Assembly: GCF_003315205.1 (NCBI RefSeq)
Contig: NZ_QNRR01000003.1
Location: 1-64,000, forward strand
Reading direction: 5' to 3'
DNA: 64,000 nt
Source of the DNA: Roseimicrobium gellanilyticum
Lineage (GTDB): Bacteria > Verrucomicrobiota > Verrucomicrobiia > Verrucomicrobiales > Verrucomicrobiaceae
Shown here: positions 1 through 64,000 of the stretch, one piece after another
How the letters are laid out: each line of letters starts with the position of its first letter
Position numbering within the stretch: position 1 is the stretch's first letter
The notes under the pieces: generated by a model
What the model saw: only the letters and a program-made list of their open reading frames with translations
Told to the model about the DNA's origin: nothing
The model's database searches: none
Program-made: the position numbers and the translations under genes

Positions 1-472
1 TCATTTTAAAAAGAGACACTGACTTTATTACTTAACTTTTTGTCCACTGCTATGTGCAACCATGCAGTGCATTGTTTAACCTCTGTTTTTGGTGGCAAAT
101 TCGCTCTCGCAAATCCTCCAACCGTAGTCTGTGTAAAGATCCGTTTCTGCTTCAGTCTGAAGAACTTACTTTGCAGTCTGTTCTTCGTTTGGCAGCCCGT
201 CGTTTTCTGTCGGGATGTAGATACTACTCGGCATCCCCTTTTCGTCAACTTCCTCATCACACTTTTTTAAACATTTTCGAAAACGGAGCCTCTTTAGTTT
301 TCGAGAACAAACGTTTGACAGACCTTTCCACGGAAGCCGCCTAGACACCTGATCGACAACACTTTCCCCATCCTCCCCTGTGCCGCGTCTCGTGTGAGGA
401 CATGACTTCGCATCGTCCAAGTGTGGGTGGAGAAACGAATCTATCAGTGGCCACTTAAACCAACGGCCCCTT
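1..472. other. Stretch without a recognised gene
   Basis: This stretch is visibly richer in A and T than the rest of the window. Short open frames exist on both strands, but none has a convincing start or a protein I recognise, and they overlap each other in several frames. I see no tRNA-like fold and no clear promoter. It may be decayed coding sequence or the flank of a gene lying outside the window. Confidence 0.4.
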
Positions 473-829
473 ATGAACGCCTCGAGCGTCGGTCATGCGT
501 ATCTGCACGCAGAGTATTGCGAGCGAACGGAGTCGAAGATCCCCTTCACGGATGAAGTGCATACCTCCTGGTGGCAGTGGCTTGCCTGGAGATCACCCTT
601 TGCCTTCACGATGACGGATCTCTGCCTTGTCATTGCCTGGTTGAATCATGAGATCCGTGGGAACAGGCGGCACCCCAGTTGCCTGGAGTTCTCCAATCTT
701 ATTGGGAACCCGGAGTTGTTTGAGCAGCATCTGGGTCTCGCCCAGCGGTGGGGCCGCCTGCGTCGCCTGCGTGCTGAAGGTGTGGCGAGAGAACGATGGA
801 ACAACAGCAACGCACGTACACATGGGTAG
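473..829 (+). CDS. Small hypothetical protein (118 aa)
   Basis: I do not recognise a function. The middle part looks like real protein: residues 46-90 (FTMTDLCLVIAWLNHEIRG, then RRHPSCLEFSNLIG and FEQHLGLAQRW) resemble C-terminal segments of small uncharacterised proteins from Verrucomicrobia, which have an acidic/hydrophobic helix, a basic RR turn and a conserved NLIG-like stretch before a helix ending in LA-A-W (recollection, not a search). The last 25 residues are rich in Arg and look random, so the C-terminus may have been altered by a frameshift or by the repeat element that begins one base after the stop codon. No Shine-Dalgarno sequence is evident. No motif suggests an enzyme or membrane protein. 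Confidence 0.45.
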   Translation: MNASSVGHAYLHAEYCERTESKIPFTDEVHTSWWQWLAWRSPFAFTMTDLCLVIAWLNHEIRGNRRHPSCLEFSNLIGNPELFEQHLGLAQRWGRLRRLRAEGVARERWNNSNARTHG

Positions 830-981
830 GAAAGTAGCCCACCGAGCCTTCGGCGGTCAGGGCGATGCGTAATCGAGTACGGGCCATGTTTTCGACTTGC
901 GCGAACGAGGCTGCTTAAGTGCCGCCATACCGAGGGCGCAGTACACACCCACTGACCGCCGAGGCTCGGCGGACTACTTTC
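830..981. repeat. GTAG-headed inverted-repeat element (REPIN-like)
   Basis: Positions 830-860 and 952-981 are inverted copies of one another: both arms read GAAAGTAG, then a GC-rich palindrome built on CCGCCGAG/CTCGGCGG, then TCAG. They differ by two substitutions and one indel. The right arm holds a perfect 8-1-8 palindrome. A GTAG tetranucleotide next to a palindrome is the hallmark of REP sequences mobilised by RAYT (TnpA-REP) transposases, and two inverted REPs form a REPIN. The element ends on the base next to the dnaE2 stop codon and could also act in transcript termination. No RAYT gene is in the window. Confidence 0.65.
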
Positions 982-3900
982 TTAATGGAAGTCATGTGAC
1001 TTCGGCCCTGCAGTGGTAGGGAATACCAGTGGCTCTACTTGCAAGGCGTATACAGAAGTGACGTCATCGACGATCTGCAGCCTCCCGATGATGCGCAGGT
1101 AAGGCTCCTGGGTAATCACCAAGCGACGCGCCTCAAAGAGCGGCGAAGGGACGAAGGCATTGGCGATACCGGTTTCATCTTCGAGGCTCACAAAGACATG
1201 CCCCTTCGCAGTGCCAGGTCTCTGACGGCAGATAACCATGCCTCCAATGATGACACGCTGGCCGTGCGTGCCGTGAGGAAGTTCCTTCGCCAGCATCACC
1301 TCCGGCACCTTCTGACGAAGCATCGCCATGGGGTGCGGGCCCACGGTCAATCCAGTGGCGCTGTAGTCTGCCTCCAACCGCTCCACGGGATTCATGAGGA
1401 GCAGCGGTGAGTCACTGGTATGGGTATTGGCATAGCCTGCGGCTTCTTCACGAAGCTTCGCACTGTACGAAAAGAGGTCGTGCTCCCTCTCCCGCTCCAC
1501 TTCCCACAAGGCAGAACGTCGATGTGGGGTGAGTGTGTTCAGCGCACCAGACTTGGCCAGCACCCGACGCTCATCACGCGAGAGGTGACAGCGCAGCAGG
1601 AAGTCCTCGATGCTCTCCCAAGGCTTGCGTTGACGTTCCGTAACGATCTTCTCTGCGGCCCCTCTGCTCACGCCGCGAAGCTGATTCAGCCCAAGCCGGA
1701 TGGCGCTGTCATCAATGACCGTGCACACAACTTCAGAGTGCGTCACGCACGCTGGCAGCACACGCAGTCCGTGGAGCTTGGCATCGCGCACCAGTGTAGA
1801 GGACGAGTAAAAGCCCATCGGCTGGTTGTTGAGGAGCGCCGCGGTCATTTCCGGCAGTCGATGCACGCGGAACCACGCACTGGCATACGCAAGCAGGGCG
1901 AAGCTGATGGCGTGGGACTCTGGAAATCCGTACAGCGCGAAGGAGCGGATGGAGGCGGCCACACGCTCCTGCACAGACTGCTCCACCTCTCGCTCTTCCA
2001 TGCCAGCATACAGCTTCTTCATGACCTTTGCCATGCGCTCTTCAGAGCGGTGAAAGCTCAGCGCACGACGCAGTTCCTCTGCCTGAGCACCATCGAAGCC
2101 CGCAATCTTCATCGACATCTCCAGCACTTGTTCCTGGAAGAGCGGCACTCCCAGTGTGCGCAGCAGGACAGGCTCCAACTTCTCATGGATGCAGTCCACT
2201 TTCTCTCTCCCTGCGCGCCGCTGTAGATACGGGTGCACCATCTTTCCTACAATGGGTCCGGGCCGGATGATGGCGACTTCGATGACGAGGTCATAAAAGT
2301 TCTTCGGCTTCAAACGTGGCAGCGTGGCCATCTGAGCGCGGCTCTCGATCTGGAACACGCCAACCGTGTCCGCCTTCTGGATCATCGCATAGGTTGCCGG
2401 ATCACCTTGAGGCACGCGATGAAGTTCCATCGCTCGCTCCACGCCTCGCTCCCGGCACATGTTCATGGTGTCCTCCAATACGGCCATCATGCCGAGCCCC
2501 AGCAGATCCACCTTCACAAGACCGAGGTCTTCACAGTCATCCTTGTCCCACTGCACCACTACACGCCCCGGCATGCTGGCGGGCTCAAGCGGCACGATGG
2601 TATCCAGACCATTTGTACATAGCACCATGCCTCCGCTGTGCTGGCCCAGGTGGCGAGGCAGGCCGTAGGCGGCGTGATACAAACGCAGGAGCGCAGGAAG
2701 GCGTGGATGACTCTCAGGGAGGCCTGCGTTCCGAATCTGCTCGCGCACACCCATGGTGTGATGGAAGTCGCCATTGGCGAAATAGTCCGAGTAACGTGAG
2801 ATGACATCCTCAGAAAGGCCGATGACTTTGCCCATCTCACGCATAGCGCTGCGTCCGCGATAGGTGATGACATTCGCCGTCATGGCCGCGCCGTGTGGTG
2901 CGAATTGCCGGTACATTTCCTGGATGACGCTCTCGCGGCGATCTCCGCTGGGCAGATCCAGGTCGATGTCCGGCCAGCTCTTCTGCCGCCGGCTCAGGAA
3001 ACGCGAGAAGAGGAGTTTGTGCTCCGTGGGGTTGGCATTGGTGATGCCGAGGGAAAAGCAGACTACGCTGTTCGCCGCACTGCCGCGCCCCTGCACGGTG
3101 ATGTTGTTCTCTCTACAAAACCTCACGATGCCCCACACCACGAGGAAATAACCACTGAACCCCAGCTCGCTGATGAGGCTGAGCTCATCCTCGATCTGCT
3201 GGCGGATGGTGACGCCGTTGGGTGTTTTTTGAGAAAGAGAGCCGAGGCGCTCACGGGCACCCTCATAGGCCCTCTCCTTCAAGAAAGACTCCTGAGAATG
3301 TCCATCCTCCACAGGATACTCAGGGAACTTGTACCCGAGATCCTGCAAGGTGAAGCCTGACAGCGCCTTCTCCGCGATGTGTGCTGCAGCATCCACCGCC
3401 TCCGGCATGTCCGCGAAGAGCTCACGCATTTCCTTTTCGCTCTTCAGGTAGCGCTGGGAATTCGCTGCCAGCCTTAGACCGGCATCATCGAGCGTGGTGT
3501 GGTGACGCAAGGCGGTGAAGGCGTCATGCAACAGCCGACCCTCCATGTGGGCATACAGCACGCCATTGGTCGCCACGAGAGGGAGTCCGCTGAGGCCCGC
3601 CAACTCCTGCAAGGCCTTGATGCGCCGCTGGTCCTTGCGCAGGCGATGACGCTGCACTTCGATGGCAAGACGACCCTCACCACCGAAGATGTGCTGTAGA
3701 CGCTTGAGCACCTCCAGAGGTGCATGACGATCACTGCTCTCGATCGCACGTACGAGCGGCCCCTCCGCCTCGCCGGTGAGCGCGATGAGGTCCGCGGAAT
3801 GCTCCTCCAGTTCGGCCCAAGTCACTCGACTCTGGCCCTTGGGGGCACGCAGCTTGGCGCGCGTGAGCATGCGGCAGAGGTTCTGATAGCCATCACGGGA

Positions 3901-4140
3901 ACTGACCAGCAAGGGCAGCACGCTTTCATCCTCCAGAGTGATCTCCGCACCCACGATGCCTTTGATGCCCAACTCTTCCGCTTTGTGATGCACTCGCGCG
4001 GTGCCGTACAGGCCATCGCGATCGGTGACCGCGATGCTGTCCATGCCGAGTTCCTGAGCGCGTGCTACCAGAGCCTCGGGATGCGAGCTTCCGCGAAGGA
4101 AGCTGAAGGCACTGCGGGCATGAAGTTCCACGAAAGGCAT
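982..4140 (-). CDS. dnaE2: Error-prone DNA polymerase DnaE2 (1052 aa)
   Basis: This is the catalytic polymerase of the ImuA-ImuB-DnaE2 translesion synthesis system, a C-family DNA polymerase that copies past damaged bases and causes induced mutation. The N-terminus (HARSAFSFLRGSSHPEAL) is the PHP domain of the DnaE2 branch. The palm carries the two catalytic aspartates in PDIDLDL around residues 389-396 and the third in GLVKVDLLGLG near residue 543. An OB-fold-like segment lies close to the C-terminus (VIIGGMVICRQRPGTAKGHV). The length fits DnaE2 proteins (about 1030-1090 residues) rather than replicative DnaE. An AAGGAGAGGGG stretch lies about 10 bases before the ATG. It is the third gene of an operon with imuB and imuA, 21 bases after the imuB stop, and should be induced with them by DNA damage. 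Confidence 0.95.
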   Translation of the reverse strand: MPFVELHARSAFSFLRGSSHPEALVARAQELGMDSIAVTDRDGLYGTARVHHKAEELGIKGIVGAEITLEDESVLPLLVSSRDGYQNLCRMLTRAKLRAPKGQSRVTWAELEEHSADLIALTGEAEGPLVRAIESSDRHAPLEVLKRLQHIFGGEGRLAIEVQRHRLRKDQRRIKALQELAGLSGLPLVATNGVLYAHMEGRLLHDAFTALRHHTTLDDAGLRLAANSQRYLKSEKEMRELFADMPEAVDAAAHIAEKALSGFTLQDLGYKFPEYPVEDGHSQESFLKERAYEGARERLGSLSQKTPNGVTIRQQIEDELSLISELGFSGYFLVVWGIVRFCRENNITVQGRGSAANSVVCFSLGITNANPTEHKLLFSRFLSRRQKSWPDIDLDLPSGDRRESVIQEMYRQFAPHGAAMTANVITYRGRSAMREMGKVIGLSEDVISRYSDYFANGDFHHTMGVREQIRNAGLPESHPRLPALLRLYHAAYGLPRHLGQHSGGMVLCTNGLDTIVPLEPASMPGRVVVQWDKDDCEDLGLVKVDLLGLGMMAVLEDTMNMCRERGVERAMELHRVPQGDPATYAMIQKADTVGVFQIESRAQMATLPRLKPKNFYDLVIEVAIIRPGPIVGKMVHPYLQRRAGREKVDCIHEKLEPVLLRTLGVPLFQEQVLEMSMKIAGFDGAQAEELRRALSFHRSEERMAKVMKKLYAGMEEREVEQSVQERVAASIRSFALYGFPESHAISFALLAYASAWFRVHRLPEMTAALLNNQPMGFYSSSTLVRDAKLHGLRVLPACVTHSEVVCTVIDDSAIRLGLNQLRGVSRGAAEKIVTERQRKPWESIEDFLLRCHLSRDERRVLAKSGALNTLTPHRRSALWEVEREREHDLFSYSAKLREEAAGYANTHTSDSPLLLMNPVERLEADYSATGLTVGPHPMAMLRQKVPEVMLAKELPHGTHGQRVIIGGMVICRQRPGTAKGHVFVSLEDETGIANAFVPSPLFEARRLVITQEPYLRIIGRLQIVDDVTSVYALQVEPLVFPTTAGPKSHDFH

Positions 4141-4161
4141 GACGCGTGTCCCCTCTCCTTT

Positions 4162-5706
4162 TCAACCGAACATGCCGTCCAGCATCCAGCCCTGCTTCTC
4201 ACGCGCGATCTGGTAGAGCGCACCATCACTCGCGGCCACCTCCCAAATCTCGCGCTGCCAGGCGTGACAATCCCACCAGTCACCGGAGAGAAGGCTGCAC
4301 GGATTCGCCTGCACAATCTCGAGCCAGCCTTCCGGAATGTTCATCGCGGCCGGGCGCCCCTCATGCATCTGCACGCGGATCTGGCACGGCGGACGCCGCC
4401 AGCGCAGAGGCAGACCATGGGCGATGCCCTCCTCGGGCGATGGTGTATCATCTTTGGATAGCACCCCTGATGTTACCGCCAGTGCCTCCACTTGATTTTT
4501 CAAGGCAAAGGCACCAGGCCGTCGGCTGGGCAGCAGGACAGGGCGCCCTACATTCCCCGCGCCGAGTAGGGCTTCGAGCTGCGCAAGAGTTTCCGCGAAG
4601 CGGTTGGGATTGCGCAAGCCTCGCTGGAAGAGCTGGCTCTGCCGTGCATCCGGCGCGGAGGCGGTGAGCTCCAGGATGACCACGCGGATGGGCGACGCGG
4701 TGGTAAGTCCATCCAGATGTGTGTGCAGCACACGCAGAAGAAGCCCGGCATGACGCGAGGGTTCCGCGAGCTGGATACTGCGCTCGTGCACCTCGTCATT
4801 TTCGAACCTCAACGTGAGTCTCTCTTCGGAAGCGACAAGCCACACCTCTGCCAGCCGGCCGCAGATGGAGTCCAGCATGCGCCGCAGCAGGAAGAGCAAC
4901 GGCTCCAGAGATTCCACGGGATGCTCCAGCTCCATGACTTCGCGATAGGCCACCTCAGGTCGTACAAGACGCAGCAACCTCTCGCGTCCACCTGCAGCCA
5001 TGTCCCACAGCGTTGCGCCCTCCATGCCCAGGCGTGCGGTGATGTCTGCGCGCGGCAGCTTGATGAGCTCCGCCAGGGTGCGTATGCCCCAGAGCTGAAG
5101 CACTTCTGTGACATTGGCAGAGGGTTGCAGCACCGCGAGAGGCAGCTGGTGCAGCAGAGTGCGCTCGCATCCCTCGTGCTCCTGCAAAACAAGGACGTCC
5201 TTGGCAGCGCGTGCAGCGAGACAGGCCATGTCGAGATTCCCTGCGAAACCCACCTGTGCCTGCAGCCCACATTGTACCAGCCACTGCCGCATGTTCGCAC
5301 CGCTGGCTTCCAGACGGCCCCGCATGTTCCGCACCCGGGAAACTTCCATGACGCAGAGGCCTGGCGCAGTGGATTCGTAGTGTGGTGTCCAGTGGGAGGC
5401 ACAGCGTAACAGGTCCGCATGGGCGCGCATTTCCTCCTCCGGATGTCGATGTCGCAGGATCAATCCATGGCAGCGCGCGAGTGCCTGGGAGGGAGTCATA
5501 CCAGCAGTGATGCCCGCACGCTCCGCCTGGGGATTGGCATGGAGCACGTGCCCCTTTTTTTCAGCCTCGGCTGGGGACTGGGTCAAATCACTATCCAGTA
5601 CCGCGAGCGGTACGCGTGGTGTGTCCGGCCACGCGCGCAACGCTGCCTGCAACTGGAAGCGCGGCAGCCACAGAGCGGCGTAGATGGAGGTGTGGGAAAC
5701 GGACAT
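4162..5706 (-). CDS. imuB: ImuB, catalytically inactive Y-family polymerase homologue (514 aa)
   Basis: ImuB is the adaptor of the mutasome, bridging DnaE2, ImuA and the sliding clamp. The fold is that of Y-family (DinB/UmuC) polymerases, but the N-terminal strand reads IYAALWLPRFQLQAA where active members have the metal-binding D-x-D-x-F-F/Y, and the second acidic site is replaced by LCVMEVSRVRN. The absence of catalytic carboxylates is what separates ImuB from real polymerases. The segment around residues 210-240 (LWGIRTLAELIKLPRADI and RLGMEGATLWDMAAG) is the helix-hairpin-helix thumb part. The C-terminal third is the less conserved ImuB tail. It lies 36 bases after imuA and 21 bases before dnaE2 and belongs to the same SOS operon. 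Confidence 0.9.
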   Translation of the reverse strand: MSVSHTSIYAALWLPRFQLQAALRAWPDTPRVPLAVLDSDLTQSPAEAEKKGHVLHANPQAERAGITAGMTPSQALARCHGLILRHRHPEEEMRAHADLLRCASHWTPHYESTAPGLCVMEVSRVRNMRGRLEASGANMRQWLVQCGLQAQVGFAGNLDMACLAARAAKDVLVLQEHEGCERTLLHQLPLAVLQPSANVTEVLQLWGIRTLAELIKLPRADITARLGMEGATLWDMAAGGRERLLRLVRPEVAYREVMELEHPVESLEPLLFLLRRMLDSICGRLAEVWLVASEERLTLRFENDEVHERSIQLAEPSRHAGLLLRVLHTHLDGLTTASPIRVVILELTASAPDARQSQLFQRGLRNPNRFAETLAQLEALLGAGNVGRPVLLPSRRPGAFALKNQVEALAVTSGVLSKDDTPSPEEGIAHGLPLRWRRPPCQIRVQMHEGRPAAMNIPEGWLEIVQANPCSLLSGDWWDCHAWQREIWEVAASDGALYQIAREKQGWMLDGMFG

Positions 5707-5742
5707 GAGCAGGAGGCATGCATGCAGGATGAGTCCTGGCGA

Positions 5743-6456
5743 CTAGACCGCCAGGGCCACCGGCAATTGAGGCGGTATCGCTCTGGGGCGAAGCATACCG
5801 GTTGGCATGGGCAGCGGCTCAAGGGCGGCACCGCGACGGATGACTTTCCCATTCAACGAGGTGAGCAGGGTGGACCGTTCCTCATCCAGTGTGTCCAGCG
5901 GCAACTGCCGATCCAACAGCAGCCGGGATCGGGCGCAAGGGACGGCCTGAAATGGAGTGAAGACACACAAGGCTGCCCCACCCCGCTCCGCGAGCAGCCG
6001 CAGTCGATGCCAGGCTTGGGAAGGAATCTGCCTGACCTCCCGCTCTGGACAGAGCTGGAGGTCCAGTAGTACGCGGGGGATATTCCCATCCCGCAGCAGC
6101 AGGTCCGTGGCACGCACCGCCTTCTGCACCTGTCGGCAGCGTAACCAGAGGAGCCGCCCAAGGGCTTGCGGCGAGAGAGCGCGGGGGTCAAAGGCATCTG
6201 CCCCATCCACCAACGCCACCTGCTCGCGCAAGGTCTCTTCCTCCGCCTCAATGAGTGCGGCAAGGACAAGTCCGGAACCCGCACTGCCACAAGAAGATAC
6301 GAACTCCGTAATCTGCCCCGGAGTGATTCCCGCAGCATCCACACAAGGGATGCCCGTAAGCACAGCACTACCCATCTGCCGGATGGCCTGAGCCTCCGGG
6401 AAGCGGGCTTGCAAATGCTCGCGAATGTCCAGAATGTTGGGGGCGGGAGCAGACAT
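5743..6456 (-). CDS. imuA: ImuA, RecA/SulA-like mutagenesis protein (237 aa)
   Basis: This is the first gene of the damage-inducible mutagenesis operon. The protein looks like a RecA-fold ImuA: the middle segment (GITPGQITEFVSSCGSAGSGLVLAALIEA) occupies the place of the RecA Walker A region but lacks a canonical GKT, as expected for these divergent proteins, and VALVDGADAFDPRAL stands where the Walker B strand would be. ImuA is thought to regulate RecA and join the ImuB complex. An in-frame TGA lies four codons before the ATG, so translation cannot start further upstream. The LexA palindrome directly abuts this ATG and there is no room for a Shine-Dalgarno sequence outside it, which suggests a very short or absent leader. 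Confidence 0.85.
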   Translation of the reverse strand: MSAPAPNILDIREHLQARFPEAQAIRQMGSAVLTGIPCVDAAGITPGQITEFVSSCGSAGSGLVLAALIEAEEETLREQVALVDGADAFDPRALSPQALGRLLWLRCRQVQKAVRATDLLLRDGNIPRVLLDLQLCPEREVRQIPSQAWHRLRLLAERGGAALCVFTPFQAVPCARSRLLLDRQLPLDTLDEERSTLLTSLNGKVIRRGAALEPLPMPTGMLRPRAIPPQLPVALAV

Positions 6457-6483
6457 GATTACTGTTCACAAGAACAGTAATCA
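6456..6483. promoter_or_regulatory. LexA operator of the imuA-imuB-dnaE2 operon
   Basis: A perfect 12-4-12 inverted repeat carries the core TGTTC-ACAA-GAACA at 6463-6476. TGTTC-N4-GAACA is the LexA motif described for Verrucomicrobia, and it sits in front of exactly the genes LexA normally controls. The left end of the palindrome overlaps the first base of the imuA start codon. The lexA gene itself is not in the window. Confidence 0.9.
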
Positions 6484-6588
6484 CCCAGACTCACAATGGC
6501 AAGCCGAAAGGCGCCCCCCGCCATTTCCTTGCCCAAAATTGCGACCGAGCTACGCACAGCCCAACCTAGAGGGTCGATTCAGGGTTCT

Positions 6589-6744
6589 ATGAAAACAATC
6601 CCCCTCACCCTTACCTTGGTCGCTCTGGCAGCCTGCTCGCTGCTACTCTCCAACTGCTCCGCACGAGCCGGAGTGAGCAGCAGCCGCACCGGAGCAGGAA
6701 TCAACACGCCGATTGGCGGCCTCGCTGGCAATATCAACTACTGA
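6589..6744 (+). CDS. Small lipoprotein-like exported peptide (51 aa)
   Basis: The start was placed at MKTIPLTLTLVALAACS because the preceding in-frame codons give a proline-rich stretch unlike a protein N-terminus, whereas from this ATG there is a classic signal sequence: one Lys, a hydrophobic core and LLLSNCS. The Cys could be a lipidation site, although Asn before it is not the usual small residue. The mature part is only about 30 residues, rich in Gly, Ser and Thr (GVSSSRTGAGINTPIGG) and ends in Tyr. Tiny exported proteins of this kind are common in Verrucomicrobia and have no known function. It faces the imuA promoter and lies before a stem-loop and the phospholipase D gene. Confidence 0.5.
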   Translation: MKTIPLTLTLVALAACSLLLSNCSARAGVSSSRTGAGINTPIGGLAGNINY

Positions 6745-6783
6745 GCGTTGCAGTCCTTTGCTTCCGCTTTGATTACTGCCCCT

Positions 6784-6816
6784 CCTGACCGGCTGTGGGC
6801 TTTGCGGCTGGTCAGG
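6784..6816 (+). terminator. Stem-loop between small lipoprotein gene and PLD gene
   Basis: CCTGACCGGCTG pairs with CGGCTGGTCAGG (10 Watson-Crick pairs plus two wobble pairs) over a 9-base loop. There is no T-tract after it, so it may be a weak terminator or an mRNA structure just 11 bases before the next start codon at 6828, where it could limit translation. Confidence 0.4.
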
Positions 6817-6827
6817 CATTCAGGCCT

Positions 6828-8291
6828 ATGAAAGAGATTGGTACCCTCACCTACCTGCTCAAGGGTGTTGTCATGGTCTGCCTGTGCTCGGGCACAGGAT
6901 GCAATTCCCCCAAGGCCTTCACGGGGTCAGGCGGCGTGAAGAGAACGATGCAAACGATCCACGTAGCAGGGGTGAAGGGACTCGGGACCAGCATCGTCCG
7001 CTATCCAGTCTCTGGTAGCATACGGGCCGCACAGCAGGGTACCACCCTCGTAGGTTCCTGGCTGAATCCCGGGATGGGGGGGCTCGCAAAGGGTAACCAC
7101 CGCGAACACCTCCCTCCTGCCGGAACGCACGTTGGCATGGATGTGGCCGTTTTCGAAACACTCCTCGATCGCCAGATCAAACCTCAGCGCGCCACGGGCA
7201 AAGTGAGCCTTTTGATTGATGGACCGGAATACTTCTCGCGGCTTGGCCAGCTTTTCCGTGAGGCGCGTGATCCGGTGGATGTGCAGTTGTACATTTTCGA
7301 CCGCGATGATTTTGCCGTGCAGATGGCAGATGCTCTTAAGCAGACATCCCAGCATGCGCCGGTGCGCGTGCTCTACGATGACCTCGGCAGTCTGCAAGCC
7401 GGGTATACCGCCCCCGAAACACCTCCTCCTGCGGAATTCGAGCCACCAGAGGACATCGCCCGATACTTGAAGAAGGATTCCAGCATCCGCGTGCGCAAGC
7501 TGCACAATGTAGCCCTGACTTCCACGCACACGAAGATCATCACATTCAGTGCTTCGCTGGCCCACATCGGCGGCATGAACATCGGAAGGGAATACCTTTC
7601 CGAATGGCATGACCTGATGGCGGAAGTACAGGGCCCGGTTGTTGAGTTGCTGCAGGCGGAGGTCGACCACTCCTGGAAGCGGGCTTCCCCTGTGGGAGAC
7701 TGGCAGCACCTCTGGCCCTTCAGAAGGAATGACCACCGCTCACGAGTGTCAGCACCCCCGTCTGTGGAAGGCACCTACGACATCCGCGTTTTTCGCACCA
7801 AGCCTTTTGACTATGAAATCCAAGAAGCCATCCACCTGGCCATCGACAATGCCAGACAGCGTGTGTGGATTGAGAACCCCTACTTCACCGATGACACCAT
7901 TGTAAGGAAGCTCATCGAAGCCCGCCGCCGCGGTGTGGATGTGCGCATTGTGCTGCCGATCGATGCCAATGCGAAGGTGCTGAGCAAAAATAACGAGGCC
8001 ACCGCTGCGGTGATGTTCGCGCATGGCATCCGCATCTTCGTGTACCCACGCATGACGCATGTGAAGGCGGGCCTGTTTGATGACTGGGCCTTCATTGGCT
8101 CCGCCAACTATGACCGCTTGAGCCTGCGCGTGAATGACGAGGTCAATATCGCCTACTCCCATCCTGCGGCAGTTCGCGAACTGGAGCAGCGCTTGTTCCT
8201 CAAGGACTTCCGCACCAGCAAGGAGCGCAGATCTCCACCTCCCACGGATGGTGTCGACCACCTGGCGGAAACGGCGGCGGATGCCCTGTAG
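6828..8291 (+). CDS. Phospholipase D / cardiolipin synthase-like lipoprotein (487 aa)
   Basis: The protein has two HKD-type halves of the phospholipase D superfamily: STHTKIITF followed by HIGGMNIGREYL in the first half, and THVKAGLFDDWAFIGSAN in the second. The H-x-K and downstream GSxN/GGxN elements are the catalytic parts of enzymes that transfer or hydrolyse phosphatidyl groups. YIFDRDDFAVQMADALK and ENPYFTDDTIVRKLIEARR are the usual strand-helix segments before each motif. The start was set at MKEIGTLTYLLKGVVMVC because a lipoprotein-like signal with Cys (SGTGC) follows, suggesting a cell-envelope location. Activity could be cardiolipin synthesis or a lipid hydrolase; the sequence does not decide. 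In the first half, D after H-x-K is replaced by a hydrophobic stretch, which is frequent in this branch. Confidence 0.8.
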   Translation: MKEIGTLTYLLKGVVMVCLCSGTGCNSPKAFTGSGGVKRTMQTIHVAGVKGLGTSIVRYPVSGSIRAAQQGTTLVGSWLNPGMGGLAKGNHREHLPPAGTHVGMDVAVFETLLDRQIKPQRATGKVSLLIDGPEYFSRLGQLFREARDPVDVQLYIFDRDDFAVQMADALKQTSQHAPVRVLYDDLGSLQAGYTAPETPPPAEFEPPEDIARYLKKDSSIRVRKLHNVALTSTHTKIITFSASLAHIGGMNIGREYLSEWHDLMAEVQGPVVELLQAEVDHSWKRASPVGDWQHLWPFRRNDHRSRVSAPPSVEGTYDIRVFRTKPFDYEIQEAIHLAIDNARQRVWIENPYFTDDTIVRKLIEARRRGVDVRIVLPIDANAKVLSKNNEATAAVMFAHGIRIFVYPRMTHVKAGLFDDWAFIGSANYDRLSLRVNDEVNIAYSHPAAVRELEQRLFLKDFRTSKERRSPPPTDGVDHLAETAADAL

Positions 8292-8345
8292 CCCTCATGC
8301 CGGCAAACACGCGACCTGCTGAGGAGCAGCGATTCGGGTGGTGAT

Positions 8346-8672
8346 ATGAAAACAAAACGCCCGTCAGAAGACACCCCCGTCCCCCTGTCTGTGGAGAGCG
8401 TGGTGGAAGATCTCAGCCAGCAGGATGTCCTGCCCAGCGGCAACGCGTCTGACGTGATTCCCGAAATGGAAACCATTGTGGATCCCGAAAGCCAGTCCGG
8501 TCGATGGGATGAGCCCATGGGTGAGCCGGGGCATCGCGCGAGCAAAGTTCCCCTTGAGGATGAAACCAGCGCCGCCGAACTGCTCGTGGGCAAAGGTGTC
8601 AATGAAGCCGATGAGGAATTGCGTGATCTGGATGAAGAAGAGGAACTGGAGGAAGAGACAGAAGAATTCTGA
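8346..8672 (+). CDS. Highly acidic hypothetical protein (108 aa)
   Basis: I do not recognise a family. The first two thirds look constrained (a SVESVVEDLSQQD helix, SGRWDEPMGEPGHRASKVP, then AAELLVGKGVNEADEELRD), and the tail is a near-continuous run of Glu and Asp (residues 94-107). There is no signal peptide or membrane segment, so it is probably cytoplasmic and largely unstructured. A run of acids after a short conserved core is seen in small stress-related or nucleic-acid-mimicking proteins, but nothing here proves such a role. The codon use is like that of its neighbours. Confidence 0.6.
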   Translation: MKTKRPSEDTPVPLSVESVVEDLSQQDVLPSGNASDVIPEMETIVDPESQSGRWDEPMGEPGHRASKVPLEDETSAAELLVGKGVNEADEELRDLDEEEELEEETEEF

Positions 8673-8688
8673 GCTGATTTAGGAAGCC

Positions 8689-8705
8689 CTACAGAAAAAC
8701 TGTAG
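8689..8705. terminator. Short hairpin CTACAG-A5-CTGTAG
   Basis: A perfect 6-base inverted repeat with a loop of five A lies 17 bases after the acidic protein gene. The stem is short and there is no T-tract, so termination is only possible. Confidence 0.25.
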
Positions 8706-8764
8706 CACGATTCCCCGGCGCGTTTGCTCTTGCCCGCCATCCGGCGATTTGAGAGCATGCGTTC

Positions 8765-10816
8765 ATGCGCTGCCTCCCGCTTGTCCTGATCGCTTCTCTG
8801 TCGTGGTGCTCCATGGCTTACAGTGATGACGCCATCGAAATCATCACGAAGGGTAACGAAGCGCTGAAGAAAAATGCGTACGACGAAGCTGTTGCCAGCT
8901 ATACGGCAGCGCTGTCCATCGGGCTCACCAAGGAACTGCAGGCGACAGTTCGAGGCAACCGCGGACTGGCCTATCTCGCAAAGGAAGACTACAACAACGC
9001 TGCGAGGGACCTCAGCCTGGCCTTGGAGGTGAATCCAAAGTCCTTTGATGCACTGGCCGGAAGGGGCGCCGCGTACAGCGGTCTCGAGCAACCCGATAAA
9101 GCCATCGCCGATCTCGACGCAGCCATTGCCCTCGACCCAAAGGCTGGAATAGCCTACAGGCACCGGTCCGAGGCATACCGGCAAAAAGGCGACCTGAAGC
9201 AGGCCCTGAAGGACGCTGATGAGAGCGTCCGTCTCGATCCTCGTGAGGCCAAAGCTTATGTTGCAAGGGCCTGCACCCACATGGTGCGCGGTTCGCTGAA
9301 CCAGATGGTAGCGGATTTCGAAAAAGCCATGGAGATAAGCCCCAACACTGTTGGAGTGAATGCTTTGGGAGGCGTGACCAGCGCCACCGCGCTGAAACAC
9401 ATCATGAAGGGATACAAGGCGCACATGGAGGAAAAGTATGCGGAGGCCATTGCGGCCTATGATGAGGCTCTTAAGGAGAAGTTGCCCCCTCGCCTGAAGT
9501 CCATCGTGCTTGGCAATCGAGCCCTGGTGGATACCAAGTTGGGAGAATGGACGGACTGCATCGCTGACAGCACCGCCGCGCTCAAGGCTGACCCTTCAAA
9601 TGTGGAGGCGCTCGGAGCGCGTGCCATGGCTTTGGAAAAGCTGGGCCGTCCCGAGGAGGCATTGCGTGACTACAGCGATGGTCTCGACCTTGAACCAGCG
9701 TACGGCGCCCTCTGGAACAACCGGGGCAATGTCTACAAAAACCTGGGCAAACTGGACGAAGCTCTGGAGGACTACAAAAAAGCTCTGAAGTGCGACCCCA
9801 AGGATGTCGCCGCCATCAATGGGAAATCCGAGGTCCTGCGGCGCAAGGGCGACTTGAAGGGTGCTCTGGAAGTTTCCACCGAGGGCCTGCGTCTCATCGG
9901 CCCCAATGCAAGCCTCCACAACTTCCGGGCCCTCACCTACCGTGAGATGCGACAAACAGACAAGGAACTCGCTGACATGAACGAAGCTGTGCGGCTGGAA
10001 CCCACCAACCTGACCTACCTCCGCAATCGCGGTATGACTCATGAAAGGAACAAGGATTGGGACAAAGCGCTGCAGGATCTGAATGAAGCCATCCGGCTGC
10101 AACCCAAGAGCGCGGAAAACTACCATGTACGCGGCGGCCTCTACGAAGGCAAAGGAGACATCGATGCTGCCATGCAGGATCGAGACATGGCGATGCAACT
10201 CGCCCCGAACTCTGCCGAGTCCTACAGTGGACGTGGTTCCGTGTATCTGAAGAAGGAACAATGGGACAAAGCTCTCGCAGATTTCAACAAAGCCATTCAA
10301 CTGGATCCACGGGATGCAGTCGCCCATGCCGGACTCGCCAGCTTCTACAACACGCGGGGAGAGATGGAAAAGGCCATCGCAAGTCTCGATGAAGCCCTGC
10401 GCCTGCAACCCAGAAACGCCAACTTCCAAAAAGGCCGCGCCATCATCCATGCCAACATGGGTGAATGGGCGGCTGCGATCACCGCCTTCGGACGGGTCGC
10501 CGAGCTGAATCCCAGTGATACGGAGAGTCAGTTGTGGCGGTTACGTTTGCTATCGAGTGCTCCCGATGCCGCAGCCCGGGATGGCAGGAAGGCGGTGGAA
10601 CTGGCACTCCAGCTCTGCGAGACACAGAAGTGGAGCAGCGAAAGCGTGGACGTGCTCGCCGCCGCCTATGCAGAGGTTGGTGACTTCGCGAATGCGGTGA
10701 AGTACGCGAAGCAGGCCATGGATACGGTCAAGGACCTGCCTCCGGGGCGCAAGACCCGGATGGAGAAGCGGTTGAAGCAGTATGAAGCGGGCCAGCCCTA
10801 CCGGATTGTGCCGTGA
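8765..10816 (+). CDS. Exported TPR-repeat protein (683 aa)
   Basis: A signal peptide (MRCLPLVLIASLSWCSMAYS) is followed by tetratricopeptide repeats over almost the whole length. The repeat pattern of about 34 residues is plain, for example AYDEAVASYTAALSIG, DYNNAARDLSLALEVNP, QPDKAIADLDAAIALDP, WDKALADFNKAIQLDP and MEKAIASLDEALRLQP, each with the alternating small/aromatic positions and closing Pro. A less regular stretch near residues 190-215 (AMEISPNTVGVNALGGV) breaks the array into two blocks. Such proteins act as protein-protein scaffolds in the periplasm or at the envelope. No enzymatic domain is attached, and the neighbours do not indicate its partner. Confidence 0.85.
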   Translation: MRCLPLVLIASLSWCSMAYSDDAIEIITKGNEALKKNAYDEAVASYTAALSIGLTKELQATVRGNRGLAYLAKEDYNNAARDLSLALEVNPKSFDALAGRGAAYSGLEQPDKAIADLDAAIALDPKAGIAYRHRSEAYRQKGDLKQALKDADESVRLDPREAKAYVARACTHMVRGSLNQMVADFEKAMEISPNTVGVNALGGVTSATALKHIMKGYKAHMEEKYAEAIAAYDEALKEKLPPRLKSIVLGNRALVDTKLGEWTDCIADSTAALKADPSNVEALGARAMALEKLGRPEEALRDYSDGLDLEPAYGALWNNRGNVYKNLGKLDEALEDYKKALKCDPKDVAAINGKSEVLRRKGDLKGALEVSTEGLRLIGPNASLHNFRALTYREMRQTDKELADMNEAVRLEPTNLTYLRNRGMTHERNKDWDKALQDLNEAIRLQPKSAENYHVRGGLYEGKGDIDAAMQDRDMAMQLAPNSAESYSGRGSVYLKKEQWDKALADFNKAIQLDPRDAVAHAGLASFYNTRGEMEKAIASLDEALRLQPRNANFQKGRAIIHANMGEWAAAITAFGRVAELNPSDTESQLWRLRLLSSAPDAAARDGRKAVELALQLCETQKWSSESVDVLAAAYAEVGDFANAVKYAKQAMDTVKDLPPGRKTRMEKRLKQYEAGQPYRIVP

Positions 10817-10831
10817 CCGAAGCACCAGAAA

Positions 10832-13800
10832 TCACTTCAACGTGCGAATGTAGCTGAAGAGATCCGCCACCTGTTGCTCGTTGAGCGCATCCACGAGTCC
10901 CTCAATCATGAGTGAGCGCTCGGTGAAGTCCGCCTTTGCGACGTCGGCTTGATTCACGCGCTGTTCCAGACCTCCCATCATGCGCAGGGTGAGACCGTCC
11001 TTATCACGTGAAGCGAGGAAGCCTTCCACGAGCCGGCCATCCTTGGTCTCCACGCGGAACGCGCGATAGCCACCCTCCACGGCAGCATTGGGCGTGAGGA
11101 GCGCGCGCAGCAGGCCATCGAGATCTCGATGCGCGGAGCCGTCCAAGGCAGGCGCCAGATTCGCCCCCTTCCCTGCCACCGTATGACAGCTCAGGCAGAT
11201 GCTGGTGAAAACGGCCTGCCCAGCCTTGGCATCACCCGGCTTTGCAGCGAGGACTTTGTATTTGGCGAGCTTCTCCGCTTGGGCCTTGGCCTCGGTGGCG
11301 CTGAGCAGGTGCGGGCCATTCAGCAGTGGGGCGACGGATGCCTGCTTCGTGATGCCCTGCCAGTCGGACATCGGGGAGTGATACACCGTGAGATGCTCCG
11401 GCTTCTGCTCACCGGCGAAGGTGCGGTCGAAATTCGAACGGATCTCCTCCGGCGTGCGGCAGACATTCCAGACACGGTACTCGGCAAATTCACCCGCCGT
11501 GCCTTTGTTCCCCACCGGACTGCGCCCGATGTCACAGCCTTCGAAGCTGGCCATGGTGGTCTTGCTGCCGGTGGCATCCAGTTCACCGTTCAGGTAGATG
11601 CGGAAGACGCCCTTGTCATCGCGGGTGAAAGCGACGTGTGTCCATGCTCCGGGCACCATGTCCTTGGTGGCCACGGCGACATCGTGGAGATCGCCTCCTA
11701 CATACACGCGGAATTTCTTCCCATAGAAGTTCGGACCCAGGGTCTTCCCATTGCCGAGCAGTCCATCCCCATTGTCGATGCCATCATCCAATCGCACCCA
11801 GGACTCCACGGTGAAGGGACCTTGCAGGGTGAGATTGCTGTCCACATAGCCATCCTTGTTGCCTGTCATCTTCAGTACACGGACGAACTTCTTCGCCACG
11901 CGATCCCACAGGGACTTCATGGCTGGATCTTCTGGGTAGAGGGAATGCAAGCGCTCCAGCATGGACGCATCGAGATCGGCGTCCTTCAGTGTGCCCGCGG
12001 AAATGGCGCCCAGGAGAACCTTCCCGCTGGTCTTGGAAGAGGCGAGCTTGGCTGCGAGGGTGCTGCGCTCCAGAGGATTCAGCTTGGGCCAGAGATTGCC
12101 GAATTGCGCGGAGGTGAGGTCCGGCTTCATGGAGGCGAGCGCAGCGATGGCGGCAGCGCGAACTCCCGGCGGTGTACTTTCGCCCGTAGCAAGGGGCTCA
12201 AGACGCGACGCTTCTTTTTCGGAAAGCTTGGGCAGTGTATCGATGGCAAGCAGTCGCACCTCTTGCGGCGTGCTTGCAGCCAGTGCGATTTCGGCAACGA
12301 CCGTTTCCACCCCGCGAACAGGAAACGCCGCAGCCAGAGGCACCGCGAGCGGATTGGGCGCGTTCTTGGAACTGCCGCGCAGAACCGCTTCCAGATCCAT
12401 GTTGTTCAGCATGGCCGTGGTGTAGTCACGCTCCAGGCGGTCGCGCTGGCGCACCACTGCCTCCAGGACCGGAAGACAGTTCTCAGGACGATTGATGAAG
12501 CCCGCGACTTCATTCAGCCATGCGCTTGGAATGGTTTGGAGGTAGCGCCCACTGCTCACATCACCCGTTTTCAGAGGCATCGGAGAGCTCAGGAGCGTGA
12601 CCACCTCTTCGTCACCCGGAGGGCGATTGGCGTCCCGGAGCGCCTCGATGAACGCGAAGGGAGGCTCACTTTTCGGGAGAGCAAGGCACGCAGAAATACG
12701 GTTTTCCACGGGAAGCGCGCGCGCGGCTTTGCTCCTCAGGAAGGCAACCAGAGCTGGGCCGTGATTCTCCAACGCCGCACGCACCAAGTACCGCTCAAAC
12801 TCCCGCTCATAAGCCTGCATCTTGTCACTGCCCGCAGGGAGAGAAGGGGCAAAGAAATGCACCAGTGTCTCCACCAACACCGGGCTCGATGCCTTCACGG
12901 TGGCCAGTGTCTGGATGATGGCACTGCGAACGTCAGTGTCTTTCTCATCCCGCAGAGGGGCGAAGAGTTTTGCCAGTGCCTCCGCGCTCAGATTGAAAGA
13001 AGCCAGCGCACGTGCGGTCTCGCGGCGCTCATTGCGGTCTTTCGAAGCCAGCAGCTTTGCCATCGTCGCCTCGTCATAGATGCCAAGGCCTTCACATACC
13101 CAGAGGGCATGCACATGGGTGGCGGCATCCTTGTTTTCATCGGTACTGAGCGTCAGCAGCGTGTCTGCAAGGTCCTTTGCCCCGCGCTGGATCAACTGTT
13201 CCGAGGCCGTGCGCTGGGCCCACTGACTGGTGCTTTCAAGGTAGAGAAGCAGATCTTCCGTGGCCACCTTGGTCATGTCCGGCACTTCAGGTTTGGGCTG
13301 GTCCTTGTGGCGGATGCGCCAGATACGGCCACGGGTTTTGTCGCGATCCGGGTGCGCGCGCGGAACTTCGTTGTGGCTGATGATGCGGTTGTACCAATCC
13401 GTGACGTAGAGGCAGCCATCGGGGCCGAAGGCGATGGCAATGGGACGGAACCACGGATCCGTGGAGGTCAGGAAGTCCTCCTTCTTTTCGAAGGTGTATC
13501 CATTCTCATCATGCGTCGCCTGCACGACCTGCACACGGCTGGTGATGGGATTGGCGATGTAGAAGAGGCGCTTGTCACCTTTCCCCGTGAAAACCTCGGG
13601 CCAGCCGGGCTCTTCCTTCAACGCGAGGCCGGACAATCCGGTGCCCCCCATCTGTGGAGGTGTGAGGGATGGTGGACGTACGGGTGCATACGGCTTGAGC
13701 TTCTCATTTCCCACTCCCGGGACATGCGTTCCGGGCATGAAGGGTACCACAGGATAGCCCATGTCATTCGCTTCCTGGATGAACCAGCCACCAGCGCGAT

Positions 13801-15226
13801 CCAGCACGAGCCCCCAGATGTTATTCGGACCACTGGAGAGCAGCTGGAAATCACTGCCATCCGGACGCATGCGCGCCAGCTTGCAGAAATGGAACGGAGC
13901 ACTCGGCTGGGGTCTGATGGAGAACATGCTGCCCGTGGCAAGCGGATTGCCGTCCGGGCGCTTCACATCGCCGTGATTAAAGGCGCCCTGTGCGAGGTAG
14001 ATCCAGTTCCCCGGCCCTTGGGTGAACTGATGCGGGAAGAGGTGTGAGTCATCAATGCCGAATCCGGTGAGCACCGCCTCGTGCTTGTCCGCCTTGCCGT
14101 CGCCATTGGTGTCCTTGTAGAGACGGATGTCGTGACCGTACTGTGCATAACAGCCATCCTTTGCCGGGAGGATGCCCAACGGAATGGCCAGCCCATCGGC
14201 AAACACACGCGGTTGGTGCGGACCAGGGCCGTAGGGTTGATCGTACACAAGGATCTTGTCCCGTCCGCCTTTTGCATAGAGCGATTCGGCTTCAGCTTTG
14301 TTCTCATTGGCATCCACGGGATAGTCCAGTGCGGTCATGGTCCACATGCGCCCTGCGTGATCCCATGCCACAGCGATGAATTTGCCAATGTCCTCGGTCT
14401 CCGCCGCTACGAGCTCCACGGTGAAGCCATCCGGCACTTTGAAGCTGGCTCGCTCCTGCTCCGGCGTGAGAGCGGCGGATCCGGGAGCATTGCCCATCTT
14501 CATGGCGCTTGCACCAGCGGCAGCCTGCTTCTTTTCACCCGGTCGTCCCACCTTGTCCCATGTGGGAGCATTCGGCGTGGGAGGCAGCTCTTCGATGGTG
14601 ATGTCCTTCACCTGCACGATGAGCTTGCCACCAGAATGCACCTGCACGGCGATATGACCATCTTGCGCGATATTCGTATCCTGCTCAGTGTAGTCGAGCG
14701 CCGCGACGCCATTCACCCACGACTGGATGCGTGGCCCTTCAGCGCGGATTTGATATTCGTTCCAATCGTTCGCCTTGATGGAGGCGTTCACCGCAGCAAG
14801 ATCCTTTGCTTCGCCGATGACCTTGTTGCGCCGGGATTCGTCATAAAGTTTACCCCACCATCCGGCGCCAGCATCCACCTGATAGCCACTCATCTCGGTG
14901 TTGTTCGGTACACGTACAGATCGAATCTGGACACCGCTGTTCACAAAACCCGTGCCCGCGATCTTGATCTTCAGCTTCAGCACGAAGTTGTGATACGACT
15001 TCTTCGTGGCGAGGAAGTGGTTCTTCGTGATCTGCTCCGTGAGTGAACCTCCCGTGATGAGGCCATCCTCCACACGCCAGATTTTCGTATCGCCCTCAAA
15101 CTGGTCCAGGGACTTGCCGTCGAACAGAGACACTGGTCCGGCAGGTTGGGCAGGCAGTGTCTGAAAGGCAGCAGCGGTCGCCACCAGCATGGTGAGCAGC
15201 CGGCGGGTGAGTGATTTTGTTTTCAT
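10832..15226 (-). CDS. Multidomain PVC-type heme-binding dehydrogenase-like protein (1464 aa)
   Basis: The start MKTKSLTRRLLTMLVATAAA gives a signal peptide and lies one base after the stop of the upstream gene. Domains in order: a DUF1080 (3-keto-disaccharide hydrolase, concanavalin-like) domain at about 30-215 (SLFDGKSLDQFEGD); a PVC-type membrane-bound dehydrogenase domain at about 265-665 (FKVPDGFTVELVAAE, then GRMWTMTALDYP and CLYVTDWYNRIISH), probably a beta-propeller; HEAT-like helices at about 670-1110; a LamG/concanavalin-like domain near 1120-1290 (LQGPFTVESWVRLDDG); and a C-terminal cytochrome c-like domain with one heme site CLSCH near residue 1344. These large periplasmic proteins are typical of Planctomycetes and Verrucomicrobia and are linked to oxidation of carbohydrates. 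The true substrate is unknown. The DUF1080 and LamG parts suggest sugar binding or cleavage coupled to electron transfer. Confidence 0.85.
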   Translation of the reverse strand: MKTKSLTRRLLTMLVATAAAFQTLPAQPAGPVSLFDGKSLDQFEGDTKIWRVEDGLITGGSLTEQITKNHFLATKKSYHNFVLKLKIKIAGTGFVNSGVQIRSVRVPNNTEMSGYQVDAGAGWWGKLYDESRRNKVIGEAKDLAAVNASIKANDWNEYQIRAEGPRIQSWVNGVAALDYTEQDTNIAQDGHIAVQVHSGGKLIVQVKDITIEELPPTPNAPTWDKVGRPGEKKQAAAGASAMKMGNAPGSAALTPEQERASFKVPDGFTVELVAAETEDIGKFIAVAWDHAGRMWTMTALDYPVDANENKAEAESLYAKGGRDKILVYDQPYGPGPHQPRVFADGLAIPLGILPAKDGCYAQYGHDIRLYKDTNGDGKADKHEAVLTGFGIDDSHLFPHQFTQGPGNWIYLAQGAFNHGDVKRPDGNPLATGSMFSIRPQPSAPFHFCKLARMRPDGSDFQLLSSGPNNIWGLVLDRAGGWFIQEANDMGYPVVPFMPGTHVPGVGNEKLKPYAPVRPPSLTPPQMGGTGLSGLALKEEPGWPEVFTGKGDKRLFYIANPITSRVQVVQATHDENGYTFEKKEDFLTSTDPWFRPIAIAFGPDGCLYVTDWYNRIISHNEVPRAHPDRDKTRGRIWRIRHKDQPKPEVPDMTKVATEDLLLYLESTSQWAQRTASEQLIQRGAKDLADTLLTLSTDENKDAATHVHALWVCEGLGIYDEATMAKLLASKDRNERRETARALASFNLSAEALAKLFAPLRDEKDTDVRSAIIQTLATVKASSPVLVETLVHFFAPSLPAGSDKMQAYEREFERYLVRAALENHGPALVAFLRSKAARALPVENRISACLALPKSEPPFAFIEALRDANRPPGDEEVVTLLSSPMPLKTGDVSSGRYLQTIPSAWLNEVAGFINRPENCLPVLEAVVRQRDRLERDYTTAMLNNMDLEAVLRGSSKNAPNPLAVPLAAAFPVRGVETVVAEIALAASTPQEVRLLAIDTLPKLSEKEASRLEPLATGESTPPGVRAAAIAALASMKPDLTSAQFGNLWPKLNPLERSTLAAKLASSKTSGKVLLGAISAGTLKDADLDASMLERLHSLYPEDPAMKSLWDRVAKKFVRVLKMTGNKDGYVDSNLTLQGPFTVESWVRLDDGIDNGDGLLGNGKTLGPNFYGKKFRVYVGGDLHDVAVATKDMVPGAWTHVAFTRDDKGVFRIYLNGELDATGSKTTMASFEGCDIGRSPVGNKGTAGEFAEYRVWNVCRTPEEIRSNFDRTFAGEQKPEHLTVYHSPMSDWQGITKQASVAPLLNGPHLLSATEAKAQAEKLAKYKVLAAKPGDAKAGQAVFTSICLSCHTVAGKGANLAPALDGSAHRDLDGLLRALLTPNAAVEGGYRAFRVETKDGRLVEGFLASRDKDGLTLRMMGGLEQRVNQADVAKADFTERSLMIEGLVDALNEQQVADLFSYIRTLK

Positions 15227-15227
15227 T

Positions 15228-16457
15228 TCAGGGAGCGTGGTGAGCGGCAATATTTTCCAGCAATGCAGTGGCACAGGCAGCGGCGAAGGCAGGGTCATTG
15301 ATTTCCAGTTCGAACTCCATCAATGGAATGCCGGCGCGCAGGTGCTTCTTGATGGAGGAGAAGAGGGCTTCATCTGCAGCAGGATCATAAAACGGCTTTC
15401 CTTCCGCGCTGATGATGCTGATGGCCTTCTTTGGCAGCAGCACGGAGACGGGCGCGGTGTAGGCATTCACTTTCTCAGCGAGAATGCGGCCAAGCTCTGC
15501 GCACTCGTCAGCATTCGTGCGCATGAGGGTCACCTGCGGATTGTGGTGGTAAAAGGTGCGACCTGCGTACTTCGCGGGCACGGTATGAGGTTCGCCAAAG
15601 TTCACCATATCCAAGCACCCGGGAGTGACGACGGCAGACACGTCCGCCCTGCCCGCGGCCTCCAATCGTGTGGGCCCTGCGCTGAGAATGCCTCCTGCAA
15701 GCTCATCCGCCCATTCCGTGGTGGTGATGTCCAGCACGCCCGCCACCATGCCGCTCTCCACAAGGCTCTCCAGAGTGCGCCCCCCCGTGCCGGTGGCGTG
15801 GAAGACCAGCACTTCATAGCCAGATTGTTCCAGCAGCGTCTTTGCTTTGTCCACGCAGGCTGTCGTGTTGCCGAACATGCTGGCCACAATCAGCGGCCGG
15901 TCCTCTGCCGGACGCGCAAGCCGTGCCGCTGCCTCCTCCACCATGCCGCAGATGGCTCCGGCCGCGTTCTCGAAAATGGTGCGTGAAATGCGGTTGATAC
16001 CTGACACGTCCACAATCGCAGGCATCATCACGATGTCCTTCGTACCCACATACGGAGCTGTGTTTCCGCTCGCGAGCGTAGTGACCATGAGCTTGGGAAA
16101 ACCCACGGGAAGGGCGCGCATCGCTGCAGTCGCAATGGCCGTGCCTCCCCCGCCCCCAAGCGAGATGATGCCGTGAATCTTCTCCTGTTCCGCGAGCCGG
16201 GCCACATAGGCGGCCGAGGCTCGGGCCATGAGGGCGACCGATTCGCCGCGGTCCTTCTTCGCAAAGATACCCTTCCAGTCCTCGCCGCTCGCAGCGGCCA
16301 CTTCTTCGACAGGGACGTCCGGCGTGATGGAGGGCTCCTCCAAGCAGCCCACATGAATAAGCAAGGCCTCGTGCCCGCGGGCACGGATGGCTTCCGCGAT
16401 GAAGGCGTGCTCAGCGCCCTTGGTATCAAGGGTTCCCAGTACAGCAATGATAGGCAT
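15228..16457 (-). CDS. Tm-1-like ATP-binding domain protein, UPF0261 family (409 aa)
   Basis: The protein matches the UPF0261/Tm-1-like family from end to end. The N-terminus MPIIAVLGTLDTKGAEHAFI with its TLDTKG element is diagnostic, and the glycine-rich HGIISLGGGGGTAIATAAM, LMVTTLASGNTAPYVGTKD and a later VFHATGTGGRTLESL are the nucleotide-binding and core segments. The family is named after the tomato virus-resistance protein Tm-1, whose N-terminal half is homologous; bacterial members occur in catabolic operons and their reaction is not established. It has no signal peptide and is cytoplasmic. Its stop codon and the next start are separated by a single base, so the two are almost certainly translationally coupled and work in one pathway. 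Confidence 0.88.
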   Translation of the reverse strand: MPIIAVLGTLDTKGAEHAFIAEAIRARGHEALLIHVGCLEEPSITPDVPVEEVAAASGEDWKGIFAKKDRGESVALMARASAAYVARLAEQEKIHGIISLGGGGGTAIATAAMRALPVGFPKLMVTTLASGNTAPYVGTKDIVMMPAIVDVSGINRISRTIFENAAGAICGMVEEAAARLARPAEDRPLIVASMFGNTTACVDKAKTLLEQSGYEVLVFHATGTGGRTLESLVESGMVAGVLDITTTEWADELAGGILSAGPTRLEAAGRADVSAVVTPGCLDMVNFGEPHTVPAKYAGRTFYHHNPQVTLMRTNADECAELGRILAEKVNAYTAPVSVLLPKKAISIISAEGKPFYDPAADEALFSSIKKHLRAGIPLMEFELEINDPAFAAACATALLENIAAHHAP

Positions 16458-16657
16458 GAGAAGAAACGAAGTAGGTGGAGAACGTGCGAAAAGGCGGTCG
16501 TCGAGTTCAATGACACCGCATGGAGCAGGCTAGACTACGGAAAAGCCCTCCGTTTCTAAAGGACAAATCTCCACCGGCTGGAGACGAAAATGCAACGTAC
16601 TGCACTTTAAGCAGCCATGCCCCTCACGAGTTGGATCACCCTTAGCCCTTCCCCACC

Positions 16658-17140
16658 ATGTCCTCAGACTCTGCAACATCTGCCGTTCCACGCCTCAGCT
16701 ACCGCGACGCCAGCCCTGCCGCTTACAATGCCATGATTGCCCTTGAAACCTCCGTGCGGAAGGCAGGCCTGGAGCCTTCGCTGCTGGAGCTTGTGAAGCT
16801 GCGCGCCTCCCAAATCAACGGCTGCGCCTTCTGCGTGGACATGCACTCCAGCGATGCACGGAAGAAGGGCGAGGACGAGCGTCGTCTCCATCTGCTCTCC
16901 GTCTGGCGTGAGGTGCCCAGTTTCTTCTCTCCACGCGAGCGCGCCGCACTGGCCTGGACCGAATCGCTCACACTCATCTCCGAAAACCATGTGCCGGATG
17001 ATGTCTACGCCCAGGTCAGCCAGGAGTTCTCCGAAACTGAGCTGACCAACCTCACGCTGGCGGTCGTGGCCATCAATGGATGGAATCGTTTTTCCATCAG
17101 TTTCCGTGCAGTGCCGCCTCCCCTGGAGAAGCAGCCCTGA
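16658..17140 (+). CDS. AhpD-like carboxymuconolactone decarboxylase family protein (160 aa)
   Basis: The all-helical AhpD/CMD fold is indicated by LLELVKLRASQINGCAFCVDMHS: a CxxC pair (CAFC) followed by a His three residues on, as in alkylhydroperoxidase-type members. The following ERAALAWTESLTLISENHVPDDVYA and LTNLTLAVVAINGWNRF are the other typical helices. Proteins of this type reduce peroxides using the CxxC pair with a partner reductase, or are of unknown function. The gene stands alone: it starts 200 bases from the divergent Tm-1-like gene and converges on the AraC gene, 14 bases away, with no terminator visible between them. Confidence 0.85.
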   Translation: MSSDSATSAVPRLSYRDASPAAYNAMIALETSVRKAGLEPSLLELVKLRASQINGCAFCVDMHSSDARKKGEDERRLHLLSVWREVPSFFSPRERAALAWTESLTLISENHVPDDVYAQVSQEFSETELTNLTLAVVAINGWNRFSISFRAVPPPLEKQP

Positions 17141-17154
17141 AAAAAGAGAGAGGA

Positions 17155-18123
17155 CTATCCCCTGCGGTACTCCGTCGGCGTGCAACCCACCCAGCGGCGG
17201 AAGGCGCGCGCCAGCACCAGGCCGCTCTCATAACCCACAGCGGCAGCGATGGACTCCAGCTTGTCATTTGTCTCCTCCAGCAGATGGCGAGCCTGCTGCA
17301 TGCGCATGTAGGTGAGCTGCTGCATGGGGCTGCGGCCGAAGTGCTTCAGGCAGGCACGGCGCAAGTGCTCGCGACTGGAATGGAAACGCGCCGCCAGGCT
17401 GCCCAGTTGCCAGTCATCCGAGAGATGCGCCGCCACATCCTCCCACAGGGCCACCAGCTTTTCATCCACCTTCGCCGGCTGGGCGATGCGCCGAGCCAGG
17501 CTGTGCACAATTTCCACCCAGTGATAGACCACCCGCGAGTCTCGCGCCGTTTCCCATTCAGAAATCAATCCTTCAATGGCCCGACGCAACACCTCGCCGT
17601 CGAACTTCATCTTTTGTGGTGAAGCGGACCCCACGAGCGGATGCACGGGTGGAGGCTCATCGTAGCGCACCCAGGCAATCACCCACTTGCCCTCCCGGCT
17701 CGCTTCAAAGGCATTCAGGATGCGCGGTGGCGCCATGCACACAGTGCCAGCACGGATGGTCTGCCAGGTGCCATCCAGCAAGATTCGCCCGCTGCCCTCA
17801 CACACTGCCATGATGAAACTGCCGGACGGTCGCAGTCTTACGCGCTGAAATCCGGGTGTAGCCCACTCGATGCCCACGCGCGAAATGCGGTGGGCTCCCA
17901 AGGCCGGGCAGGAGGAAGCCTCCAGAATCATTTCTTTGGTGCCCCGACCATTGCGGGTGATGTCTGCATGGACGGGCACCGCAGCAGATTCCTGTGATGA
18001 AAGGGTTCGAAGTTTCAAGGGGGCAGACGACTCCTTGATATATTGGCAGGGATTGACCCACGATCCAGCAGGACCCCACGCTCCGAAACCGCTCAGAGAA
18101 AACTGTGCATGGCGCGGTGACAA
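17155..18123 (-). CDS. AraC-family transcriptional regulator (322 aa at most)
   Basis: The C-terminal 100 residues are a double helix-turn-helix of the AraC/XylS type (WQLGSLAARFHSSREHLRRA, then LESIAAAVGYESGLVLARAF and GCTPTEYRRG). The middle part is a cupin-like sensor (VRLRPSGSFIMAVCEGSG, RAGTVCMAPPRILNAFEA). The N-terminus is uncertain: the first 64 residues are poorly protein-like and an internal ATG at 17931 (MILEASSCPALGAHRIS) would give 258 residues. It is divergent from the GH16-like gene that starts at 18152, so the obvious hypothesis is that it activates that gene in response to a sugar. No clear operator was seen between them. Confidence 0.85.
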   Translation of the reverse strand: MSPRHAQFSLSGFGAWGPAGSWVNPCQYIKESSAPLKLRTLSSQESAAVPVHADITRNGRGTKEMILEASSCPALGAHRISRVGIEWATPGFQRVRLRPSGSFIMAVCEGSGRILLDGTWQTIRAGTVCMAPPRILNAFEASREGKWVIAWVRYDEPPPVHPLVGSASPQKMKFDGEVLRRAIEGLISEWETARDSRVVYHWVEIVHSLARRIAQPAKVDEKLVALWEDVAAHLSDDWQLGSLAARFHSSREHLRRACLKHFGRSPMQQLTYMRMQQARHLLEETNDKLESIAAAVGYESGLVLARAFRRWVGCTPTEYRRG

Positions 18124-18151
18124 TGATTGTGGGATCTGTTATCTGACACCC

Positions 18152-19276
18152 ATGACCGTCGGTCGCCCCCTGCTCTGCGCATTGCTGGCGTTGCTCCCAG
18201 TCATCGCGCCAGCGGAAATACCCCCGCCCCCGGAGAATGCGAAGCTGGAATTGGAAGAGACCTGGTCCACCGGCTTGATCGATCCATCCCGCTGGTATCT
18301 GATGCGACGGAACTGGGATGGAGGCAACCATGGCAATGTCCCGGAGAACGTGCGTATTGAAGAGGAAGCAGCAGCGGATGGTTCCAAGCGGCACGTGCTG
18401 GTCTGCCACGCTCATGGCGACCAATACACAGGCCCGGTGCGAGGACTGTGGAACAAGCCGGATCGCGTGGGCGGCATCATTGCCAGCAAGGCATTCTTTG
18501 CCTCCGGCCGCTTCGAGGTGGAGATGCGGGTGGGTGGCACTGAAAAACTTCCCGGAGGTCCAGAAGATCCCACAAGACCCAACGGAGCCATACCCGCTAT
18601 CTGGATCTACGCGGGATGGAATGTCCGCGTGATGGAATCTCTCGCGGGTGGCTTCGTGAAGGAAGCGCCGCTCTACCACCCCTACCTCCAGAAGTGGGGC
18701 AAGGGCAACGCCTTCTACACTTCGGAAATCGACTTCCCCGAACTGGGGAAGAAGGGCGACTTCGACCATGCGCTGTACAACACCTTCAATCACTCGCGCA
18801 TCCACAGCAAGACGCTGCCAGTACAGGTGGCAGATGGGAAGTATCACGTCTATACCACCGAGTGGCGCACGGCACTGAGGGAACTCGAAGGATTACAGGA
18901 CGTTCAGGTCATCGAGCACAAGGGGTACTGGTGGATCCGCGAATTGAACTTCCCTTTCGACAGATACTGGGGCAATCCCGTGAAGCGATTGGGAAAAGAT
19001 CGCTACGCGGTATATCATGGCGTGAGCGCCACCCATTGGATCGATGGGAAACTCATTGGGGAGAACACGGCGGATGTACCTGCCATCGCCGCCCAACTCA
19101 GTCTGGGGATCTGGCTACCAGACTGGGCAGGTCCTGCTCCGTGGCAGGAATCCCGCGCCAGCTTTGGCCGGATTCGCGTGTGGCAATATCATGACGCGGG
19201 CGATGTGCGCGGATTGTTGACCAATGATCAGCCGGACAATTTCAAACCCAGCGGCGAACCTATCAAGAACCCCTGA
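18152..19276 (+). CDS. Secreted GH16-like glycoside hydrolase (374 aa)
   Basis: The start MTVGRPLLCALLALLPVIAPA gives a signal peptide; the longer frame upstream overlaps the AraC gene and is not protein-like. The mature protein has the concanavalin-like lamination of family 16: the active-site strand is EIDFPE (Glu192, Asp194, Glu197), fitting the E-I-D-x-x-E catalytic pattern. It is preceded by SKAFFASGRFEVEMRVGG and AIWIYAG and followed by YHVYTTEWRT and THWIDGK, which are the usual conserved strands. GH16 enzymes cleave beta-1,3 or beta-1,4 glucans and galactans, including laminarin, agar and carrageenan. The substrate cannot be read from the sequence. Divergent from the AraC regulator. 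Confidence 0.78.
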   Translation: MTVGRPLLCALLALLPVIAPAEIPPPPENAKLELEETWSTGLIDPSRWYLMRRNWDGGNHGNVPENVRIEEEAAADGSKRHVLVCHAHGDQYTGPVRGLWNKPDRVGGIIASKAFFASGRFEVEMRVGGTEKLPGGPEDPTRPNGAIPAIWIYAGWNVRVMESLAGGFVKEAPLYHPYLQKWGKGNAFYTSEIDFPELGKKGDFDHALYNTFNHSRIHSKTLPVQVADGKYHVYTTEWRTALRELEGLQDVQVIEHKGYWWIRELNFPFDRYWGNPVKRLGKDRYAVYHGVSATHWIDGKLIGENTADVPAIAAQLSLGIWLPDWAGPAPWQESRASFGRIRVWQYHDAGDVRGLLTNDQPDNFKPSGEPIKNP

Positions 19277-19345
19277 TTCCGGAAGCCCTTCTGAAAATAG
19301 CGAACGCTGACACCGCTTTCCTGTCAGTTCCATGGTATCACCCAC

Positions 19346-21172
19346 ATGTCGAAGTCACCGCCTGAGCATTCACGCACGTTCCTCGGAATAGAAACCGGCG
19401 CCACGCACACCACGGTGCTGCTGGTCGATGACGCAGACACTGTCTTGCAGCGCTTCGATCTCGGCCCCGCCAACGTACGCCTGCTGACGAATGTGGAAAT
19501 CGCAAAGGTCTTCCGCGAGATCAAGCGCCGTACCGGGGAGCCTTCTGCCGTGGCTGCGGGCATGGCAGGTCTGCGCAATGAAGCGGATGAGAAACGTGTG
19601 CTGGATCTCGCCATGCACGAGTGGCCGGGCATTCCGTTTCATGCCACCAACGATCTGGAGACAGCATTGGAGGCTGCAGGCCAGTGGCCGGACAAGGCGG
19701 AGGCACGCGTGCTGCTCCTGAGCGGTACCGGCTCCTGCGCGTACGGGCGCAACACCGAAGGACGCACCGTGAAATTTGGCGGGCGCGGACACATCTTGGG
19801 AGATCGCGGCAGCGCCATCGATATCGCCCTGCAAGCGTTGCGCGCGATTGTGTACCAGCAGGATCTCAAGGCTCAATTCCCTGCACTGGGCCAGGCCATT
19901 CTGCGCGCGCTTCAGTTGAATAATCCCGATGATCTCATTCCCTGGACACAGGAAGCTCCCAAGGGGGATATCGCACAACTTGCCGTCACGGTATTTCAGG
20001 AGGCGGAGAAAGGCGACACCCTGGCTCGCAATGTCTTGCGCGAAGCGGCAGACCGTCTGGCGGACATGGCGGCCAATTGCGCGACCCATCTCGTCAACGA
20101 AGGCGCCCGCGTGCAATTCATTCTCGCGGGAGGCACACTGCTGAAGCAGGCGGTGTTTGCGAACTCCGTGAGCAAGCGTCTGCACGCTCGGTGGAATGAC
20201 TGTCGCGTGGAGAAGTTGAAACGGGAGAGCATTTGGGGTGCCATCACCCTGGCAAAGAGCCTGCTTCCAGCGCATCAAGGTGCATCCGCATCTCTGCCTA
20301 CAGCAGGCGGAGCAAAGGGGCCAGCAGATGCCACTCCGGTTCCGCTAGAATCCCTGGCCAAGTCCCCCACCGAGCTGCGCAATCCCAAGACGATGCAACT
20401 CGACACCATGCCGCTCGATGAGGCCATCGAACTGCTGGTGGAAGAGAACGAAGTCGCTGTGCATGCCGTGCTGCAAGAGAAGGACAAGATCCACTGGCTC
20501 ATCGAAAAGACCGTGGCCGCGTTCCAGAGTGGTGGACGTCTCTTTTATGTCGGCGCAGGCACCAGCGGACGTCTCGGCGTGCTGGATGCCAGTGAGTGCC
20601 CCCCCACCTTCCGTGCACCGCCGGAGCAGGTGCAGGGCATCATTGCCGGAGGTCAGCGCGCGCTATGGAGTGCGGTGGAAGGCGCTGAGGATAATACCGA
20701 AGGCGGCGCCAGTGCCGCACGTCATCGTGGAATCAAGAAAGGCGATGTGCTCGTGGGCATCGCCGCGAGTGGCCGCACGCCGTATGTGTGGGGCGCCCTG
20801 CGCGAAGCAAAGATCGCAGGTGCGACCACGGCGCTGCTGGCTTTCAACCCACATCTCGACGTCTCTCCCGAATGGGCGCCGGACAAACTCATCCTCATCG
20901 ACGTGGGACCGGAGCCACTCACCGGCAGCACGCGCATGAAGTCGGGCACAGCCACCAAGGTGGTACTCAACACCCTCACCACACTGGCGATGGTGCATAC
21001 CGGCAAGGTGCTTAGCAACCTGATGGTGGACATGAACCCCAGCAATGTGAAGCTACGTGACCGCGCCGTGCGCCTCGTGCGCGAACTCACGGGCAAGGAT
21101 GAGGAAGTCACCCGCGCGGCTCTGGAAGAGCACGACTGGGTGGTGAAGAATGCGGTGCAGTCCCTCCGCTAA
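19346..21172 (+). CDS. murQ: Fused sugar kinase and MurNAc-6-phosphate etherase (608 aa)
   Basis: Two enzymes of cell-wall sugar recycling are joined. Residues 1-310 are a BadF/BadG-type N-acetylhexosamine kinase of the ASKHA fold: FLGIETGATHTTVLLVDD is phosphate 1, LLSGTGSCAYGRN is phosphate 2 and FILAGGTLLKQ the adenosine motif. A proline/alanine linker (about 311-335) leads to a complete MurQ with a SIS domain: RLFYVGAGTSGRLGVLDASE, the VEGAEDN stretch carrying the catalytic Glu near residue 448, and PLTGSTRMKSGTATK. The kinase would phosphorylate MurNAc (or GlcNAc) at O-6 and MurQ would cleave the lactyl ether to give GlcNAc-6-phosphate and lactate. The fusion would allow direct transfer of MurNAc-6-phosphate, as in the MurK-MurQ pathway of Clostridium. 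Confidence 0.9.
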   Translation: MSKSPPEHSRTFLGIETGATHTTVLLVDDADTVLQRFDLGPANVRLLTNVEIAKVFREIKRRTGEPSAVAAGMAGLRNEADEKRVLDLAMHEWPGIPFHATNDLETALEAAGQWPDKAEARVLLLSGTGSCAYGRNTEGRTVKFGGRGHILGDRGSAIDIALQALRAIVYQQDLKAQFPALGQAILRALQLNNPDDLIPWTQEAPKGDIAQLAVTVFQEAEKGDTLARNVLREAADRLADMAANCATHLVNEGARVQFILAGGTLLKQAVFANSVSKRLHARWNDCRVEKLKRESIWGAITLAKSLLPAHQGASASLPTAGGAKGPADATPVPLESLAKSPTELRNPKTMQLDTMPLDEAIELLVEENEVAVHAVLQEKDKIHWLIEKTVAAFQSGGRLFYVGAGTSGRLGVLDASECPPTFRAPPEQVQGIIAGGQRALWSAVEGAEDNTEGGASAARHRGIKKGDVLVGIAASGRTPYVWGALREAKIAGATTALLAFNPHLDVSPEWAPDKLILIDVGPEPLTGSTRMKSGTATKVVLNTLTTLAMVHTGKVLSNLMVDMNPSNVKLRDRAVRLVRELTGKDEEVTRAALEEHDWVVKNAVQSLR

Positions 21173-21175
21173 ACG

Positions 21176-21206
21176 AAAACGGGAAGGCTGCGCGCCCTCC
21201 CGTTTC
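21176..21206. terminator. Bidirectional intrinsic terminator
   Basis: AAACGGGA and TCCCGTTT form a GC-rich stem with inner pairs GG/CC and A- and T-rich flanks on both sides. It lies between two convergent genes (kinase-murQ and the 362-residue secreted protein). Confidence 0.7.
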
Positions 21207-21234
21207 ACAGTCTCTAATATAGTGCCAATGTCTA

Positions 21235-22323
21235 TCAGGTGCTCGCGGGAGCGGGAGCGGGTGTGGTCACCGCAGGATCCGCGCCTGGCGAAACCACGGG
21301 AGCCTGGGATTCATTCACTGATCTGCGGAGGTCCTTCAGCCACTGCGCGGCATTCGCATGGGCGGGATTTTCCCGCACAATCTTCAGCATGTCAGCGAGA
21401 GCCATGATCGGATTGACCTTGTTCTGCAGCATGTAGCTGGCCTTGTTCCACTGCAGCACAGGGAGCCTTTCCTTGTAGAACTCGGCATACTGCGCCTCGC
21501 TCAAACCGCTCTTTCGGAGGGCGAGCTCGGCATTGATGCGGGCATCCCATTGGGTTCCCACGTCTTCGCGTTTGGTTTCGAGATAGTAGGGAAGAATGAC
21601 CCGCTCATAGATGCCATCGATACCCAGGGGGGAGTACTCCCATTCGTTGTTGCGCATGTATTCGTCGAGTTGCAATGCTCTCGCGAATTCCGTGGCCTTC
21701 ACAGATTCACGCAGGATCCCTGCCAGCTGGCCACCACCACCGGGGCCTCGGCCGCCGCCACCAGGTCCCCTGCCACCACCATTGCGTCCGCCCTTGTCCT
21801 TCTCCTCCACCGCACCGGATGCCGTGTGTTTCATGGAGTCCTGCACCGCGGCGACGGCACGCGGAAGGTAGGCCTGCAAGGCGGCAACCAGCGGAGCCAT
21901 TTCCTTGGGCTCGTCCGCGTCCTGGGCCTGGATGCTGAGCACGAGGTATTCGAGCTGCAGGACCAGTCCCTTCGTGAATTCCTCGTCCTTGAGACGGCCT
22001 TCGTTGCCGTCCTTCCACGCCTGGAAGTCAGTGGTCTTCAGGTTGCGCTTGTCGAAGTGTTCCACCTTGTAGCAGTCCAGATACAGGGACAGCGCCGCCG
22101 CTTCGCTCGCGGCACCGGCACGGCACTTGGATAGTGCCATACCGAACAGGTCGCCGCGCCCTTTCGTGATCTGCGCCTCGAGCTGCTCGAGCTGCTTCAT
22201 GATATTTGCAGTCTGCTCAGAGGTGAGCGTCGGCGGGGTTGAGGGAGCGGGAGCAGGAGCCGGCGTCTGGGACAGGAGACACACAGGCGCGCACAACATG
22301 AGCGGGTAGAGGAGTCGTTTCAT
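21235..22323 (-). CDS. Secreted hypothetical protein with glycine-rich linker (362 aa)
   Basis: I do not recognise a family. The start was set at MKRLLYPLMLCAPVCLLSQT, a clear signal peptide; further upstream codons would run toward the next gene. A proline/alanine segment follows the signal, then helical regions (ANIMKQLEQLEAQITKGR; a Cys-containing EAAALSLYLDCYKVEHF), a glycine-rich linker at about residues 180-200 made of GGRGPGGGG units, and a second helical half with WNKASYMLQNKVNPIMALADM. The C-terminus is again Ala/Pro-rich. The two helical halves with a flexible Gly linker suggest an envelope or periplasmic binding protein. It is the last gene before the terminator at 21176. Confidence 0.7.
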   Translation of the reverse strand: MKRLLYPLMLCAPVCLLSQTPAPAPAPSTPPTLTSEQTANIMKQLEQLEAQITKGRGDLFGMALSKCRAGAASEAAALSLYLDCYKVEHFDKRNLKTTDFQAWKDGNEGRLKDEEFTKGLVLQLEYLVLSIQAQDADEPKEMAPLVAALQAYLPRAVAAVQDSMKHTASGAVEEKDKGGRNGGGRGPGGGGRGPGGGGQLAGILRESVKATEFARALQLDEYMRNNEWEYSPLGIDGIYERVILPYYLETKREDVGTQWDARINAELALRKSGLSEAQYAEFYKERLPVLQWNKASYMLQNKVNPIMALADMLKIVRENPAHANAAQWLKDLRRSVNESQAPVVSPGADPAVTTPAPAPAST

Positions 22324-22421
22324 GAGGAGAAGCGGGGGCAGTTCTGGAACGTCCAGACCGGATTGAAACTTAGCAAGCCAGCGCTGGTTGCACCATTTTC
22401 CACGCCCCCGATTCCCCTTGC

Positions 22422-23180
22422 TCAGGGAGCCAGCGCGGCCTGCACGGGTCTCACGCCCCAAAGCCGTTGGATTCCTCCCAGACGCCTGAGGAACCGCTCA
22501 CCCGTTTTGAAAGCCATGCCCGCCACCTCCCAAGGCCTCACGCCGAGAGCTGCAAAGCACCGGCGATGGTCCCACGCCACCGCCACTGCGGTGACACGCT
22601 GGATGACTCGGAACTGCCCTCTCCAGAGCCAGCGCCTCCATGCGGGCATGGCACCCAGCCGCTCCCGGAGGAACTCAGTGTGAAATGCAATATGCCGCAT
22701 TTCATCGGACAGGAGCTTGTGGCAGACGCGGCGCAAGGCGGGGTCGTTGCATTTCCGGTAGAGAATGCCGAAGTACACCTCCGCAATCAGTTCTGCGGTG
22801 AGCAGAATCTGGATGTTGAATTCCACACCGAAATGATTGCGCAGCCAGCGGAAGACGGAATTGCTCCACTGCTTCTCAAGGCAGGTCCCGCCAAGATAGT
22901 GCACTGACTTCGCCAGTAGTCGGGCGTGGTATTGCTCCTCTGCGATGAACAGTCCCACGGCCTCCTCATATCCTGCAAGACGGTCCGCACTCACCACCAG
23001 CCTCACATACTTCATGAGCCGCGTCCCTCCCCCACTCTCGCCGAGCTGAAACACCGCGAGTGACTCCCGCAGCGGCAGTGCGATGGCCATCGGCAAAGCA
23101 CAGTCTCCCGCCGGCAGATCCGGCTCGGTGAAGCGGTGCTGATTGGCATGGAAATGCTGGGTCCAAAGATAGGTATTCAT
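22422..23180 (-). CDS. Ferritin-like diiron protein (252 aa)
   Basis: Two iron-binding E-x-x-H helices are visible: FIAEEQYHARLLAKSVHYLGG and LLSDEMRHIAFHTEFLRE, with an additional Glu in LTAELIAEVYFGILY between them. This four-helix arrangement with paired E(D)xxH motifs is that of ferritin-like diiron carboxylate proteins, including N-oxygenases of the AurF kind and fatty-acid oxygenases. The C-terminal 60 residues are Arg- and Trp-rich and could contact a membrane. Its gene follows ispH by 30 bases and is probably in the same transcript, so it may act on, or protect, an isoprenoid or iron-dependent step. No close named relative is recognised, so substrate and reaction remain open. Confidence 0.65.
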   Translation of the reverse strand: MNTYLWTQHFHANQHRFTEPDLPAGDCALPMAIALPLRESLAVFQLGESGGGTRLMKYVRLVVSADRLAGYEEAVGLFIAEEQYHARLLAKSVHYLGGTCLEKQWSNSVFRWLRNHFGVEFNIQILLTAELIAEVYFGILYRKCNDPALRRVCHKLLSDEMRHIAFHTEFLRERLGAMPAWRRWLWRGQFRVIQRVTAVAVAWDHRRCFAALGVRPWEVAGMAFKTGERFLRRLGGIQRLWGVRPVQAALAP

Positions 23181-23210
23181 GGAAAGAGGAAATGCGGTTG
23201 CGGGTTGGGG

Positions 23211-24134
23211 TTATGAGAGTGGGGTCGCGGTTCCCTGCCCAAGGGCGAGCTTCAGCAGTCCGGCCAGTTGACTGCCACTGCCGCTGTTCTGTTCGGCAGC
23301 AATCACCTGCAGGCGATCCATCACCGCGCGCACGGTTTCATCGAGCGTGCTGGTACCCGCGGTCACACCCACGTGCTGGGCCTTCTCAAACCATGCCGGA
23401 TCCAGATCCTCCGCCCGCTCGACTTGATGCGCAATGCAGCCCAAGCGTCTGGCCGACTCCACAAGCTGGCGGGTGTTGTTGCTGTTCCTTCCGCCAATGA
23501 CAACGACTGTGTCGCAATCCGCACAGAGCTCGACCAGCGCGGACTGGCGCTGCTTCGTGGGATTGCAAACGGTATCGACAAAGCGTACCTCCGCACCGGG
23601 ATGGCGACGCTTCAGCGCATCCACCACTTGGAGTACATGGGTGATCGGCTGGGTCGTCTGACTGATGACTCCGAACTTCGGACGGAAGGGCACCTCCGCG
23701 GTCTCCTCTTCCACCAGCAGCACGATGGCCTCGGGGAAATCACCGGTCAGTCCACGCACCTCCACGTGAGATGCTTGTCCAATGACCACCGGGAAGTACC
23801 CCTCACGTACCAAGGCACCGAGAGCATCATGTGCTTTGCGCACCAGCGGACATGTAGTGTCGGTGACGCGATAGCCTGCCCCGACCCAGGCGGCGCGTTG
23901 ATTGTCAGAAGCGCCATGGGCAGTGATCACCACGCCAGGTGTGGGAGCAGAGGGCGTATCGCTCAGGGTTCCGATCTCCACGCCCAAAGTGCGTAGATGG
24001 GAGTCGACCAGAGGATTGTGTACGAGCTGGCCGAGGATGGTCACGGGACCACTTCTGGCAGCCGTGTGGGTGGCGCGCAGGGCGTCGCGGACGCCGAAGC
24101 ACATACCGTGATGTTTGGCGAGTTGGATGGTCAT
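23211..24134 (-). CDS. ispH: 4-hydroxy-3-methylbut-2-enyl diphosphate reductase, IspH/LytB (307 aa)
   Basis: The last enzyme of the MEP isoprenoid pathway makes isopentenyl and dimethylallyl diphosphate. From the chosen ATG (MTIQLAKHHGMCFGV) the three iron-sulfur cysteines are Cys12, Cys95 (TTCPLV) and Cys190 (DTVCNPT). The substrate-binding histidines lie in QLVHNPLV, ITAHGAS and SHVEVRGLTG, with the catalytic Glu125 in the last. GGRNSNNTRQL is the Ser/Asn diphosphate loop. The longer reading frame up to 24194 would begin inside the operator and is unlikely. It is followed by the ferritin-like gene and preceded by an operator palindrome at 24180-24198. Whether it is the only IspH of the organism or a regulated second copy cannot be told. 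Confidence 0.92.
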   Translation of the reverse strand: MTIQLAKHHGMCFGVRDALRATHTAARSGPVTILGQLVHNPLVDSHLRTLGVEIGTLSDTPSAPTPGVVITAHGASDNQRAAWVGAGYRVTDTTCPLVRKAHDALGALVREGYFPVVIGQASHVEVRGLTGDFPEAIVLLVEEETAEVPFRPKFGVISQTTQPITHVLQVVDALKRRHPGAEVRFVDTVCNPTKQRQSALVELCADCDTVVVIGGRNSNNTRQLVESARRLGCIAHQVERAEDLDPAWFEKAQHVGVTAGTSTLDETVRAVMDRLQVIAAEQNSGSGSQLAGLLKLALGQGTATPLS

Positions 24135-24179
24135 GGCAGATGGGATGGAGTGGGATTTGGGTGGTGAATGTCCAAGGTG

Positions 24180-24198
24180 AACTTTGTGCGACAAAGTT
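24180..24198. promoter_or_regulatory. Operator palindrome AACTTTGT-GCG-ACAAAGTT
   Basis: A perfect 8-3-8 inverted repeat lies 46 bases before the ispH start. The same ACTTTGT-N3-ACAAAGT design recurs at 25240-25256 in front of the membrane protein-regulator operon. The regulator encoded between the two sites is the obvious candidate to bind both. Confidence 0.7.
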
Positions 24199-24223
24199 AA
24201 TGGGCAAAATAAAAGAGGGGGGA

Positions 24224-24532
24224 CTACTTGGGGCGACTTTGCTGCACAATGGCTTCCAGCACCTTCACGTAGGCCCGGAAGGCGCTGTTCCCCGCTCCGG
24301 TGATTTCGTACTGCGTCATGGGCCGGCCGCTGTCGCCTGCCGTGGTCTTCAGCTCACGCACATATCCTTCCTTGGTCAGGGTGCGGAGGTGGGTGATGAG
24401 ATTTCCATCACTCATGGAAAGTTCCGTCTTCAGTTCCTGAAAACTCCACGGGCTGCGGCTCGCGAGCAGGGTCATGATGGAGAGGCGGCTCTTCTCATGA
24501 ATCACGCGATCGAGCTGGGAGAAATCAATCAT
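24224..24532 (-). CDS. Winged-helix transcriptional regulator (102 aa)
   Basis: A small one-domain regulator starting MIDFSQLDRVIHEKSRLSI. The helices SFQELKTELSMSDGNLITHL form the helix-turn-helix and GYVRELKTTAGDSGRPMTQY is the beta-hairpin wing, followed by a C-terminal dimer helix (AFRAYVKVLEAIVQQS). This is the arrangement of the HTH_34/MarR-like winged-helix family, usually autorepressors paired with a membrane protein gene. The start at the ATG is preferred over a TTG one codon earlier. It is 51 bases after the membrane protein gene in the same direction. Two identical palindromes flank the pair of genes and point to autoregulation plus control of ispH. Confidence 0.82.
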   Translation of the reverse strand: MIDFSQLDRVIHEKSRLSIMTLLASRSPWSFQELKTELSMSDGNLITHLRTLTKEGYVRELKTTAGDSGRPMTQYEITGAGNSAFRAYVKVLEAIVQQSRPK

Positions 24533-24586
24533 CAAGTGGAATGGCGAGTGCGTCGGGGACTAAAGGTGACAACAGCGCTCCTGGCA

Positions 24587-25234
24587 TCAGGAATGGCTCG
24601 TGACCAGTTCCTTGGGCTGACTGAGAAACACGGCTACGCCGTACACGATGTGAAACAGGCCGAACGTGCCGCCCATATACAGCGAGGCCACCGCCACGGG
24701 CGGTGAAATCATGTCCGGCCAGCCCTTCCAGAGCCAGAGCACGGTGAGGATCTGCCCTGCAATCAGAAAGGCACGCGCGAGATGGATGATGGAGCGCGGC
24801 GCGAAGCTCACCGTCCCCTGGAGCGCCAAACCATAGCAGAGAATCCAGATGAGCGAAGCCAGCTCCATCTGCTGGCGGAAGACGATGAGGCAGACTCCCA
24901 CCACACCACCCGTAAGCAGCGGGGGCACCACGGCGCGAAGGGCCATGCGGAGTCCATCCGTGATGAAAGGCTGCCCCTTGTCCTGGGATTCACGCATCAG
25001 CAGGAAGAGATTCGCCAGGCCGGACAGACAAAGCACTCCAATCCACGCCGCCAGGAACATTTGGGGGGACGGAGGCATCATCAGCCCCCATGCAGCCACG
25101 CCCAACCCCAGTACACCGCCACAGAGGGCTGCCGTGGCGGACACCGCCCGGTAGATATTCGCCCGCTCCATGAGCGTTCGGATGATGCGGAGATGCTCCA
25201 GTGCCGTGTCGTGAGGTAGGTCGGATGCGGCCAT
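24587..25234 (-). CDS. Multi-span membrane protein (215 aa)
   Basis: About six hydrophobic segments are visible (VLGLGVAAWGLMM, FLAAWIGVLCLSGLANLFLLM, VVPPLLTGGVVGVCLIVF, LIWILCYGLALQG, FLIAGQILTVLWLW, FGLFHIVYGVAVFL). There is no known catalytic motif. The N-terminus (HDTALEHLRIIRTLMERA) is a cytoplasmic amphipathic helix. Membrane proteins of this size are often encoded directly before a small winged-helix regulator in Verrucomicrobia and related groups, and probably act as sensors or transporters in one unit with it. The gene has an operator palindrome 6 bases before its start codon, the likely promoter region of the operon. Confidence 0.75.
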   Translation of the reverse strand: MAASDLPHDTALEHLRIIRTLMERANIYRAVSATAALCGGVLGLGVAAWGLMMPPSPQMFLAAWIGVLCLSGLANLFLLMRESQDKGQPFITDGLRMALRAVVPPLLTGGVVGVCLIVFRQQMELASLIWILCYGLALQGTVSFAPRSIIHLARAFLIAGQILTVLWLWKGWPDMISPPVAVASLYMGGTFGLFHIVYGVAVFLSQPKELVTSHS

Positions 25235-25239
25235 GGTCC

Positions 25240-25256
25240 ACTTTGTATTACAAAGT
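25240..25256. promoter_or_regulatory. Operator palindrome ACTTTGT-ATT-ACAAAGT
   Basis: A perfect 7-3-7 inverted repeat lies 6 bases before the start of the membrane protein gene and matches the palindrome at 24180-24198. Its close position to the start codon suggests that a bound protein blocks transcription or covers the first transcribed bases. Confidence 0.7.
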
Positions 25257-25487
25257 CAGCCATTGGTCAATCGCTTTTGTGTGAGGGAGCAGCTGGTTGC
25301 TGCTCCCAGACAAGGGGCCAAAGCCGCCAACCGACGCGCGCCGGGAGATCAAACATCCCTTGCCCTGGGTCCCCGCAACCGTCGACCAACTCTCAGGCTG
25401 CGACCCGTTGCACATTCCAGCTTCGTCAGCTCATTTCCGTTGCCAGTAAAGGCAGGCCACGTAGCGTTCCCGCCCTCATCCTTTTCC

Positions 25488-26489
25488 ATGGTTATCCGCA
25501 AGCACGCTCATGCCCGCGCCGGCCTCGTCGGCAACCCTTCCGACGGCTACTTCGGAAAGACCATTTCGTTCGTCATCCGGAACTTCGGCGCGGAAGTGGT
25601 GCTCTATGAGACTCCCGAACTGCGCATCGAGCCCAATGACCGTGATCACTCGGTATTCGAGAACATCAATCACCTGGCCAGGGATGTACGCCAGTTCGGT
25701 TACTACGGTGGTATCCGTCTGCTGAAGGCCACCGTGAAGCGTTTCGCGGACTACTGCGCGAAGGAAGGCATCCCGCTGCACGATCGCAATTTCACGCTGC
25801 GCTACGAGAGCAATGTTCCTCCTCAAGTAGGCATGGCCGGCAGCAGCGCCATCATCTGCGCAGGCTTGCGCGCCCTGATGGACTTCTACCAGGTGGAGGT
25901 GCCTCTGCACATCCAGCCAAATCTGGTGCTGAGCGTGGAGAATGATGAGCTCGGCATTCCCGCCGGCCTCCAGGACCGTGTCATCCAGGTGTATGAGGGT
26001 GTCGTATTCATGGACTTCAACCGTGGTCTCATGGAGGAGCGCGGCTACGGGAACTATGAGGTCATTGATCCCTCACTGCTTCCGCCCCTTTATGTGGCAT
26101 ACACCCGCCAGCTCAGTGAAGGCACGGAGGTATTCCACAATGACATCCGCTCCCGCTGGAACCGCGGCGAGCGAGAGATCGTCAGCGCCATGTACCACTG
26201 GGCTGGACTTGCGGAGCGCGTGAAGGAAATGCTGCTCAGCGGCCGCGGTCGCGACATCGGTCCGCTGTTGAATGAAAACTTCGACCTGCGCCGCCGCCTC
26301 TACAAGATCAGCAAGGGCAACATCGACATGGTGGAAGCCGCCCGCTCCGTGGGAGCCAGCGCGAAGTTCACCGGGAGTGGTGGCGCCATCGTGGGCACCT
26401 ACGAGGACGAGGCCATGTACAAGAAACTCGAGGCCGCCTTTGGCGAACTGGGAGTCGCGGTCATCAAGCCACAAATCATGCGTGCGTAG
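25488..26489 (+). CDS. Glucuronokinase-like GHMP kinase (333 aa)
   Basis: The protein is a GHMP-superfamily kinase that closely resembles plant glucuronokinase as I remember it, which phosphorylates D-glucuronate at C1. Shared features are the N-terminal HARAGLVGNPSDGYFGKT, FGYYGGIRLLKA, the DRNFTLRYESNVPPQVG stretch, the ATP-binding GMAGSSAII motif, ENDELGIPAGLQDRV and the C-terminal FTGSGGAIVG. NIDMVEAARSVGASAKF is also typical. The start MVIRKHAHARAG was chosen because upstream codons look random. A nucleotidyltransferase gene follows 44 bases later, so the product, glucuronate 1-phosphate, could go straight to UDP-glucuronate. A related heptose or galactose-type sugar acid cannot be ruled out. 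Confidence 0.8.
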   Translation: MVIRKHAHARAGLVGNPSDGYFGKTISFVIRNFGAEVVLYETPELRIEPNDRDHSVFENINHLARDVRQFGYYGGIRLLKATVKRFADYCAKEGIPLHDRNFTLRYESNVPPQVGMAGSSAIICAGLRALMDFYQVEVPLHIQPNLVLSVENDELGIPAGLQDRVIQVYEGVVFMDFNRGLMEERGYGNYEVIDPSLLPPLYVAYTRQLSEGTEVFHNDIRSRWNRGEREIVSAMYHWAGLAERVKEMLLSGRGRDIGPLLNENFDLRRRLYKISKGNIDMVEAARSVGASAKFTGSGGAIVGTYEDEAMYKKLEAAFGELGVAVIKPQIMRA

Positions 26490-26533
26490 TTCAGCGCCAT
26501 CCCATCCTCCTTCGACTCCCCTGACTTCATTTC

Positions 26534-27403
26534 ATGACCATTCGCAAAGCTGTCATTCCTGCCGCCGGCTACGGCACCCGCTTCCTCCCCATCGCCAAGG
26601 CCGTGCCCAAGGAGATGTTGCCTGTGGTGGACAAGCCGGTGATCCAATATGTGGTGGAGGAAGCCGTGGCCAGTGGCATCACTGACATCCTTCTCATCAT
26701 CAGCCGCGGCAAGCGCGCGATTGAGGAGCATTTCATCGCCAATCCCGAACTCGAAGCGGATCTGGAAGCCAAAGGCAAAACCGAACCGCTCGAAGAACTC
26801 CGCAAACTGCAGGGCCTCGCCCGCATCCACTTTGTCTTCCAACCCAAGATGGGCGGTCTGGGTGATGCCATCCGCTGCGCCCGGGAACATGTGAATGGCG
26901 AACCCTTCGCCGTGCTGCTGGGCGATGCCCTCGTATCCAACGCTGAACGCGCGAAGCCCGTGCTGCGCCAGCTCATGGACGTGCATGAAAAGCATGGCGG
27001 CTCCGTGGTGGCACTCGAAGAAGTACCCCAGGAAAAAGTGAGCCGCTACGGCATCATGGGTGGCGCGGAAGTGGAGAGCGGCGTCATTCGTGCAGACAAG
27101 TTCGTGGAGAAACCCAAGCCGGAGGAAGCCCCCTCACGCCTCGCCGTCAGCGCGCGCTACATCCTTTCCTCTTCCATTTTCGATGAGCTGGAAACCACCA
27201 AGCCCGGCAAGGGCGGCGAAATCCAGCTCACGGACGCCATGGCGGCACTCATGCAGCGCGAGCCTCTCTTCGGTGTGAAGTACCAGGGTCGTCGTCACGA
27301 CATCGGCAACAAGCTCGACTTCGTGAAGGCGAATCTCTGGTGGGGCCTGCGCAGGCCAGACATGGCAGAGCAGCTCCGCGAGTATCTGAAGGACCTCGCC
27401 TGA
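26534..27403 (+). CDS. galU: UTP-glucose-1-phosphate uridylyltransferase-like (289 aa)
   Basis: This is a GalU-type nucleotidyltransferase, full length for the family. The N-terminal KAVIPAAGYGTRFLPIAKAV holds the nucleotide-binding GxGTRxLP and the pyrophosphate-binding Lys in VPKEMLPVVDKPVIQY; FAVLLGDALVS is the metal-binding Asp strand; GKGGEIQLTDAM and YQGRRHDIGNKLDF are the sugar-phosphate parts. GalU makes UDP-glucose from glucose 1-phosphate, the precursor for cell-surface sugars. Placed right after a glucuronokinase gene, it may also accept, or be specialised for, glucuronate 1-phosphate. This is inference: the residues that choose glucose or glucuronate cannot be judged by eye. There is no terminator between the two genes. 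Confidence 0.9.
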   Translation: MTIRKAVIPAAGYGTRFLPIAKAVPKEMLPVVDKPVIQYVVEEAVASGITDILLIISRGKRAIEEHFIANPELEADLEAKGKTEPLEELRKLQGLARIHFVFQPKMGGLGDAIRCAREHVNGEPFAVLLGDALVSNAERAKPVLRQLMDVHEKHGGSVVALEEVPQEKVSRYGIMGGAEVESGVIRADKFVEKPKPEEAPSRLAVSARYILSSSIFDELETTKPGKGGEIQLTDAMAALMQREPLFGVKYQGRRHDIGNKLDFVKANLWWGLRRPDMAEQLREYLKDLA

Positions 27404-27428
27404 CGCCACTTCAGGGCAGCAGACACGA

Positions 27429-28106
27429 TCACGCAGCGACATGCGTCTCCTTGCGAGACAGCACGAAGGCATACGTGATCACCACGAGAGCCCACGTTCC
27501 GAGGGTGGCCAGCAGCGCGATGACATACGGCACCTTCTCCACGCCCAGCGCGACGGCCAGCATGAGCGCAAGGCCCACGGTCACCAGCAGGCGACCACCC
27601 AGGCGGTGTGTCTTCATCCACACGGTTGGTGACTCCAAGGTCCATGGCACACGGATGCCGATGGTGTAGTTTGGCCGGAGCTTGCTCATGCCATTGCCGA
27701 GCACGACGTACAGGAATGGCACCCCATAGTAGACCACCTTCGTGATGGGCGACAGGTCCCCCCAAGCGGCCCAGATCACGGCGACACTCATGCCACCGAA
27801 CAAGACCGTGAGGGCCAGCAACACCTGGCGCAGCACCTTCCCCACGTGTTCACGGGTCTCCGGATCGCACTTCGCCATCTTCGGATCAAAACGAAACCAC
27901 ACCAGCGTGATGGTCACCACCAGGGGACTCGTGAGCGGCAGCAGGAGCGCTCCCCATGGCTTGTTCATCCAGCCATCCGGCGTGAAGGAAGCGTTGAAGT
28001 GAATCGGGATGCGCTCAGGAATCTGCGGCCAGACGGCGGCGAGAAACACGAACGGAGCCGCGAGCGCGAGGAGCAGCAGCCAATTCCTTTTGAGCATCGT
28101 TTTCAT
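27429..28106 (-). CDS. SdpI-family membrane protein (225 aa)
   Basis: An integral membrane protein with about six hydrophobic helices. The N-terminal half carries IPIHFNASFTPDGWMNKPW, the DUF1648 signature, and the second half NYTIGIRVPWTLESPTVW and THRLGGRL, the SdpI signature. In Bacillus subtilis, SdpI gives immunity to the SdpC toxin and controls the ArsR-like repressor SdpR at the membrane. Here too an ArsR-family gene lies directly upstream, overlapping by 92 bases if the chosen start is right (ATG at 28106, MKTMLKRNWLLL). No sdpC-like gene was seen, so it may have a general role as membrane sensor. The stop is 25 bases from the end of galU, which converges on it. Confidence 0.85.
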   Translation of the reverse strand: MKTMLKRNWLLLLALAAPFVFLAAVWPQIPERIPIHFNASFTPDGWMNKPWGALLLPLTSPLVVTITLVWFRFDPKMAKCDPETREHVGKVLRQVLLALTVLFGGMSVAVIWAAWGDLSPITKVVYYGVPFLYVVLGNGMSKLRPNYTIGIRVPWTLESPTVWMKTHRLGGRLLVTVGLALMLAVALGVEKVPYVIALLATLGTWALVVITYAFVLSRKETHVAA

Positions 28107-28443
28107 GGCGTCGTATCTGGGTTGTCTTTGAAGAATCAGAACCTGCCTCCCGGACACCCTTGGCGGGTGATGCAGTGGATGCCGGAGCACCCCTGGTCAG
28201 CGTGAGAATCCAGCGAAGCGCATCCTCCAGCACACTGGTCGAGAGAGAGTAGATGACGAACTGCCCCTGCTTCTCCGAGGTCACCAGCCCGGCGCGCTTC
28301 AGCAGGTCGAGATGATGAGAGACTGTGGGCTTGCCCAGCTTGAAGTGCTCCGCAATCGCGCCGGCGGAAAGGTCACCCTCCCGCAGCAGGTCGAGAATCG
28401 CCCGCCGGGTGTCATCATTCAGCGCCTGGAAGAGAGCAGTCAT
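28015..28443 (-). CDS. ArsR-family repressor, SdpR-like (142 aa)
   Basis: A winged-helix repressor with the ArsR pattern: LFQALNDDTRRAILDLLREG, LSAGAIAEHFKLGKPTVSHHL (recognition helix) and AGLVTSEKQGQFVIYSLS (wing). The metal-binding CVC of the SmtB/ArsR metal sensors is absent, so it senses something else, as SdpR does. The ATG start was preferred to a TTG at 28464 that lies inside the putative operator. The last 50 residues (RGAPASTASPAKGV and a basic tail) look unstructured and overlap the start of the SdpI gene in another frame. Together with SdpI it probably forms an autoregulated operon. Confidence 0.82.
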   Translation of the reverse strand: MTALFQALNDDTRRAILDLLREGDLSAGAIAEHFKLGKPTVSHHLDLLKRAGLVTSEKQGQFVIYSLSTSVLEDALRWILTLTRGAPASTASPAKGVREAGSDSSKTTQIRRHENDAQKELAAAPRARGSVRVSRRRLAADS

Positions 28444-28448
28444 CGCAG

Positions 28449-28472
28449 TTCGATATTTCGACAATCATCGAA
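28449..28472. promoter_or_regulatory. Putative ArsR/SdpR operator TTCGAT-N12-ATCGAA
   Basis: A perfect 6-base inverted repeat spaced by 12 bases begins five bases upstream of the ArsR start codon. The position and dyad fit autorepression by the ArsR protein; the spacing fits the wide operators of this family. Confidence 0.5.
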
Positions 28473-28490
28473 TTCACAATTCACGTCAAC

Positions 28491-28532
28491 AAAAAAAGCC
28501 CCCGCCGGCGGCACTGATGCCTTTGGACGGGG
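28491..28532 (-). terminator. Intrinsic terminator of the MFS gene
   Basis: Read on the minus strand, CCCCGTC pairs with GGCGGGG, with an inner GGCA/TGCC stem, and is followed by a run of seven T. It lies 42 bases after the stop of the transporter gene at 28575. Confidence 0.75.
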
Positions 28533-28574
28533 ACTTGGTCTTGGTCTTGGGGATAAAGAGTTGAGAGTCGGTCT

Positions 28575-29822
28575 TTACTTCTTCCTGCTGCCTTCAATGT
28601 CAGGCAGGAGAATGGTCAGCATGCCAATCAGTGGCAGCCAGGCGCACCCGTGGAAGACATCGATGATGCCCACATGGTCAGCCACCTTGCCCAGCACCGC
28701 AGCACCAATGCCAGCAATGCCGAAGGCGAGCCCGAAGAACAGTCCAGCGATGAGACCCACCTTCCCCGGCAGCAACTCCTGCGCATACACGAGGATGGCA
28801 GAGAACGCTGATGCCAGCACGAGGCCGATGACCACCGTGAGCACCACTGTCACCGGCAGGCTCGCATATGGCAGCCATAGAGAGAAGGGCGCCACCCCCA
28901 GAATGGAAACCCAGATCACACGCTTCCTCCCGATGCGGTCACCGATGGGACCACCCGCAATGGTGCCCACTGCCACGGCAAAGAGGAACGCGAACAGGTA
29001 GATCTGCGAAGCCTGCACGGACACGTGGAAGCGCTCCATGAGGTAGAAGGTGTAGTAGTTCGTGAGACTGACCAGATACACATACTTGGAGAAGGTCAGC
29101 GCCACGAGTACCAGCAGCGAGTACACAATCACCTTCGTGGGCAGCAACTTGAGCGGCTTCAGGCTCGACGTCGAAGCACTGCGACTCTGATGCTGTAGGC
29201 GCCGGGACACCCAGGTACCGATGTGCCACAGCACGAACATGCCCAAGCCCGCCACCAAGGAGAACCACGCCACGTGTCCCTGACCGTTCGGCACGATGAA
29301 GAGCGCCGCCAGCAGAGGTCCCAGCGCACTGCCAGCATTGCCACCCACTTGAAACAGCGACTGCGCCAGACCACGGCTGCGTCCCGCGGCCATGTGCGCC
29401 ACGCGTGAAGCCTCGGGGTGGAACACCGCAGAACCCATGCCCACCAATGCGGCAGACACGATGATCATCGGGTAGTTGTGTGCTTGGGAAAGCATCAGCA
29501 GCCCCACCAGCGTGAGCCCCATGCCCACCGCCAGCGAGTACGGCAGAGGTCGCTTGTCCGTGTACAGGCCAACCAGCGGCTGCAACAATGATGCCGTGCA
29601 CTGGAAGGTGAGCGTGACCATGCCCAACTGGCCAAACGTCAGGCCCTGGCTCTCTTTCAAAAGAGGGTAGAGCGAAGGAATGAGCGCCTGGATGGTATCA
29701 TTCAGCAGGTGCGAGAAACTGATGGCGAACAGCACCGCAAACACCGTCTGTTCCGCGGACGAAGTTGCGGTCTTTTCAGGCGCGGGTGCTTCACTGAGGG
29801 TTGAGGAAGACATAGCCCGCAT
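28575..29822 (-). CDS. MFS transporter, fosmidomycin-resistance type (415 aa)
   Basis: A twelve-helix major facilitator close to the Fsr (fosmidomycin resistance) branch: SHLLNDTIQALIPSLYPLLK opens the first helix, VFHPEASRVAHMAAG and GLAQSLFQVGGNAGSALGPL are signatures of this branch, and DRIGRKRVIWVSI is the MFS loop after helix 8. Members export fosmidomycin or other small anions; many have unknown natural substrates. An alternative start three codons in (29813) is equally possible. The long cytoplasmic loop in the middle (SRRLQHQSRSASTSSLKPLK) is usual. The gene is followed by an intrinsic terminator and stands alone. Fosmidomycin blocks the MEP pathway, whose last enzyme IspH is encoded nearby, but the two genes are separate. 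Confidence 0.85.
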   Translation of the reverse strand: MRAMSSSTLSEAPAPEKTATSSAEQTVFAVLFAISFSHLLNDTIQALIPSLYPLLKESQGLTFGQLGMVTLTFQCTASLLQPLVGLYTDKRPLPYSLAVGMGLTLVGLLMLSQAHNYPMIIVSAALVGMGSAVFHPEASRVAHMAAGRSRGLAQSLFQVGGNAGSALGPLLAALFIVPNGQGHVAWFSLVAGLGMFVLWHIGTWVSRRLQHQSRSASTSSLKPLKLLPTKVIVYSLLVLVALTFSKYVYLVSLTNYYTFYLMERFHVSVQASQIYLFAFLFAVAVGTIAGGPIGDRIGRKRVIWVSILGVAPFSLWLPYASLPVTVVLTVVIGLVLASAFSAILVYAQELLPGKVGLIAGLFFGLAFGIAGIGAAVLGKVADHVGIIDVFHGCAWLPLIGMLTILLPDIEGSRKK

Positions 29823-29874
29823 AGGATTCCCATTTTCCCAGAACCCTCAAAGGCCACGACTGGTGAAGGCGCGG

Positions 29875-30765
29875 CTATCGCTGGTACTTTTCTCGGATTT
29901 CCTCGCGGAACTGGGCCGGGGTGCGTTTTGTTTCCCTGCGAAAGAAGCGCGAGAAGTAGGAGGGATCCTTGAAGCCGAGATCATATGCAATCTCGGACAC
30001 GTCGAGCTCGGAATGGGAAAGCTGCCGCTTCGCATCCAGCAGCCGCCGATCACGGATGATGTGTCCCGCGGTGACTCCATTCTCCTCGCGCACCACGTCA
30101 TGGAGATGGTTGGTCGTCACATTGAGAAGGCGTGCATAGTCGGACACCTCATGCAGCGTGCGGAAGTGCTGCTCCACGTAGAGGTGGAACTGTCGCGCGA
30201 GCATGCTGGCACGCGAGACATGACGCCGCGGATGCAGCCGCTCATAGAGCCGGTCCATTCGCACCAGCAGGATGTGAAGCAGTGCGCGTAGTACCTCAAC
30301 CGCGCCCGTTTGTCCCGCATTGAATTCGCGCTGCAGCTCCGCAAACATTTCCAGGATGGGAGCCGCCTCGCGATGCGGAACCGTGAGCCAGGGCTTCGCT
30401 TCTGCGGGGAAAAAGAAGGGATAATCAAAGAGCCTGCTGGGCGGTGGCGTGCCGCCATCGAAGAACTCTTGGGTAAATGAAACCGTGGTCCCCCGCATGC
30501 CCTTTGCCGGACGGGCCGTGTGCACCTGTCCCGGAGTCATGAAGACCACCGTGGTCCCGCTCGCAGTGAACTCCTGGAAGTCATGCATGACCTCCGCCTT
30601 CCCCACGAGGATGAAGATTTGGAAGAAGTCATGGTAGTGTGGCCGGATGCGCTGCGGATCCTGCGCCAGAGAATCCATGAAGGGAATCACCACAATGCCC
30701 TGCTGGCGCAAGTCCTCATGCTGGGACTCACTCATCCCAAACTCCGGAAAGGCGCGACGGTTCAT
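29875..30765 (-). CDS. AraC-family regulator with cupin sensor (296 aa)
   Basis: The N-terminal half is a cupin sensor (RPHYHDFFQIFILVGKAEVM, then TASGTTVVFMTPGQVH) and the C-terminal half the AraC double helix-turn-helix (HEVSDYARLLNVTTNHLHDV, then DVSEIAYDLGFKDPSYFSRF and KRTPAQFREEIREKY). The HxH-containing cupin strand suggests binding of a small organic acid or sugar. It is divergent from the amidohydrolase gene at 30862 with about 95 bases between starts, so it most likely controls that gene. No clear operator dyad was seen in the gap. Start MNRRAFPEFGM is supported by lack of upstream in-frame protein-like sequence; a second Met is at residue 11. Confidence 0.85.
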   Translation of the reverse strand: MNRRAFPEFGMSESQHEDLRQQGIVVIPFMDSLAQDPQRIRPHYHDFFQIFILVGKAEVMHDFQEFTASGTTVVFMTPGQVHTARPAKGMRGTTVSFTQEFFDGGTPPPSRLFDYPFFFPAEAKPWLTVPHREAAPILEMFAELQREFNAGQTGAVEVLRALLHILLVRMDRLYERLHPRRHVSRASMLARQFHLYVEQHFRTLHEVSDYARLLNVTTNHLHDVVREENGVTAGHIIRDRRLLDAKRQLSHSELDVSEIAYDLGFKDPSYFSRFFRRETKRTPAQFREEIREKYQR

Positions 30766-30861
30766 GCAAAGGGTTAACGGTCACATCAAGCCAGCCGACG
30801 CACAAACATGCAACACAGATATCAGACGCCTGCATGAGCCGTCTCGTGGAGAGCGTTTGTG

Positions 30862-31839
30862 ATGTCACGCCCATCCACATTCCGCATGAACCGCCGTCAA
30901 TTCCTCCGCAACACCTCCCTCGCCACCGCTGGCCTCGCGGCGTCGCAGGCCGCACTCCCCTCCTCCGCCTCAGCTGCCGAGTCGTATCCCATCATCGATA
31001 CGCATGTGCATTTCTATAATCCGAAGCGCCCAGGGGGCGTGCCGTGGCCACCGCAGAACTCACCCCTGTACCGCACCGTGCTGCCGGATGACTGGGCCAA
31101 GCTCGCTGCACCACTCGGCGTGACAGCCACCGTGGTGGTGGAGGCCAGCCCGCTCGTGGAAGACAACCAGTGGATTCTCGACATCGCCGCGAATGACAAA
31201 CGCATTATTGGTCTCGTGGGCAACCTCGATCCCATGGCTCCGGATTTCAGCGCCCACCTCAAGCGCTTCGTGGCCAATCCCCTCTTCTGCGGCATTCGCA
31301 ATCGCCGCCCGAACGCGGAATTGCCAGATTTGGTCAGCAAACCGGAGTTCATGAAATCGATGCAACTCATGGCGGAGAAGGGACTGGAGCTCGACGTGAA
31401 TGGCCCCATGGACAAGCAAGGCGAAGCGACCGCCAAGCTTGCCGAAGCAATCCCGGACCTCCGACTGGTCATCAATCACCTCGGTGCTTCGGGCGACCCT
31501 CAGTCGCTGCGCCCGGGATGGAAAGAAGGCATCAAGCGCGCTTCAGAAAATCAAAATGTGTACTGCAAGGTGAGCGCCCTCGTGGAACAGACGAAAACGG
31601 AATACGGCAAAGCTCCCACGGATACCGCCTACTACCTTCCCATTCTGGATCACCTGTGGGAATGCTTCGGCGAGGATCGTCTCATCTATGGCAGCAACTG
31701 GCCGGTGAGCGACAAGGGCGCGGGCTATGATGTGGTCTTCCGTATTGTGAAGGAGTACTTCACCTCGAAGGGTGAAGATGCGGCAAAAAAGTACTTCTAC
31801 CGAAACTCGGAGGAGGCGTATCGGTGGGTGGCGAGGTAG
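30862..31839 (+). CDS. Tat-exported amidohydrolase (325 aa)
   Basis: A metal-dependent TIM-barrel hydrolase of the amidohydrolase-2 family (PF04909). A twin-arginine signal (NRRQFLRNTSLATAGLAASQA) opens the protein, so the folded, metal-loaded enzyme is exported. YPIIDTHVHFYNP is the metal-binding HxH strand; LVINHLGAS and LIYGSNWPVSD carry the later His and Asp. Family members include 2-pyrone-4,6-dicarboxylate lactonase and L-fuconolactonase, so a lactone or a cyclic amide is a plausible substrate. GGAG lies about 10 bases before the chosen ATG; a GTG one codon earlier and an ATG at 30886 are alternatives. Divergent from the AraC gene that probably controls it. Confidence 0.82.
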   Translation: MSRPSTFRMNRRQFLRNTSLATAGLAASQAALPSSASAAESYPIIDTHVHFYNPKRPGGVPWPPQNSPLYRTVLPDDWAKLAAPLGVTATVVVEASPLVEDNQWILDIAANDKRIIGLVGNLDPMAPDFSAHLKRFVANPLFCGIRNRRPNAELPDLVSKPEFMKSMQLMAEKGLELDVNGPMDKQGEATAKLAEAIPDLRLVINHLGASGDPQSLRPGWKEGIKRASENQNVYCKVSALVEQTKTEYGKAPTDTAYYLPILDHLWECFGEDRLIYGSNWPVSDKGAGYDVVFRIVKEYFTSKGEDAAKKYFYRNSEEAYRWVAR

Positions 31840-31864
31840 GAATATCGAAGATGATGTGAAACCA

Positions 31865-31888
31865 GGTGGCGGTGGCGGTGGCGGCGGC
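31865..31888 (+). repeat. GGC/GGT triplet tract
   Basis: Eight GGT or GGC triplets in a row lie between the amidohydrolase gene and the palindromic element. It reads as Gly in one frame but belongs to no gene. Confidence 0.6.
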
Positions 31889-31893
31889 AGCGG

Positions 31894-32039
31894 AAAGTAG
31901 AAGGCTTCTCCAGAAGCCTTGTTCGCATGAGCGCCGCTAAGGCATCCATTCCTGTTCCGGAAAGAAGTCTGCTGCGGCTGCATCTCCTTGGGAGGGGTTG
32001 CTGCATGGAGCAAAGGCTTCTGGAGAAGCCTTCTACTTT
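31894..32039. repeat. GTAG-headed inverted-repeat element (REPIN-like)
   Basis: The ends (31894-31920 and 32013-32039) are identical 27-base inverted copies. Each reads AAAGTAG and then AAGGCTTCT-CC-AGAAGCCTT, itself a perfect 9-2-9 palindrome. About 90 bases lie between them. The head GAAAGTAG is the same as in the element at 830-981, although the palindrome differs, as expected of related REP families. It lies between two amidohydrolase genes, and each arm could also form a hairpin in mRNA. No transposase is present. Confidence 0.75.
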
Positions 32040-32138
32040 GGCAGCCTCATGGCTTTGCGATCGTTGGGGTGGCGCTTTGCAGATCCGCATGGGGTACAAC
32101 TCCCAGAAACTTCCCTCCGCATTTCGCGTACATGAGCC

Positions 32139-33866
32139 ATGCGTCCGCATCTCTTCACGCTGGCTTCCGCGATTTTTCCACTCCTCCCTTCCGCGCTCAG
32201 CGCCGCACCGTCGCTGATCCTCCACGGCGGCAAGGTGATCACGGTAGATGAGAAGTTCTCCATCCACCAGGCCCTCGCGGTGGAGGATGGAAAAATCCTC
32301 GCTATCGGCAGCGACGCCGAGGTCACGGCTCTCAAAGGGCCGGACACACAGGTCATCAATCTGGAAGGCAAGACCGTCATGCCCGGGCTCATGGACTCGC
32401 ATGTCCACCCCCGTGCGGCGATGACGGAGTTTGACCATGAGATTCCGGTCATGGAGACCATCCAGGATGTGCTGGACTACATCGCCACCCGGGTAAAAGC
32501 CACGCCCGAAGGCTCCGGCATTGTGGTCAGCCAGGTGTTCATCACGCGCTTGAAGGAGCAGCGCTATCCCACCCGCGCAGAGCTGGACTCCGTGGCGCCG
32601 AAGCATCCGGTGAGCTTCTCCACGGGACCGGATGCCATGCTGAACTCACTGGCGCTGCAGATGAATGGCATCACCAAAGACTTCAAGATCACCGATGGTG
32701 GCCCCGGAAAAGTGGAATTCGATCCCAAATCCGGCGAGCCCACCGGCCTGCTGCGGGAGATGGGCCGCTTCGTCAAGGTGAAGCAAGTCTCCAAGGCAGC
32801 GCCAACCCCGGAAGAAACCTATGCTCGCACCAAGGAGCTCTTTCGCGACTACAACAGCGTGGGCCTCACTTCTGTGTGCGATCGCGGCGCCAGCCCTGAC
32901 TCGATTGCCCGGTACGAATCCATGCTGAAGAAGGGTGACCTCACGGTGCGCATGCGCTGCTCCCACACTTTCGGCACTGGTGGCATGTGGCGCACGGTTG
33001 AGCAAAGCATCGACAAGGTAATCGAGCATCCACTGACGAAGGGTGACGACATGCTGCGCATCATCGGCACCAAGATTTGGCTGGATGGCGGCATGCTCAC
33101 CGGCAGCGCCTACATGCGGCAGCCGTGGGGCGTGAGCCAGATTTATGGCATCAGCGATCCCGCCTTCAAGGGCACGCTGAATGTGCCACCGGACAAGCTG
33201 CGACAGATGGTGGACAAGGTCACCGGCGCCGGCCTGCAGTTCACCGCACACAGCGTGGGTGATGGTGCTGTGCATGAACTGCTCGACGCCTATGAGGAAG
33301 TCAATGCGAAGCGCTCCATTCGCGACACCCGCTCATGCATCACACATAGCAACTTCATGAGCAAGGAGGCCGTCGAGCGCGCTGCGAAGCTGGGTGTGAT
33401 GATGGACATCCAGCCCATCTGGTTGCATCTGGACTCGCGTACGCTGCTCGCGCAGTTCGGCCAGGATCGCACGCGTTGGTTCCAGCCGTTGAAGACCATC
33501 TTTGAAACAGGTGGCATCGTGGGAGGTGGCAGCGACCATATGCAGAAGATTGGCTCCTTCCGCTCCGTGAATCCCTACAACCCATGGCTCGGCATGTGGG
33601 TCGCCATCACGCGGAAAGCAAAACACCTTGATGCACCCATGCACCCCGAAGAAGCGCTGACTCGCGAGCAGGCCATTCGCTTCTACACCATCAACAACGC
33701 GAAGATCCTCTTCCTGGAGCAAACGGCCGGCAGCCTTGAGAAAGGTAAGGCCGCGGACCTCATCCTGGTGGATCGCGATCCGCTCACCTGCCCCATGGAC
33801 GATCTGCCTCAAGCCTCAGTGCTCAAGACCTGGCTCGGTGGGAAGCTGGTGTACGAGAGGAAGTGA
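32139..33866 (+). CDS. Exported amidohydrolase, YtcJ-like (575 aa)
   Basis: A secreted member of the amidohydrolase-3 family (PF07969). A signal peptide (MRPHLFTLASAIFPLLPSALSA) precedes the usual N-terminal beta-sandwich segment (SLILHGGKVITVDEKFS and ILAIGSDAEV). GKTVMPGLMDSHVHP holds the first metal-binding HxH; FTAHSVGDGAV, CITHSNFMS and GGGSDHMQK supply further His and Asp, and GSLEKGKAADLILVDRDPL is the closing strand. Typical substrates of relatives are N-substituted formamides or other amides; the actual one cannot be assigned. About 300 bases separate it from the preceding amidohydrolase, the gap being filled by the REPIN-like element, so the two may have separate promoters. Confidence 0.85.
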   Translation: MRPHLFTLASAIFPLLPSALSAAPSLILHGGKVITVDEKFSIHQALAVEDGKILAIGSDAEVTALKGPDTQVINLEGKTVMPGLMDSHVHPRAAMTEFDHEIPVMETIQDVLDYIATRVKATPEGSGIVVSQVFITRLKEQRYPTRAELDSVAPKHPVSFSTGPDAMLNSLALQMNGITKDFKITDGGPGKVEFDPKSGEPTGLLREMGRFVKVKQVSKAAPTPEETYARTKELFRDYNSVGLTSVCDRGASPDSIARYESMLKKGDLTVRMRCSHTFGTGGMWRTVEQSIDKVIEHPLTKGDDMLRIIGTKIWLDGGMLTGSAYMRQPWGVSQIYGISDPAFKGTLNVPPDKLRQMVDKVTGAGLQFTAHSVGDGAVHELLDAYEEVNAKRSIRDTRSCITHSNFMSKEAVERAAKLGVMMDIQPIWLHLDSRTLLAQFGQDRTRWFQPLKTIFETGGIVGGGSDHMQKIGSFRSVNPYNPWLGMWVAITRKAKHLDAPMHPEEALTREQAIRFYTINNAKILFLEQTAGSLEKGKAADLILVDRDPLTCPMDDLPQASVLKTWLGGKLVYERK

Positions 33867-33903
33867 ATGAAGCGAGCCGCCAGGAAGCGCACACGCACCC
33901 GCG

Positions 33904-34116
33904 TCATCGTACAACGCGATACAGGCCCCCAAGACTTTCGTGCATGGCCTGCACCCGATGGGATTCCATAAGCCTGGCCCATACGGCGGGGAGTTCCTGG
34001 ATGATTTCCGGGTGATCATCGGCCACCCGTCGAACCACCTGCCGCAGTGTAAAACGCTCTCCTCCCACCGCCCGGCAAATGCCCAGCACACAGGTCTCCG
34101 TCTGCATCTCAGTCAT
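33904..34116 (-). CDS. Small hypothetical protein (70 aa)
   Basis: The frame reads MTEMQTETCVLGICRAVGG and then FTLRQVVRRVADDHPEIIQ, ELPAVWARLMES and VQAMHESLGGLYRV. It is protein-like with two clear amphipathic helices and could be a small winged-helix-like or regulatory domain, but I do not recognise it. The start at 34116 is preferred to an upstream one that adds a basic, low-quality N-terminus. It is divergent from the DDAH-like gene at 34260 and converges on the amidohydrolase gene. Confidence 0.45.
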   Translation of the reverse strand: MTEMQTETCVLGICRAVGGERFTLRQVVRRVADDHPEIIQELPAVWARLMESHRVQAMHESLGGLYRVVR

Positions 34117-34259
34117 GACATTCGCATCTTCCTTTCGGCGGTGAATTCGCGAGAAACATGGTGCTTGCGTGCATGTTATTTTTCCAGGCACACCCCTCCG
34201 GACAAAAAATCTCTCCATGGCGCTGACATCATGCGCGGTGGATGTGCTAGACTATCATC

Positions 34260-35051
34260 ATGAACCGGATGCTCCTTTGTCCTCCGGATTTCTATGAGGT
34301 CCGCTACGAGATCAATCCTTGGATGAGCGTGGCTCAGGCGCCTGATCACGCGGTAGCAGTGCGACAGTGGCAGGGTCTGTATGACACCTTGCAAGACATG
34401 GGTTGTAAGGTGGAACTTTTGATGCCACGACCGGGATGGCCGGACATGGTCTTCACCGCGAATGCCGGTGTAGTGCGAGAACGCCGTGTCCTGCTGAGCA
34501 ATTTTCGCCATGAAGAACGCGCCGGCGAATCCCCGTGGCATGCCCAATGGTTTGAGGAGCAGGACTACGAAATCTCCAGACTGCCCCGCCATCTGGCCTT
34601 TGAGGGCGAAGGAGATGCCTTGAAATGCGGTGACGTCTGGATTTGTGGCCACGGCTTTCGCACGGATGAAGAAGCCCATCGCTGGGTGGGAGACTGGACA
34701 CATGAACCGATGGTGAGCGTGCGGCTTGTGGATTCTCACTTCTACCATCTCGATACCTGCTTCTGCCCACTACGGGATGGTCTCGCCATGTGGTATCCCG
34801 CAGCGTTTGATGCAATCGGGCAGGATGCAATTCGCGCGATCTCGCGGGAGCTTATCGAAGTCACCTTGGACGAAGCACGCCGCTTTGCCTGCAATGCGAT
34901 CATTTCCGACTCCCATGTAGTGATGCCAGACGGATGCCCGAAGGCGTCAGCCATGCTGGAGGGCAGAGACTATGCAGTGCACCCTCTGCCCATGAGCGAG
35001 TTCATCAAGGCGGGTGGCGCGTGCAAATGCCTCGCTCTGGTACTGGAGTGA
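34260..35051 (+). CDS. Dimethylarginine dimethylaminohydrolase-like amidinohydrolase (263 aa)
   Basis: A guanidino-group-modifying enzyme of the pentein fold. The signature parts are present: PDMVFTANAGVV at residues 61-72, FEGEGDALKCG with an acidic substrate-binding residue at 114-124, the catalytic His163 in FYHLDTCFCPL, and the nucleophilic Cys (Cys257) in GGACKCL at the C-terminus. Enzymes of this kind hydrolyse methylated arginine to citrulline, or arginine, or transfer amidino groups; the length and motif order fit DDAH and the related arginine dihydrolase domain best. The start at 34260 lies directly after a TAGACTAT-like -10 box. The gene stands alone. Confidence 0.82.
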   Translation: MNRMLLCPPDFYEVRYEINPWMSVAQAPDHAVAVRQWQGLYDTLQDMGCKVELLMPRPGWPDMVFTANAGVVRERRVLLSNFRHEERAGESPWHAQWFEEQDYEISRLPRHLAFEGEGDALKCGDVWICGHGFRTDEEAHRWVGDWTHEPMVSVRLVDSHFYHLDTCFCPLRDGLAMWYPAAFDAIGQDAIRAISRELIEVTLDEARRFACNAIISDSHVVMPDGCPKASAMLEGRDYAVHPLPMSEFIKAGGACKCLALVLE

Positions 35052-35102
35052 TAGCCCTTTATCGGGACACCTCGAAAAGCCCATGCATGCGATGCTTCCC
35101 GT

Positions 35103-35132
35103 TTGACTCTCCGCCCCATGGAGAGGTATACT
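35103..35132 (+). promoter_or_regulatory. Sigma-70-type promoter TTGACT-N18-TATACT
   Basis: TTGACT at 35103-35108 and TATACT at 35127-35132 are 18 bases apart, close to ideal for the housekeeping sigma factor. Transcription would start near 35139, before a short open reading frame with a strong ribosome binding site and 225 bases before the YbaK-type gene. Confidence 0.55.
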
Positions 35133-35164
35133 GCCTTGTGTTCTGAAGAGGAAAGGAGGTGCCA

Positions 35165-35197
35165 ATGACAGGCCGCTTCACTTACAGACCTCATTGA
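35165..35197 (+). CDS. Possible 10-residue leader peptide
   Basis: ATG at 35165 follows AAAGGAGGT (35152-35160) by four bases, by far the strongest Shine-Dalgarno sequence seen in this window. It opens a frame of ten residues, MTGRFTYRPH, ending in TGA. The frame lies downstream of a good promoter and upstream of a gene for a tRNA-editing protein, where a translated leader could serve attenuation. Nothing else confirms that it is made; chance is possible. Confidence 0.35.
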   Translation: MTGRFTYRPH

Positions 35198-35362
35198 ATC
35201 CATCGCAAACGGCCCTGCCATGAGGCGGGAAAAGTCCGCTGCGAATCTCAAACTGAGCGCCCGCATCCCGAATCAAGGGCATGCGAACGTTTGCCAATAC
35301 CGTCCCGGCCTGCGGCCATGCATGCGCCCCGGCTGGGCAGAACTCACAGAAAGGCTTTCCCC

Positions 35363-35824
35363 ATGCTTGCTCAGAAACTCAAAGATTTCCTCGATCAGAA
35401 GAAGGTGAAGTATGTCACCATCGCCCACTCGCCAGCGTTCACCACGCAGGAGGTGGCCCAATCCGCGCACGTACCAGGCCGCGTCATGGCCAAAACCGTG
35501 ATGGTCATCATTGATGACGTCCTCGCCATGGCAGTGCTGCCGGCAAACCATCGCGTGATGCTCGATGACCTGCGCGACATCACCGGCACGGAAGATGTGC
35601 GCCTCGCGCGCGAAGATGAGTTCAAGAGCTTCTTCCCGGATTGTGAAGCCGGCGCCATGCCGCCCTTCGGGAACTTGTATGACATGTCCGTTTATGTATC
35701 CCCGCTGCTCGCGGAGGAGACTGAGATCGCGTTCAACGCGGGCTCACACACGGAAATCATCAAGATGCTCTACCGCGACTTCGAACGCCTCGTCTCTCCA
35801 CGTGTGGCGAACTTCACGACGTGA
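35363..35824 (+). CDS. YbaK/ProX-type aminoacyl-tRNA editing protein (153 aa)
   Basis: A single editing domain of the YbaK/Cys-tRNA(Pro) deacylase superfamily, which removes wrong amino acids from tRNA. The segments VKYVTIAHSPAFTTQEVAQSA, RVMAKTVMVIIDDVLAMAVLP (with the Lys essential in this family) and GAMPPFGNLYDMSVYVSP (the GxxPP loop) are typical, as is the final AGSHTEIIKM. Start MLAQKLKDFLDQ is preferred over an upstream in-frame Met whose codons make no sense as protein. The gene is monocistronic, with a likely promoter at 35103 and a long leader. Free-standing editing proteins of this kind may clear Cys-, Ala- or Pro-related mischarging; the exact tRNA is not evident. Confidence 0.88.
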   Translation: MLAQKLKDFLDQKKVKYVTIAHSPAFTTQEVAQSAHVPGRVMAKTVMVIIDDVLAMAVLPANHRVMLDDLRDITGTEDVRLAREDEFKSFFPDCEAGAMPPFGNLYDMSVYVSPLLAEETEIAFNAGSHTEIIKMLYRDFERLVSPRVANFTT

Positions 35825-36100
35825 CGTTCGCACCTGCCCGCGAGGGACGCCTTCGCGTCCCGGAGCTACAGGATTCCATCTTCTCCTGATTTCGGCTGAA
35901 GCCGAAGCCACTTTGGAGCTGTTCTATTCGCATCGATAAGGATGCGACAGGAAGGGTGTCTCATCGCGTCATGCGGGGAGAAGCTGGATTCCTTGAACTG
36001 GCACATGAGGAACTGTCTTCAATCGATTCCCGCAATCCATGAGTGCCTGTTCGTGCATCATTCGCGGTATACTCACCCGTCAAAGCGCCCGCGCATTGCC
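35825..36100. other. Intergenic stretch with two hairpins
   Basis: There is no gene in this 276-base gap between the convergent YbaK-type gene and the lysine-operon end. It holds the palindromes GGGACGC-CTTC-GCGTCCC (35844-35861) and TTCGGCT-GA-AGCCGAA (35891-35906). Both could end transcripts from either side. Confidence 0.6.
35844..35869 (-). repeat. Single GTAG-headed REP sequence
   Basis: On the minus strand this reads GTAG-CTCC, then GGGACGC-GAAG-GCGTCCC, a GTAG head followed by a perfect 7-4-7 palindrome. It fits the REP pattern seen in the two inverted-pair elements, but stands as a single copy here. Confidence 0.5.
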
Positions 36101-37480
36101 TCAATGCACCAGTTGCATACGCGGATCCACCGCAGCAATGATGGCACTCACGGATTTCTGATTGAATCCTTTGAAGCCCCCCTTGCGTTGCAGATTCTCA
36201 AGGTGACTGCCGATGGCTCCGTCGCGCACGAAGGTGTCGTACTGCTGCTGGGTGATGAGCCCCTCATTGAGCAGCTTTTGTGCGCGCTCCGGTCGCACCT
36301 TCCAGCGCTCGCCCTCGGTGAAGGCTTGCTTGAGGAACGGCAAATCAGAGAACGGCTTCATGGTCTGCACGCCCTCACGCTCCAGCTGGTCCTTCAGCAG
36401 TGCGTGATCAAAACGGCACTCCAGATGATGCATGCCCGCTTGGAGGAAACTTTCGCCATGCAGCCCGACCCAAAGACCAATGGTCCCCAGCTTGGCCGAT
36501 CGCGGCAGCGGCACGCGTGAAAAATCGATCTCCGTTTCCTCCGGCTCCAGGTCCACATCACAGAATGCCACGAGCCCTTCCACCGGCTGTTCCAGAATCT
36601 GCGCACCCCACCCGGCCTGCGCTCCGGCGTAGTAGCGCTCGCGACGCTCAAAGCCGAGCTTCTCCAGCGCCTGCATGAGCTGTACGAAATGCTCCCGTGA
36701 GGAGCGGAAGGTGTGGTGATCGTGATTTGCCCACCCAAGCCCCAGACGATCCTGCCGCACCTTCTGGATCTGCGCGGCCCGGTTGCGCCCCTGCCAGAAG
36801 GTACGCTCCTCCGTGAAGATGGCCGCACAGGCGATGTCACGTCCCGCCAGAGCGATCACGCGGTTCAGCCAGGTCTGGGTGCGGCTCCAACCGATGGCAT
36901 CGTCATCAAAATTGCGCGGTCGCGTTCTCCACGTCTCGTGCGCGATCAAAGTCGTTGCAGCTTGCCCCGGTACCAGGGTAGCCGGGACATACCCTCGGTA
37001 GCCACGCCGTTCGACCACGAGGAGGCGCACATCATTCTCTTCAGAAACCACCGCGGTGCGATAACGGGTAAGCGGCGAGCCATGCAGATTCGAACTGATC
37101 CCGTGCGCTGCAAGAAAGTCCGCAATGCTCTCCGCCCGAATCGCCACCGTCACAGGCTCCCCACGATCTGCCAGTAGCACGCGAGGGAGCATCGCCTCCG
37201 GATGCCAGAGAGCCGGTGTGCCTTCAGGTGTGTCACCCAGACGATCCAGCGTGTAGCCCGCATGGCGGAATTCGCGAACGTCACTCTCCGGCACCACCAG
37301 ATGATCCACCCAGTCAATCAGCAGCGTGCCGGTCTCGTCACGCATGCGCTGCTCAAGCGTTGCCAGAAAAGGAGACTTTTCAGAACACGCGCGCAGCACT
37401 CCGAGAACTGCATCCTCAGCCTCCTGGCAAAGCGGCCAGTCAAACCGTGTTTCCTTGGAGATATCCGGTGCGGCAATCAT
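36101..37480 (-). CDS. Probable 2-oxoadipate dioxygenase/decarboxylase (DUF1338/VOC-like, 459 aa)
   Basis: I assign this partly by context. The length (459 residues) fits HglS, the DUF1338 enzyme that converts 2-oxoadipate to D-2-hydroxyglutarate in lysine breakdown, and the C-terminal half has a vicinal-oxygen-chelate look: NHDHHTFRSSREHFVQL at residues 252-268, then LGFERRERYYAGAQAGWG and GMHHLECRFDHALL. His255/His256 and the later His-Glu are candidates for metal ligands; DWVDHL near residue 60 is another. It is the third gene after L-lysine 6-transaminase and aminoadipate-semialdehyde dehydrogenase, separated by 144 bases, just where a 2-oxoadipate step would be needed. I could not match the HglS motifs exactly, so it may be a different VOC enzyme. 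Confidence 0.5.
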   Translation of the reverse strand: MIAAPDISKETRFDWPLCQEAEDAVLGVLRACSEKSPFLATLEQRMRDETGTLLIDWVDHLVVPESDVREFRHAGYTLDRLGDTPEGTPALWHPEAMLPRVLLADRGEPVTVAIRAESIADFLAAHGISSNLHGSPLTRYRTAVVSEENDVRLLVVERRGYRGYVPATLVPGQAATTLIAHETWRTRPRNFDDDAIGWSRTQTWLNRVIALAGRDIACAAIFTEERTFWQGRNRAAQIQKVRQDRLGLGWANHDHHTFRSSREHFVQLMQALEKLGFERRERYYAGAQAGWGAQILEQPVEGLVAFCDVDLEPEETEIDFSRVPLPRSAKLGTIGLWVGLHGESFLQAGMHHLECRFDHALLKDQLEREGVQTMKPFSDLPFLKQAFTEGERWKVRPERAQKLLNEGLITQQQYDTFVRDGAIGSHLENLQRKGGFKGFNQKSVSAIIAAVDPRMQLVH

Positions 37481-37624
37481 CGCTCCATGGGTGGAGATTT
37501 GCTCGAATGAAACGTGAATGAGGCTACCCGTTTCAACCTTACCGTTCCACTCCTAAGTATTGATGTATTCAATAATAGTACGAAATCCTATGATTTGAAG
37601 ATGCATTCAACCCTTTGTTGCAGA

Positions 37625-39244
37625 CTATTTTGCGGGGTCCTCACCAAAGTGAATGCCCTGTGCGAGCGGCATGTCCTTGCCATAGTTGATGGTGTTGGTC
37701 TGGCGTCTCATGTAGTTCTTCCACGCATCGGAGCCACTTTCCCGCCCCCCACCGGTGTCCTTCTCACCACCAAAGGCTCCACCAATCTCAGCACCACTGG
37801 TGCCGGCATTCACATTTGCAATGCCACAGTCGCTCCCCACCGCACTGAGGAATAGCTCCGCTTCCCGGAAGTCATTGGTGAAGATGGCCGAGCTTAGCCC
37901 CTGCGGCACGTCATTGTGCATGGCAAGCGCCTCGTTGAAGTCCCGGTACTTCATCAGGTACAGGATCGGCGCAAAGGTCTCCTCGCGCACAACGGACAAG
38001 CCCGCCGTCACAGAGGCAAGACACGGCGTCACATAGCACCCGCCCGGAAACGCATCCTCGCGAAGGAGTTCATCATCCTCAGGGAGGAAGGGACCTCCCT
38101 CATCCGCCAGATGTTCGATGGCAAGGACGGTGGCGATATCGCTGTGCAAGATTTTGCCTCCACTCAGCACCGTGCCTCCCTCGCGCTTCAATCGGCGGAT
38201 GGCGTGAATCATGGTGGCGACGGCCTGACGATTGATGAGCGGGCCCATGAGCGTCGCAGGATCCAGTGGGTCCCCGATGCGCAAATCATGATAGGCACGG
38301 ACCAGTCGCTCCCGCAGCGCATCTGCCACGGACTCATGCACGATCACCCGCCGGGTGGAAGTGCAGCGCTGCCCTGCTGTGCCCACCGCGCCGAAGAAGA
38401 TCGCTCGCACCGCGAGCTCGAGATCCGCGCTTGGTGTGACGATCACTGCATTGTTGCCGCCGAGTTCCAGCAGTGTGCGGCCGAGCCGCGCATGCACCTG
38501 CTGCGCCAGCTTGTGCCCCATGGCACAAGAACCCGTGGCAGAAATGAGCGGCAGCCGGCGGTCCTCCACCATGCGGGAGCCCACGTCCTCCACACTGCCG
38601 CACAGGAGGGTGAAGATGGCGGGATCCACTCCCGTCTCACGACACACCTGCTCCGCGATCCGCGTCACGGCGATCGCGCACAACGGTGTGTGACTGGAGG
38701 GTTTCCAGATCACCGAGTCACCACACACCGCAGCCAGCGCCGCATTCCATGACCAGACAGCCACGGGGAAATTGAATGCCGTGATCACGCCGATGATGCC
38801 CAGCGGATGCCATTGCTCCATGAGCCGGTGGTTCGGTCGCTCCGAGGCGATCGTCAACCCATGGAGCTGGCGTGACAGTCCGACGGCGAAGTCGCAGATG
38901 TCGATCATTTCCTGCACCTCGCCCTCACCCTCCGCAAGGATCTTGCCCATCTCCAGAGTCACCAGTCTTCCCAAGTCCGCCTTATGCACGCGAAAGGCGT
39001 TGCCAAGGCGGCGCACAGTTTCACCACGTACGGGCGCTGGCGTCACGCGCCACTTGAGAAATGCCTCCTGCGCACGCGCAATGCCCCGCTCACAGTCTCC
39101 AGCATCTGCCTGTTTCACCCGGGCAATGACCTGACCGTTGATCGGTGAAATGCTTTCCACCACGTCGCCATTCCCGCTCCAGGCGCCATCAAAGGCGCCG
39201 CCGTTCAACGCGGACAAGCCAAGACGCTGGAGACAGGAATCCAT
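37625..39244 (-). CDS. amaB: Aminoadipate-semialdehyde dehydrogenase, AmaB-like (539 aa)
   Basis: An NAD(P)-dependent aldehyde dehydrogenase of the ALDH7 group, which oxidises L-2-aminoadipate 6-semialdehyde (or piperideine-6-carboxylate) to 2-aminoadipate. It carries the full set: HPLGIIGVITAFNFPVAVW and IWKPSSHTPL at the NAD site, ISATGSCAMGH, the general base Glu in TLLELGGNNAVIV and the catalytic Cys near residue 290 in GTAGQRCTSTRR. A C-terminal AGTSGAEIGGAFGGEKDTG and RRQTNTINYG are typical of ALDH7. Start at ATG 39244; a GTG five codons earlier is possible. It lies 36 bases after the lysine transaminase gene, whose product is its substrate. Confidence 0.92.
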   Translation of the reverse strand: MDSCLQRLGLSALNGGAFDGAWSGNGDVVESISPINGQVIARVKQADAGDCERGIARAQEAFLKWRVTPAPVRGETVRRLGNAFRVHKADLGRLVTLEMGKILAEGEGEVQEMIDICDFAVGLSRQLHGLTIASERPNHRLMEQWHPLGIIGVITAFNFPVAVWSWNAALAAVCGDSVIWKPSSHTPLCAIAVTRIAEQVCRETGVDPAIFTLLCGSVEDVGSRMVEDRRLPLISATGSCAMGHKLAQQVHARLGRTLLELGGNNAVIVTPSADLELAVRAIFFGAVGTAGQRCTSTRRVIVHESVADALRERLVRAYHDLRIGDPLDPATLMGPLINRQAVATMIHAIRRLKREGGTVLSGGKILHSDIATVLAIEHLADEGGPFLPEDDELLREDAFPGGCYVTPCLASVTAGLSVVREETFAPILYLMKYRDFNEALAMHNDVPQGLSSAIFTNDFREAELFLSAVGSDCGIANVNAGTSGAEIGGAFGGEKDTGGGRESGSDAWKNYMRRQTNTINYGKDMPLAQGIHFGEDPAK

Positions 39245-39280
39245 GGCACACAGGGGCACAATGAGAGATCACATCCACAA

Positions 39281-40621
39281 TCACACCACCGCCTGTGGCA
39301 TGCGCTGGCATTGCTTTTCGAGGATGTCGATGGTCTGAATGATGGCACTCTCCGGCAGATCAAGTGCCGGACGGAAACGGATGGAGCGCTCCCCCGAGCG
39401 CAAAGCCAGCAGCCCAAGATCAAACAGGCCGCGATAGAACTCATCCCGCAAGCGCCGCGTGGGCAGGTCGAAGGCAATCATCAAACCCCGGCCACGCACT
39501 GCGGTGATGATAGGGTGCACGCCGGCGAAGATACGCAGGGCATCCAGGAATTTGTCTCCGACAAAGGCTGCATGCTCCAGCATCCGCTCCTGCTCGATGA
39601 GCCTGAGCACATGGGTGGCACGCACCATGTCCACCAGGCTGCCTCCCCACGTGGAATTGATGCGGCCAGACACACGGAAAACATTGTCCGGCACTTCGTC
39701 CAGGCGCGGCCCGGCCATCACACCACAGGCCTGCGCCTTCTTGCCAAAAGCCAGTAGATCCGGCAGCACACCGAAATGCTCGCAGCACCACATCCGCCCG
39801 GTGGTGCCTCCGCCCGTTTGTACTTCATCAAAGATCAGCAGGATGTCATACGCATCACACACCTCACGCAGGAGCCGCAGCCAGGAGGCGCGGAAGTGAC
39901 GATCACCCCCTTCTCCTTGAATCGGCTCAATGATGATTGCAGCAATGTCCTCGTGGCCCCGCTCCACAATGTCGCGCAGCACCGCCTCACATTGCGCCTC
40001 CTTGCGTGCCGCATCTTTCTCCCGCTCAGCCTCCTCCAGGGTGAAGTCCAGCGCGGGGGCCGCCACCCGTGGCCAGGGGAACTTCGCAAAGTGCGCCGTC
40101 TTCACTGGATCCGTATTCGTGAGACTCAATGTGTAGCCACTGCGGCCATGAAACGCCTGCTCGAAATGCAGGATCGCAGTGCCTTTCTCACCGCGTCCGG
40201 CAGCGAGATTCTTCCGCACCTTCCAGTCCATGGCCGCCTTCAGGGTGTTCTCCACGGCCAGGGCGCCACCCTCGATGAAAAAGTACCGCTCCAATGGAGG
40301 CAGTCCGGCCACCTCATGGAAGGTGCGAACGAACTCCGCATACAGCGTGGAATACACATCTGAATTGGCTGCCTTTGCCCTGGCAGCCACGAGAAGGTCG
40401 CGCTCCACCTCCGGGCGATGCATCCAGGGGTGATTGAAGCCAATGGGCAGCGAACCAAAACATCCGTACAGATCCAGGATGGTCCGCCCCGTGGCGGCAT
40501 CCACAGCCTGGCAGCCCTTGCTCCTCTCGAGGTCCAACACCATGCCGAACCCGTCCAGTAGGACGTGCCGGCCCAGCTCGCGAAGAGCTTCCGCGGGCGC
40601 GATATGCCTGCGAGCACTCAT
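39281..40621 (-). CDS. lat: L-lysine 6-transaminase (446 aa)
   Basis: A class-III PLP aminotransferase that moves the epsilon-amino group of lysine to 2-oxoglutarate, giving aminoadipate semialdehyde. The PLP lysine is in DLLAFGKKAQACGVMAG near residue 293, a sequence characteristic of Lat and its actinobacterial relatives. FEQAFHGRSGYTLSLTNTDP, AAIIIEPIQGEGGDRHF and LLIFDEVQTGGGTTG are the usual cofactor and substrate segments, and the N-terminus FGMVLDLERSKGC also fits. It is the first gene of the lysine operon. In other bacteria the same enzyme feeds beta-lactam or lysine-breakdown pathways; here the neighbours indicate breakdown. Start ATG 40621. Confidence 0.93.
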   Translation of the reverse strand: MSARRHIAPAEALRELGRHVLLDGFGMVLDLERSKGCQAVDAATGRTILDLYGCFGSLPIGFNHPWMHRPEVERDLLVAARAKAANSDVYSTLYAEFVRTFHEVAGLPPLERYFFIEGGALAVENTLKAAMDWKVRKNLAAGRGEKGTAILHFEQAFHGRSGYTLSLTNTDPVKTAHFAKFPWPRVAAPALDFTLEEAEREKDAARKEAQCEAVLRDIVERGHEDIAAIIIEPIQGEGGDRHFRASWLRLLREVCDAYDILLIFDEVQTGGGTTGRMWCCEHFGVLPDLLAFGKKAQACGVMAGPRLDEVPDNVFRVSGRINSTWGGSLVDMVRATHVLRLIEQERMLEHAAFVGDKFLDALRIFAGVHPIITAVRGRGLMIAFDLPTRRLRDEFYRGLFDLGLLALRSGERSIRFRPALDLPESAIIQTIDILEKQCQRMPQAVV

Positions 40622-40760
40622 GATAAGGAAAGGATACCAGCCTAACTACCGCACGCAATGCTCGTGGACCGGAAGAAGAAGGGTATTATTTTGAACGCGC
40701 GACCACTATTGGGGTCGCTTTTGCCTTGCCCATCCCTCAGCCTCCACGCTACATCCCCTG

Positions 40761-41411
40761 ATGCCTCCACTGCTTCCCACCTTCTGCCTCGTCGCACTCG
40801 CCTGGTTCTGCGGGTCGCTACCGTTTGGCTATTGGGCAGGCCGGCTTAAGGGCATCGACATTCGCAAGCATGGCAGTGGGAACATCGGCGCCACCAATGT
40901 GATCCGCGTGCTCGGCAAGAAGATTGGCCTCCCCGTCTTTGTGCTGGATGCGCTCAAGGGCTTCGTCCCTGTATTCGTCGCCTCCTGGTGGATGCAGCAT
41001 CGCGAAGGCACGGACATCAATACTGCCACCTTGGTCGCCGCACTTTGTGCCGCAGCCTCCGTGCTGGGTCACATGTTCACCTTCTGGCTCGGGTTCAAAG
41101 GCGGGAAAGGCGTGGCCACCACCGCAGGTGCCATGCTGGGACTCGCACCACTGGTCTTGCTGATTGCGATCATCGTGTGGGTGATCGCCTTCTACACCAC
41201 ACGCTATGTGGCTCTGGCATCCATTCTCGCAGGCTTCACACTGCCCACTGCCGCGGCGATCCTCATGACCATCAATGGCACGTGGAACTATGTGCTCCTC
41301 GCCTTTGGCATCGTGATCGCCGTCCTCGTGCTGGTGCGTCACCGGTCCAATATCTCCCGTATGCTCGCCGGCACGGAGAACCGCTTCGAGCGGAAAGAGA
41401 AAAAGAGTTGA
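40761..41411 (+). CDS. plsY: Glycerol-3-phosphate acyltransferase PlsY (216 aa)
   Basis: The membrane enzyme transfers an acyl group from acyl-phosphate to glycerol 3-phosphate in the first step of phospholipid synthesis. Three conserved loops are present: SLPFGYWAGRLKGIDIRKHGSGNIGATNV (motif 1, residues 19-47), GHMFTFWLGFKGGKGVATTAG (motif 2), and RHRSNISRMLAGTENRF (motif 3). Five or six membrane helices lie between them. The length is usual. It stands alone, divergent from the lysine operon and followed by a stem-loop at 41469. Confidence 0.93.
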   Translation: MPPLLPTFCLVALAWFCGSLPFGYWAGRLKGIDIRKHGSGNIGATNVIRVLGKKIGLPVFVLDALKGFVPVFVASWWMQHREGTDINTATLVAALCAAASVLGHMFTFWLGFKGGKGVATTAGAMLGLAPLVLLIAIIVWVIAFYTTRYVALASILAGFTLPTAAAILMTINGTWNYVLLAFGIVIAVLVLVRHRSNISRMLAGTENRFERKEKKS

Positions 41412-41468
41412 GTGGCCGATGTGGATGGTAGTCCGCACATGTAGTGCACGGTTGTGTGGTGCCTGATG

Positions 41469-41496
41469 GTGCCTTGGGGGGATTACAAGGCACTAC
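41469..41496. repeat. Stem-loop with GTAG end, possible terminator or REP
   Basis: GTGCCTTG and CAAGGCAC form a perfect 8-base stem over a 9-base loop, between the convergent plsY and HD-like genes. On the minus strand the stem begins with GTAG, as in the REP-like elements of this window. It may act as a bidirectional terminator; there is no T-tract. Confidence 0.45.
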
Positions 41497-41500
41497 AGGC

Positions 41501-41514
41501 TCATGACGTCATGA
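41501..41514. repeat. Perfect palindrome TCATGACGTCATGA
   Basis: A perfect 14-base palindrome without spacer lies right after the stem-loop and 30 bases from the end of the HD-like gene. It could be a protein-binding site or a byproduct of the repeat element. Confidence 0.35.
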
Positions 41515-41544
41515 CCGCACACGGAGTGGGCGGACCACCTGGAC

Positions 41545-42102
41545 TTACATCACATCTTCCGCACTGAACCGCGACTGCACACCGTGTAGCGCCGCCGTCT
41601 CGAAAAGCCAGAGCAATGGTTCGCGCCCCTTGCCCTCAGTACAGCCATCGATGAGGCAGAATGCGAGGAACAGATCCCAGTCGCGGATGTCTTTCAACAG
41701 TCGCGCAAACCTCTCTTCATCATAGGGCCCTCTCTCATCCACTTGCCGCCAGAGGGCAAAGGGCACATCGTGAAACTGCACGATGGCAAGCATGTCGACA
41801 TCATTGCAGAACTCCGCAAGGAATGCGCAGGCGAGTGACGCATGGCTGCGCGGATCAAGGATGGACACCCCCTTCACGGCTTCCGCTTTGAAGGTGTCAT
41901 GCGTGTGCACCAGCACCCGCAAGCGCCAGTACTCTTCCTCGGAGACACGCGATTTGAGCCGGGCCAAATTGCCTTCCACTTCGGCGATGTGGGCACGTAC
42001 GGTGCCTTCCGGATGACCCGGCCTCGCCTTGCCCCAATCGAGATTTGCGAGGTAGCGGGGATCTTGGGTGATGGTTTCAAACAGTTGAACGTAATTGATC
42101 AT
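41545..42102 (-). CDS. HD-like hydrolase domain protein (185 aa)
   Basis: The start was set at MINYVQLFETITQDPRYL because upstream codons read as random residues. RPGHPEGTVRAHIAEVEGNL and LRVLVHTHDTFKA resemble the first two metal-binding elements of the HD phosphohydrolase superfamily (H...HD...D), and SHASLACAFLAEFCND with AIVQFHDVPFALW resembles the later His and Asp helices. The pattern is convincing but the family is not one I can name. A cytoplasmic phosphatase or phosphodiesterase role is inference. No operon partner; the upstream 380 bases are empty. Confidence 0.6.
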   Translation of the reverse strand: MINYVQLFETITQDPRYLANLDWGKARPGHPEGTVRAHIAEVEGNLARLKSRVSEEEYWRLRVLVHTHDTFKAEAVKGVSILDPRSHASLACAFLAEFCNDVDMLAIVQFHDVPFALWRQVDERGPYDEERFARLLKDIRDWDLFLAFCLIDGCTEGKGREPLLWLFETAALHGVQSRFSAEDVM

Positions 42103-42483
42103 GATAGGTGATGACCACGGCAGGGCCGGGCCTTGGGAAAAAGAAATGCGCGTCACTCCACTCTGGAGGAGCGCTGGGATGCGCCGCCTTTGCTTATGCA
42201 GGCAGCAACATCAGGAATTGTAGCACGGGGTCAGGATGAATGAGGGAAGCCTCAGCGTAGCACGGCGTGACACGCTTTCAAGTTTCTCGATGCAGAGTCA
42301 CCCTCCTGCTCAGGGGATGCGCGTTCCTGGCGTGTCATGACGCCTGACACTTCTTGACGTTTTGTCGCTCCAGAACACAAAGGACTATTCCCTTCACGCC
42401 TGGTGCCTTTTTGCCAGAGTGGGCCTGAGACCACCGCTAACCAACCCGGGTTGGCGCAGCATTCCCCTTCCCCAAAATATCAA
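42103..42483. other. Intergenic stretch without a gene
   Basis: I see no convincing gene in this 381-base stretch. Small dyads such as GTGTCA-N7-TGACAC (42332-42350) are present and could be regulatory. It must hold the promoter of the HD-like gene and the 3' end of the response-regulator transcript. Confidence 0.5.
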
Positions 42484-42933
42484 TCACACAAATGCCGCAG
42501 GATCACCGTAGGGCATGCGGCTCGTCCCCGTGAGACGCTCGGACAGCAACCCGCTGGCGCGATCGATCAGCTCATTGCACGTAAATGGTTTCGCCAGGAA
42601 ATGGGACGTGAATTCCCCAGCCGCGTTTGTCAGGGCACCCAAACCAAATCCGCTCATCATGATGACAGGGATACCTGACGTCTTGGGATGCTCCCGGAGA
42701 CTCCGCAAAGCTCGGAGGCCATTCCCACGGGGCATCATGACATCCAGCACGATGAGTTGCGGATTTTCTGCAACCGCCAGATCCAGTACCGCACTCCCAT
42801 TGGAGGCGAAAATGAGATGTTCGAAGCCGGCGGTCCGAAACATTTCACCGAGGAGTTCCCGCATAGCAGGTTCATCATCAGCCACAAGAATCTTCTTAGT
42901 GTGAATGGGATGGTCTAGATCAGCTAGTTTCAT
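42484..42933 (-). CDS. Single-domain response regulator (149 aa)
   Basis: A stand-alone CheY-like receiver. KKILVADDEPAMRELLGEM holds the acidic pair for Mg2+, IVLDVMMPRGNG the phosphorylated Asp, VIMMSGFGLG the Thr/Ser switch position and SHFLAKPFTCNELI the conserved Lys. It has no output domain, so it acts by protein contact within a phosphorelay or signalling complex. The start at ATG 42933 (MKLADLDHPIHT) is preferred over a longer N-terminus rich in Tyr and Ser with no family resemblance. No sensor kinase is nearby. A TATAAT-like box on the minus strand (42972-42967) about 35 bases upstream of the ATG may be its promoter. Confidence 0.85.
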   Translation of the reverse strand: MKLADLDHPIHTKKILVADDEPAMRELLGEMFRTAGFEHLIFASNGSAVLDLAVAENPQLIVLDVMMPRGNGLRALRSLREHPKTSGIPVIMMSGFGLGALTNAAGEFTSHFLAKPFTCNELIDRASGLLSERLTGTSRMPYGDPAAFV

Positions 42934-43575
42934 GGGAGGTATGGCGGTTTCGAATAAAGTGTAGTAATTATAAGAACTATAACAAGTCTTATGCTGTAAG
43001 GTATTGTTCAAATTTCGTCATAATTACATCCGGCTCCCGTGAGCGTCTCCATTCCACAAGATTCCGACGCCTGAGTCAAGACTCGAGTCCCTACGTAATT
43101 TATTCATATTCAACGAACAACATCACTTGGAAAAACGCCGGTCGACGCTTGTTTCCACACGCCAAACCCCGATGAAAATGGGGTTCGCCCGCCCGGTTTG
43201 TGCGTCCGCATTCCCAAGGAGGATTTTACGAGACCGCCATCGGATCGCGCAAATTCAGAGCAATTGGAAACCTTGTTGCAGATATTTCAGATGCCCCCAC
43301 GTGGGTTAGCTCCATGGCTCTGCGATCAGTCCAGGGGAGAATGACGCCATGAAGGTTTCTTCCACGGGCGCAATCTCCAACCGAGCCAAACCCACCAGTC
43401 CACAAGGTGCCGAACTCGGTCCTCCAATCGCAAATGTATCGAGGATAATTTTCCCCATACCCCGAACGTCCAATCCCTGCAGCACGCAGGTGAAATTTGA
43501 CCAGAACCCCCCAGCCAGGCGATGGACGGTAGATGATGCAGGGCTCAGGTGCTGGTAGCCATAGGCCCCCCCTTG
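42934..43575. other. Intergenic stretch without a gene
   Basis: About 640 bases without a convincing gene. The first part is AT-rich and includes the probable promoter of the response regulator. The rest has short palindromes such as GAGTC-AA-GACTC (43073-43084) and no protein-like frame longer than 130 codons that I can support. Confidence 0.5.
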
Positions 43576-43600
43576 CCTTGCGTTTCTTCAGAACGCAAGG
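43576..43600 (-). terminator. Hairpin after the giant gene
   Basis: CCTTGCGTT and AACGCAAGG form a perfect 9-base stem with a 7-base loop, 28 bases after the stop codon of the giant gene. No T-tract follows on the minus strand, so termination may depend on Rho. Confidence 0.55.
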
Positions 43601-43627
43601 GGCCACAGGCACCCTGAAGCACCCGGC

Positions 43628-46600
43628 TCAGCCTTCCACTCCGTTGGTACCAGCACGCGGACGGCGGCGGCGCAGGCAGAATGCGGCGAGGCCGAAGAAC
43701 AGCAAGAAAGCCTTGCCAGGCTCCGGCACCACCACAAGCAAGCCGCTGGTGTTGAAGAGCGTCAGGTCGTAGGAAAGACCGGCGCCAAGCGTCGGCAGGG
43801 CGAGGTCACCAATCAAACCACCTTGGCGGGAATTCCCAGAGAGAGCCGCGCCATTGTTGAAGTCATTGATCAACACGCTGGTCCAGTCAAAGAGGTCCAG
43901 CACGTCGCCAAAGGCTGGCGTCCATCCTTCCACCACAATCTGCCCGCCCTTTCCAAGCGTCAGAGTGCCGCTGACAACGATGGAGTCATGATCGCCAATG
44001 GCTGCCCCGTTCCATCCGTTTTCCTGGGAGTTGAGGTAGGCGAGGAGAGTGCCATTGTCGATGTTGGTCTTGATGTTCAGCGCATCGTTGAGCGTGGACG
44101 AGGTGACCGTGAGCAGGGCGCGAGTCACAGGAGTGGCAGAGCCGGCCAGCGTGAGGTTCTGGAACGTGAGCGTGCCGTTCTGGTCGCCTGCGCTGCTGAT
44201 GATATCGACCGTGGAGGATCCGGGCATCACCACGCCCACATTGCTCACTGCACCCTTGTTGCTGGTGATGACCACGGTGCCCGTGATATTTCCCTGACCG
44301 CTCACCACACCATCAATCTGGGCGCCACCCGTGACTGCGGTGGCATCAAAGGTCGCTCCGGATTTCACTTCAACCCAAGTTGCATCGGCGATGGAACCTG
44401 TCGCTCCCAAAGCCAGGGTTCCCTGGTCGACCTGAACCTTGCCCGTCTGGGTGTTCACTCCGTTGAAGGTCGTGGTACCAGCTCCCGTCTTCACAAAGGG
44501 TCCAGAACCACTGATCACACCATTGAAGACCGAGTTACCCGCTCCGCCGGCCGTCATACGCCCATTCAGCACCGTCTTGCCGCCCACCGTGAAGGTCTTG
44601 GAGGCATCCACCTCGATGAAGCCACCCGCCGCATTCACCAGCAGACCACGTGTGGCAGCCGTGGCGAACGTATCTGCAACATGCAGGATACCACCGGAGA
44701 AGGTGATGTTGTTCGCACCAGTCGCCTCTGAGGTCGGTGCGAGGCCAAGGGCAGCGTCATCAGACACCTTCACACGACCCGCCACCAGTTCCATGCCACC
44801 CCAATGGATATTGGCAGGAGCGATGCGGGTGCCGGCAGCAACCGCTTCCGTGGAAAGCAGGATGGTGGTGCCGCTGGTGATCGCAGCGATGGTGGTACCT
44901 GAAGGAATGCCCGGGCCGGAGACCGACATGCCGACGTACCAGCCAGCCGTGCTGGCGACCGTCACCGACTTGCTGCCTGCCGTAATGGTCGCAGCCTGTC
45001 CTCCGGAGCCAAGTGTGAACTCACCCGTACCCTGCTTCACGATGCGCACGCCTTGTGCGACCACACCAGTGTAGCTGAAGTCCGTGTTGTCCGCTCCCAC
45101 ATTGAAGTTGGTGGCAGTGGTGGCGCCGCTGGTGATGGTGCCCGTGGTGCCAGTGATGCTACCCGTGGTGGTGGTGAAGCCATTCAGGTCCAGCACCCCG
45201 TTTGCCTTCATCGTGACATTCTTGGTCGTCGGCAGCGCGTTGTTCACGCCCATCATGAGCACCCCACCCTCGATGATGGTGTTGTTGTAGGTGTTGTTGG
45301 CGTTGCTGAGCTGAATCACGTCCGTGCCCACCTTGGTGAGGTTGAAGGCACCTGTGATTTGGCCCTTGATATCCAGCAGGGCTCCCAGGAGGCGCGGGTT
45401 AAAGGGATCTGCCACATAGCCATTCTGCTTGCCCATGTCGTAGGCCAGCGTGCCGCTGAAGGGATAGATCTGGCCGAGATAGCTGTCTGCCTGAAGATTG
45501 ACCGTGATGCCGGTATCCAGAGTACGGATGACGGCCAGGGCATCCAGGTCAGCGGCGAGATACCCCATGAGGGAGCCACCGTTGAGATTGATGGTCTGGG
45601 TACCAATTTGGCTCTGGTTGATCTGGAGGTGAACTCCCGCTCCAAGCGTGTAGCTCGCACCACCGCGCGCGCCATTCACCGACCAGCGTTCGATGGAACC
45701 ATTGCGCTGGATCAGATTGGCCAGCGGATTGAAACCCGCAACGGCGATATCCAGGGCACCTCCATTGTCGACGATGAAGTTCACCGTCGAGGCCCCGAGA
45801 GAACCTGTGGCGTGCTCAGCGCGAACGGCACCCTCGTTCACCGTGAAGGTACGGGCACCCGTGAACGAACTTGAAATGTCACCCAGGTACATCACACCAT
45901 CACCGATTTTGGTGATGCTGTAGAGACCCTGGTTGTTCAGGTTGTTGAAGCGGGCACCCACGGTCGAGCCCATGCCGAGAGTGGTGGTGCTGCCGAAGTT
46001 GTTGGCCTCAATCTTGAAGATGAAGTCATCATCAAGGGTGACGTTGCCAATGTTGCTGATGGTGCGGCTGTTCTCATTGGTAACCTGCAGGAAACCCGGC
46101 TGGAGACGCTTGGTAGTCCCCGTGGTGGTAAGCAGCACATTGCCAATCTGGATCTGGCGGTCGCTCGGGGCGAAGAAGCGCAGGTGACCGGCATCCACCA
46201 CGGTAATGGTCCCATGACTGAAGGTCGAGAGCGTGGTGTCCCCGGAGAGGTTTTGACTGCCGTTCTGGGTGGCAAAGGAAACTGTCGGAAGACCCAGCGT
46301 ATCCGAAGCCCCCTGGAATCCACCATTGAGAATGATCTGGTTGGTTCCATTGATGCCCGCGCCATACACCGTATCGAATTCCAAGGTGCCCTGATTGACG
46401 ATCCACTTGCCCGCGAAGGAGCGCTGGTCCTGGGCGATGCGCACTGAGCCACCGCCAGACTTCACGAAGTCCGTCGCAGTGATCTGGCCATCCAGGTTCG
46501 TGACGCTCTGCACGGAATACACATAAGCCACACCCGGTGTGTTCGCGGTTCCGAACACCAAATTGGCGCGAATGGCGTTTTCGTTGTTGCTGGTATTGAG

Positions 46601-49600
46601 GATGAGACCTCCAGAGCGGATTTGAATAGTGGTGAAGGTGTTTGTAGCATCTTGCACCAAGGCAGTCGTGGTACCCGCACCACCGAATCGCAATGCGAGA
46701 ATGTCCAGGTTGCTCGTGAGAGTCATCACGGCGTTCTGGCTGATGTCGAGAATCTCCGTCCCATTGTTCAGGAAGGGAGAGTTCGTGCCAAAAGTCACTG
46801 CGCCACCCGTAATGACTGTGATGCCACTGGCGGTGTTCGTCGCACCCGCACCAATCGTGCTTCCCGACGTGAGGCGCTGATAGGTGGTTCCAAACGTGGT
46901 TCCATTGGTGAACAACGTCTGCATTCCATTGGTCGAGCTGTAGCGCATCCACTGGTTGTCACTGGCGCTCACCAGGTAGGGGTTGAGCATCACCGCATCA
47001 TTTGTCAGGGAGTAGTGACCCGTGCCACTTGGCGCCCCCCAGTTGCCATTTCCTGCGGTGCCGACTCCGGCCGTGACGATGAAGGTTTCAGCCCCCGCAA
47101 CGTTCGAAACACGAGTTTGAGCCGCAGCACCAAGGTTGTTGGCGTTGTGGGTGAAGCGCACCATTCCATAGTTGGTCGCAATGCGGTTCAGGCTTGCTGC
47201 TTCGAGAAGTGCATTGCCGTTGGTGTTGTTGCGCACCACACGGATTTCATTCATGCGGTCAAAATTGATGGCGCCTACCAGCTCCATGTTATTCAAGCTG
47301 TTGCTGTTGTCCAAGCCCGAGACTTCGACCGTGGAGCCATTCATGTTGATGGCCGTCGTGTCACCCCACTTGCCGCCCTGAGCTTGAGTCAGCGTGTTTC
47401 CATTGTTGAAGTCGAATACCAATCGGGAACCGGGATGGAATACATAGACGTTGTCATTTGTGTCCACCGACGATCCAACAGCCGAACCCAAGCTTCCACG
47501 GAACTGAACGCGACCATAGACGTCCACTTGTCCCGTGCCGAAGGGAGTAATCGTGCCAGCCGAGGCGCCACCACCAACCGTGGTCTGCAGGCCATTCAGC
47601 GTGGGAGCGCCAGCGCGGTCACGTCCAATGGCCACCACGGTACCGCCGCCGTAGTTGTTGCTCGCGGCAATTTCCACGGCACCACGGCCGTTGACGGTCC
47701 ATGGCTTGCCGACTTGCACGGCGGCATTAACGCCCGTCAGCAAGTTTGCGGTGCTCAGCGTGAGAGTACCGTCCCCACCGCCGAGGCGATAAACACCGGT
47801 GTTGGAAGCACCATAGAGAGTCGTGTCCGCAGCACCCGCACCGAGTGAAGCCAGATTGTAAGTGCCACTGATCTGACCACCGCCCAAGTACCAGTAGCCA
47901 CCAAACACGTTGGCCATGTTGATGAGGGCGCCACCGTACGTGCCTTCCAGTCCAAGGTTGCCTCCATTCGTTCCAGTGCCTGCCCCACCCACGGCGCTGC
48001 CATCGGCATTGCCCGTGAAGATGCTCGCCGCATTCAGGTGATTGCTGAAGGCATCCGTGCCGGAGGTGCCTCGCAGCACAATGCCTGCCTGTGCCGTGCT
48101 GTTGGACATGAAGTACACCAACTGGTTCGGGTTGTACGTCGCGTTTCCATTGGCGCGGGCCACAATCCAGGCACCGGGCATGACGCGGATTTCACCCCCA
48201 TTTGAGTAGGTGTCCGTGGCCGTCTCCGCACGAAGGCCGCCCTGATAGACGTTGATATCACCAGTGAACGTGTTGGCAGCAGTGCCGCGGTTGAAGGTGA
48301 GGTTGCCGAAGCCGGTCTTGTGGAGGTTGCCGCTTCCCGTAAACACGTTGGCTGCATTGGCGCTGCCGATGACCAAACCACCGCGAATCGTGGTGCCCTG
48401 ATCATTGTTCACGAAGAAGTTGGCATTGTCATAGATGGCAAGGCCACCCATCCACTGCATGTTCGCGCTGTTTGCCGGGCTGTTGAAGGTGATGACGGCG
48501 CTGTTCTGCGTCTGGAAGATCGTGCTCACCGCACCCAGTCGCATCAACCGCGTGGCCCCTTGCACACTGAAAGTCGAGTTGCCACGGACGACGATGTGGT
48601 TGCCAGTGCCGGAGGCGTAGTTCAGCGTATCTGTGTTGGCGCCATTGATGAGCAGCGTGCCGCCGTTCACCTCCAGTGAGCCACTGCCCAGGAAGGTGGC
48701 TGTAGCGCTACCGGTGCCATTCAGTCGAAGCGTGCCCGCATTGAGATAGGTGCCACCGGAATAGGTGTTGCCGGCATTACTCAGCCAAAGCGGGCCACCA
48801 CCGGTCTTCACCAGACTTGAGCTGCCCGAGACTACCCCTGCGAGGATGACGTCATGAACAATATTGGTGCCATTGTTGACATTGAAGTTGGTGGTCTTTG
48901 TGTTCAGCGCAATCGGACCAGAGATGGTGAGATCGTAGTCATTGCCATGGGTGAACTGGATGATGGTCCCCTCACTTCCAGCTCCCTGCACGGTCAGCCC
49001 ACCGCCAATGGTCACCATCGAGGCAGAGCTGGTTCCGTTTGCGCGGTCCGTGCTGATTTCCACGTACGGAACCGCCTGGGTGGAAGTTCCGATGACAATG
49101 TTGCGTGAAGTGACCGTAGCGGTGCCTACCGTACGGAGTTCCAGTCGTGGCAGAACGTTGGCCGCATTGTTGTTGTTCGTGCCGAGCAACACGATGTTCG
49201 TGCCCGATCCGCCCGTGGGATTGACCGCACCCGAGTTCCAGAAATTGGTACCATCACCAGCGGAGTTATAGATGTTCAAGGTGCCGCCGTTGAGGACGAT
49301 GTCACCGTTGATGGTATTGTTGCCGGACAAAACGACCTGCGAGCCTGACACACCATTGATCGAAAGCACGCCACCGGTCGTGATGTTGTTGCGGATCCAC
49401 TGCTGGAACCCGCCAACCGCCCAGATGTAGGCATCTCCAGTGAAGGCAAACGTTCCAGCGGCAGCACTACCCTGGGTGGTACTCTGGAATCCAGTGAAGG
49501 TGGCGTTCGCACCGTTGTTGAAGATCACACCTCCGCTGCCAATGTTGAGGGTATAGGCGCCTCCAGAAGACATGCCTACTCCCGCGCGCAGGGCAAACAC

Positions 49601-52600
49601 ATTCGAAACACCCACCGAGGTCACCGCATTTGTCGTGAGGTCCACGAAATCTGTGGAGGTACCCGTGGTCCATGAGGCCGTGGTGCTGGTGACATTCGGG
49701 GCAACCGGAATGAAGCCCAGCCCGTGCGTGTAGGTGAGGAATGTGTTGCTGTTGCTGTAGAAGTAGCGAGGCGACACCATGGAAACTCCATTTGTCAGGG
49801 TTCCCACGCTAGCCGGTGCATTGGCCAGATTGGTGAAGACAAACCGGGTGTGAGCAGTGCCGGAGCCGCCGGTAGGTTGCGCCGTTCCCAAAGCAGCGCC
49901 GGTGATGCGCAGCGTGTCGCTGGCGCTGTTGAAGACAATGCCGGAGGAGCCAATTTCCAGGATAACGGCAGCATTGGTGTTTGGAGTGAGGACGATGTCC
50001 GACAGACCCAGAATCGTAAGGCCACCGATCACTTCGTGGGTATCGCGTTGGTTGAAGCTCCTCAAGTCAAGCGTGGACCCGGGAAGGATGAGCATCGCAT
50101 TATCCTGGAACTTATTAGTGAGATTGGCCGGGTTGATGCCAGTGCCAGTGGAGGTGTCGGCAAGATAGTTGCCGGCGGTATTCACCTGGCTGGTGAAGCC
50201 GGAGATGTAGTCAAAGCTCAGGTAGGAACCAATGCGGAGCGTGATCGGCACCACATTAACGCCAGCGTCGTCGGTAGCCCGACCGGCTCCAATGAACTCC
50301 AGGCGGCCGTAGTTCTCAATGCCGCTGGTAGCGAGGTCGCCATAGACCCGCAGGATATTGGCTGGCGTCTGGCGATAGTTGGAGTTTTGCGGAGCTCCAC
50401 GGAAAATCGTGGTGGCTCCGGTATAGTTTTGGTCAGCATCGAGAAGCACGATGGCATTGCTGTTGATGCTGTTGGTGGCTCCGAACTGTGCACCGCTCTG
50501 GCCAATCTGGAGGCGATTGTCGCCAGTGAGGGTATTGGTGCGGTTGAAGATCAAAGAACCGGCATTGGTTCCGTAGAATCGGTACATCTCACCAATACCA
50601 GCACCGAGCACCGGGTTGTCATAGACGGCGTCAGTCACGGCGGAGAGACCCCACGTACCACTACCGAGCTGCTGGAGATTGATCTCATTCGTCCAACGAC
50701 CGACGTTGGTATTGTTGGTCGTAGGACCAAGGAGGAACGCCAGTGAGCCCCCGGTGGTCGAGCGAAGATTATAGCTGGAAAGCGCTGCGTCATGCATGAC
50801 CTCCACCTGGGTCTGGTGGCCTCCCATGCCGGCAGACCGCACGAAGAGGAGCTGGCCTGCATTCAGGTTGGTCTCAGCAAGGCGAATGGTGTTGATGGCG
50901 TTGGCGTTGTTGAACGAGTTCATCCAGATATCACCCGTGCCCAGCTTCGCCGTGCTGTTGTAGGTGAATGTAGCGGCAGAAGGGGTTTCCTCGTAGCTGT
51001 TTGACCACTGGCCGCGCTGTCCAAACCGGATGCTGCCCAAGGAGGCCACCGTGCCACCCGCGAACGTGGTGTTTGCATTGACATTGAGGCCGGCACCGCC
51101 CTGCTTATTGAGGGTGTTGTAGTTCCCGCCGTCCGAGATATTGGCACCTGTACCGATGGCCAGGTCGCTGCCAATGTTCAGGTTGGCATTCTCTGTCATC
51201 GTGAGCACGCCGTCGACCTGGAGCACGATGGTGTTGCCGCTGCCGGTGGTCAGGGTGAAGCGGTTGACCGACACATTGTTGACGCTGACCGTCTTGTTGG
51301 TGTAGTTGGTCCCCCCCAGGAGACCGCCATCGGTGTTGATGGTGCCTGAAAGCACATTGTTGATGTTATAACCGGTGCGAAGGGTGTGAGCATTGCTCGA
51401 CACATCTCCAGTGTTGTAGCGCAAGTCCAGGGTACCGCCCCGGATGTTGAAGGTAGTGCCACTTGCCAGGGCGCTCTGGGTCTGCACGGCGAAGGTATCG
51501 CCACTGGGCAAGACCATTGCCGCACCATCAGACGCATGAACCCTCAGGGTGCCCTGATCCACAAAGATGTTCGTGGGGGTGTCGTTCCCCAAGGAGCCCG
51601 TCAGCAGGTTGGTCAGTTCAAGAACTCCAGTACCGGTTTTCAACAACGTGGAATTTGCGTCGGCGACCAACTGTCCGGAGAATACGGTGCTGCTGTTGTC
51701 GTTTCCAACAATGAGCCTGTTGGCACCGATGTCGATCGTGCCTTGGCCGGCCAGTGAACCAATGATCTGGTCGTAGCCTGCGGTGCTCATGTCGAAGGTG
51801 GCGCCTGCGGCAATCTGCAGGCCGCTTGCCTGGTTTTTCAGGTTGATGGAGAACTGGCCAAGGATGTTGGCCGCCCCTGCCTGGAGGGTGCCGCCCGCCA
51901 CCGTGGTAAGGCCGGTGTAACGATTGGCCCCGCTCAGAATCAATGTACCGTCACCCGACTTCGTCAGGCCGGTGTTGGTGAGTGTCGCAGCGGAGTTGGT
52001 GCTGTCGATGCTGGCGATGCGTGCGGAGATCGTGGAGGTGTTCCCACCGCCGACGAAGACATTCATTTCCGAGCTGCCCATGTGCAGTTCGCTGTTGCCA
52101 GTGCCAGTGATGTCCGCGCCACTGTTCAAGATCAGGCCGCTGACCAGATTGGTAGTGACAGCCTGGTCACCGATGTTCACCCTAAAGCCACCTAGGTCGA
52201 TGTCGCCGAACGTGAGCAGGGAGTAAACATCCTTCGAGCCCGTGAGCGTGGTATTCGGGTTGTTGGCAAACACCGTGGTTGAGATGGTAGAAAGGGTAGC
52301 GAAATCGCCCTGGGTAATACCGGCGGCGTAGGTCGCCCCCACTATGTTGCCGGCGATCACGGACATAAAGTTGCCCGCGGTGTCGGTGCCGCTGCTTTGC
52401 AGGATGATGTAAGGTGCTATGATACCATTGCCAAAGTTGGCCCCGGACGGTGCGTTGGTAATTCTAAGGACCTCCCCCCCGCCGAAATCGCCGACTTGTG
52501 GGACAACCACCAACGTGCCGCGTCCCGAGCGTGCGCCCAGCGAGCCAACCGTGAACTCCGTGGCGCCCCCCGCCGTGGCATCAATAACCAAGCGTCCCCC

Positions 52601-55600
52601 GTAGTTATTGCCTCCAACCACCAGCGATCCCGTATGCGTTGTGGCCGTGGCGGAGGCGAGGCCGGTAAGCTTGAGAGTTCCACCACCAATCACAAAATTG
52701 TTCTGGGCGTGGCCAAAGGGAGAGCCTGAAGCTTGCGCCACACCCTCAAAAATACCGCGTTGCACGGTATTGGTTACTGCCGCGGCCGAGCCGTAGGTAT
52801 TGACGTTGTTGAACACCACTCTGCCACTGCCTATTTTCTGGATGCTATTCACACCCGCATTACCCTGGCTGATGATCCCGGAGAAGGTGGTGGTACCCGC
52901 AGCGTCGAAGTTAGCAAGGAATGGGGTCACCGTAAGTCCTCCGACTGCAGCGAGATTGAAGTTGCCACTGAACGTGGAGTTTCCGCTGAGACCGCCGATG
53001 ACGTTGGTATTGACCGCACCTGTCGTGATGGACAGCGCATTGCTCACCGTGATGCCTGAGCCCAAGAGGAGCGATCCGGAACCACCGGTGAAGGAGATGC
53101 CTCCCGTACCGGCTGCGCTGTTATTCGTAAGCAGCAAAGTCCCGATTTGTGCCTGCAAGCCACCCTGGAAGGTGTTGGCTCCCGAGAGTTCCAGCACGCC
53201 ACGACCGGTCTTGATGATGGCAGAACTGGTGTTCCCGCCACCGATGACGCCGCTTTGATTGTAGTATCCGGCCTGAATATCGTAGCTGAGATTGAATCCG
53301 TTCGCCAGAGTGACAGCTCCCGTGCCATTCACCGTGGTGTTGTCAAAGGCGCGCACAGAGAGGACGCGAGATGCGACCGTGGGATTGATGGCGCTGCCAA
53401 AGGTAACCGTGGAAGAAGCGGCTCCACTGTTATTCAGATTTCCGAACACCAGCGTCAAGTTGCCCCCGCTCAGGGCCACGGGGCCGAGATTGAGTGAGTA
53501 GGCGTTGGCATTCGAGCGCGCCATCACCGTCGTTGCGGTCGTGACAGTGGTGGCAGGTGCGGTGAAATTGGATGGATTGGTCAGCACAAGGGAGCCACCG
53601 TTCAGTTCCAACGTTCCCCCAAGTGTGGTGCTGTCGGGAGTGTCAAAGATCAGAGTGCCCGCTCCTGCCTTCTGCAGGCCAGCAGCAACGCTTACTGCGC
53701 CCGTGATGCGCGCGAAATTCCCGCTCACATTGATGATCGCCTGGTTGGCACCAGTCGTGGTGAGACTGGAGAACAGCATGCCGCCGTTGTTCACCCCACC
53801 ATCGGCAATGGCCAGGGTAACGGCTCCTGCGGTGGCATCCATGCTCAGCGCGCCAAATTGCACGAACTGGTTGCTGAAGTTACCCGTGCCGCTGTCATGC
53901 CGCAGCGTGCCGCCACCCACGCCGACATTGATGTTCTTGGTGGCAAAGCTGTCGTTGATGTGTTCGTCATCAAATCCGGCCAGACCGCTTTCATTCAGGA
54001 TGCGGAGTGTGCCTCCACGGAAGGTGATGTTCGTTCCGGTGCCCAGGTACGAACCCTCTGCGACGTTGAGGATGCCACCCGCACCGATGCTCACCGTGCC
54101 TGAGAAACCGTCCTGGTCGCCCGTCATCCAGACCACGGAGTTGTTTCCGATATTGGAGAGAGCAGCGTTGTCCTCCGCGCCGATGTACAAAATACCGGAA
54201 CCGGAAAGCACGTTTTCATTCACCCTGAGCGTGCCTGCCAAGTTGTTGGCAGCTGCGCCGGCGTCGAGACCACCGCCGAGGCGGTAGTTTCCACCAAACC
54301 CTGCGCTAATTGGTCCCGCAATCGTGCCGCCAGCGGCCGATGCACCAATCCATACGCGCACGTTACCAGCGGCGGCATTCGTACCGCCCACCCCTCCGAT
54401 GAGATCCTGATTCAGCGTCAGGCCATCCAGCGAAATGAGGAACTTGCCTCCCGCGGTGTTGGCGAGGCGGATGTTCATGATGCCTGTCCCCGTGGTGCTG
54501 AAGCCCAGCATGCGGTTGCTGTTGCTGTTGCCACTAAAGCCGGTGCCCAAAGACAGTGACTGCGTTCCTGTAGTGTGAACGGGAAGGTTGAAATTGAGGA
54601 CCTGGTTTGACCCGAGATTCGAAGGTCCATCCAGCTTGATTCCGCTGTCGGCGGTTACTGTAGAACTGAACGAGATATCGTTGCCAACGACGTTGGCGCC
54701 CGCCACACCATTGCCCTTCAGGTGGATGTAGCCGTCATTGATGACCGTGCCACCCATGTAGTTGTTGTTGGCATTGGTAAAGATCGCAATGCCATTGCCG
54801 GCTTTGGTGTATCCACCATTGGTGATGACTCCGGCGAACTCCGTGAATACTCCATTGCCGTCACTGGTGACGGTGCGCGTGGTGCCGCCCAAATCGATGG
54901 TACCAGAGAGAATCAGCGGATGGCCGTGCACCGCGCCGCCGATGGTGGAGTTGGCCGTCAGCAGAACATCATTGGAAATCGCGCCACGAAATCCAAAGCC
55001 AGTTTCCAGGCCGCCGCCGTTCATCACAATCTTGGCGCTGCCCAATGCTCCAGCACTGCCCACGGTGAGGAACCCAGAGTCCACCTGAATGCGATCCGTC
55101 GCGGCAAAGGTATTGTTGCCCATGAGCGCCACACGACCCGTGCCGGCAGAACTGGCGTGCGCGATACGAAGGCTGCCACCCGAAATATTCCCCATGATTT
55201 GAGCCGTCGCGCCCGTGCTGACCGTGCTGGCGGCAACGATGGAAGCAATGCCCCCCGTGGGTGCATTGAGAGTGATGTTTCCCGTCAGGATATGGCGCCC
55301 GGTGCCGGTGGCGTCACCGAGGGTCAGGGTGTCGTAGATGGTGATGTTGTTCTGGATGACCAGGGCAGTGGCGCCCGTGCTGGCGAGCGTGCCATTCACG
55401 ACGGAGATGTTGTTGGACGAAGGCAGGCTCAGCGAGGTGCCGTTCAGGCCGGGAGTGAGGCGGATGGTGCCCTGGTTGAGGTAAACGCCGCCAGTGAAAC
55501 TGTTGGTTCCAGTGAGATTGAGCACACCAATGCCGGATTTCACCAGGGAGAGGGCTCCGGTGCCGTTGTTGGTGATGTTCGAACTAATGGTCAGCGGATT

Positions 55601-58165
55601 TGCTGCCGGGGAGTTGATGGTGACAATCAACTCGGCTGGCGAATCAGCTGCGGCGCCCGCCACCAACGTGCCTCCCGTAATGCTGCCACTTTGACTTCCG
55701 CTCACGAGGATGCCGCCGCTTCCCACGCGAAGGGTATTCCCTGTTCCAATGTTCAGTGTCGCCGGGGCGGCGTTCTGCTGAATATTGACGGAGTTTACCG
55801 TGCGGCTGACGGACATGTTCGCCGTGCCTGTGGTCAACTTGAGGTTTTCATCCGAACTCCAGTTGATGTCTGAGGTGCTCGTCTCATAATCCGCCGCCTG
55901 CATGGCGCGCACGGAGCCTGCCGTGGCGCCGGTGTCATAAATGGCGAATTCATTGCCAGCGATGGCCCATCCGCCGATGAAGTAGCGATTGGCAATGGGC
56001 GCGCCGTTGAGAGAGACCGCCGGGAGCGTGGTCGGGGCCGCGCCGTTGACATTGGTCAACACCAGGCGGTTCAGGGCGTCATTGCCCACGTTTGTACCGG
56101 TGAAGTTGACCGTGGCGCCGGCGGACCGCGTCAAGTTGTCGATGGTAAGGGTCGAAGTGCCGATGCCTACAGCCACGTCGGTGAGGATGGTGTTGGCACC
56201 GCGGTTGAGGCTTACGGTTCCCAATGCTTCCGCATAGACCAGGTCTGCAGTGGCGCCGTTGTCGAAATCGAGGATGGCTCCATTCATGGTGATGGTCGCA
56301 GCATCATTCACCCTGGTGGAGCTGTTCGCGGTGGCATCACCATTGGCGATCCTGAATGACGCTCCACTATGAATGGTGATGGAACTCACCGCAGCCAGCA
56401 CCTCGCCATTGCCAGCGGATGCAGCGGTACCGGCCGCGAACAGGCCCTGCACGATCGAGAGGTTGCCACTCCAAGTGGAGGTGTGATTGCCCTGAATAAA
56501 TACCGATCCAATGCCCACTTTAATCAAGTCGCCAGAACCCGAAAGTGCGCTCTGTGCGAGAGTCGTTCCAGCACCGATCTGGAAGATCTGATTCTGCATG
56601 ATGTCGAGGGTAGACGTGGTCCCTGCTGTGAGAGTGACACCACGATTCGCAGCCAACGGGGTCTGGACCGTCGCATTGATGGCCAAGGTGCCGCCCGACA
56701 GCGTGAGGAAGCTCGCATTGAACGCTACGGGTGCCGTGCCAAACACGTTCTCATTCGTGGCTGCCGTCATGTTGAACTGAAGGACGCCGTTATTGATTGT
56801 CCAGCCGGTGACGGTGGTATTCGCCGTGGTTCCGGAGCCGATGGAAAGACGGCCATTGCCTTCTTTGATGAAAGAGCCGTTGGAGATGACGCCGGTAATG
56901 GCGTCGGCATTGGCGTTGATCAGCGTGGTCGGCATGCTGTTGTTCACCGTGATGGTGCGGGCGCCGCCTCCCAGGTTGAACGTGCCGCTGATGGTAGTCA
57001 GACCGTCGTAGCTCCCAGTCAGGGCATTGCCACCGATTGTCAGATTTCCATTAAGCGTGAAACCATTGCTCAAGGTACGCGCCGTGTCTGACGCCAGGGT
57101 GACACCGCCAGCACCCACGGTCACGGTGCTTGTGCCCAGCGCAGCATTGGCTCCCGCGACGACCGTGATGCCACCGCTGAGATTGGTGCCCCCCGCATAG
57201 GTATTCGCCCCGCGAAGGTGCAGTGTGCCGGGGCTGGACAGCACGAGGCCACCATTGGAGACCACACCGGTGATGAACTGGTTCCCCACCGCAGTGATGG
57301 TCCTGTTCGCTCCACCCAGGTTCACCGTGCCACCCAGCATGACGGAGCCGGTTCCCGACGCCCCGAGGGTGAAGTTTCCACCGACTGTGATGGCGTTGCT
57401 CAGGGTACGGGTCGCCGCGGAATCCGACTGGAGCACCACAGGTCCCACCGAATTGATGGTGACCGTGCCCCTCCCAAGGGGGCCAGAAGTGATGGTGGAA
57501 CCGGCCAGGCCGCCCACGGTGCTGGAACCCAACAAAATCGTGCCGGCACTCAGCGTCGTATTCCCCGTGTAAGTATTGGCGCCTGAAACAAAGAGACTGC
57601 CGTTGCCGGTCTTGGTGAGTCCGCCAGCGCCGGAGATAACCCCCGTCAGGTCCAGACGTCCCGCGGCAATCGAGAGCCCCAAGGAGTCCGCAAGGGTGAT
57701 GTTGGCGCTGATCGTGTCCGTGGAAACCGAAGTCAGAGCCTTGTTCAACTGCGCGGCCACGCCGCCGTTGTTGAAGATGAGGGAACCGCCCTCGCCGCCA
57801 GCAATGGTGATGCCATGGCTGCCATCCACATCGCCCAGATTCAGGATGCCTAGCGTGGTAGGCGCGTTCAGCAGAATGACTTGGTTGCCCAGAATATCGA
57901 TGTTGATGTTGGCTGTGTCTCCCGAAGCATTCGGGATGGAGTTCAAAATGAATGGGCTGGCGTCCGTCCCAAGACCTGTCACACCCCAAACGGGAATGCG
58001 CGGGAAATTGGCGTCACCATAGTTGGTGTCATACCAGTAGTAGGTGCCGCTGGCAGTGGGTGTCCAGGTGCCGGTAGCGGCCTCCGACGGTGGTGCCAAC
58101 TGCAGGAATGTCGCCAAGGCAATCAGGAGGCCTAATGCGAAAAATGACCGGCTGGAGTGGTTCAT
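43628..58165 (-). CDS. Giant autotransporter-repeat protein with PEP-CTERM anchor (4845 aa)
   Basis: From the chosen ATG a signal peptide (MNHSSRSFFALGLLIALATF, cleaved near PPSEA) opens the protein. Almost all of it is autotransporter-associated beta-strand repeats: variants of SGANTYTGNTTLSAGTILLG, ANTYAGGTNLSGGITVVAG, NTYSGGTYLNAGTLRLNGTG and ANRYTGLTTVAGGTLQAGA recur dozens of times, so it should fold as a long right-handed beta-helix. It has no beta-barrel translocator; instead the C-terminus is VPEPGKAFLLFFGLAAFCL plus a basic tail, the PEP-CTERM signal handled by exosortase. I noticed only one Cys, in that membrane segment. A distinct module, WYVGMSVSGPGIPSGTTI, sits near the C-terminus. 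A cell-surface adhesin or exopolysaccharide-associated role is likely. The 62 codons upstream of this ATG read as random residues. Confidence 0.9.
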   Translation of the reverse strand: MNHSSRSFFALGLLIALATFLQLAPPSEAATGTWTPTASGTYYWYDTNYGDANFPRIPVWGVTGLGTDASPFILNSIPNASGDTANINIDILGNQVILLNAPTTLGILNLGDVDGSHGITIAGGEGGSLIFNNGGVAAQLNKALTSVSTDTISANITLADSLGLSIAAGRLDLTGVISGAGGLTKTGNGSLFVSGANTYTGNTTLSAGTILLGSSTVGGLAGSTITSGPLGRGTVTINSVGPVVLQSDSAATRTLSNAITVGGNFTLGASGTGSVMLGGTVNLGGANRTITAVGNQFITGVVSNGGLVLSSPGTLHLRGANTYAGGTNLSGGITVVAGANAALGTSTVTVGAGGVTLASDTARTLSNGFTLNGNLTIGGNALTGSYDGLTTISGTFNLGGGARTITVNNSMPTTLINANADAITGVISNGSFIKEGNGRLSIGSGTTANTTVTGWTINNGVLQFNMTAATNENVFGTAPVAFNASFLTLSGGTLAINATVQTPLAANRGVTLTAGTTSTLDIMQNQIFQIGAGTTLAQSALSGSGDLIKVGIGSVFIQGNHTSTWSGNLSIVQGLFAAGTAASAGNGEVLAAVSSITIHSGASFRIANGDATANSSTRVNDAATITMNGAILDFDNGATADLVYAEALGTVSLNRGANTILTDVAVGIGTSTLTIDNLTRSAGATVNFTGTNVGNDALNRLVLTNVNGAAPTTLPAVSLNGAPIANRYFIGGWAIAGNEFAIYDTGATAGSVRAMQAADYETSTSDINWSSDENLKLTTGTANMSVSRTVNSVNIQQNAAPATLNIGTGNTLRVGSGGILVSGSQSGSITGGTLVAGAAADSPAELIVTINSPAANPLTISSNITNNGTGALSLVKSGIGVLNLTGTNSFTGGVYLNQGTIRLTPGLNGTSLSLPSSNNISVVNGTLASTGATALVIQNNITIYDTLTLGDATGTGRHILTGNITLNAPTGGIASIVAASTVSTGATAQIMGNISGGSLRIAHASSAGTGRVALMGNNTFAATDRIQVDSGFLTVGSAGALGSAKIVMNGGGLETGFGFRGAISNDVLLTANSTIGGAVHGHPLILSGTIDLGGTTRTVTSDGNGVFTEFAGVITNGGYTKAGNGIAIFTNANNNYMGGTVINDGYIHLKGNGVAGANVVGNDISFSSTVTADSGIKLDGPSNLGSNQVLNFNLPVHTTGTQSLSLGTGFSGNSNSNRMLGFSTTGTGIMNIRLANTAGGKFLISLDGLTLNQDLIGGVGGTNAAAGNVRVWIGASAAGGTIAGPISAGFGGNYRLGGGLDAGAAANNLAGTLRVNENVLSGSGILYIGAEDNAALSNIGNNSVVWMTGDQDGFSGTVSIGAGGILNVAEGSYLGTGTNITFRGGTLRILNESGLAGFDDEHINDSFATKNINVGVGGGTLRHDSGTGNFSNQFVQFGALSMDATAGAVTLAIADGGVNNGGMLFSSLTTTGANQAIINVSGNFARITGAVSVAAGLQKAGAGTLIFDTPDSTTLGGTLELNGGSLVLTNPSNFTAPATTVTTATTVMARSNANAYSLNLGPVALSGGNLTLVFGNLNNSGAASSTVTFGSAINPTVASRVLSVRAFDNTTVNGTGAVTLANGFNLSYDIQAGYYNQSGVIGGGNTSSAIIKTGRGVLELSGANTFQGGLQAQIGTLLLTNNSAAGTGGISFTGGSGSLLLGSGITVSNALSITTGAVNTNVIGGLSGNSTFSGNFNLAAVGGLTVTPFLANFDAAGTTTFSGIISQGNAGVNSIQKIGSGRVVFNNVNTYGSAAAVTNTVQRGIFEGVAQASGSPFGHAQNNFVIGGGTLKLTGLASATATTHTGSLVVGGNNYGGRLVIDATAGGATEFTVGSLGARSGRGTLVVVPQVGDFGGGEVLRITNAPSGANFGNGIIAPYIILQSSGTDTAGNFMSVIAGNIVGATYAAGITQGDFATLSTISTTVFANNPNTTLTGSKDVYSLLTFGDIDLGGFRVNIGDQAVTTNLVSGLILNSGADITGTGNSELHMGSSEMNVFVGGGNTSTISARIASIDSTNSAATLTNTGLTKSGDGTLILSGANRYTGLTTVAGGTLQAGAANILGQFSINLKNQASGLQIAAGATFDMSTAGYDQIIGSLAGQGTIDIGANRLIVGNDNSSTVFSGQLVADANSTLLKTGTGVLELTNLLTGSLGNDTPTNIFVDQGTLRVHASDGAAMVLPSGDTFAVQTQSALASGTTFNIRGGTLDLRYNTGDVSSNAHTLRTGYNINNVLSGTINTDGGLLGGTNYTNKTVSVNNVSVNRFTLTTGSGNTIVLQVDGVLTMTENANLNIGSDLAIGTGANISDGGNYNTLNKQGGAGLNVNANTTFAGGTVASLGSIRFGQRGQWSNSYEETPSAATFTYNSTAKLGTGDIWMNSFNNANAINTIRLAETNLNAGQLLFVRSAGMGGHQTQVEVMHDAALSSYNLRSTTGGSLAFLLGPTTNNTNVGRWTNEINLQQLGSGTWGLSAVTDAVYDNPVLGAGIGEMYRFYGTNAGSLIFNRTNTLTGDNRLQIGQSGAQFGATNSINSNAIVLLDADQNYTGATTIFRGAPQNSNYRQTPANILRVYGDLATSGIENYGRLEFIGAGRATDDAGVNVVPITLRIGSYLSFDYISGFTSQVNTAGNYLADTSTGTGINPANLTNKFQDNAMLILPGSTLDLRSFNQRDTHEVIGGLTILGLSDIVLTPNTNAAVILEIGSSGIVFNSASDTLRITGAALGTAQPTGGSGTAHTRFVFTNLANAPASVGTLTNGVSMVSPRYFYSNSNTFLTYTHGLGFIPVAPNVTSTTASWTTGTSTDFVDLTTNAVTSVGVSNVFALRAGVGMSSGGAYTLNIGSGGVIFNNGANATFTGFQSTTQGSAAAGTFAFTGDAYIWAVGGFQQWIRNNITTGGVLSINGVSGSQVVLSGNNTINGDIVLNGGTLNIYNSAGDGTNFWNSGAVNPTGGSGTNIVLLGTNNNNAANVLPRLELRTVGTATVTSRNIVIGTSTQAVPYVEISTDRANGTSSASMVTIGGGLTVQGAGSEGTIIQFTHGNDYDLTISGPIALNTKTTNFNVNNGTNIVHDVILAGVVSGSSSLVKTGGGPLWLSNAGNTYSGGTYLNAGTLRLNGTGSATATFLGSGSLEVNGGTLLINGANTDTLNYASGTGNHIVVRGNSTFSVQGATRLMRLGAVSTIFQTQNSAVITFNSPANSANMQWMGGLAIYDNANFFVNNDQGTTIRGGLVIGSANAANVFTGSGNLHKTGFGNLTFNRGTAANTFTGDINVYQGGLRAETATDTYSNGGEIRVMPGAWIVARANGNATYNPNQLVYFMSNSTAQAGIVLRGTSGTDAFSNHLNAASIFTGNADGSAVGGAGTGTNGGNLGLEGTYGGALINMANVFGGYWYLGGGQISGTYNLASLGAGAADTTLYGASNTGVYRLGGGDGTLTLSTANLLTGVNAAVQVGKPWTVNGRGAVEIAASNNYGGGTVVAIGRDRAGAPTLNGLQTTVGGGASAGTITPFGTGQVDVYGRVQFRGSLGSAVGSSVDTNDNVYVFHPGSRLVFDFNNGNTLTQAQGGKWGDTTAINMNGSTVEVSGLDNSNSLNNMELVGAINFDRMNEIRVVRNNTNGNALLEAASLNRIATNYGMVRFTHNANNLGAAAQTRVSNVAGAETFIVTAGVGTAGNGNWGAPSGTGHYSLTNDAVMLNPYLVSASDNQWMRYSSTNGMQTLFTNGTTFGTTYQRLTSGSTIGAGATNTASGITVITGGAVTFGTNSPFLNNGTEILDISQNAVMTLTSNLDILALRFGGAGTTTALVQDATNTFTTIQIRSGGLILNTSNNENAIRANLVFGTANTPGVAYVYSVQSVTNLDGQITATDFVKSGGGSVRIAQDQRSFAGKWIVNQGTLEFDTVYGAGINGTNQIILNGGFQGASDTLGLPTVSFATQNGSQNLSGDTTLSTFSHGTITVVDAGHLRFFAPSDRQIQIGNVLLTTTGTTKRLQPGFLQVTNENSRTISNIGNVTLDDDFIFKIEANNFGSTTTLGMGSTVGARFNNLNNQGLYSITKIGDGVMYLGDISSSFTGARTFTVNEGAVRAEHATGSLGASTVNFIVDNGGALDIAVAGFNPLANLIQRNGSIERWSVNGARGGASYTLGAGVHLQINQSQIGTQTINLNGGSLMGYLAADLDALAVIRTLDTGITVNLQADSYLGQIYPFSGTLAYDMGKQNGYVADPFNPRLLGALLDIKGQITGAFNLTKVGTDVIQLSNANNTYNNTIIEGGVLMMGVNNALPTTKNVTMKANGVLDLNGFTTTTGSITGTTGTITSGATTATNFNVGADNTDFSYTGVVAQGVRIVKQGTGEFTLGSGGQAATITAGSKSVTVASTAGWYVGMSVSGPGIPSGTTIAAITSGTTILLSTEAVAAGTRIAPANIHWGGMELVAGRVKVSDDAALGLAPTSEATGANNITFSGGILHVADTFATAATRGLLVNAAGGFIEVDASKTFTVGGKTVLNGRMTAGGAGNSVFNGVISGSGPFVKTGAGTTTFNGVNTQTGKVQVDQGTLALGATGSIADATWVEVKSGATFDATAVTGGAQIDGVVSGQGNITGTVVITSNKGAVSNVGVVMPGSSTVDIISSAGDQNGTLTFQNLTLAGSATPVTRALLTVTSSTLNDALNIKTNIDNGTLLAYLNSQENGWNGAAIGDHDSIVVSGTLTLGKGGQIVVEGWTPAFGDVLDLFDWTSVLINDFNNGAALSGNSRQGGLIGDLALPTLGAGLSYDLTLFNTSGLLVVVPEPGKAFLLFFGLAAFCLRRRRPRAGTNGVEG

Positions 58166-58195
58166 ACGGGAAATGGACGGGCAGGTGTGTGCGTG

Positions 58196-58240
58196 AAAAA
58201 AACTCGCAGAGCGAGAAAAGCGCGCCCGAATCGGGCGCGC
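58196..58240 (-). promoter_or_regulatory. Tandem terminator-like hairpins in the giant gene leader
   Basis: Read on the minus strand, a perfect 10-1-10 stem (GCGCGCCCGA/TCGGGCGCGC, 58240-58220) is followed by TTTT, then a second stem CTCGC-TCT-GCGAG (58215-58203) followed by seven T (58202-58196). The start codon of the giant gene is 30 bases further on. This is either the end of a small upstream transcript or an attenuator in the leader. Confidence 0.65.
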
Positions 58241-59205
58241 TGTGCAAGCGGCAGGCCTCAGTGGCCGCCTCAGCATGGGAGAAATGGGAGCAAAGGATTC
58301 AGTGCGGATGCTACAAACACCAATTTCAGCAGAATCTTGGTTTCTGTCCAAGCAAATTGCTTAGACAACGGTAAGTACTTTGCATGTATGCTGTTTGCAC
58401 GAATGCAAGCATCTGAGCATTCAAGTTTTGCCGGTAGAATTGCGGTTCTTTCTCGATACCAATTCCACCCGACCCGAACCATAACATACTCACTATAAAT
58501 CCATTCGACGCCAAGACGCCCCCGCAGAACGGAGCCACTCCACAAATTTTCTCGCTTAAGATTATCCCCTAGATTTCTGTAATTACGTTATACAACAAAT
58601 CCTAGGGAGAGGTACTGAATACCCACTATAATCGCGGTTATGGCAATTCTAAACGGCCCCATTAAGACGTCATGAAAACTTCCTCCGACCGCGCCAAAAG
58701 GGCAAATCAGTTGCAATAAAAGTGCATATTTCCTCCATTCTTCACCCTAACTTAGGGAAAAGAATGCCATCAAATCCATCAAATAATGGGACGTCAAATG
58801 GGCCATGCGCGGTCCGGCCGTCGCTTCCCCGTGGTGCTTTGTTGAGCTGATCCACCAAGCCTGAGCCTCGGTTTTAGAATGCATCCGCATGGGCGTTCCG
58901 TAACCCCCATCCACATGCAAGGAACTCGAGGGTCCCATTTTTCCGATGCAATAGCATATGTGTGAGGCCATAATAGGAGACCCGGCTCGAGCCACTTCTC
59001 CACCAGTGATCCCCATTGCATCAGGGAACCACGCTGTCGCATGCTGCGGCGCGGGCAGGCTGCTCGCTCCCTGCACATGCACCTGCACATGCCCCTGACA
59101 GCGATGCTCTCTGCGAGAAACGAAATCCTTGCGGCACGATGGCCCATTCTGGATGATGCATGGTAGCCGGTGATTCACTTCAAGACATCCCCCACCAATC
59201 CCGCC
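58241..59205. other. Long intergenic region
   Basis: Almost 1 kb between the divergent giant gene and gmd. I see no convincing gene; open frames on the minus strand near 58750-59290 are not protein-like. The stretch 58380-58750 is AT-rich and probably holds promoters for the giant gene. Repeated TGCA-containing words around 58380-58420 and CACATGC words around 59075-59100 were noticed without a clear meaning. Confidence 0.5.
58346..58368. promoter_or_regulatory. Dyad upstream of the giant gene
   Basis: TGTCCAAGCAA and TTGCTTAGACA form an 11-1-11 inverted repeat with one mismatched pair, about 180 bases before the giant gene start, in AT-richer DNA. It is a candidate operator for a dimeric regulator. 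Confidence 0.4.
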
Positions 59206-60405
59206 ATGAAAAAAGCATTGATCAGCGGTATCACCGGTCAGGATGGATCCTACCTGCTCGAGCATCTGCTTGCGGAAGGGTATGAAGTGCATGGCATCGT
59301 GCGGAGGGCGAGTTCCTTCAACCGCTCACGCATTGAGCATCTGAGGACCAACCCGGACGTCTACGATCGGCTGCTCTTCCTCCATTACTCGGACCTCACC
59401 GATGGCACCTCACTCAGACGCATCTTCAAAAAGGTCCAACCCCGCGAGTTTTATCATCTCGCGGGCCAGAGCCACGTGGGCTTGAGCTTTGAAATTCCGG
59501 AGTCCACTTGCGAGGAGGCTGGCATGGCCATGCTCACCATCCTGGAGATTTGCCGGGACATGGACAATCCCCCGCGCATCTTCCACGCCGCATCTTCAGA
59601 AGTCTTCGGCTCCTCCTCGAAGACGACCGAGCATGATGAAAACTCCCCCTTCCGTCCGGTGACTCCATATGGCTGTGCCAAGGCATTCGCGGCCAATCTC
59701 TGCCGCGTCTATCGCGACTCCTACGGATTGTTCATCTCGAATGGCATCATGTTCAATCACGAGTCTCCGCGCAGAGGCGAGAACTTCGTGACCAAAAAAA
59801 TCGCCGCCAGCGCGGGTCGCATTGCGGCAGGCTCTCAGGAGGTGCTGGAGCTCGGCAGTCTCGATACCACGCGCGACTGGGGTTACGCACCGGAGTTCGT
59901 ACGTGCCATGCGCACGATGTTGAATCAGGCCAAGCCAGACGACTTCGTGCTTGGCACCGGCACCTCCATGTCGGTGCGCGAGTTTGCCATCGAGGTTTTC
60001 TCTGCACTCGGCATGAAGATTGCCTTTGAAGGCAGGGGTCTGCAGGAGTGCGCTCGCGATGTGCTTACGGGACGCACGGTCATCACCGTACACCCTCGCT
60101 TCTATCGTAGCTTCGACCCGAGCTGCCTGCAGGCCGGCATTGCCAAGGCCCGCTCCGTGCTCGGTTGGAATCCCACTGTCACTGGACGCAGCCTCGCTGA
60201 ACTCATGGCACTGGCGGAGTACAAGGCAGACATGCAAGCCTCCTATCAGACGACAACTGCTGAGGAGGACGGTGGTGAGCACCAGAGCCGTCGCCACGTC
60301 CCCTCCACGAAAGGCAGCACGTTCCAAAAGCCCAAGTCATCCAACATCACTGATGGTGATCCCACGCCGCATCCCTTCCTCGAGAAAGCAGGATCCGGAG
60401 TGTAA
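59206..60405 (+). CDS. gmd: GDP-mannose 4,6-dehydratase (399 aa)
   Basis: A short-chain dehydrogenase-type sugar nucleotide enzyme that makes GDP-4-keto-6-deoxymannose, the precursor of fucose, rhamnose or perosamine units for surface polysaccharides. Evidence: the N-terminal KALISGITGQDGSYLLEHLL (NADP-binding GxTGQDGSYL, a Gmd hallmark), GIVRRASSFNRSRIEHL, AASSEVFGS with the catalytic Ser/Glu, PVTPYGCAKAFAANL with the YxxxK pair, and LFNHESPRRGENFVTKK-like NGIMFNHESPRRGENFV. The start was set at MKKALISG. The last 60 residues (after ALAEYKADMQ) are a Ser/Thr/Glu-rich extension not usual in the family. Downstream fucose synthetase is not adjacent. Confidence 0.92.
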   Translation: MKKALISGITGQDGSYLLEHLLAEGYEVHGIVRRASSFNRSRIEHLRTNPDVYDRLLFLHYSDLTDGTSLRRIFKKVQPREFYHLAGQSHVGLSFEIPESTCEEAGMAMLTILEICRDMDNPPRIFHAASSEVFGSSSKTTEHDENSPFRPVTPYGCAKAFAANLCRVYRDSYGLFISNGIMFNHESPRRGENFVTKKIAASAGRIAAGSQEVLELGSLDTTRDWGYAPEFVRAMRTMLNQAKPDDFVLGTGTSMSVREFAIEVFSALGMKIAFEGRGLQECARDVLTGRTVITVHPRFYRSFDPSCLQAGIAKARSVLGWNPTVTGRSLAELMALAEYKADMQASYQTTTAEEDGGEHQSRRHVPSTKGSTFQKPKSSNITDGDPTPHPFLEKAGSGV

Positions 60406-60505
60406 CGACGACTGTGCGGCACCTTTTTGCAGCCTGCAGGTCAGTGAAAGTGATCATGCAGACCCTGCCGCCATCCTTCCAGTACTTCACCTTTTTCCCA
60501 GGCCC

Positions 60506-63500
60506 CTAAAGCCGACCGCTCCACACAATCATGAAGAAGAGCAGGAGGAATAGCGCGCCAAGCGCATACTTCACGGTGGCGGTGTGGGTCTTTTGGAAGC
60601 GGATGAGCGCCTCACTGCGCATGCCTCTCCATGCGAGGATGAAGATGACCACCAGCGGCACAATGAACGCCACGTTGTAGAGCAGGAGGAAGCCGGTTGC
60701 GCTCGCGATGCCAGTCTTCATGGCATAGACAATCGTGGGCAGATACACCTGGCCCGTGCAGGCGAGTTCCAGCGCAGCGATGATGATGCCCGAAACGAAG
60801 GCGGCGATCACAAAGTGGCTGCTCTTCGCCCCGGTGCGAATGACCCCCCGGATGCCGGTCTTCAAGAATCCGGGAAGCTGCAGCGCCATGTCCTGCAGCC
60901 GTCCCTCACGCGCGAGTCGTGCATCACGAATGCTCAGATATGCAATCACCAGGCAGGCGATGGCCAGCGCCCAATTCAGCAGCATCGCCGCTGTGCGGAA
61001 GGCCTCGATGCGCGAGACGACTTCCACCAGACCAAGCCCCAGCACAAAGTAGGAGATAAAAACGCCCGCGATGAAAGCCACACCCACCGCGAGAATGCCA
61101 CGCGGGCTGCGCCGGGTGACCTGCATATAACTGAGGAAAAAGATGATGGTGGCAAACGCACAGGGGTTGATGCCATCCAGCAGTCCGGCCATGAAGACGC
61201 CCATCAGTTGCAGGCCTTCAAACCGTTGCTGCACCACCTCCTTCGCAGCGGCGATTTCCTCCTTCTGCGTCTGGAACCACATCGCCGAATCACCGGCGCG
61301 CAGAGTGTCCTGAATGAGGTTCTCCATCGCGAAGCGATTCAAGTCCGACTTGATGAGCACGCCCTCCTGAAAGAAAACCGCAGGAGACACCTGTCGCTTG
61401 TCCGGCGGCACGGCAAAGCGCCGGCTCAGGGCCTCATTAAGCAGTACGGCCTGGGTGTCGCGAATGTTGTGCTCCTGCACCTTGAGCCCGGTGAAACGTC
61501 GCTTCAGGGCCGCCAGATCACGCCGCACTGTTTCGCAATCCGGACAGCCAGGATTGTAGAAGAACACAGCATTCACCTCCGCTGTGAGCGGGATCTCATA
61601 GAGCGGCTCCGCCTCCGAACCCGGTGCCGGAGTGACAAACTGTGGCGCAGGCACGAGCGCCGTGGCGGGGCCGGAGGATTCTGCATACGCCGCGAAATCC
61701 ATCCCCATGTCCTTCCCATCGCTTCCTCCGATGCCGAAATGCTTCTCAATAGCTGGCACCTTGTTCGCCTGAATGTACTTCCACTCCACACGCTCCAGCA
61801 ACGGACGGAGGGCTGGCCCCAGGGATTTGTAGTTGGTTTCCACAAAGTCCGCCAGCCTGTGCGACCATGTTTCACGATCTGGAGAACGATCCAGCAGGGC
61901 GCACAGTGCCTCCACGTCCACCTCCTGCCGGTTTACCAAGAGCGCGAGCCACGCACAGAGTTGCACACGCTCTTCCGAGTCACGTGTCAGCATGCGCAGG
62001 AGCTCGATGGTTTCGGGCTTTAAGGCAGATGAGCCACCGGAACTTCCAAACCTTCCGGAGCTGCGATTGAAGTCATAGTCGGACTCATACAGCTCATCCT
62101 TCACTTCCGTATTGTCATCGAAGTGATGCTTCCACGCCTTGAGCGCTTTCCCATAGCTGGCTGCGCCTGCTTCACGCACCCACGCGGAGGAATCGGCGGC
62201 GATGGCCGGGAACATTTCCTCGGACACCTTGGAATCGACCCTCCCCAGTGTGAGCACCGCCGCACGACGCACCCAGTAGTAGGGAGACTTGGCAAGCTTC
62301 GCTACCAGTTCCCTATCAGAAACCGTCACGGACTGTCGCAGGATGATCAGTCCCAGGATCTGCAGAGGCGGATTCTTATCCACAGCAACCATCTGCCGCG
62401 CAGACTCCAGCATCAGCTTCTTTGTATTATCATCGCGAGCCAGGCTCTCGATGGAGTAGCCATAAGCCTCTGCGGGAGTCAGCAAGGTCTTCGGCTGCAT
62501 CAACTGCATGAGCCCAAACCGGATCACCGCAGTGCGCTTCTCGTCCTCCAGCGCGGATCGCATGGCGCGCTGCCGCACCTCGCGCGACGGATCATTGAAC
62601 AACGCCTGCCAGGTGGGGAGGTACGCCGGAGATGGATTGCGATCCAGAGCATCCGCCAGTTCTGCGCGATCCTGCACATCCAGTTTCGAAAGCACCGGCT
62701 CATAGTGCCTCACAGCCCAGTCGCTGCCAGCGATGACGAGCGTGAGCGCCGCCTGGCGGGCCACACGGGAGGCCTCTCCCGTACCTGAGAGATCCGCAGA
62801 ACCAGCGAGGTGATTCAGAGCGTCTTCAATCAGTTCTCCAGTCACCGGTGCACTGGGTCGCTGCGTTGCCGTCGCAGCCACATCGCCTGAAGGCTTCTTC
62901 GGAGTGAAGGCGTTCGCCAGGGAATCAACCAGCCCCTTCGGCTTGCCTGGAGGGACATCTCCCGCAGCGGGAGCCACCGGAGGTGTTGTGGCTGCTGCTT
63001 CTCCACCAGGAATGAAAGCCCGCATGAGCTGCTTCTCCAGACTGTCCACCTTGGGCACTGGGGATGGCGCGGGGGCTTGTGGTTGCTCGAACTGGAAGTT
63101 CTTGAGCGCTGCTTCCCACTCGCGATTGCCGCTTGCCGGTGCGGACCATCGCACATTGTCCAGCACCGCATCGCGTTTGGCCGCGTTCTTGCCCAACAAA
63201 GCCATGACCAGGACGGGCTTCACCTCCTTCGATGAACTGGAGAATTTCGCGAGCGTTCGCAACGCGGTGCAAGAAACATCGAGATCCGTATGCGCAGCGA
63301 ACTTCAGCAGCACCTTCTGTTCGGCATTGCCATTGTCCAGCGTGGCAAGCGCCGAAACCAGAATGTCTGGTGGCAGATCTCCCAGGGAGTCCAGCAACTC
63401 CGGCGGCACTGCCTTCTTCATTTGCCCGAAAGCTTTGAAGATGATCGCCTTCAAATCATCATGCTTTTCGAACGCGTCCACCAAGCGCTGGGTCACATCC

Positions 63501-64000
63501 ACTCCGTCTGAAGGGGAGCTACGGCCACGCGGCGGAAAGGAACCGTACCCACCGGAATCACCCGCGACCGAGGCCAGCGCCATCACCGCGGCAGCGCGCA
63601 CGAAGCTGTCATCATCATCGATCAATTCGGCGATCTGTCTCTCCAGCCCACCCAGTCGGATTTTGGTGATGCATTGCAGCGCGGCAGCGCGCACACGCCA
63701 GGCACTGTGCTGGAGGCAGCCCTCAATTTGTACTTTCGCTGAATGTGCCTGGGAGCCGAGAAGACTGAGCGACTGCAAGGTCGTCGCCACCATGTCTTCA
63801 TCGTCCGAGGTCAGATAAGGCGTCAACGTTCGTACCGAAGTGGAACTTTCGATTTTGCCGAGGGCGCGGATCGCCGCATGAATCACATTGGCATCCTTTT
63901 CCCCTTTCAAATGCTGCTCCGCCAGGGGAATGGTGCCCGCCTTGCCGATGGAAAGGAGGACATCCATGGCGCGCTCACGCACCAGAGCATCCGGATCACG
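60506..64000 (-). CDS. HEAT-repeat, thioredoxin-like and DsbD-type membrane protein (partial)
   Basis: The frame runs off the right edge of the window without a start, so the N-terminus is missing; at least 1164 codons are present. From N to C: HEAT-like helical repeats over most of the length (SVRTLTPYLTSDDEDMVATT; LADALDRNPSPAYLPTWQAL; DRELVAKLAKSPYYWVRRAA); a thioredoxin-like domain with NPGCPDCETVRRDLAAL (CPDC at 61534-61545); then a membrane part with MAGLLDGINPCAFATIIFF and LELACTGQVYLPTIVYAM, the Pro-Cys and Cys signatures of the DsbD/CcdA electron-transport family. It would pass electrons across the membrane to a thiol partner, with the HEAT array as scaffold. A HEAT array fused to these two modules is unusual. 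It converges on gmd. Confidence 0.8.
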   Translation of the reverse strand, partial: RDPDALVRERAMDVLLSIGKAGTIPLAEQHLKGEKDANVIHAAIRALGKIESSTSVRTLTPYLTSDDEDMVATTLQSLSLLGSQAHSAKVQIEGCLQHSAWRVRAAALQCITKIRLGGLERQIAELIDDDDSFVRAAAVMALASVAGDSGGYGSFPPRGRSSPSDGVDVTQRLVDAFEKHDDLKAIIFKAFGQMKKAVPPELLDSLGDLPPDILVSALATLDNGNAEQKVLLKFAAHTDLDVSCTALRTLAKFSSSSKEVKPVLVMALLGKNAAKRDAVLDNVRWSAPASGNREWEAALKNFQFEQPQAPAPSPVPKVDSLEKQLMRAFIPGGEAAATTPPVAPAAGDVPPGKPKGLVDSLANAFTPKKPSGDVAATATQRPSAPVTGELIEDALNHLAGSADLSGTGEASRVARQAALTLVIAGSDWAVRHYEPVLSKLDVQDRAELADALDRNPSPAYLPTWQALFNDPSREVRQRAMRSALEDEKRTAVIRFGLMQLMQPKTLLTPAEAYGYSIESLARDDNTKKLMLESARQMVAVDKNPPLQILGLIILRQSVTVSDRELVAKLAKSPYYWVRRAAVLTLGRVDSKVSEEMFPAIAADSSAWVREAGAASYGKALKAWKHHFDDNTEVKDELYESDYDFNRSSGRFGSSGGSSALKPETIELLRMLTRDSEERVQLCAWLALLVNRQEVDVEALCALLDRSPDRETWSHRLADFVETNYKSLGPALRPLLERVEWKYIQANKVPAIEKHFGIGGSDGKDMGMDFAAYAESSGPATALVPAPQFVTPAPGSEAEPLYEIPLTAEVNAVFFYNPGCPDCETVRRDLAALKRRFTGLKVQEHNIRDTQAVLLNEALSRRFAVPPDKRQVSPAVFFQEGVLIKSDLNRFAMENLIQDTLRAGDSAMWFQTQKEEIAAAKEVVQQRFEGLQLMGVFMAGLLDGINPCAFATIIFFLSYMQVTRRSPRGILAVGVAFIAGVFISYFVLGLGLVEVVSRIEAFRTAAMLLNWALAIACLVIAYLSIRDARLAREGRLQDMALQLPGFLKTGIRGVIRTGAKSSHFVIAAFVSGIIIAALELACTGQVYLPTIVYAMKTGIASATGFLLLYNVAFIVPLVVIFILAWRGMRSEALIRFQKTHTATVKYALGALFLLLFFMIVWSGRL

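Follow-up and report, generated by a model that had tools for sequence, protein, structure and literature searches.

The 64,000-nucleotide stretch of DNA from Roseimicrobium gellanilyticum that was analysed (the window; positions 1–64,000 of contig NZ_QNRR01000003.1) contains four genes that are read on the minus strand in the order MEM, REG, ispH, and a gene for an AurF-like diiron protein (Table 1). The common direction of the four genes had been implied by the original prediction. The diiron gene starts 33 bp past the region of the ispH stop codon. Two exact copies of the palindrome ACTTTGT-N3-ACAAAGT, with the matching arms and spacing that had been predicted, precede MEM (operator A) and ispH (operator B). 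Operator B is flanked by an a/t pair, which widens its palindrome to positions 24180–24198. On the minus strand, a TTGACC-N17-TACAAA sequence, identified by eye, spans operator A.

Table 1. Positions of the genes and operators of the MEM-REG-ispH locus in the window, and of loci in other genomes that are referred to in the text.
Feature	Position or locus	Strand	Sequence	Description
MEM, membrane protein gene	24590..25234	minus		six-helix protein without a family match; proposed sensor or anti-repressor
REG, HTH_34 winged-helix regulator gene	24227..24532	minus		102 aa, no cysteine
ispH, accessory short-type	23214..24134	minus		cluster and active-site residues intact (11 of 11 checked)
AurF-like ferritin-fold diiron protein gene	22425..23180	minus		behind ispH
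Operator A	25240..25256		ACTTTGTATTACAAAGT	5 bp upstream of the MEM ATG
Operator B	24181..24197		ACTTTGTGCGACAAAGT	gap between REG and ispH, 46 bp upstream of the ispH ATG
Seeming membrane-protein gene	L044:5161-5997 and L046:5233-6069			two operator copies
Cluster-less IspH-like loci	L030, L031, L032, L127, L163, L234, L245, L253, L257, L263

REG belongs to the HTH_34 family (PF13601), with a score of 68.8 bits against the Pfam gathering cut-off of 27, in agreement with the winged-helix regulator that had been predicted between the two sites. Its nearest relative of known structure is PH1061 (PDB: 1ub9), with an E-value of 1.7e-7. The palindromic form of the sites and the similarity to 1ub9 suggest that REG probably binds DNA as a dimer. 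Assignments of REG to the SdpR autorepressors (NF033789, 14.2 bits, cut-off 100) and to the SufR iron-sulfur regulators (TIGR02702, 25.2 bits, cut-off 178.8) were rejected, as was cysteine-based iron-sulfur sensing, since the REG of the window contains no cysteine. MEM did not match any of the family profiles searched. Its structure was predicted confidently as six helices (pLDDT 91.9), and a search of the PDB with this model gave no usable match (best E-value 0.25); because MEM has no known fold match, the role assigned to it below is a guess. The N-terminal part of MEM contains the motif IRxLME, the residues Ile18, Arg19, and Glu23 of which are invariant in 49 sequences, and similar motifs are present in three plasmid-encoded relatives of MEM.

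Within the window, the palindrome has three matches with up to three mismatches, a number that is reached by 11 of 100 shuffled sequences, so that the loose matches are unremarkable and the weight in the window alone rests on the two perfect ones. In the complete genome (7,930,206 bases, 32 contigs), operators A and B are the only sites found with ACTTTGT-N3-ACAAAGT at up to one mismatch, and also the only ones with the degenerate pattern RCTTTGY-N3-RCAAAGY at zero mismatches. A reversed control pattern has no site in the same genome. The motif, put forward at the outset as the mark of a local regulon, is thus not scattered: both sites belong to the MEM-REG-ispH locus. The genome counts, together with the reversed-pattern controls, rule out a chance origin of the palindromes.

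The exact motif is present in 26 of 142 genomes of relatives, including that of the window, at 34 sites, whereas the reversed control has a single site in one genome. The exact sites are located before MEM or before a REG-linked or IspH-like gene in 28 cases and elsewhere in the remaining six. REG was found (E-value 1e-8) in 25 of the 26 genomes, and the last one, G121, contains a REG remnant. This distribution makes it very improbable that the sites are bound by a transcription factor other than REG; co-occurrence differs from binding, but the palindrome also accompanies the MEM-REG pair into other phyla, as described below. Three motif loci (L038, L042, and L192) have no clear target. At another (L040), the motif is followed by an open reading frame of 200 aa with Pfam matches that are all below the cut-offs, and two more (L293 and L298) are probably chance occurrences.

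The positions of the sites were compared among 84 distinct loci of relatives in which REG scores above 90 bits; the window itself is not a member of this set. MEM is within reach in 78 of them and ispH in 75. The set includes four HTH_34 paralogs that lack both MEM and ispH (L179–L182) and one locus in which REG has a stop (L177), and leaves out eight of 92 loci in which REG does not exceed 90 bits, namely seven motif loci with no REG or a remnant of it (L033, L035, L038, L040, L042, L044, and L046) and one in which REG has a stop (L178). A site with up to two mismatches was found before MEM in 70/78 loci and between REG and ispH in 72/75, so that the motif is kept before the orthologous genes of related genomes, as had been expected, and there are two further sites in the remaining 542,120 bases. 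Six of the eight loci that failed this test before MEM have the core CTTTG-N5-CAAAG; another is cut by a contig end (L135), and the last has neither (L175). The core is likewise present in two of the three failing REG-ispH gaps and has one change in the third. At L175 (genome G112), no operator precedes the MEM-REG pair, and the 1.2 kb that follow REG contain no ispH.

A second set of 80 named loci, which overlaps the first in that the REG DNA of 54 of them is also in the 84-locus set, gave similar counts. The core CTTTG-N5-CAAAG is located before MEM in 74/79 loci and in 70/73 REG-ispH gaps, and occurs seven times elsewhere in 801,633 bases. The five loci without it before MEM comprise one cut by a contig end (L208) and four that lack the core (L246, L255, L258, and L265). 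No ispH was found within 500 bp in seven of the 80 loci, some for lack of contig, and at least four of the seven have more than 2.5 kb of room. The counts of loci in both sets are not independent, because the relatives share kinship and near-duplicates were kept in. Shared ancestry alone does not explain the motif, since at the single and distal sites before MEM the flanking columns have near-zero information and the motif columns are near the maximum. At the proximal sites of tandem pairs, conservation extends to a TTGC element and to the start codon of MEM, and at the REG-ispH sites to a T-run upstream.

An inverted repeat with a three-base loop and, at many REG-ispH sites, a T-run upstream of it could also form hairpins in RNA for attenuation or termination. 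This is extremely improbable, as among 76 REG-ispH sites the outer pair is formable at 46 and the inner one at 52, and among 110 MEM sites the inner pair is formable at 63; the five core pairs barely vary and thus carry little information on RNA pairing. The placement of the sites before start codons and their tandem arrangement, found in 39 loci with a spacing of 33–35 bp, also argue for DNA sites rather than hairpins.

The positions of the sites point to repression by REG. Position and conservation alone do not give the sign of regulation, and tandem sites, which are also known for activators, would be compatible with REG recruiting RNA polymerase at both promoters. Activation is nevertheless improbable: the distance of operator A from the MEM start codon is that of a blocking site, the proximal sites of the relatives are located a few bases before MEM and downstream of a TTG-type −35-like element, and the sites would cover the polymerase instead of being situated upstream of it. 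A −10 element that is clearly conserved or cleanly definable was not found across the order.

The IspH of the window scores 221.4 bits against TIGR00216 (equivalog cut-off 187.85). Of the residues checked, 11/11 are present, three of them cluster cysteines and the other eight belonging to the active site, at positions that we take to be those of the E. coli numbering in alignments to solved IspH structures. Operator B precedes ispH, as had been predicted, but it had been missed that this gene is an extra copy: another ispH, which scores 520.4 bits against the long-type family PRK13371 (cut-off 440), is located on contig C13. At least two ispH matches are present in 77 of 81 genomes with REG and in one of 61 without it (Fisher's test, p ~5e-34, uncorrected for relatedness). 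The four REG genomes with one match are the drafts G037 and G095 (93% and 86% complete), in which it is the short copy beside REG, and G052 and G077, in which REG has a stop codon and the ispH found is the long one. Of the genomes without REG, 59 have one ispH, G067 (52% complete) has none, and G121, with the REG remnant, has two. In G121 (L033:5951-7326), the operator, the short ispH, and the diiron gene are kept, but what can still be read of REG is limited to its C-terminal end. Judged from these comparisons, the accessory ispH is tied to REG.

Among the solved IspH structures, that of Aquifex is nearest to the regulated short type. We compared 98 distinct short-type sequences after dropping those shorter than 200 aa and duplicates over the last 180 residues. 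All eleven residues are present in 85 of them, one has Asp in place of Glu126, two are truncated, and ten are poor in cysteine. In these ten, two or all three of the cluster cysteines are gone, along with most of the other residues, but Glu126 is kept in every one (Table 1). Five come from the genome set, all from family f2, and five from named metagenome assemblies. Three f2 sequences scored against TIGR00216 reach 70–94 bits, below the cut-off of 187.85, and the proteins of this branch are IspH-like and not classed as IspH. A site with up to two mismatches is close by in 10/10 of the loci, and eight of the genes adjoin REG; of the others, that of G139 (L030) is located with its sites ~780 kb from REG on the same contig and that of G116 (L031) on another contig. 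The branch is under constraint, though less than the intact short IspH, as suggested by pairwise dN/dS values of 0.18–0.32 (8 pairs) against 0.06–0.23 (25 pairs), with dS saturated in most pairs. That family f2 retains the operator with an IspH-like protein lacking the iron-sulfur cysteines had also been missed, as had the association of the palindrome with the MEM-REG pair in other phyla (see below). The loss of cluster cysteines from ten IspH-like targets is at odds with a control that would serve simply to raise the supply of isoprenoids.

The diiron protein barely passes the gathering cut-off of AurF (PF11583; 31.1 bits, cut-off 29.6). Glu48, Glu82, His85, Glu130, Glu160, and His163 are invariant in 31/31 sequences and are the putative diiron ligands. 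The predicted structure is ferritin-like and resembles ribonucleotide reductase R2, aldehyde-deformylating oxygenase, and AurF, with a best E-value of 1.9e-3 and none below 1e-3. The gene follows ispH in 41 of the 80 named loci and is missing there in about half. No operator is located directly before it, and its position behind ispH suggests that it may be under the control of REG.

Outside the order, the exact motif is present in three of 342 genomes of a phylum-wide sample and the reversed control in eight. The motif as a search key is no better than chance there, and a phylum-wide code defined by the exact motif was not supported. Two of the three genomes (G429 and G209) have MEM and REG beside the motif. 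In G209, MEM, REG, and the site are followed by a DUF4153 gene; in G429, the site is followed by a 113-aa protein with weak similarity to IspH (E-value 6e-8) and then a DUF4153 gene. Other targets occur within the order. G088 has the only full-length creD among the 142 genomes (495.6 bits; the other matches are partial and below 44 bits), with two sites 145–200 bp before it and REG on another contig. In G028 and G050, which belong to one genus, two sites are located at the start of a seeming membrane-protein gene without a family match (Table 1). The degenerate pattern has four sites in each of these two genomes against two of the reversed control, so that lone degenerate matches there mean little. 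The genome of the window contains two adjoining weak partial CreD-like matches (G000:C9:273719-275407), with no operator in that locus (L284).

A REG-like protein was found in 28 plasmid records, eight of which were picked by hand for study. REG was recognized in 8/8 of these loci by the profile built here (53–97 bits), and in three of them, from Bacteroides finegoldii, Persicobacter, and Aureimonas, a relative of MEM is located in front of it (82, 61, and 34 bits, respectively). The palindrome is present at all three loci, which belong to other phyla: as an exact copy before MEM-REG-creD at one, before MEM and twice before creD at another, and spanning the start annotated for uppS in Aureimonas. 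Behind the HTH_34 and MEM genes of the Aureimonas plasmid (L273:3909-7058) are uppS, a gene with a linalool dehydratase/isomerase (Ldi) domain, and a diacylglycerol-kinase gene, which perhaps form an isoprenoid pathway. The palindrome is absent from four of the five plasmid loci that have REG without a MEM relative. In the plasmid of Thermomicrobium roseum, which lacks a MEM relative, it precedes genes for a hypothetical protein, REG, and an ABC transporter. At the Chloroflexota locus among the four without the palindrome, AGTTTGT-GAT-ACAAACT was recognized by eye in its place.

Taken together, the comparisons make it very probable that REG acts at these operators on the MEM-REG and ispH transcripts. 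A REG dimer would bind ACTTTGT-N3-ACAAAGT at two promoters, where it would cover the core promoter, repressing its own MEM-REG transcript from operator A and a separate ispH-diiron transcript from operator B. As REG has neither a ligand domain nor a cysteine, the signal most likely enters via MEM, the IRxLME motif of which could tether REG to the membrane and so free both promoters from repression. Within Verrucomicrobiales, the MEM-REG pair would control a short-type IspH beside the long-type housekeeping IspH, in many species with the AurF-like diiron protein behind the regulated gene; elsewhere the pair stands with creD, uppS, or DUF4153 genes. Because the targets in other phyla point there, we tentatively propose a demand of the cell envelope or for a lipid carrier as the signal, a suggestion that is somewhat more apt to be wrong than right.

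A different signal would be oxygen or redox state, with the operon acting through the same REG-operator mechanism as a switch between IspH classes and the short copy serving under other oxygen conditions. The regulated copy lacks the extra parts of the long PRK13371-type housekeeping copy, and the pairing of two classes fits the class-wise difference in oxygen sensitivity given in a review (PMC11192765). The absence of cysteine from REG, the envelope and polyprenyl genes (creD, uppS) that are targets in other phyla, and the cluster-less branch, which has no cluster in need of protection, make this switch unlikely. Returning to envelope or lipid-carrier demand, a wider and rather doubtful extension is that MEM and its HTH_34 partner form a membrane signalling unit, hitherto undescribed and present in several phyla, which uses the fixed code CTTTG-N5-CAAAG to watch the polyprenyl carrier or envelope. 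Individual lineages would have plugged in creD, DUF4153, uppS with the Ldi-like gene, or ispH, and the f2 protein would be a former IspH without a cluster, perhaps turned into a ligand-binding regulator.

A literature search, in which subscription journals were thinly covered, found no description of this operator, of an operator of an HTH_34 protein, or, for these bacteria, of an ispH regulator. REG resembles the HTH_34 proteins (PF13601; PH1061, PDB: 1ub9) in fold family and length. No operator or target of the family was found in the literature, whereas here comparison gives both, the target being the accessory ispH. In the SdpR/SdpI system, a small autorepressor without a ligand domain is paired with a membrane protein and may be sequestered by it. 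REG and MEM are alike in being a small putative autorepressor without a ligand domain and an adjacent membrane protein; however, the SdpR score of REG falls well short of the cut-off, and no family match was obtained for MEM. By this analogy, the combination of a small autorepressor and a membrane partner is already known as a kind, and the operator, its target, and the cluster-less branch appear to be new. The MEM-REG-creD operons of Bacteroidota plasmids (L274 and L275) have the same palindrome and the gene order MEM-REG-target, but their target is creD in place of ispH. The accessory lytB1 in the isotuberculosinol operon of Mycobacterium tuberculosis is a second, functional IspH, and resembles the accessory ispH in belonging to a special-purpose operon beside another copy; its neighbours are terpene genes, and the accessible text of the report mentions no dedicated membrane-regulator pair (PMC3470408).

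HTH_34 regulators are widespread, and the palindrome provides a testable operator that can be compared across phyla for a family in which we found none described. The locus is a candidate for a dedicated switch of the last step of the MEP pathway. It also offers a natural series from intact accessory IspH to IspH-like proteins without the iron-sulfur residues, with the control seemingly unchanged. A second pair of a repressor and a membrane protein is located ~3 kb from MEM-REG: an SdpR-type autorepressor gene (28018–28464, minus strand; NF033789, 119 bits, cut-off 100) overlaps a probable membrane-protein gene (27432–28190, minus strand).
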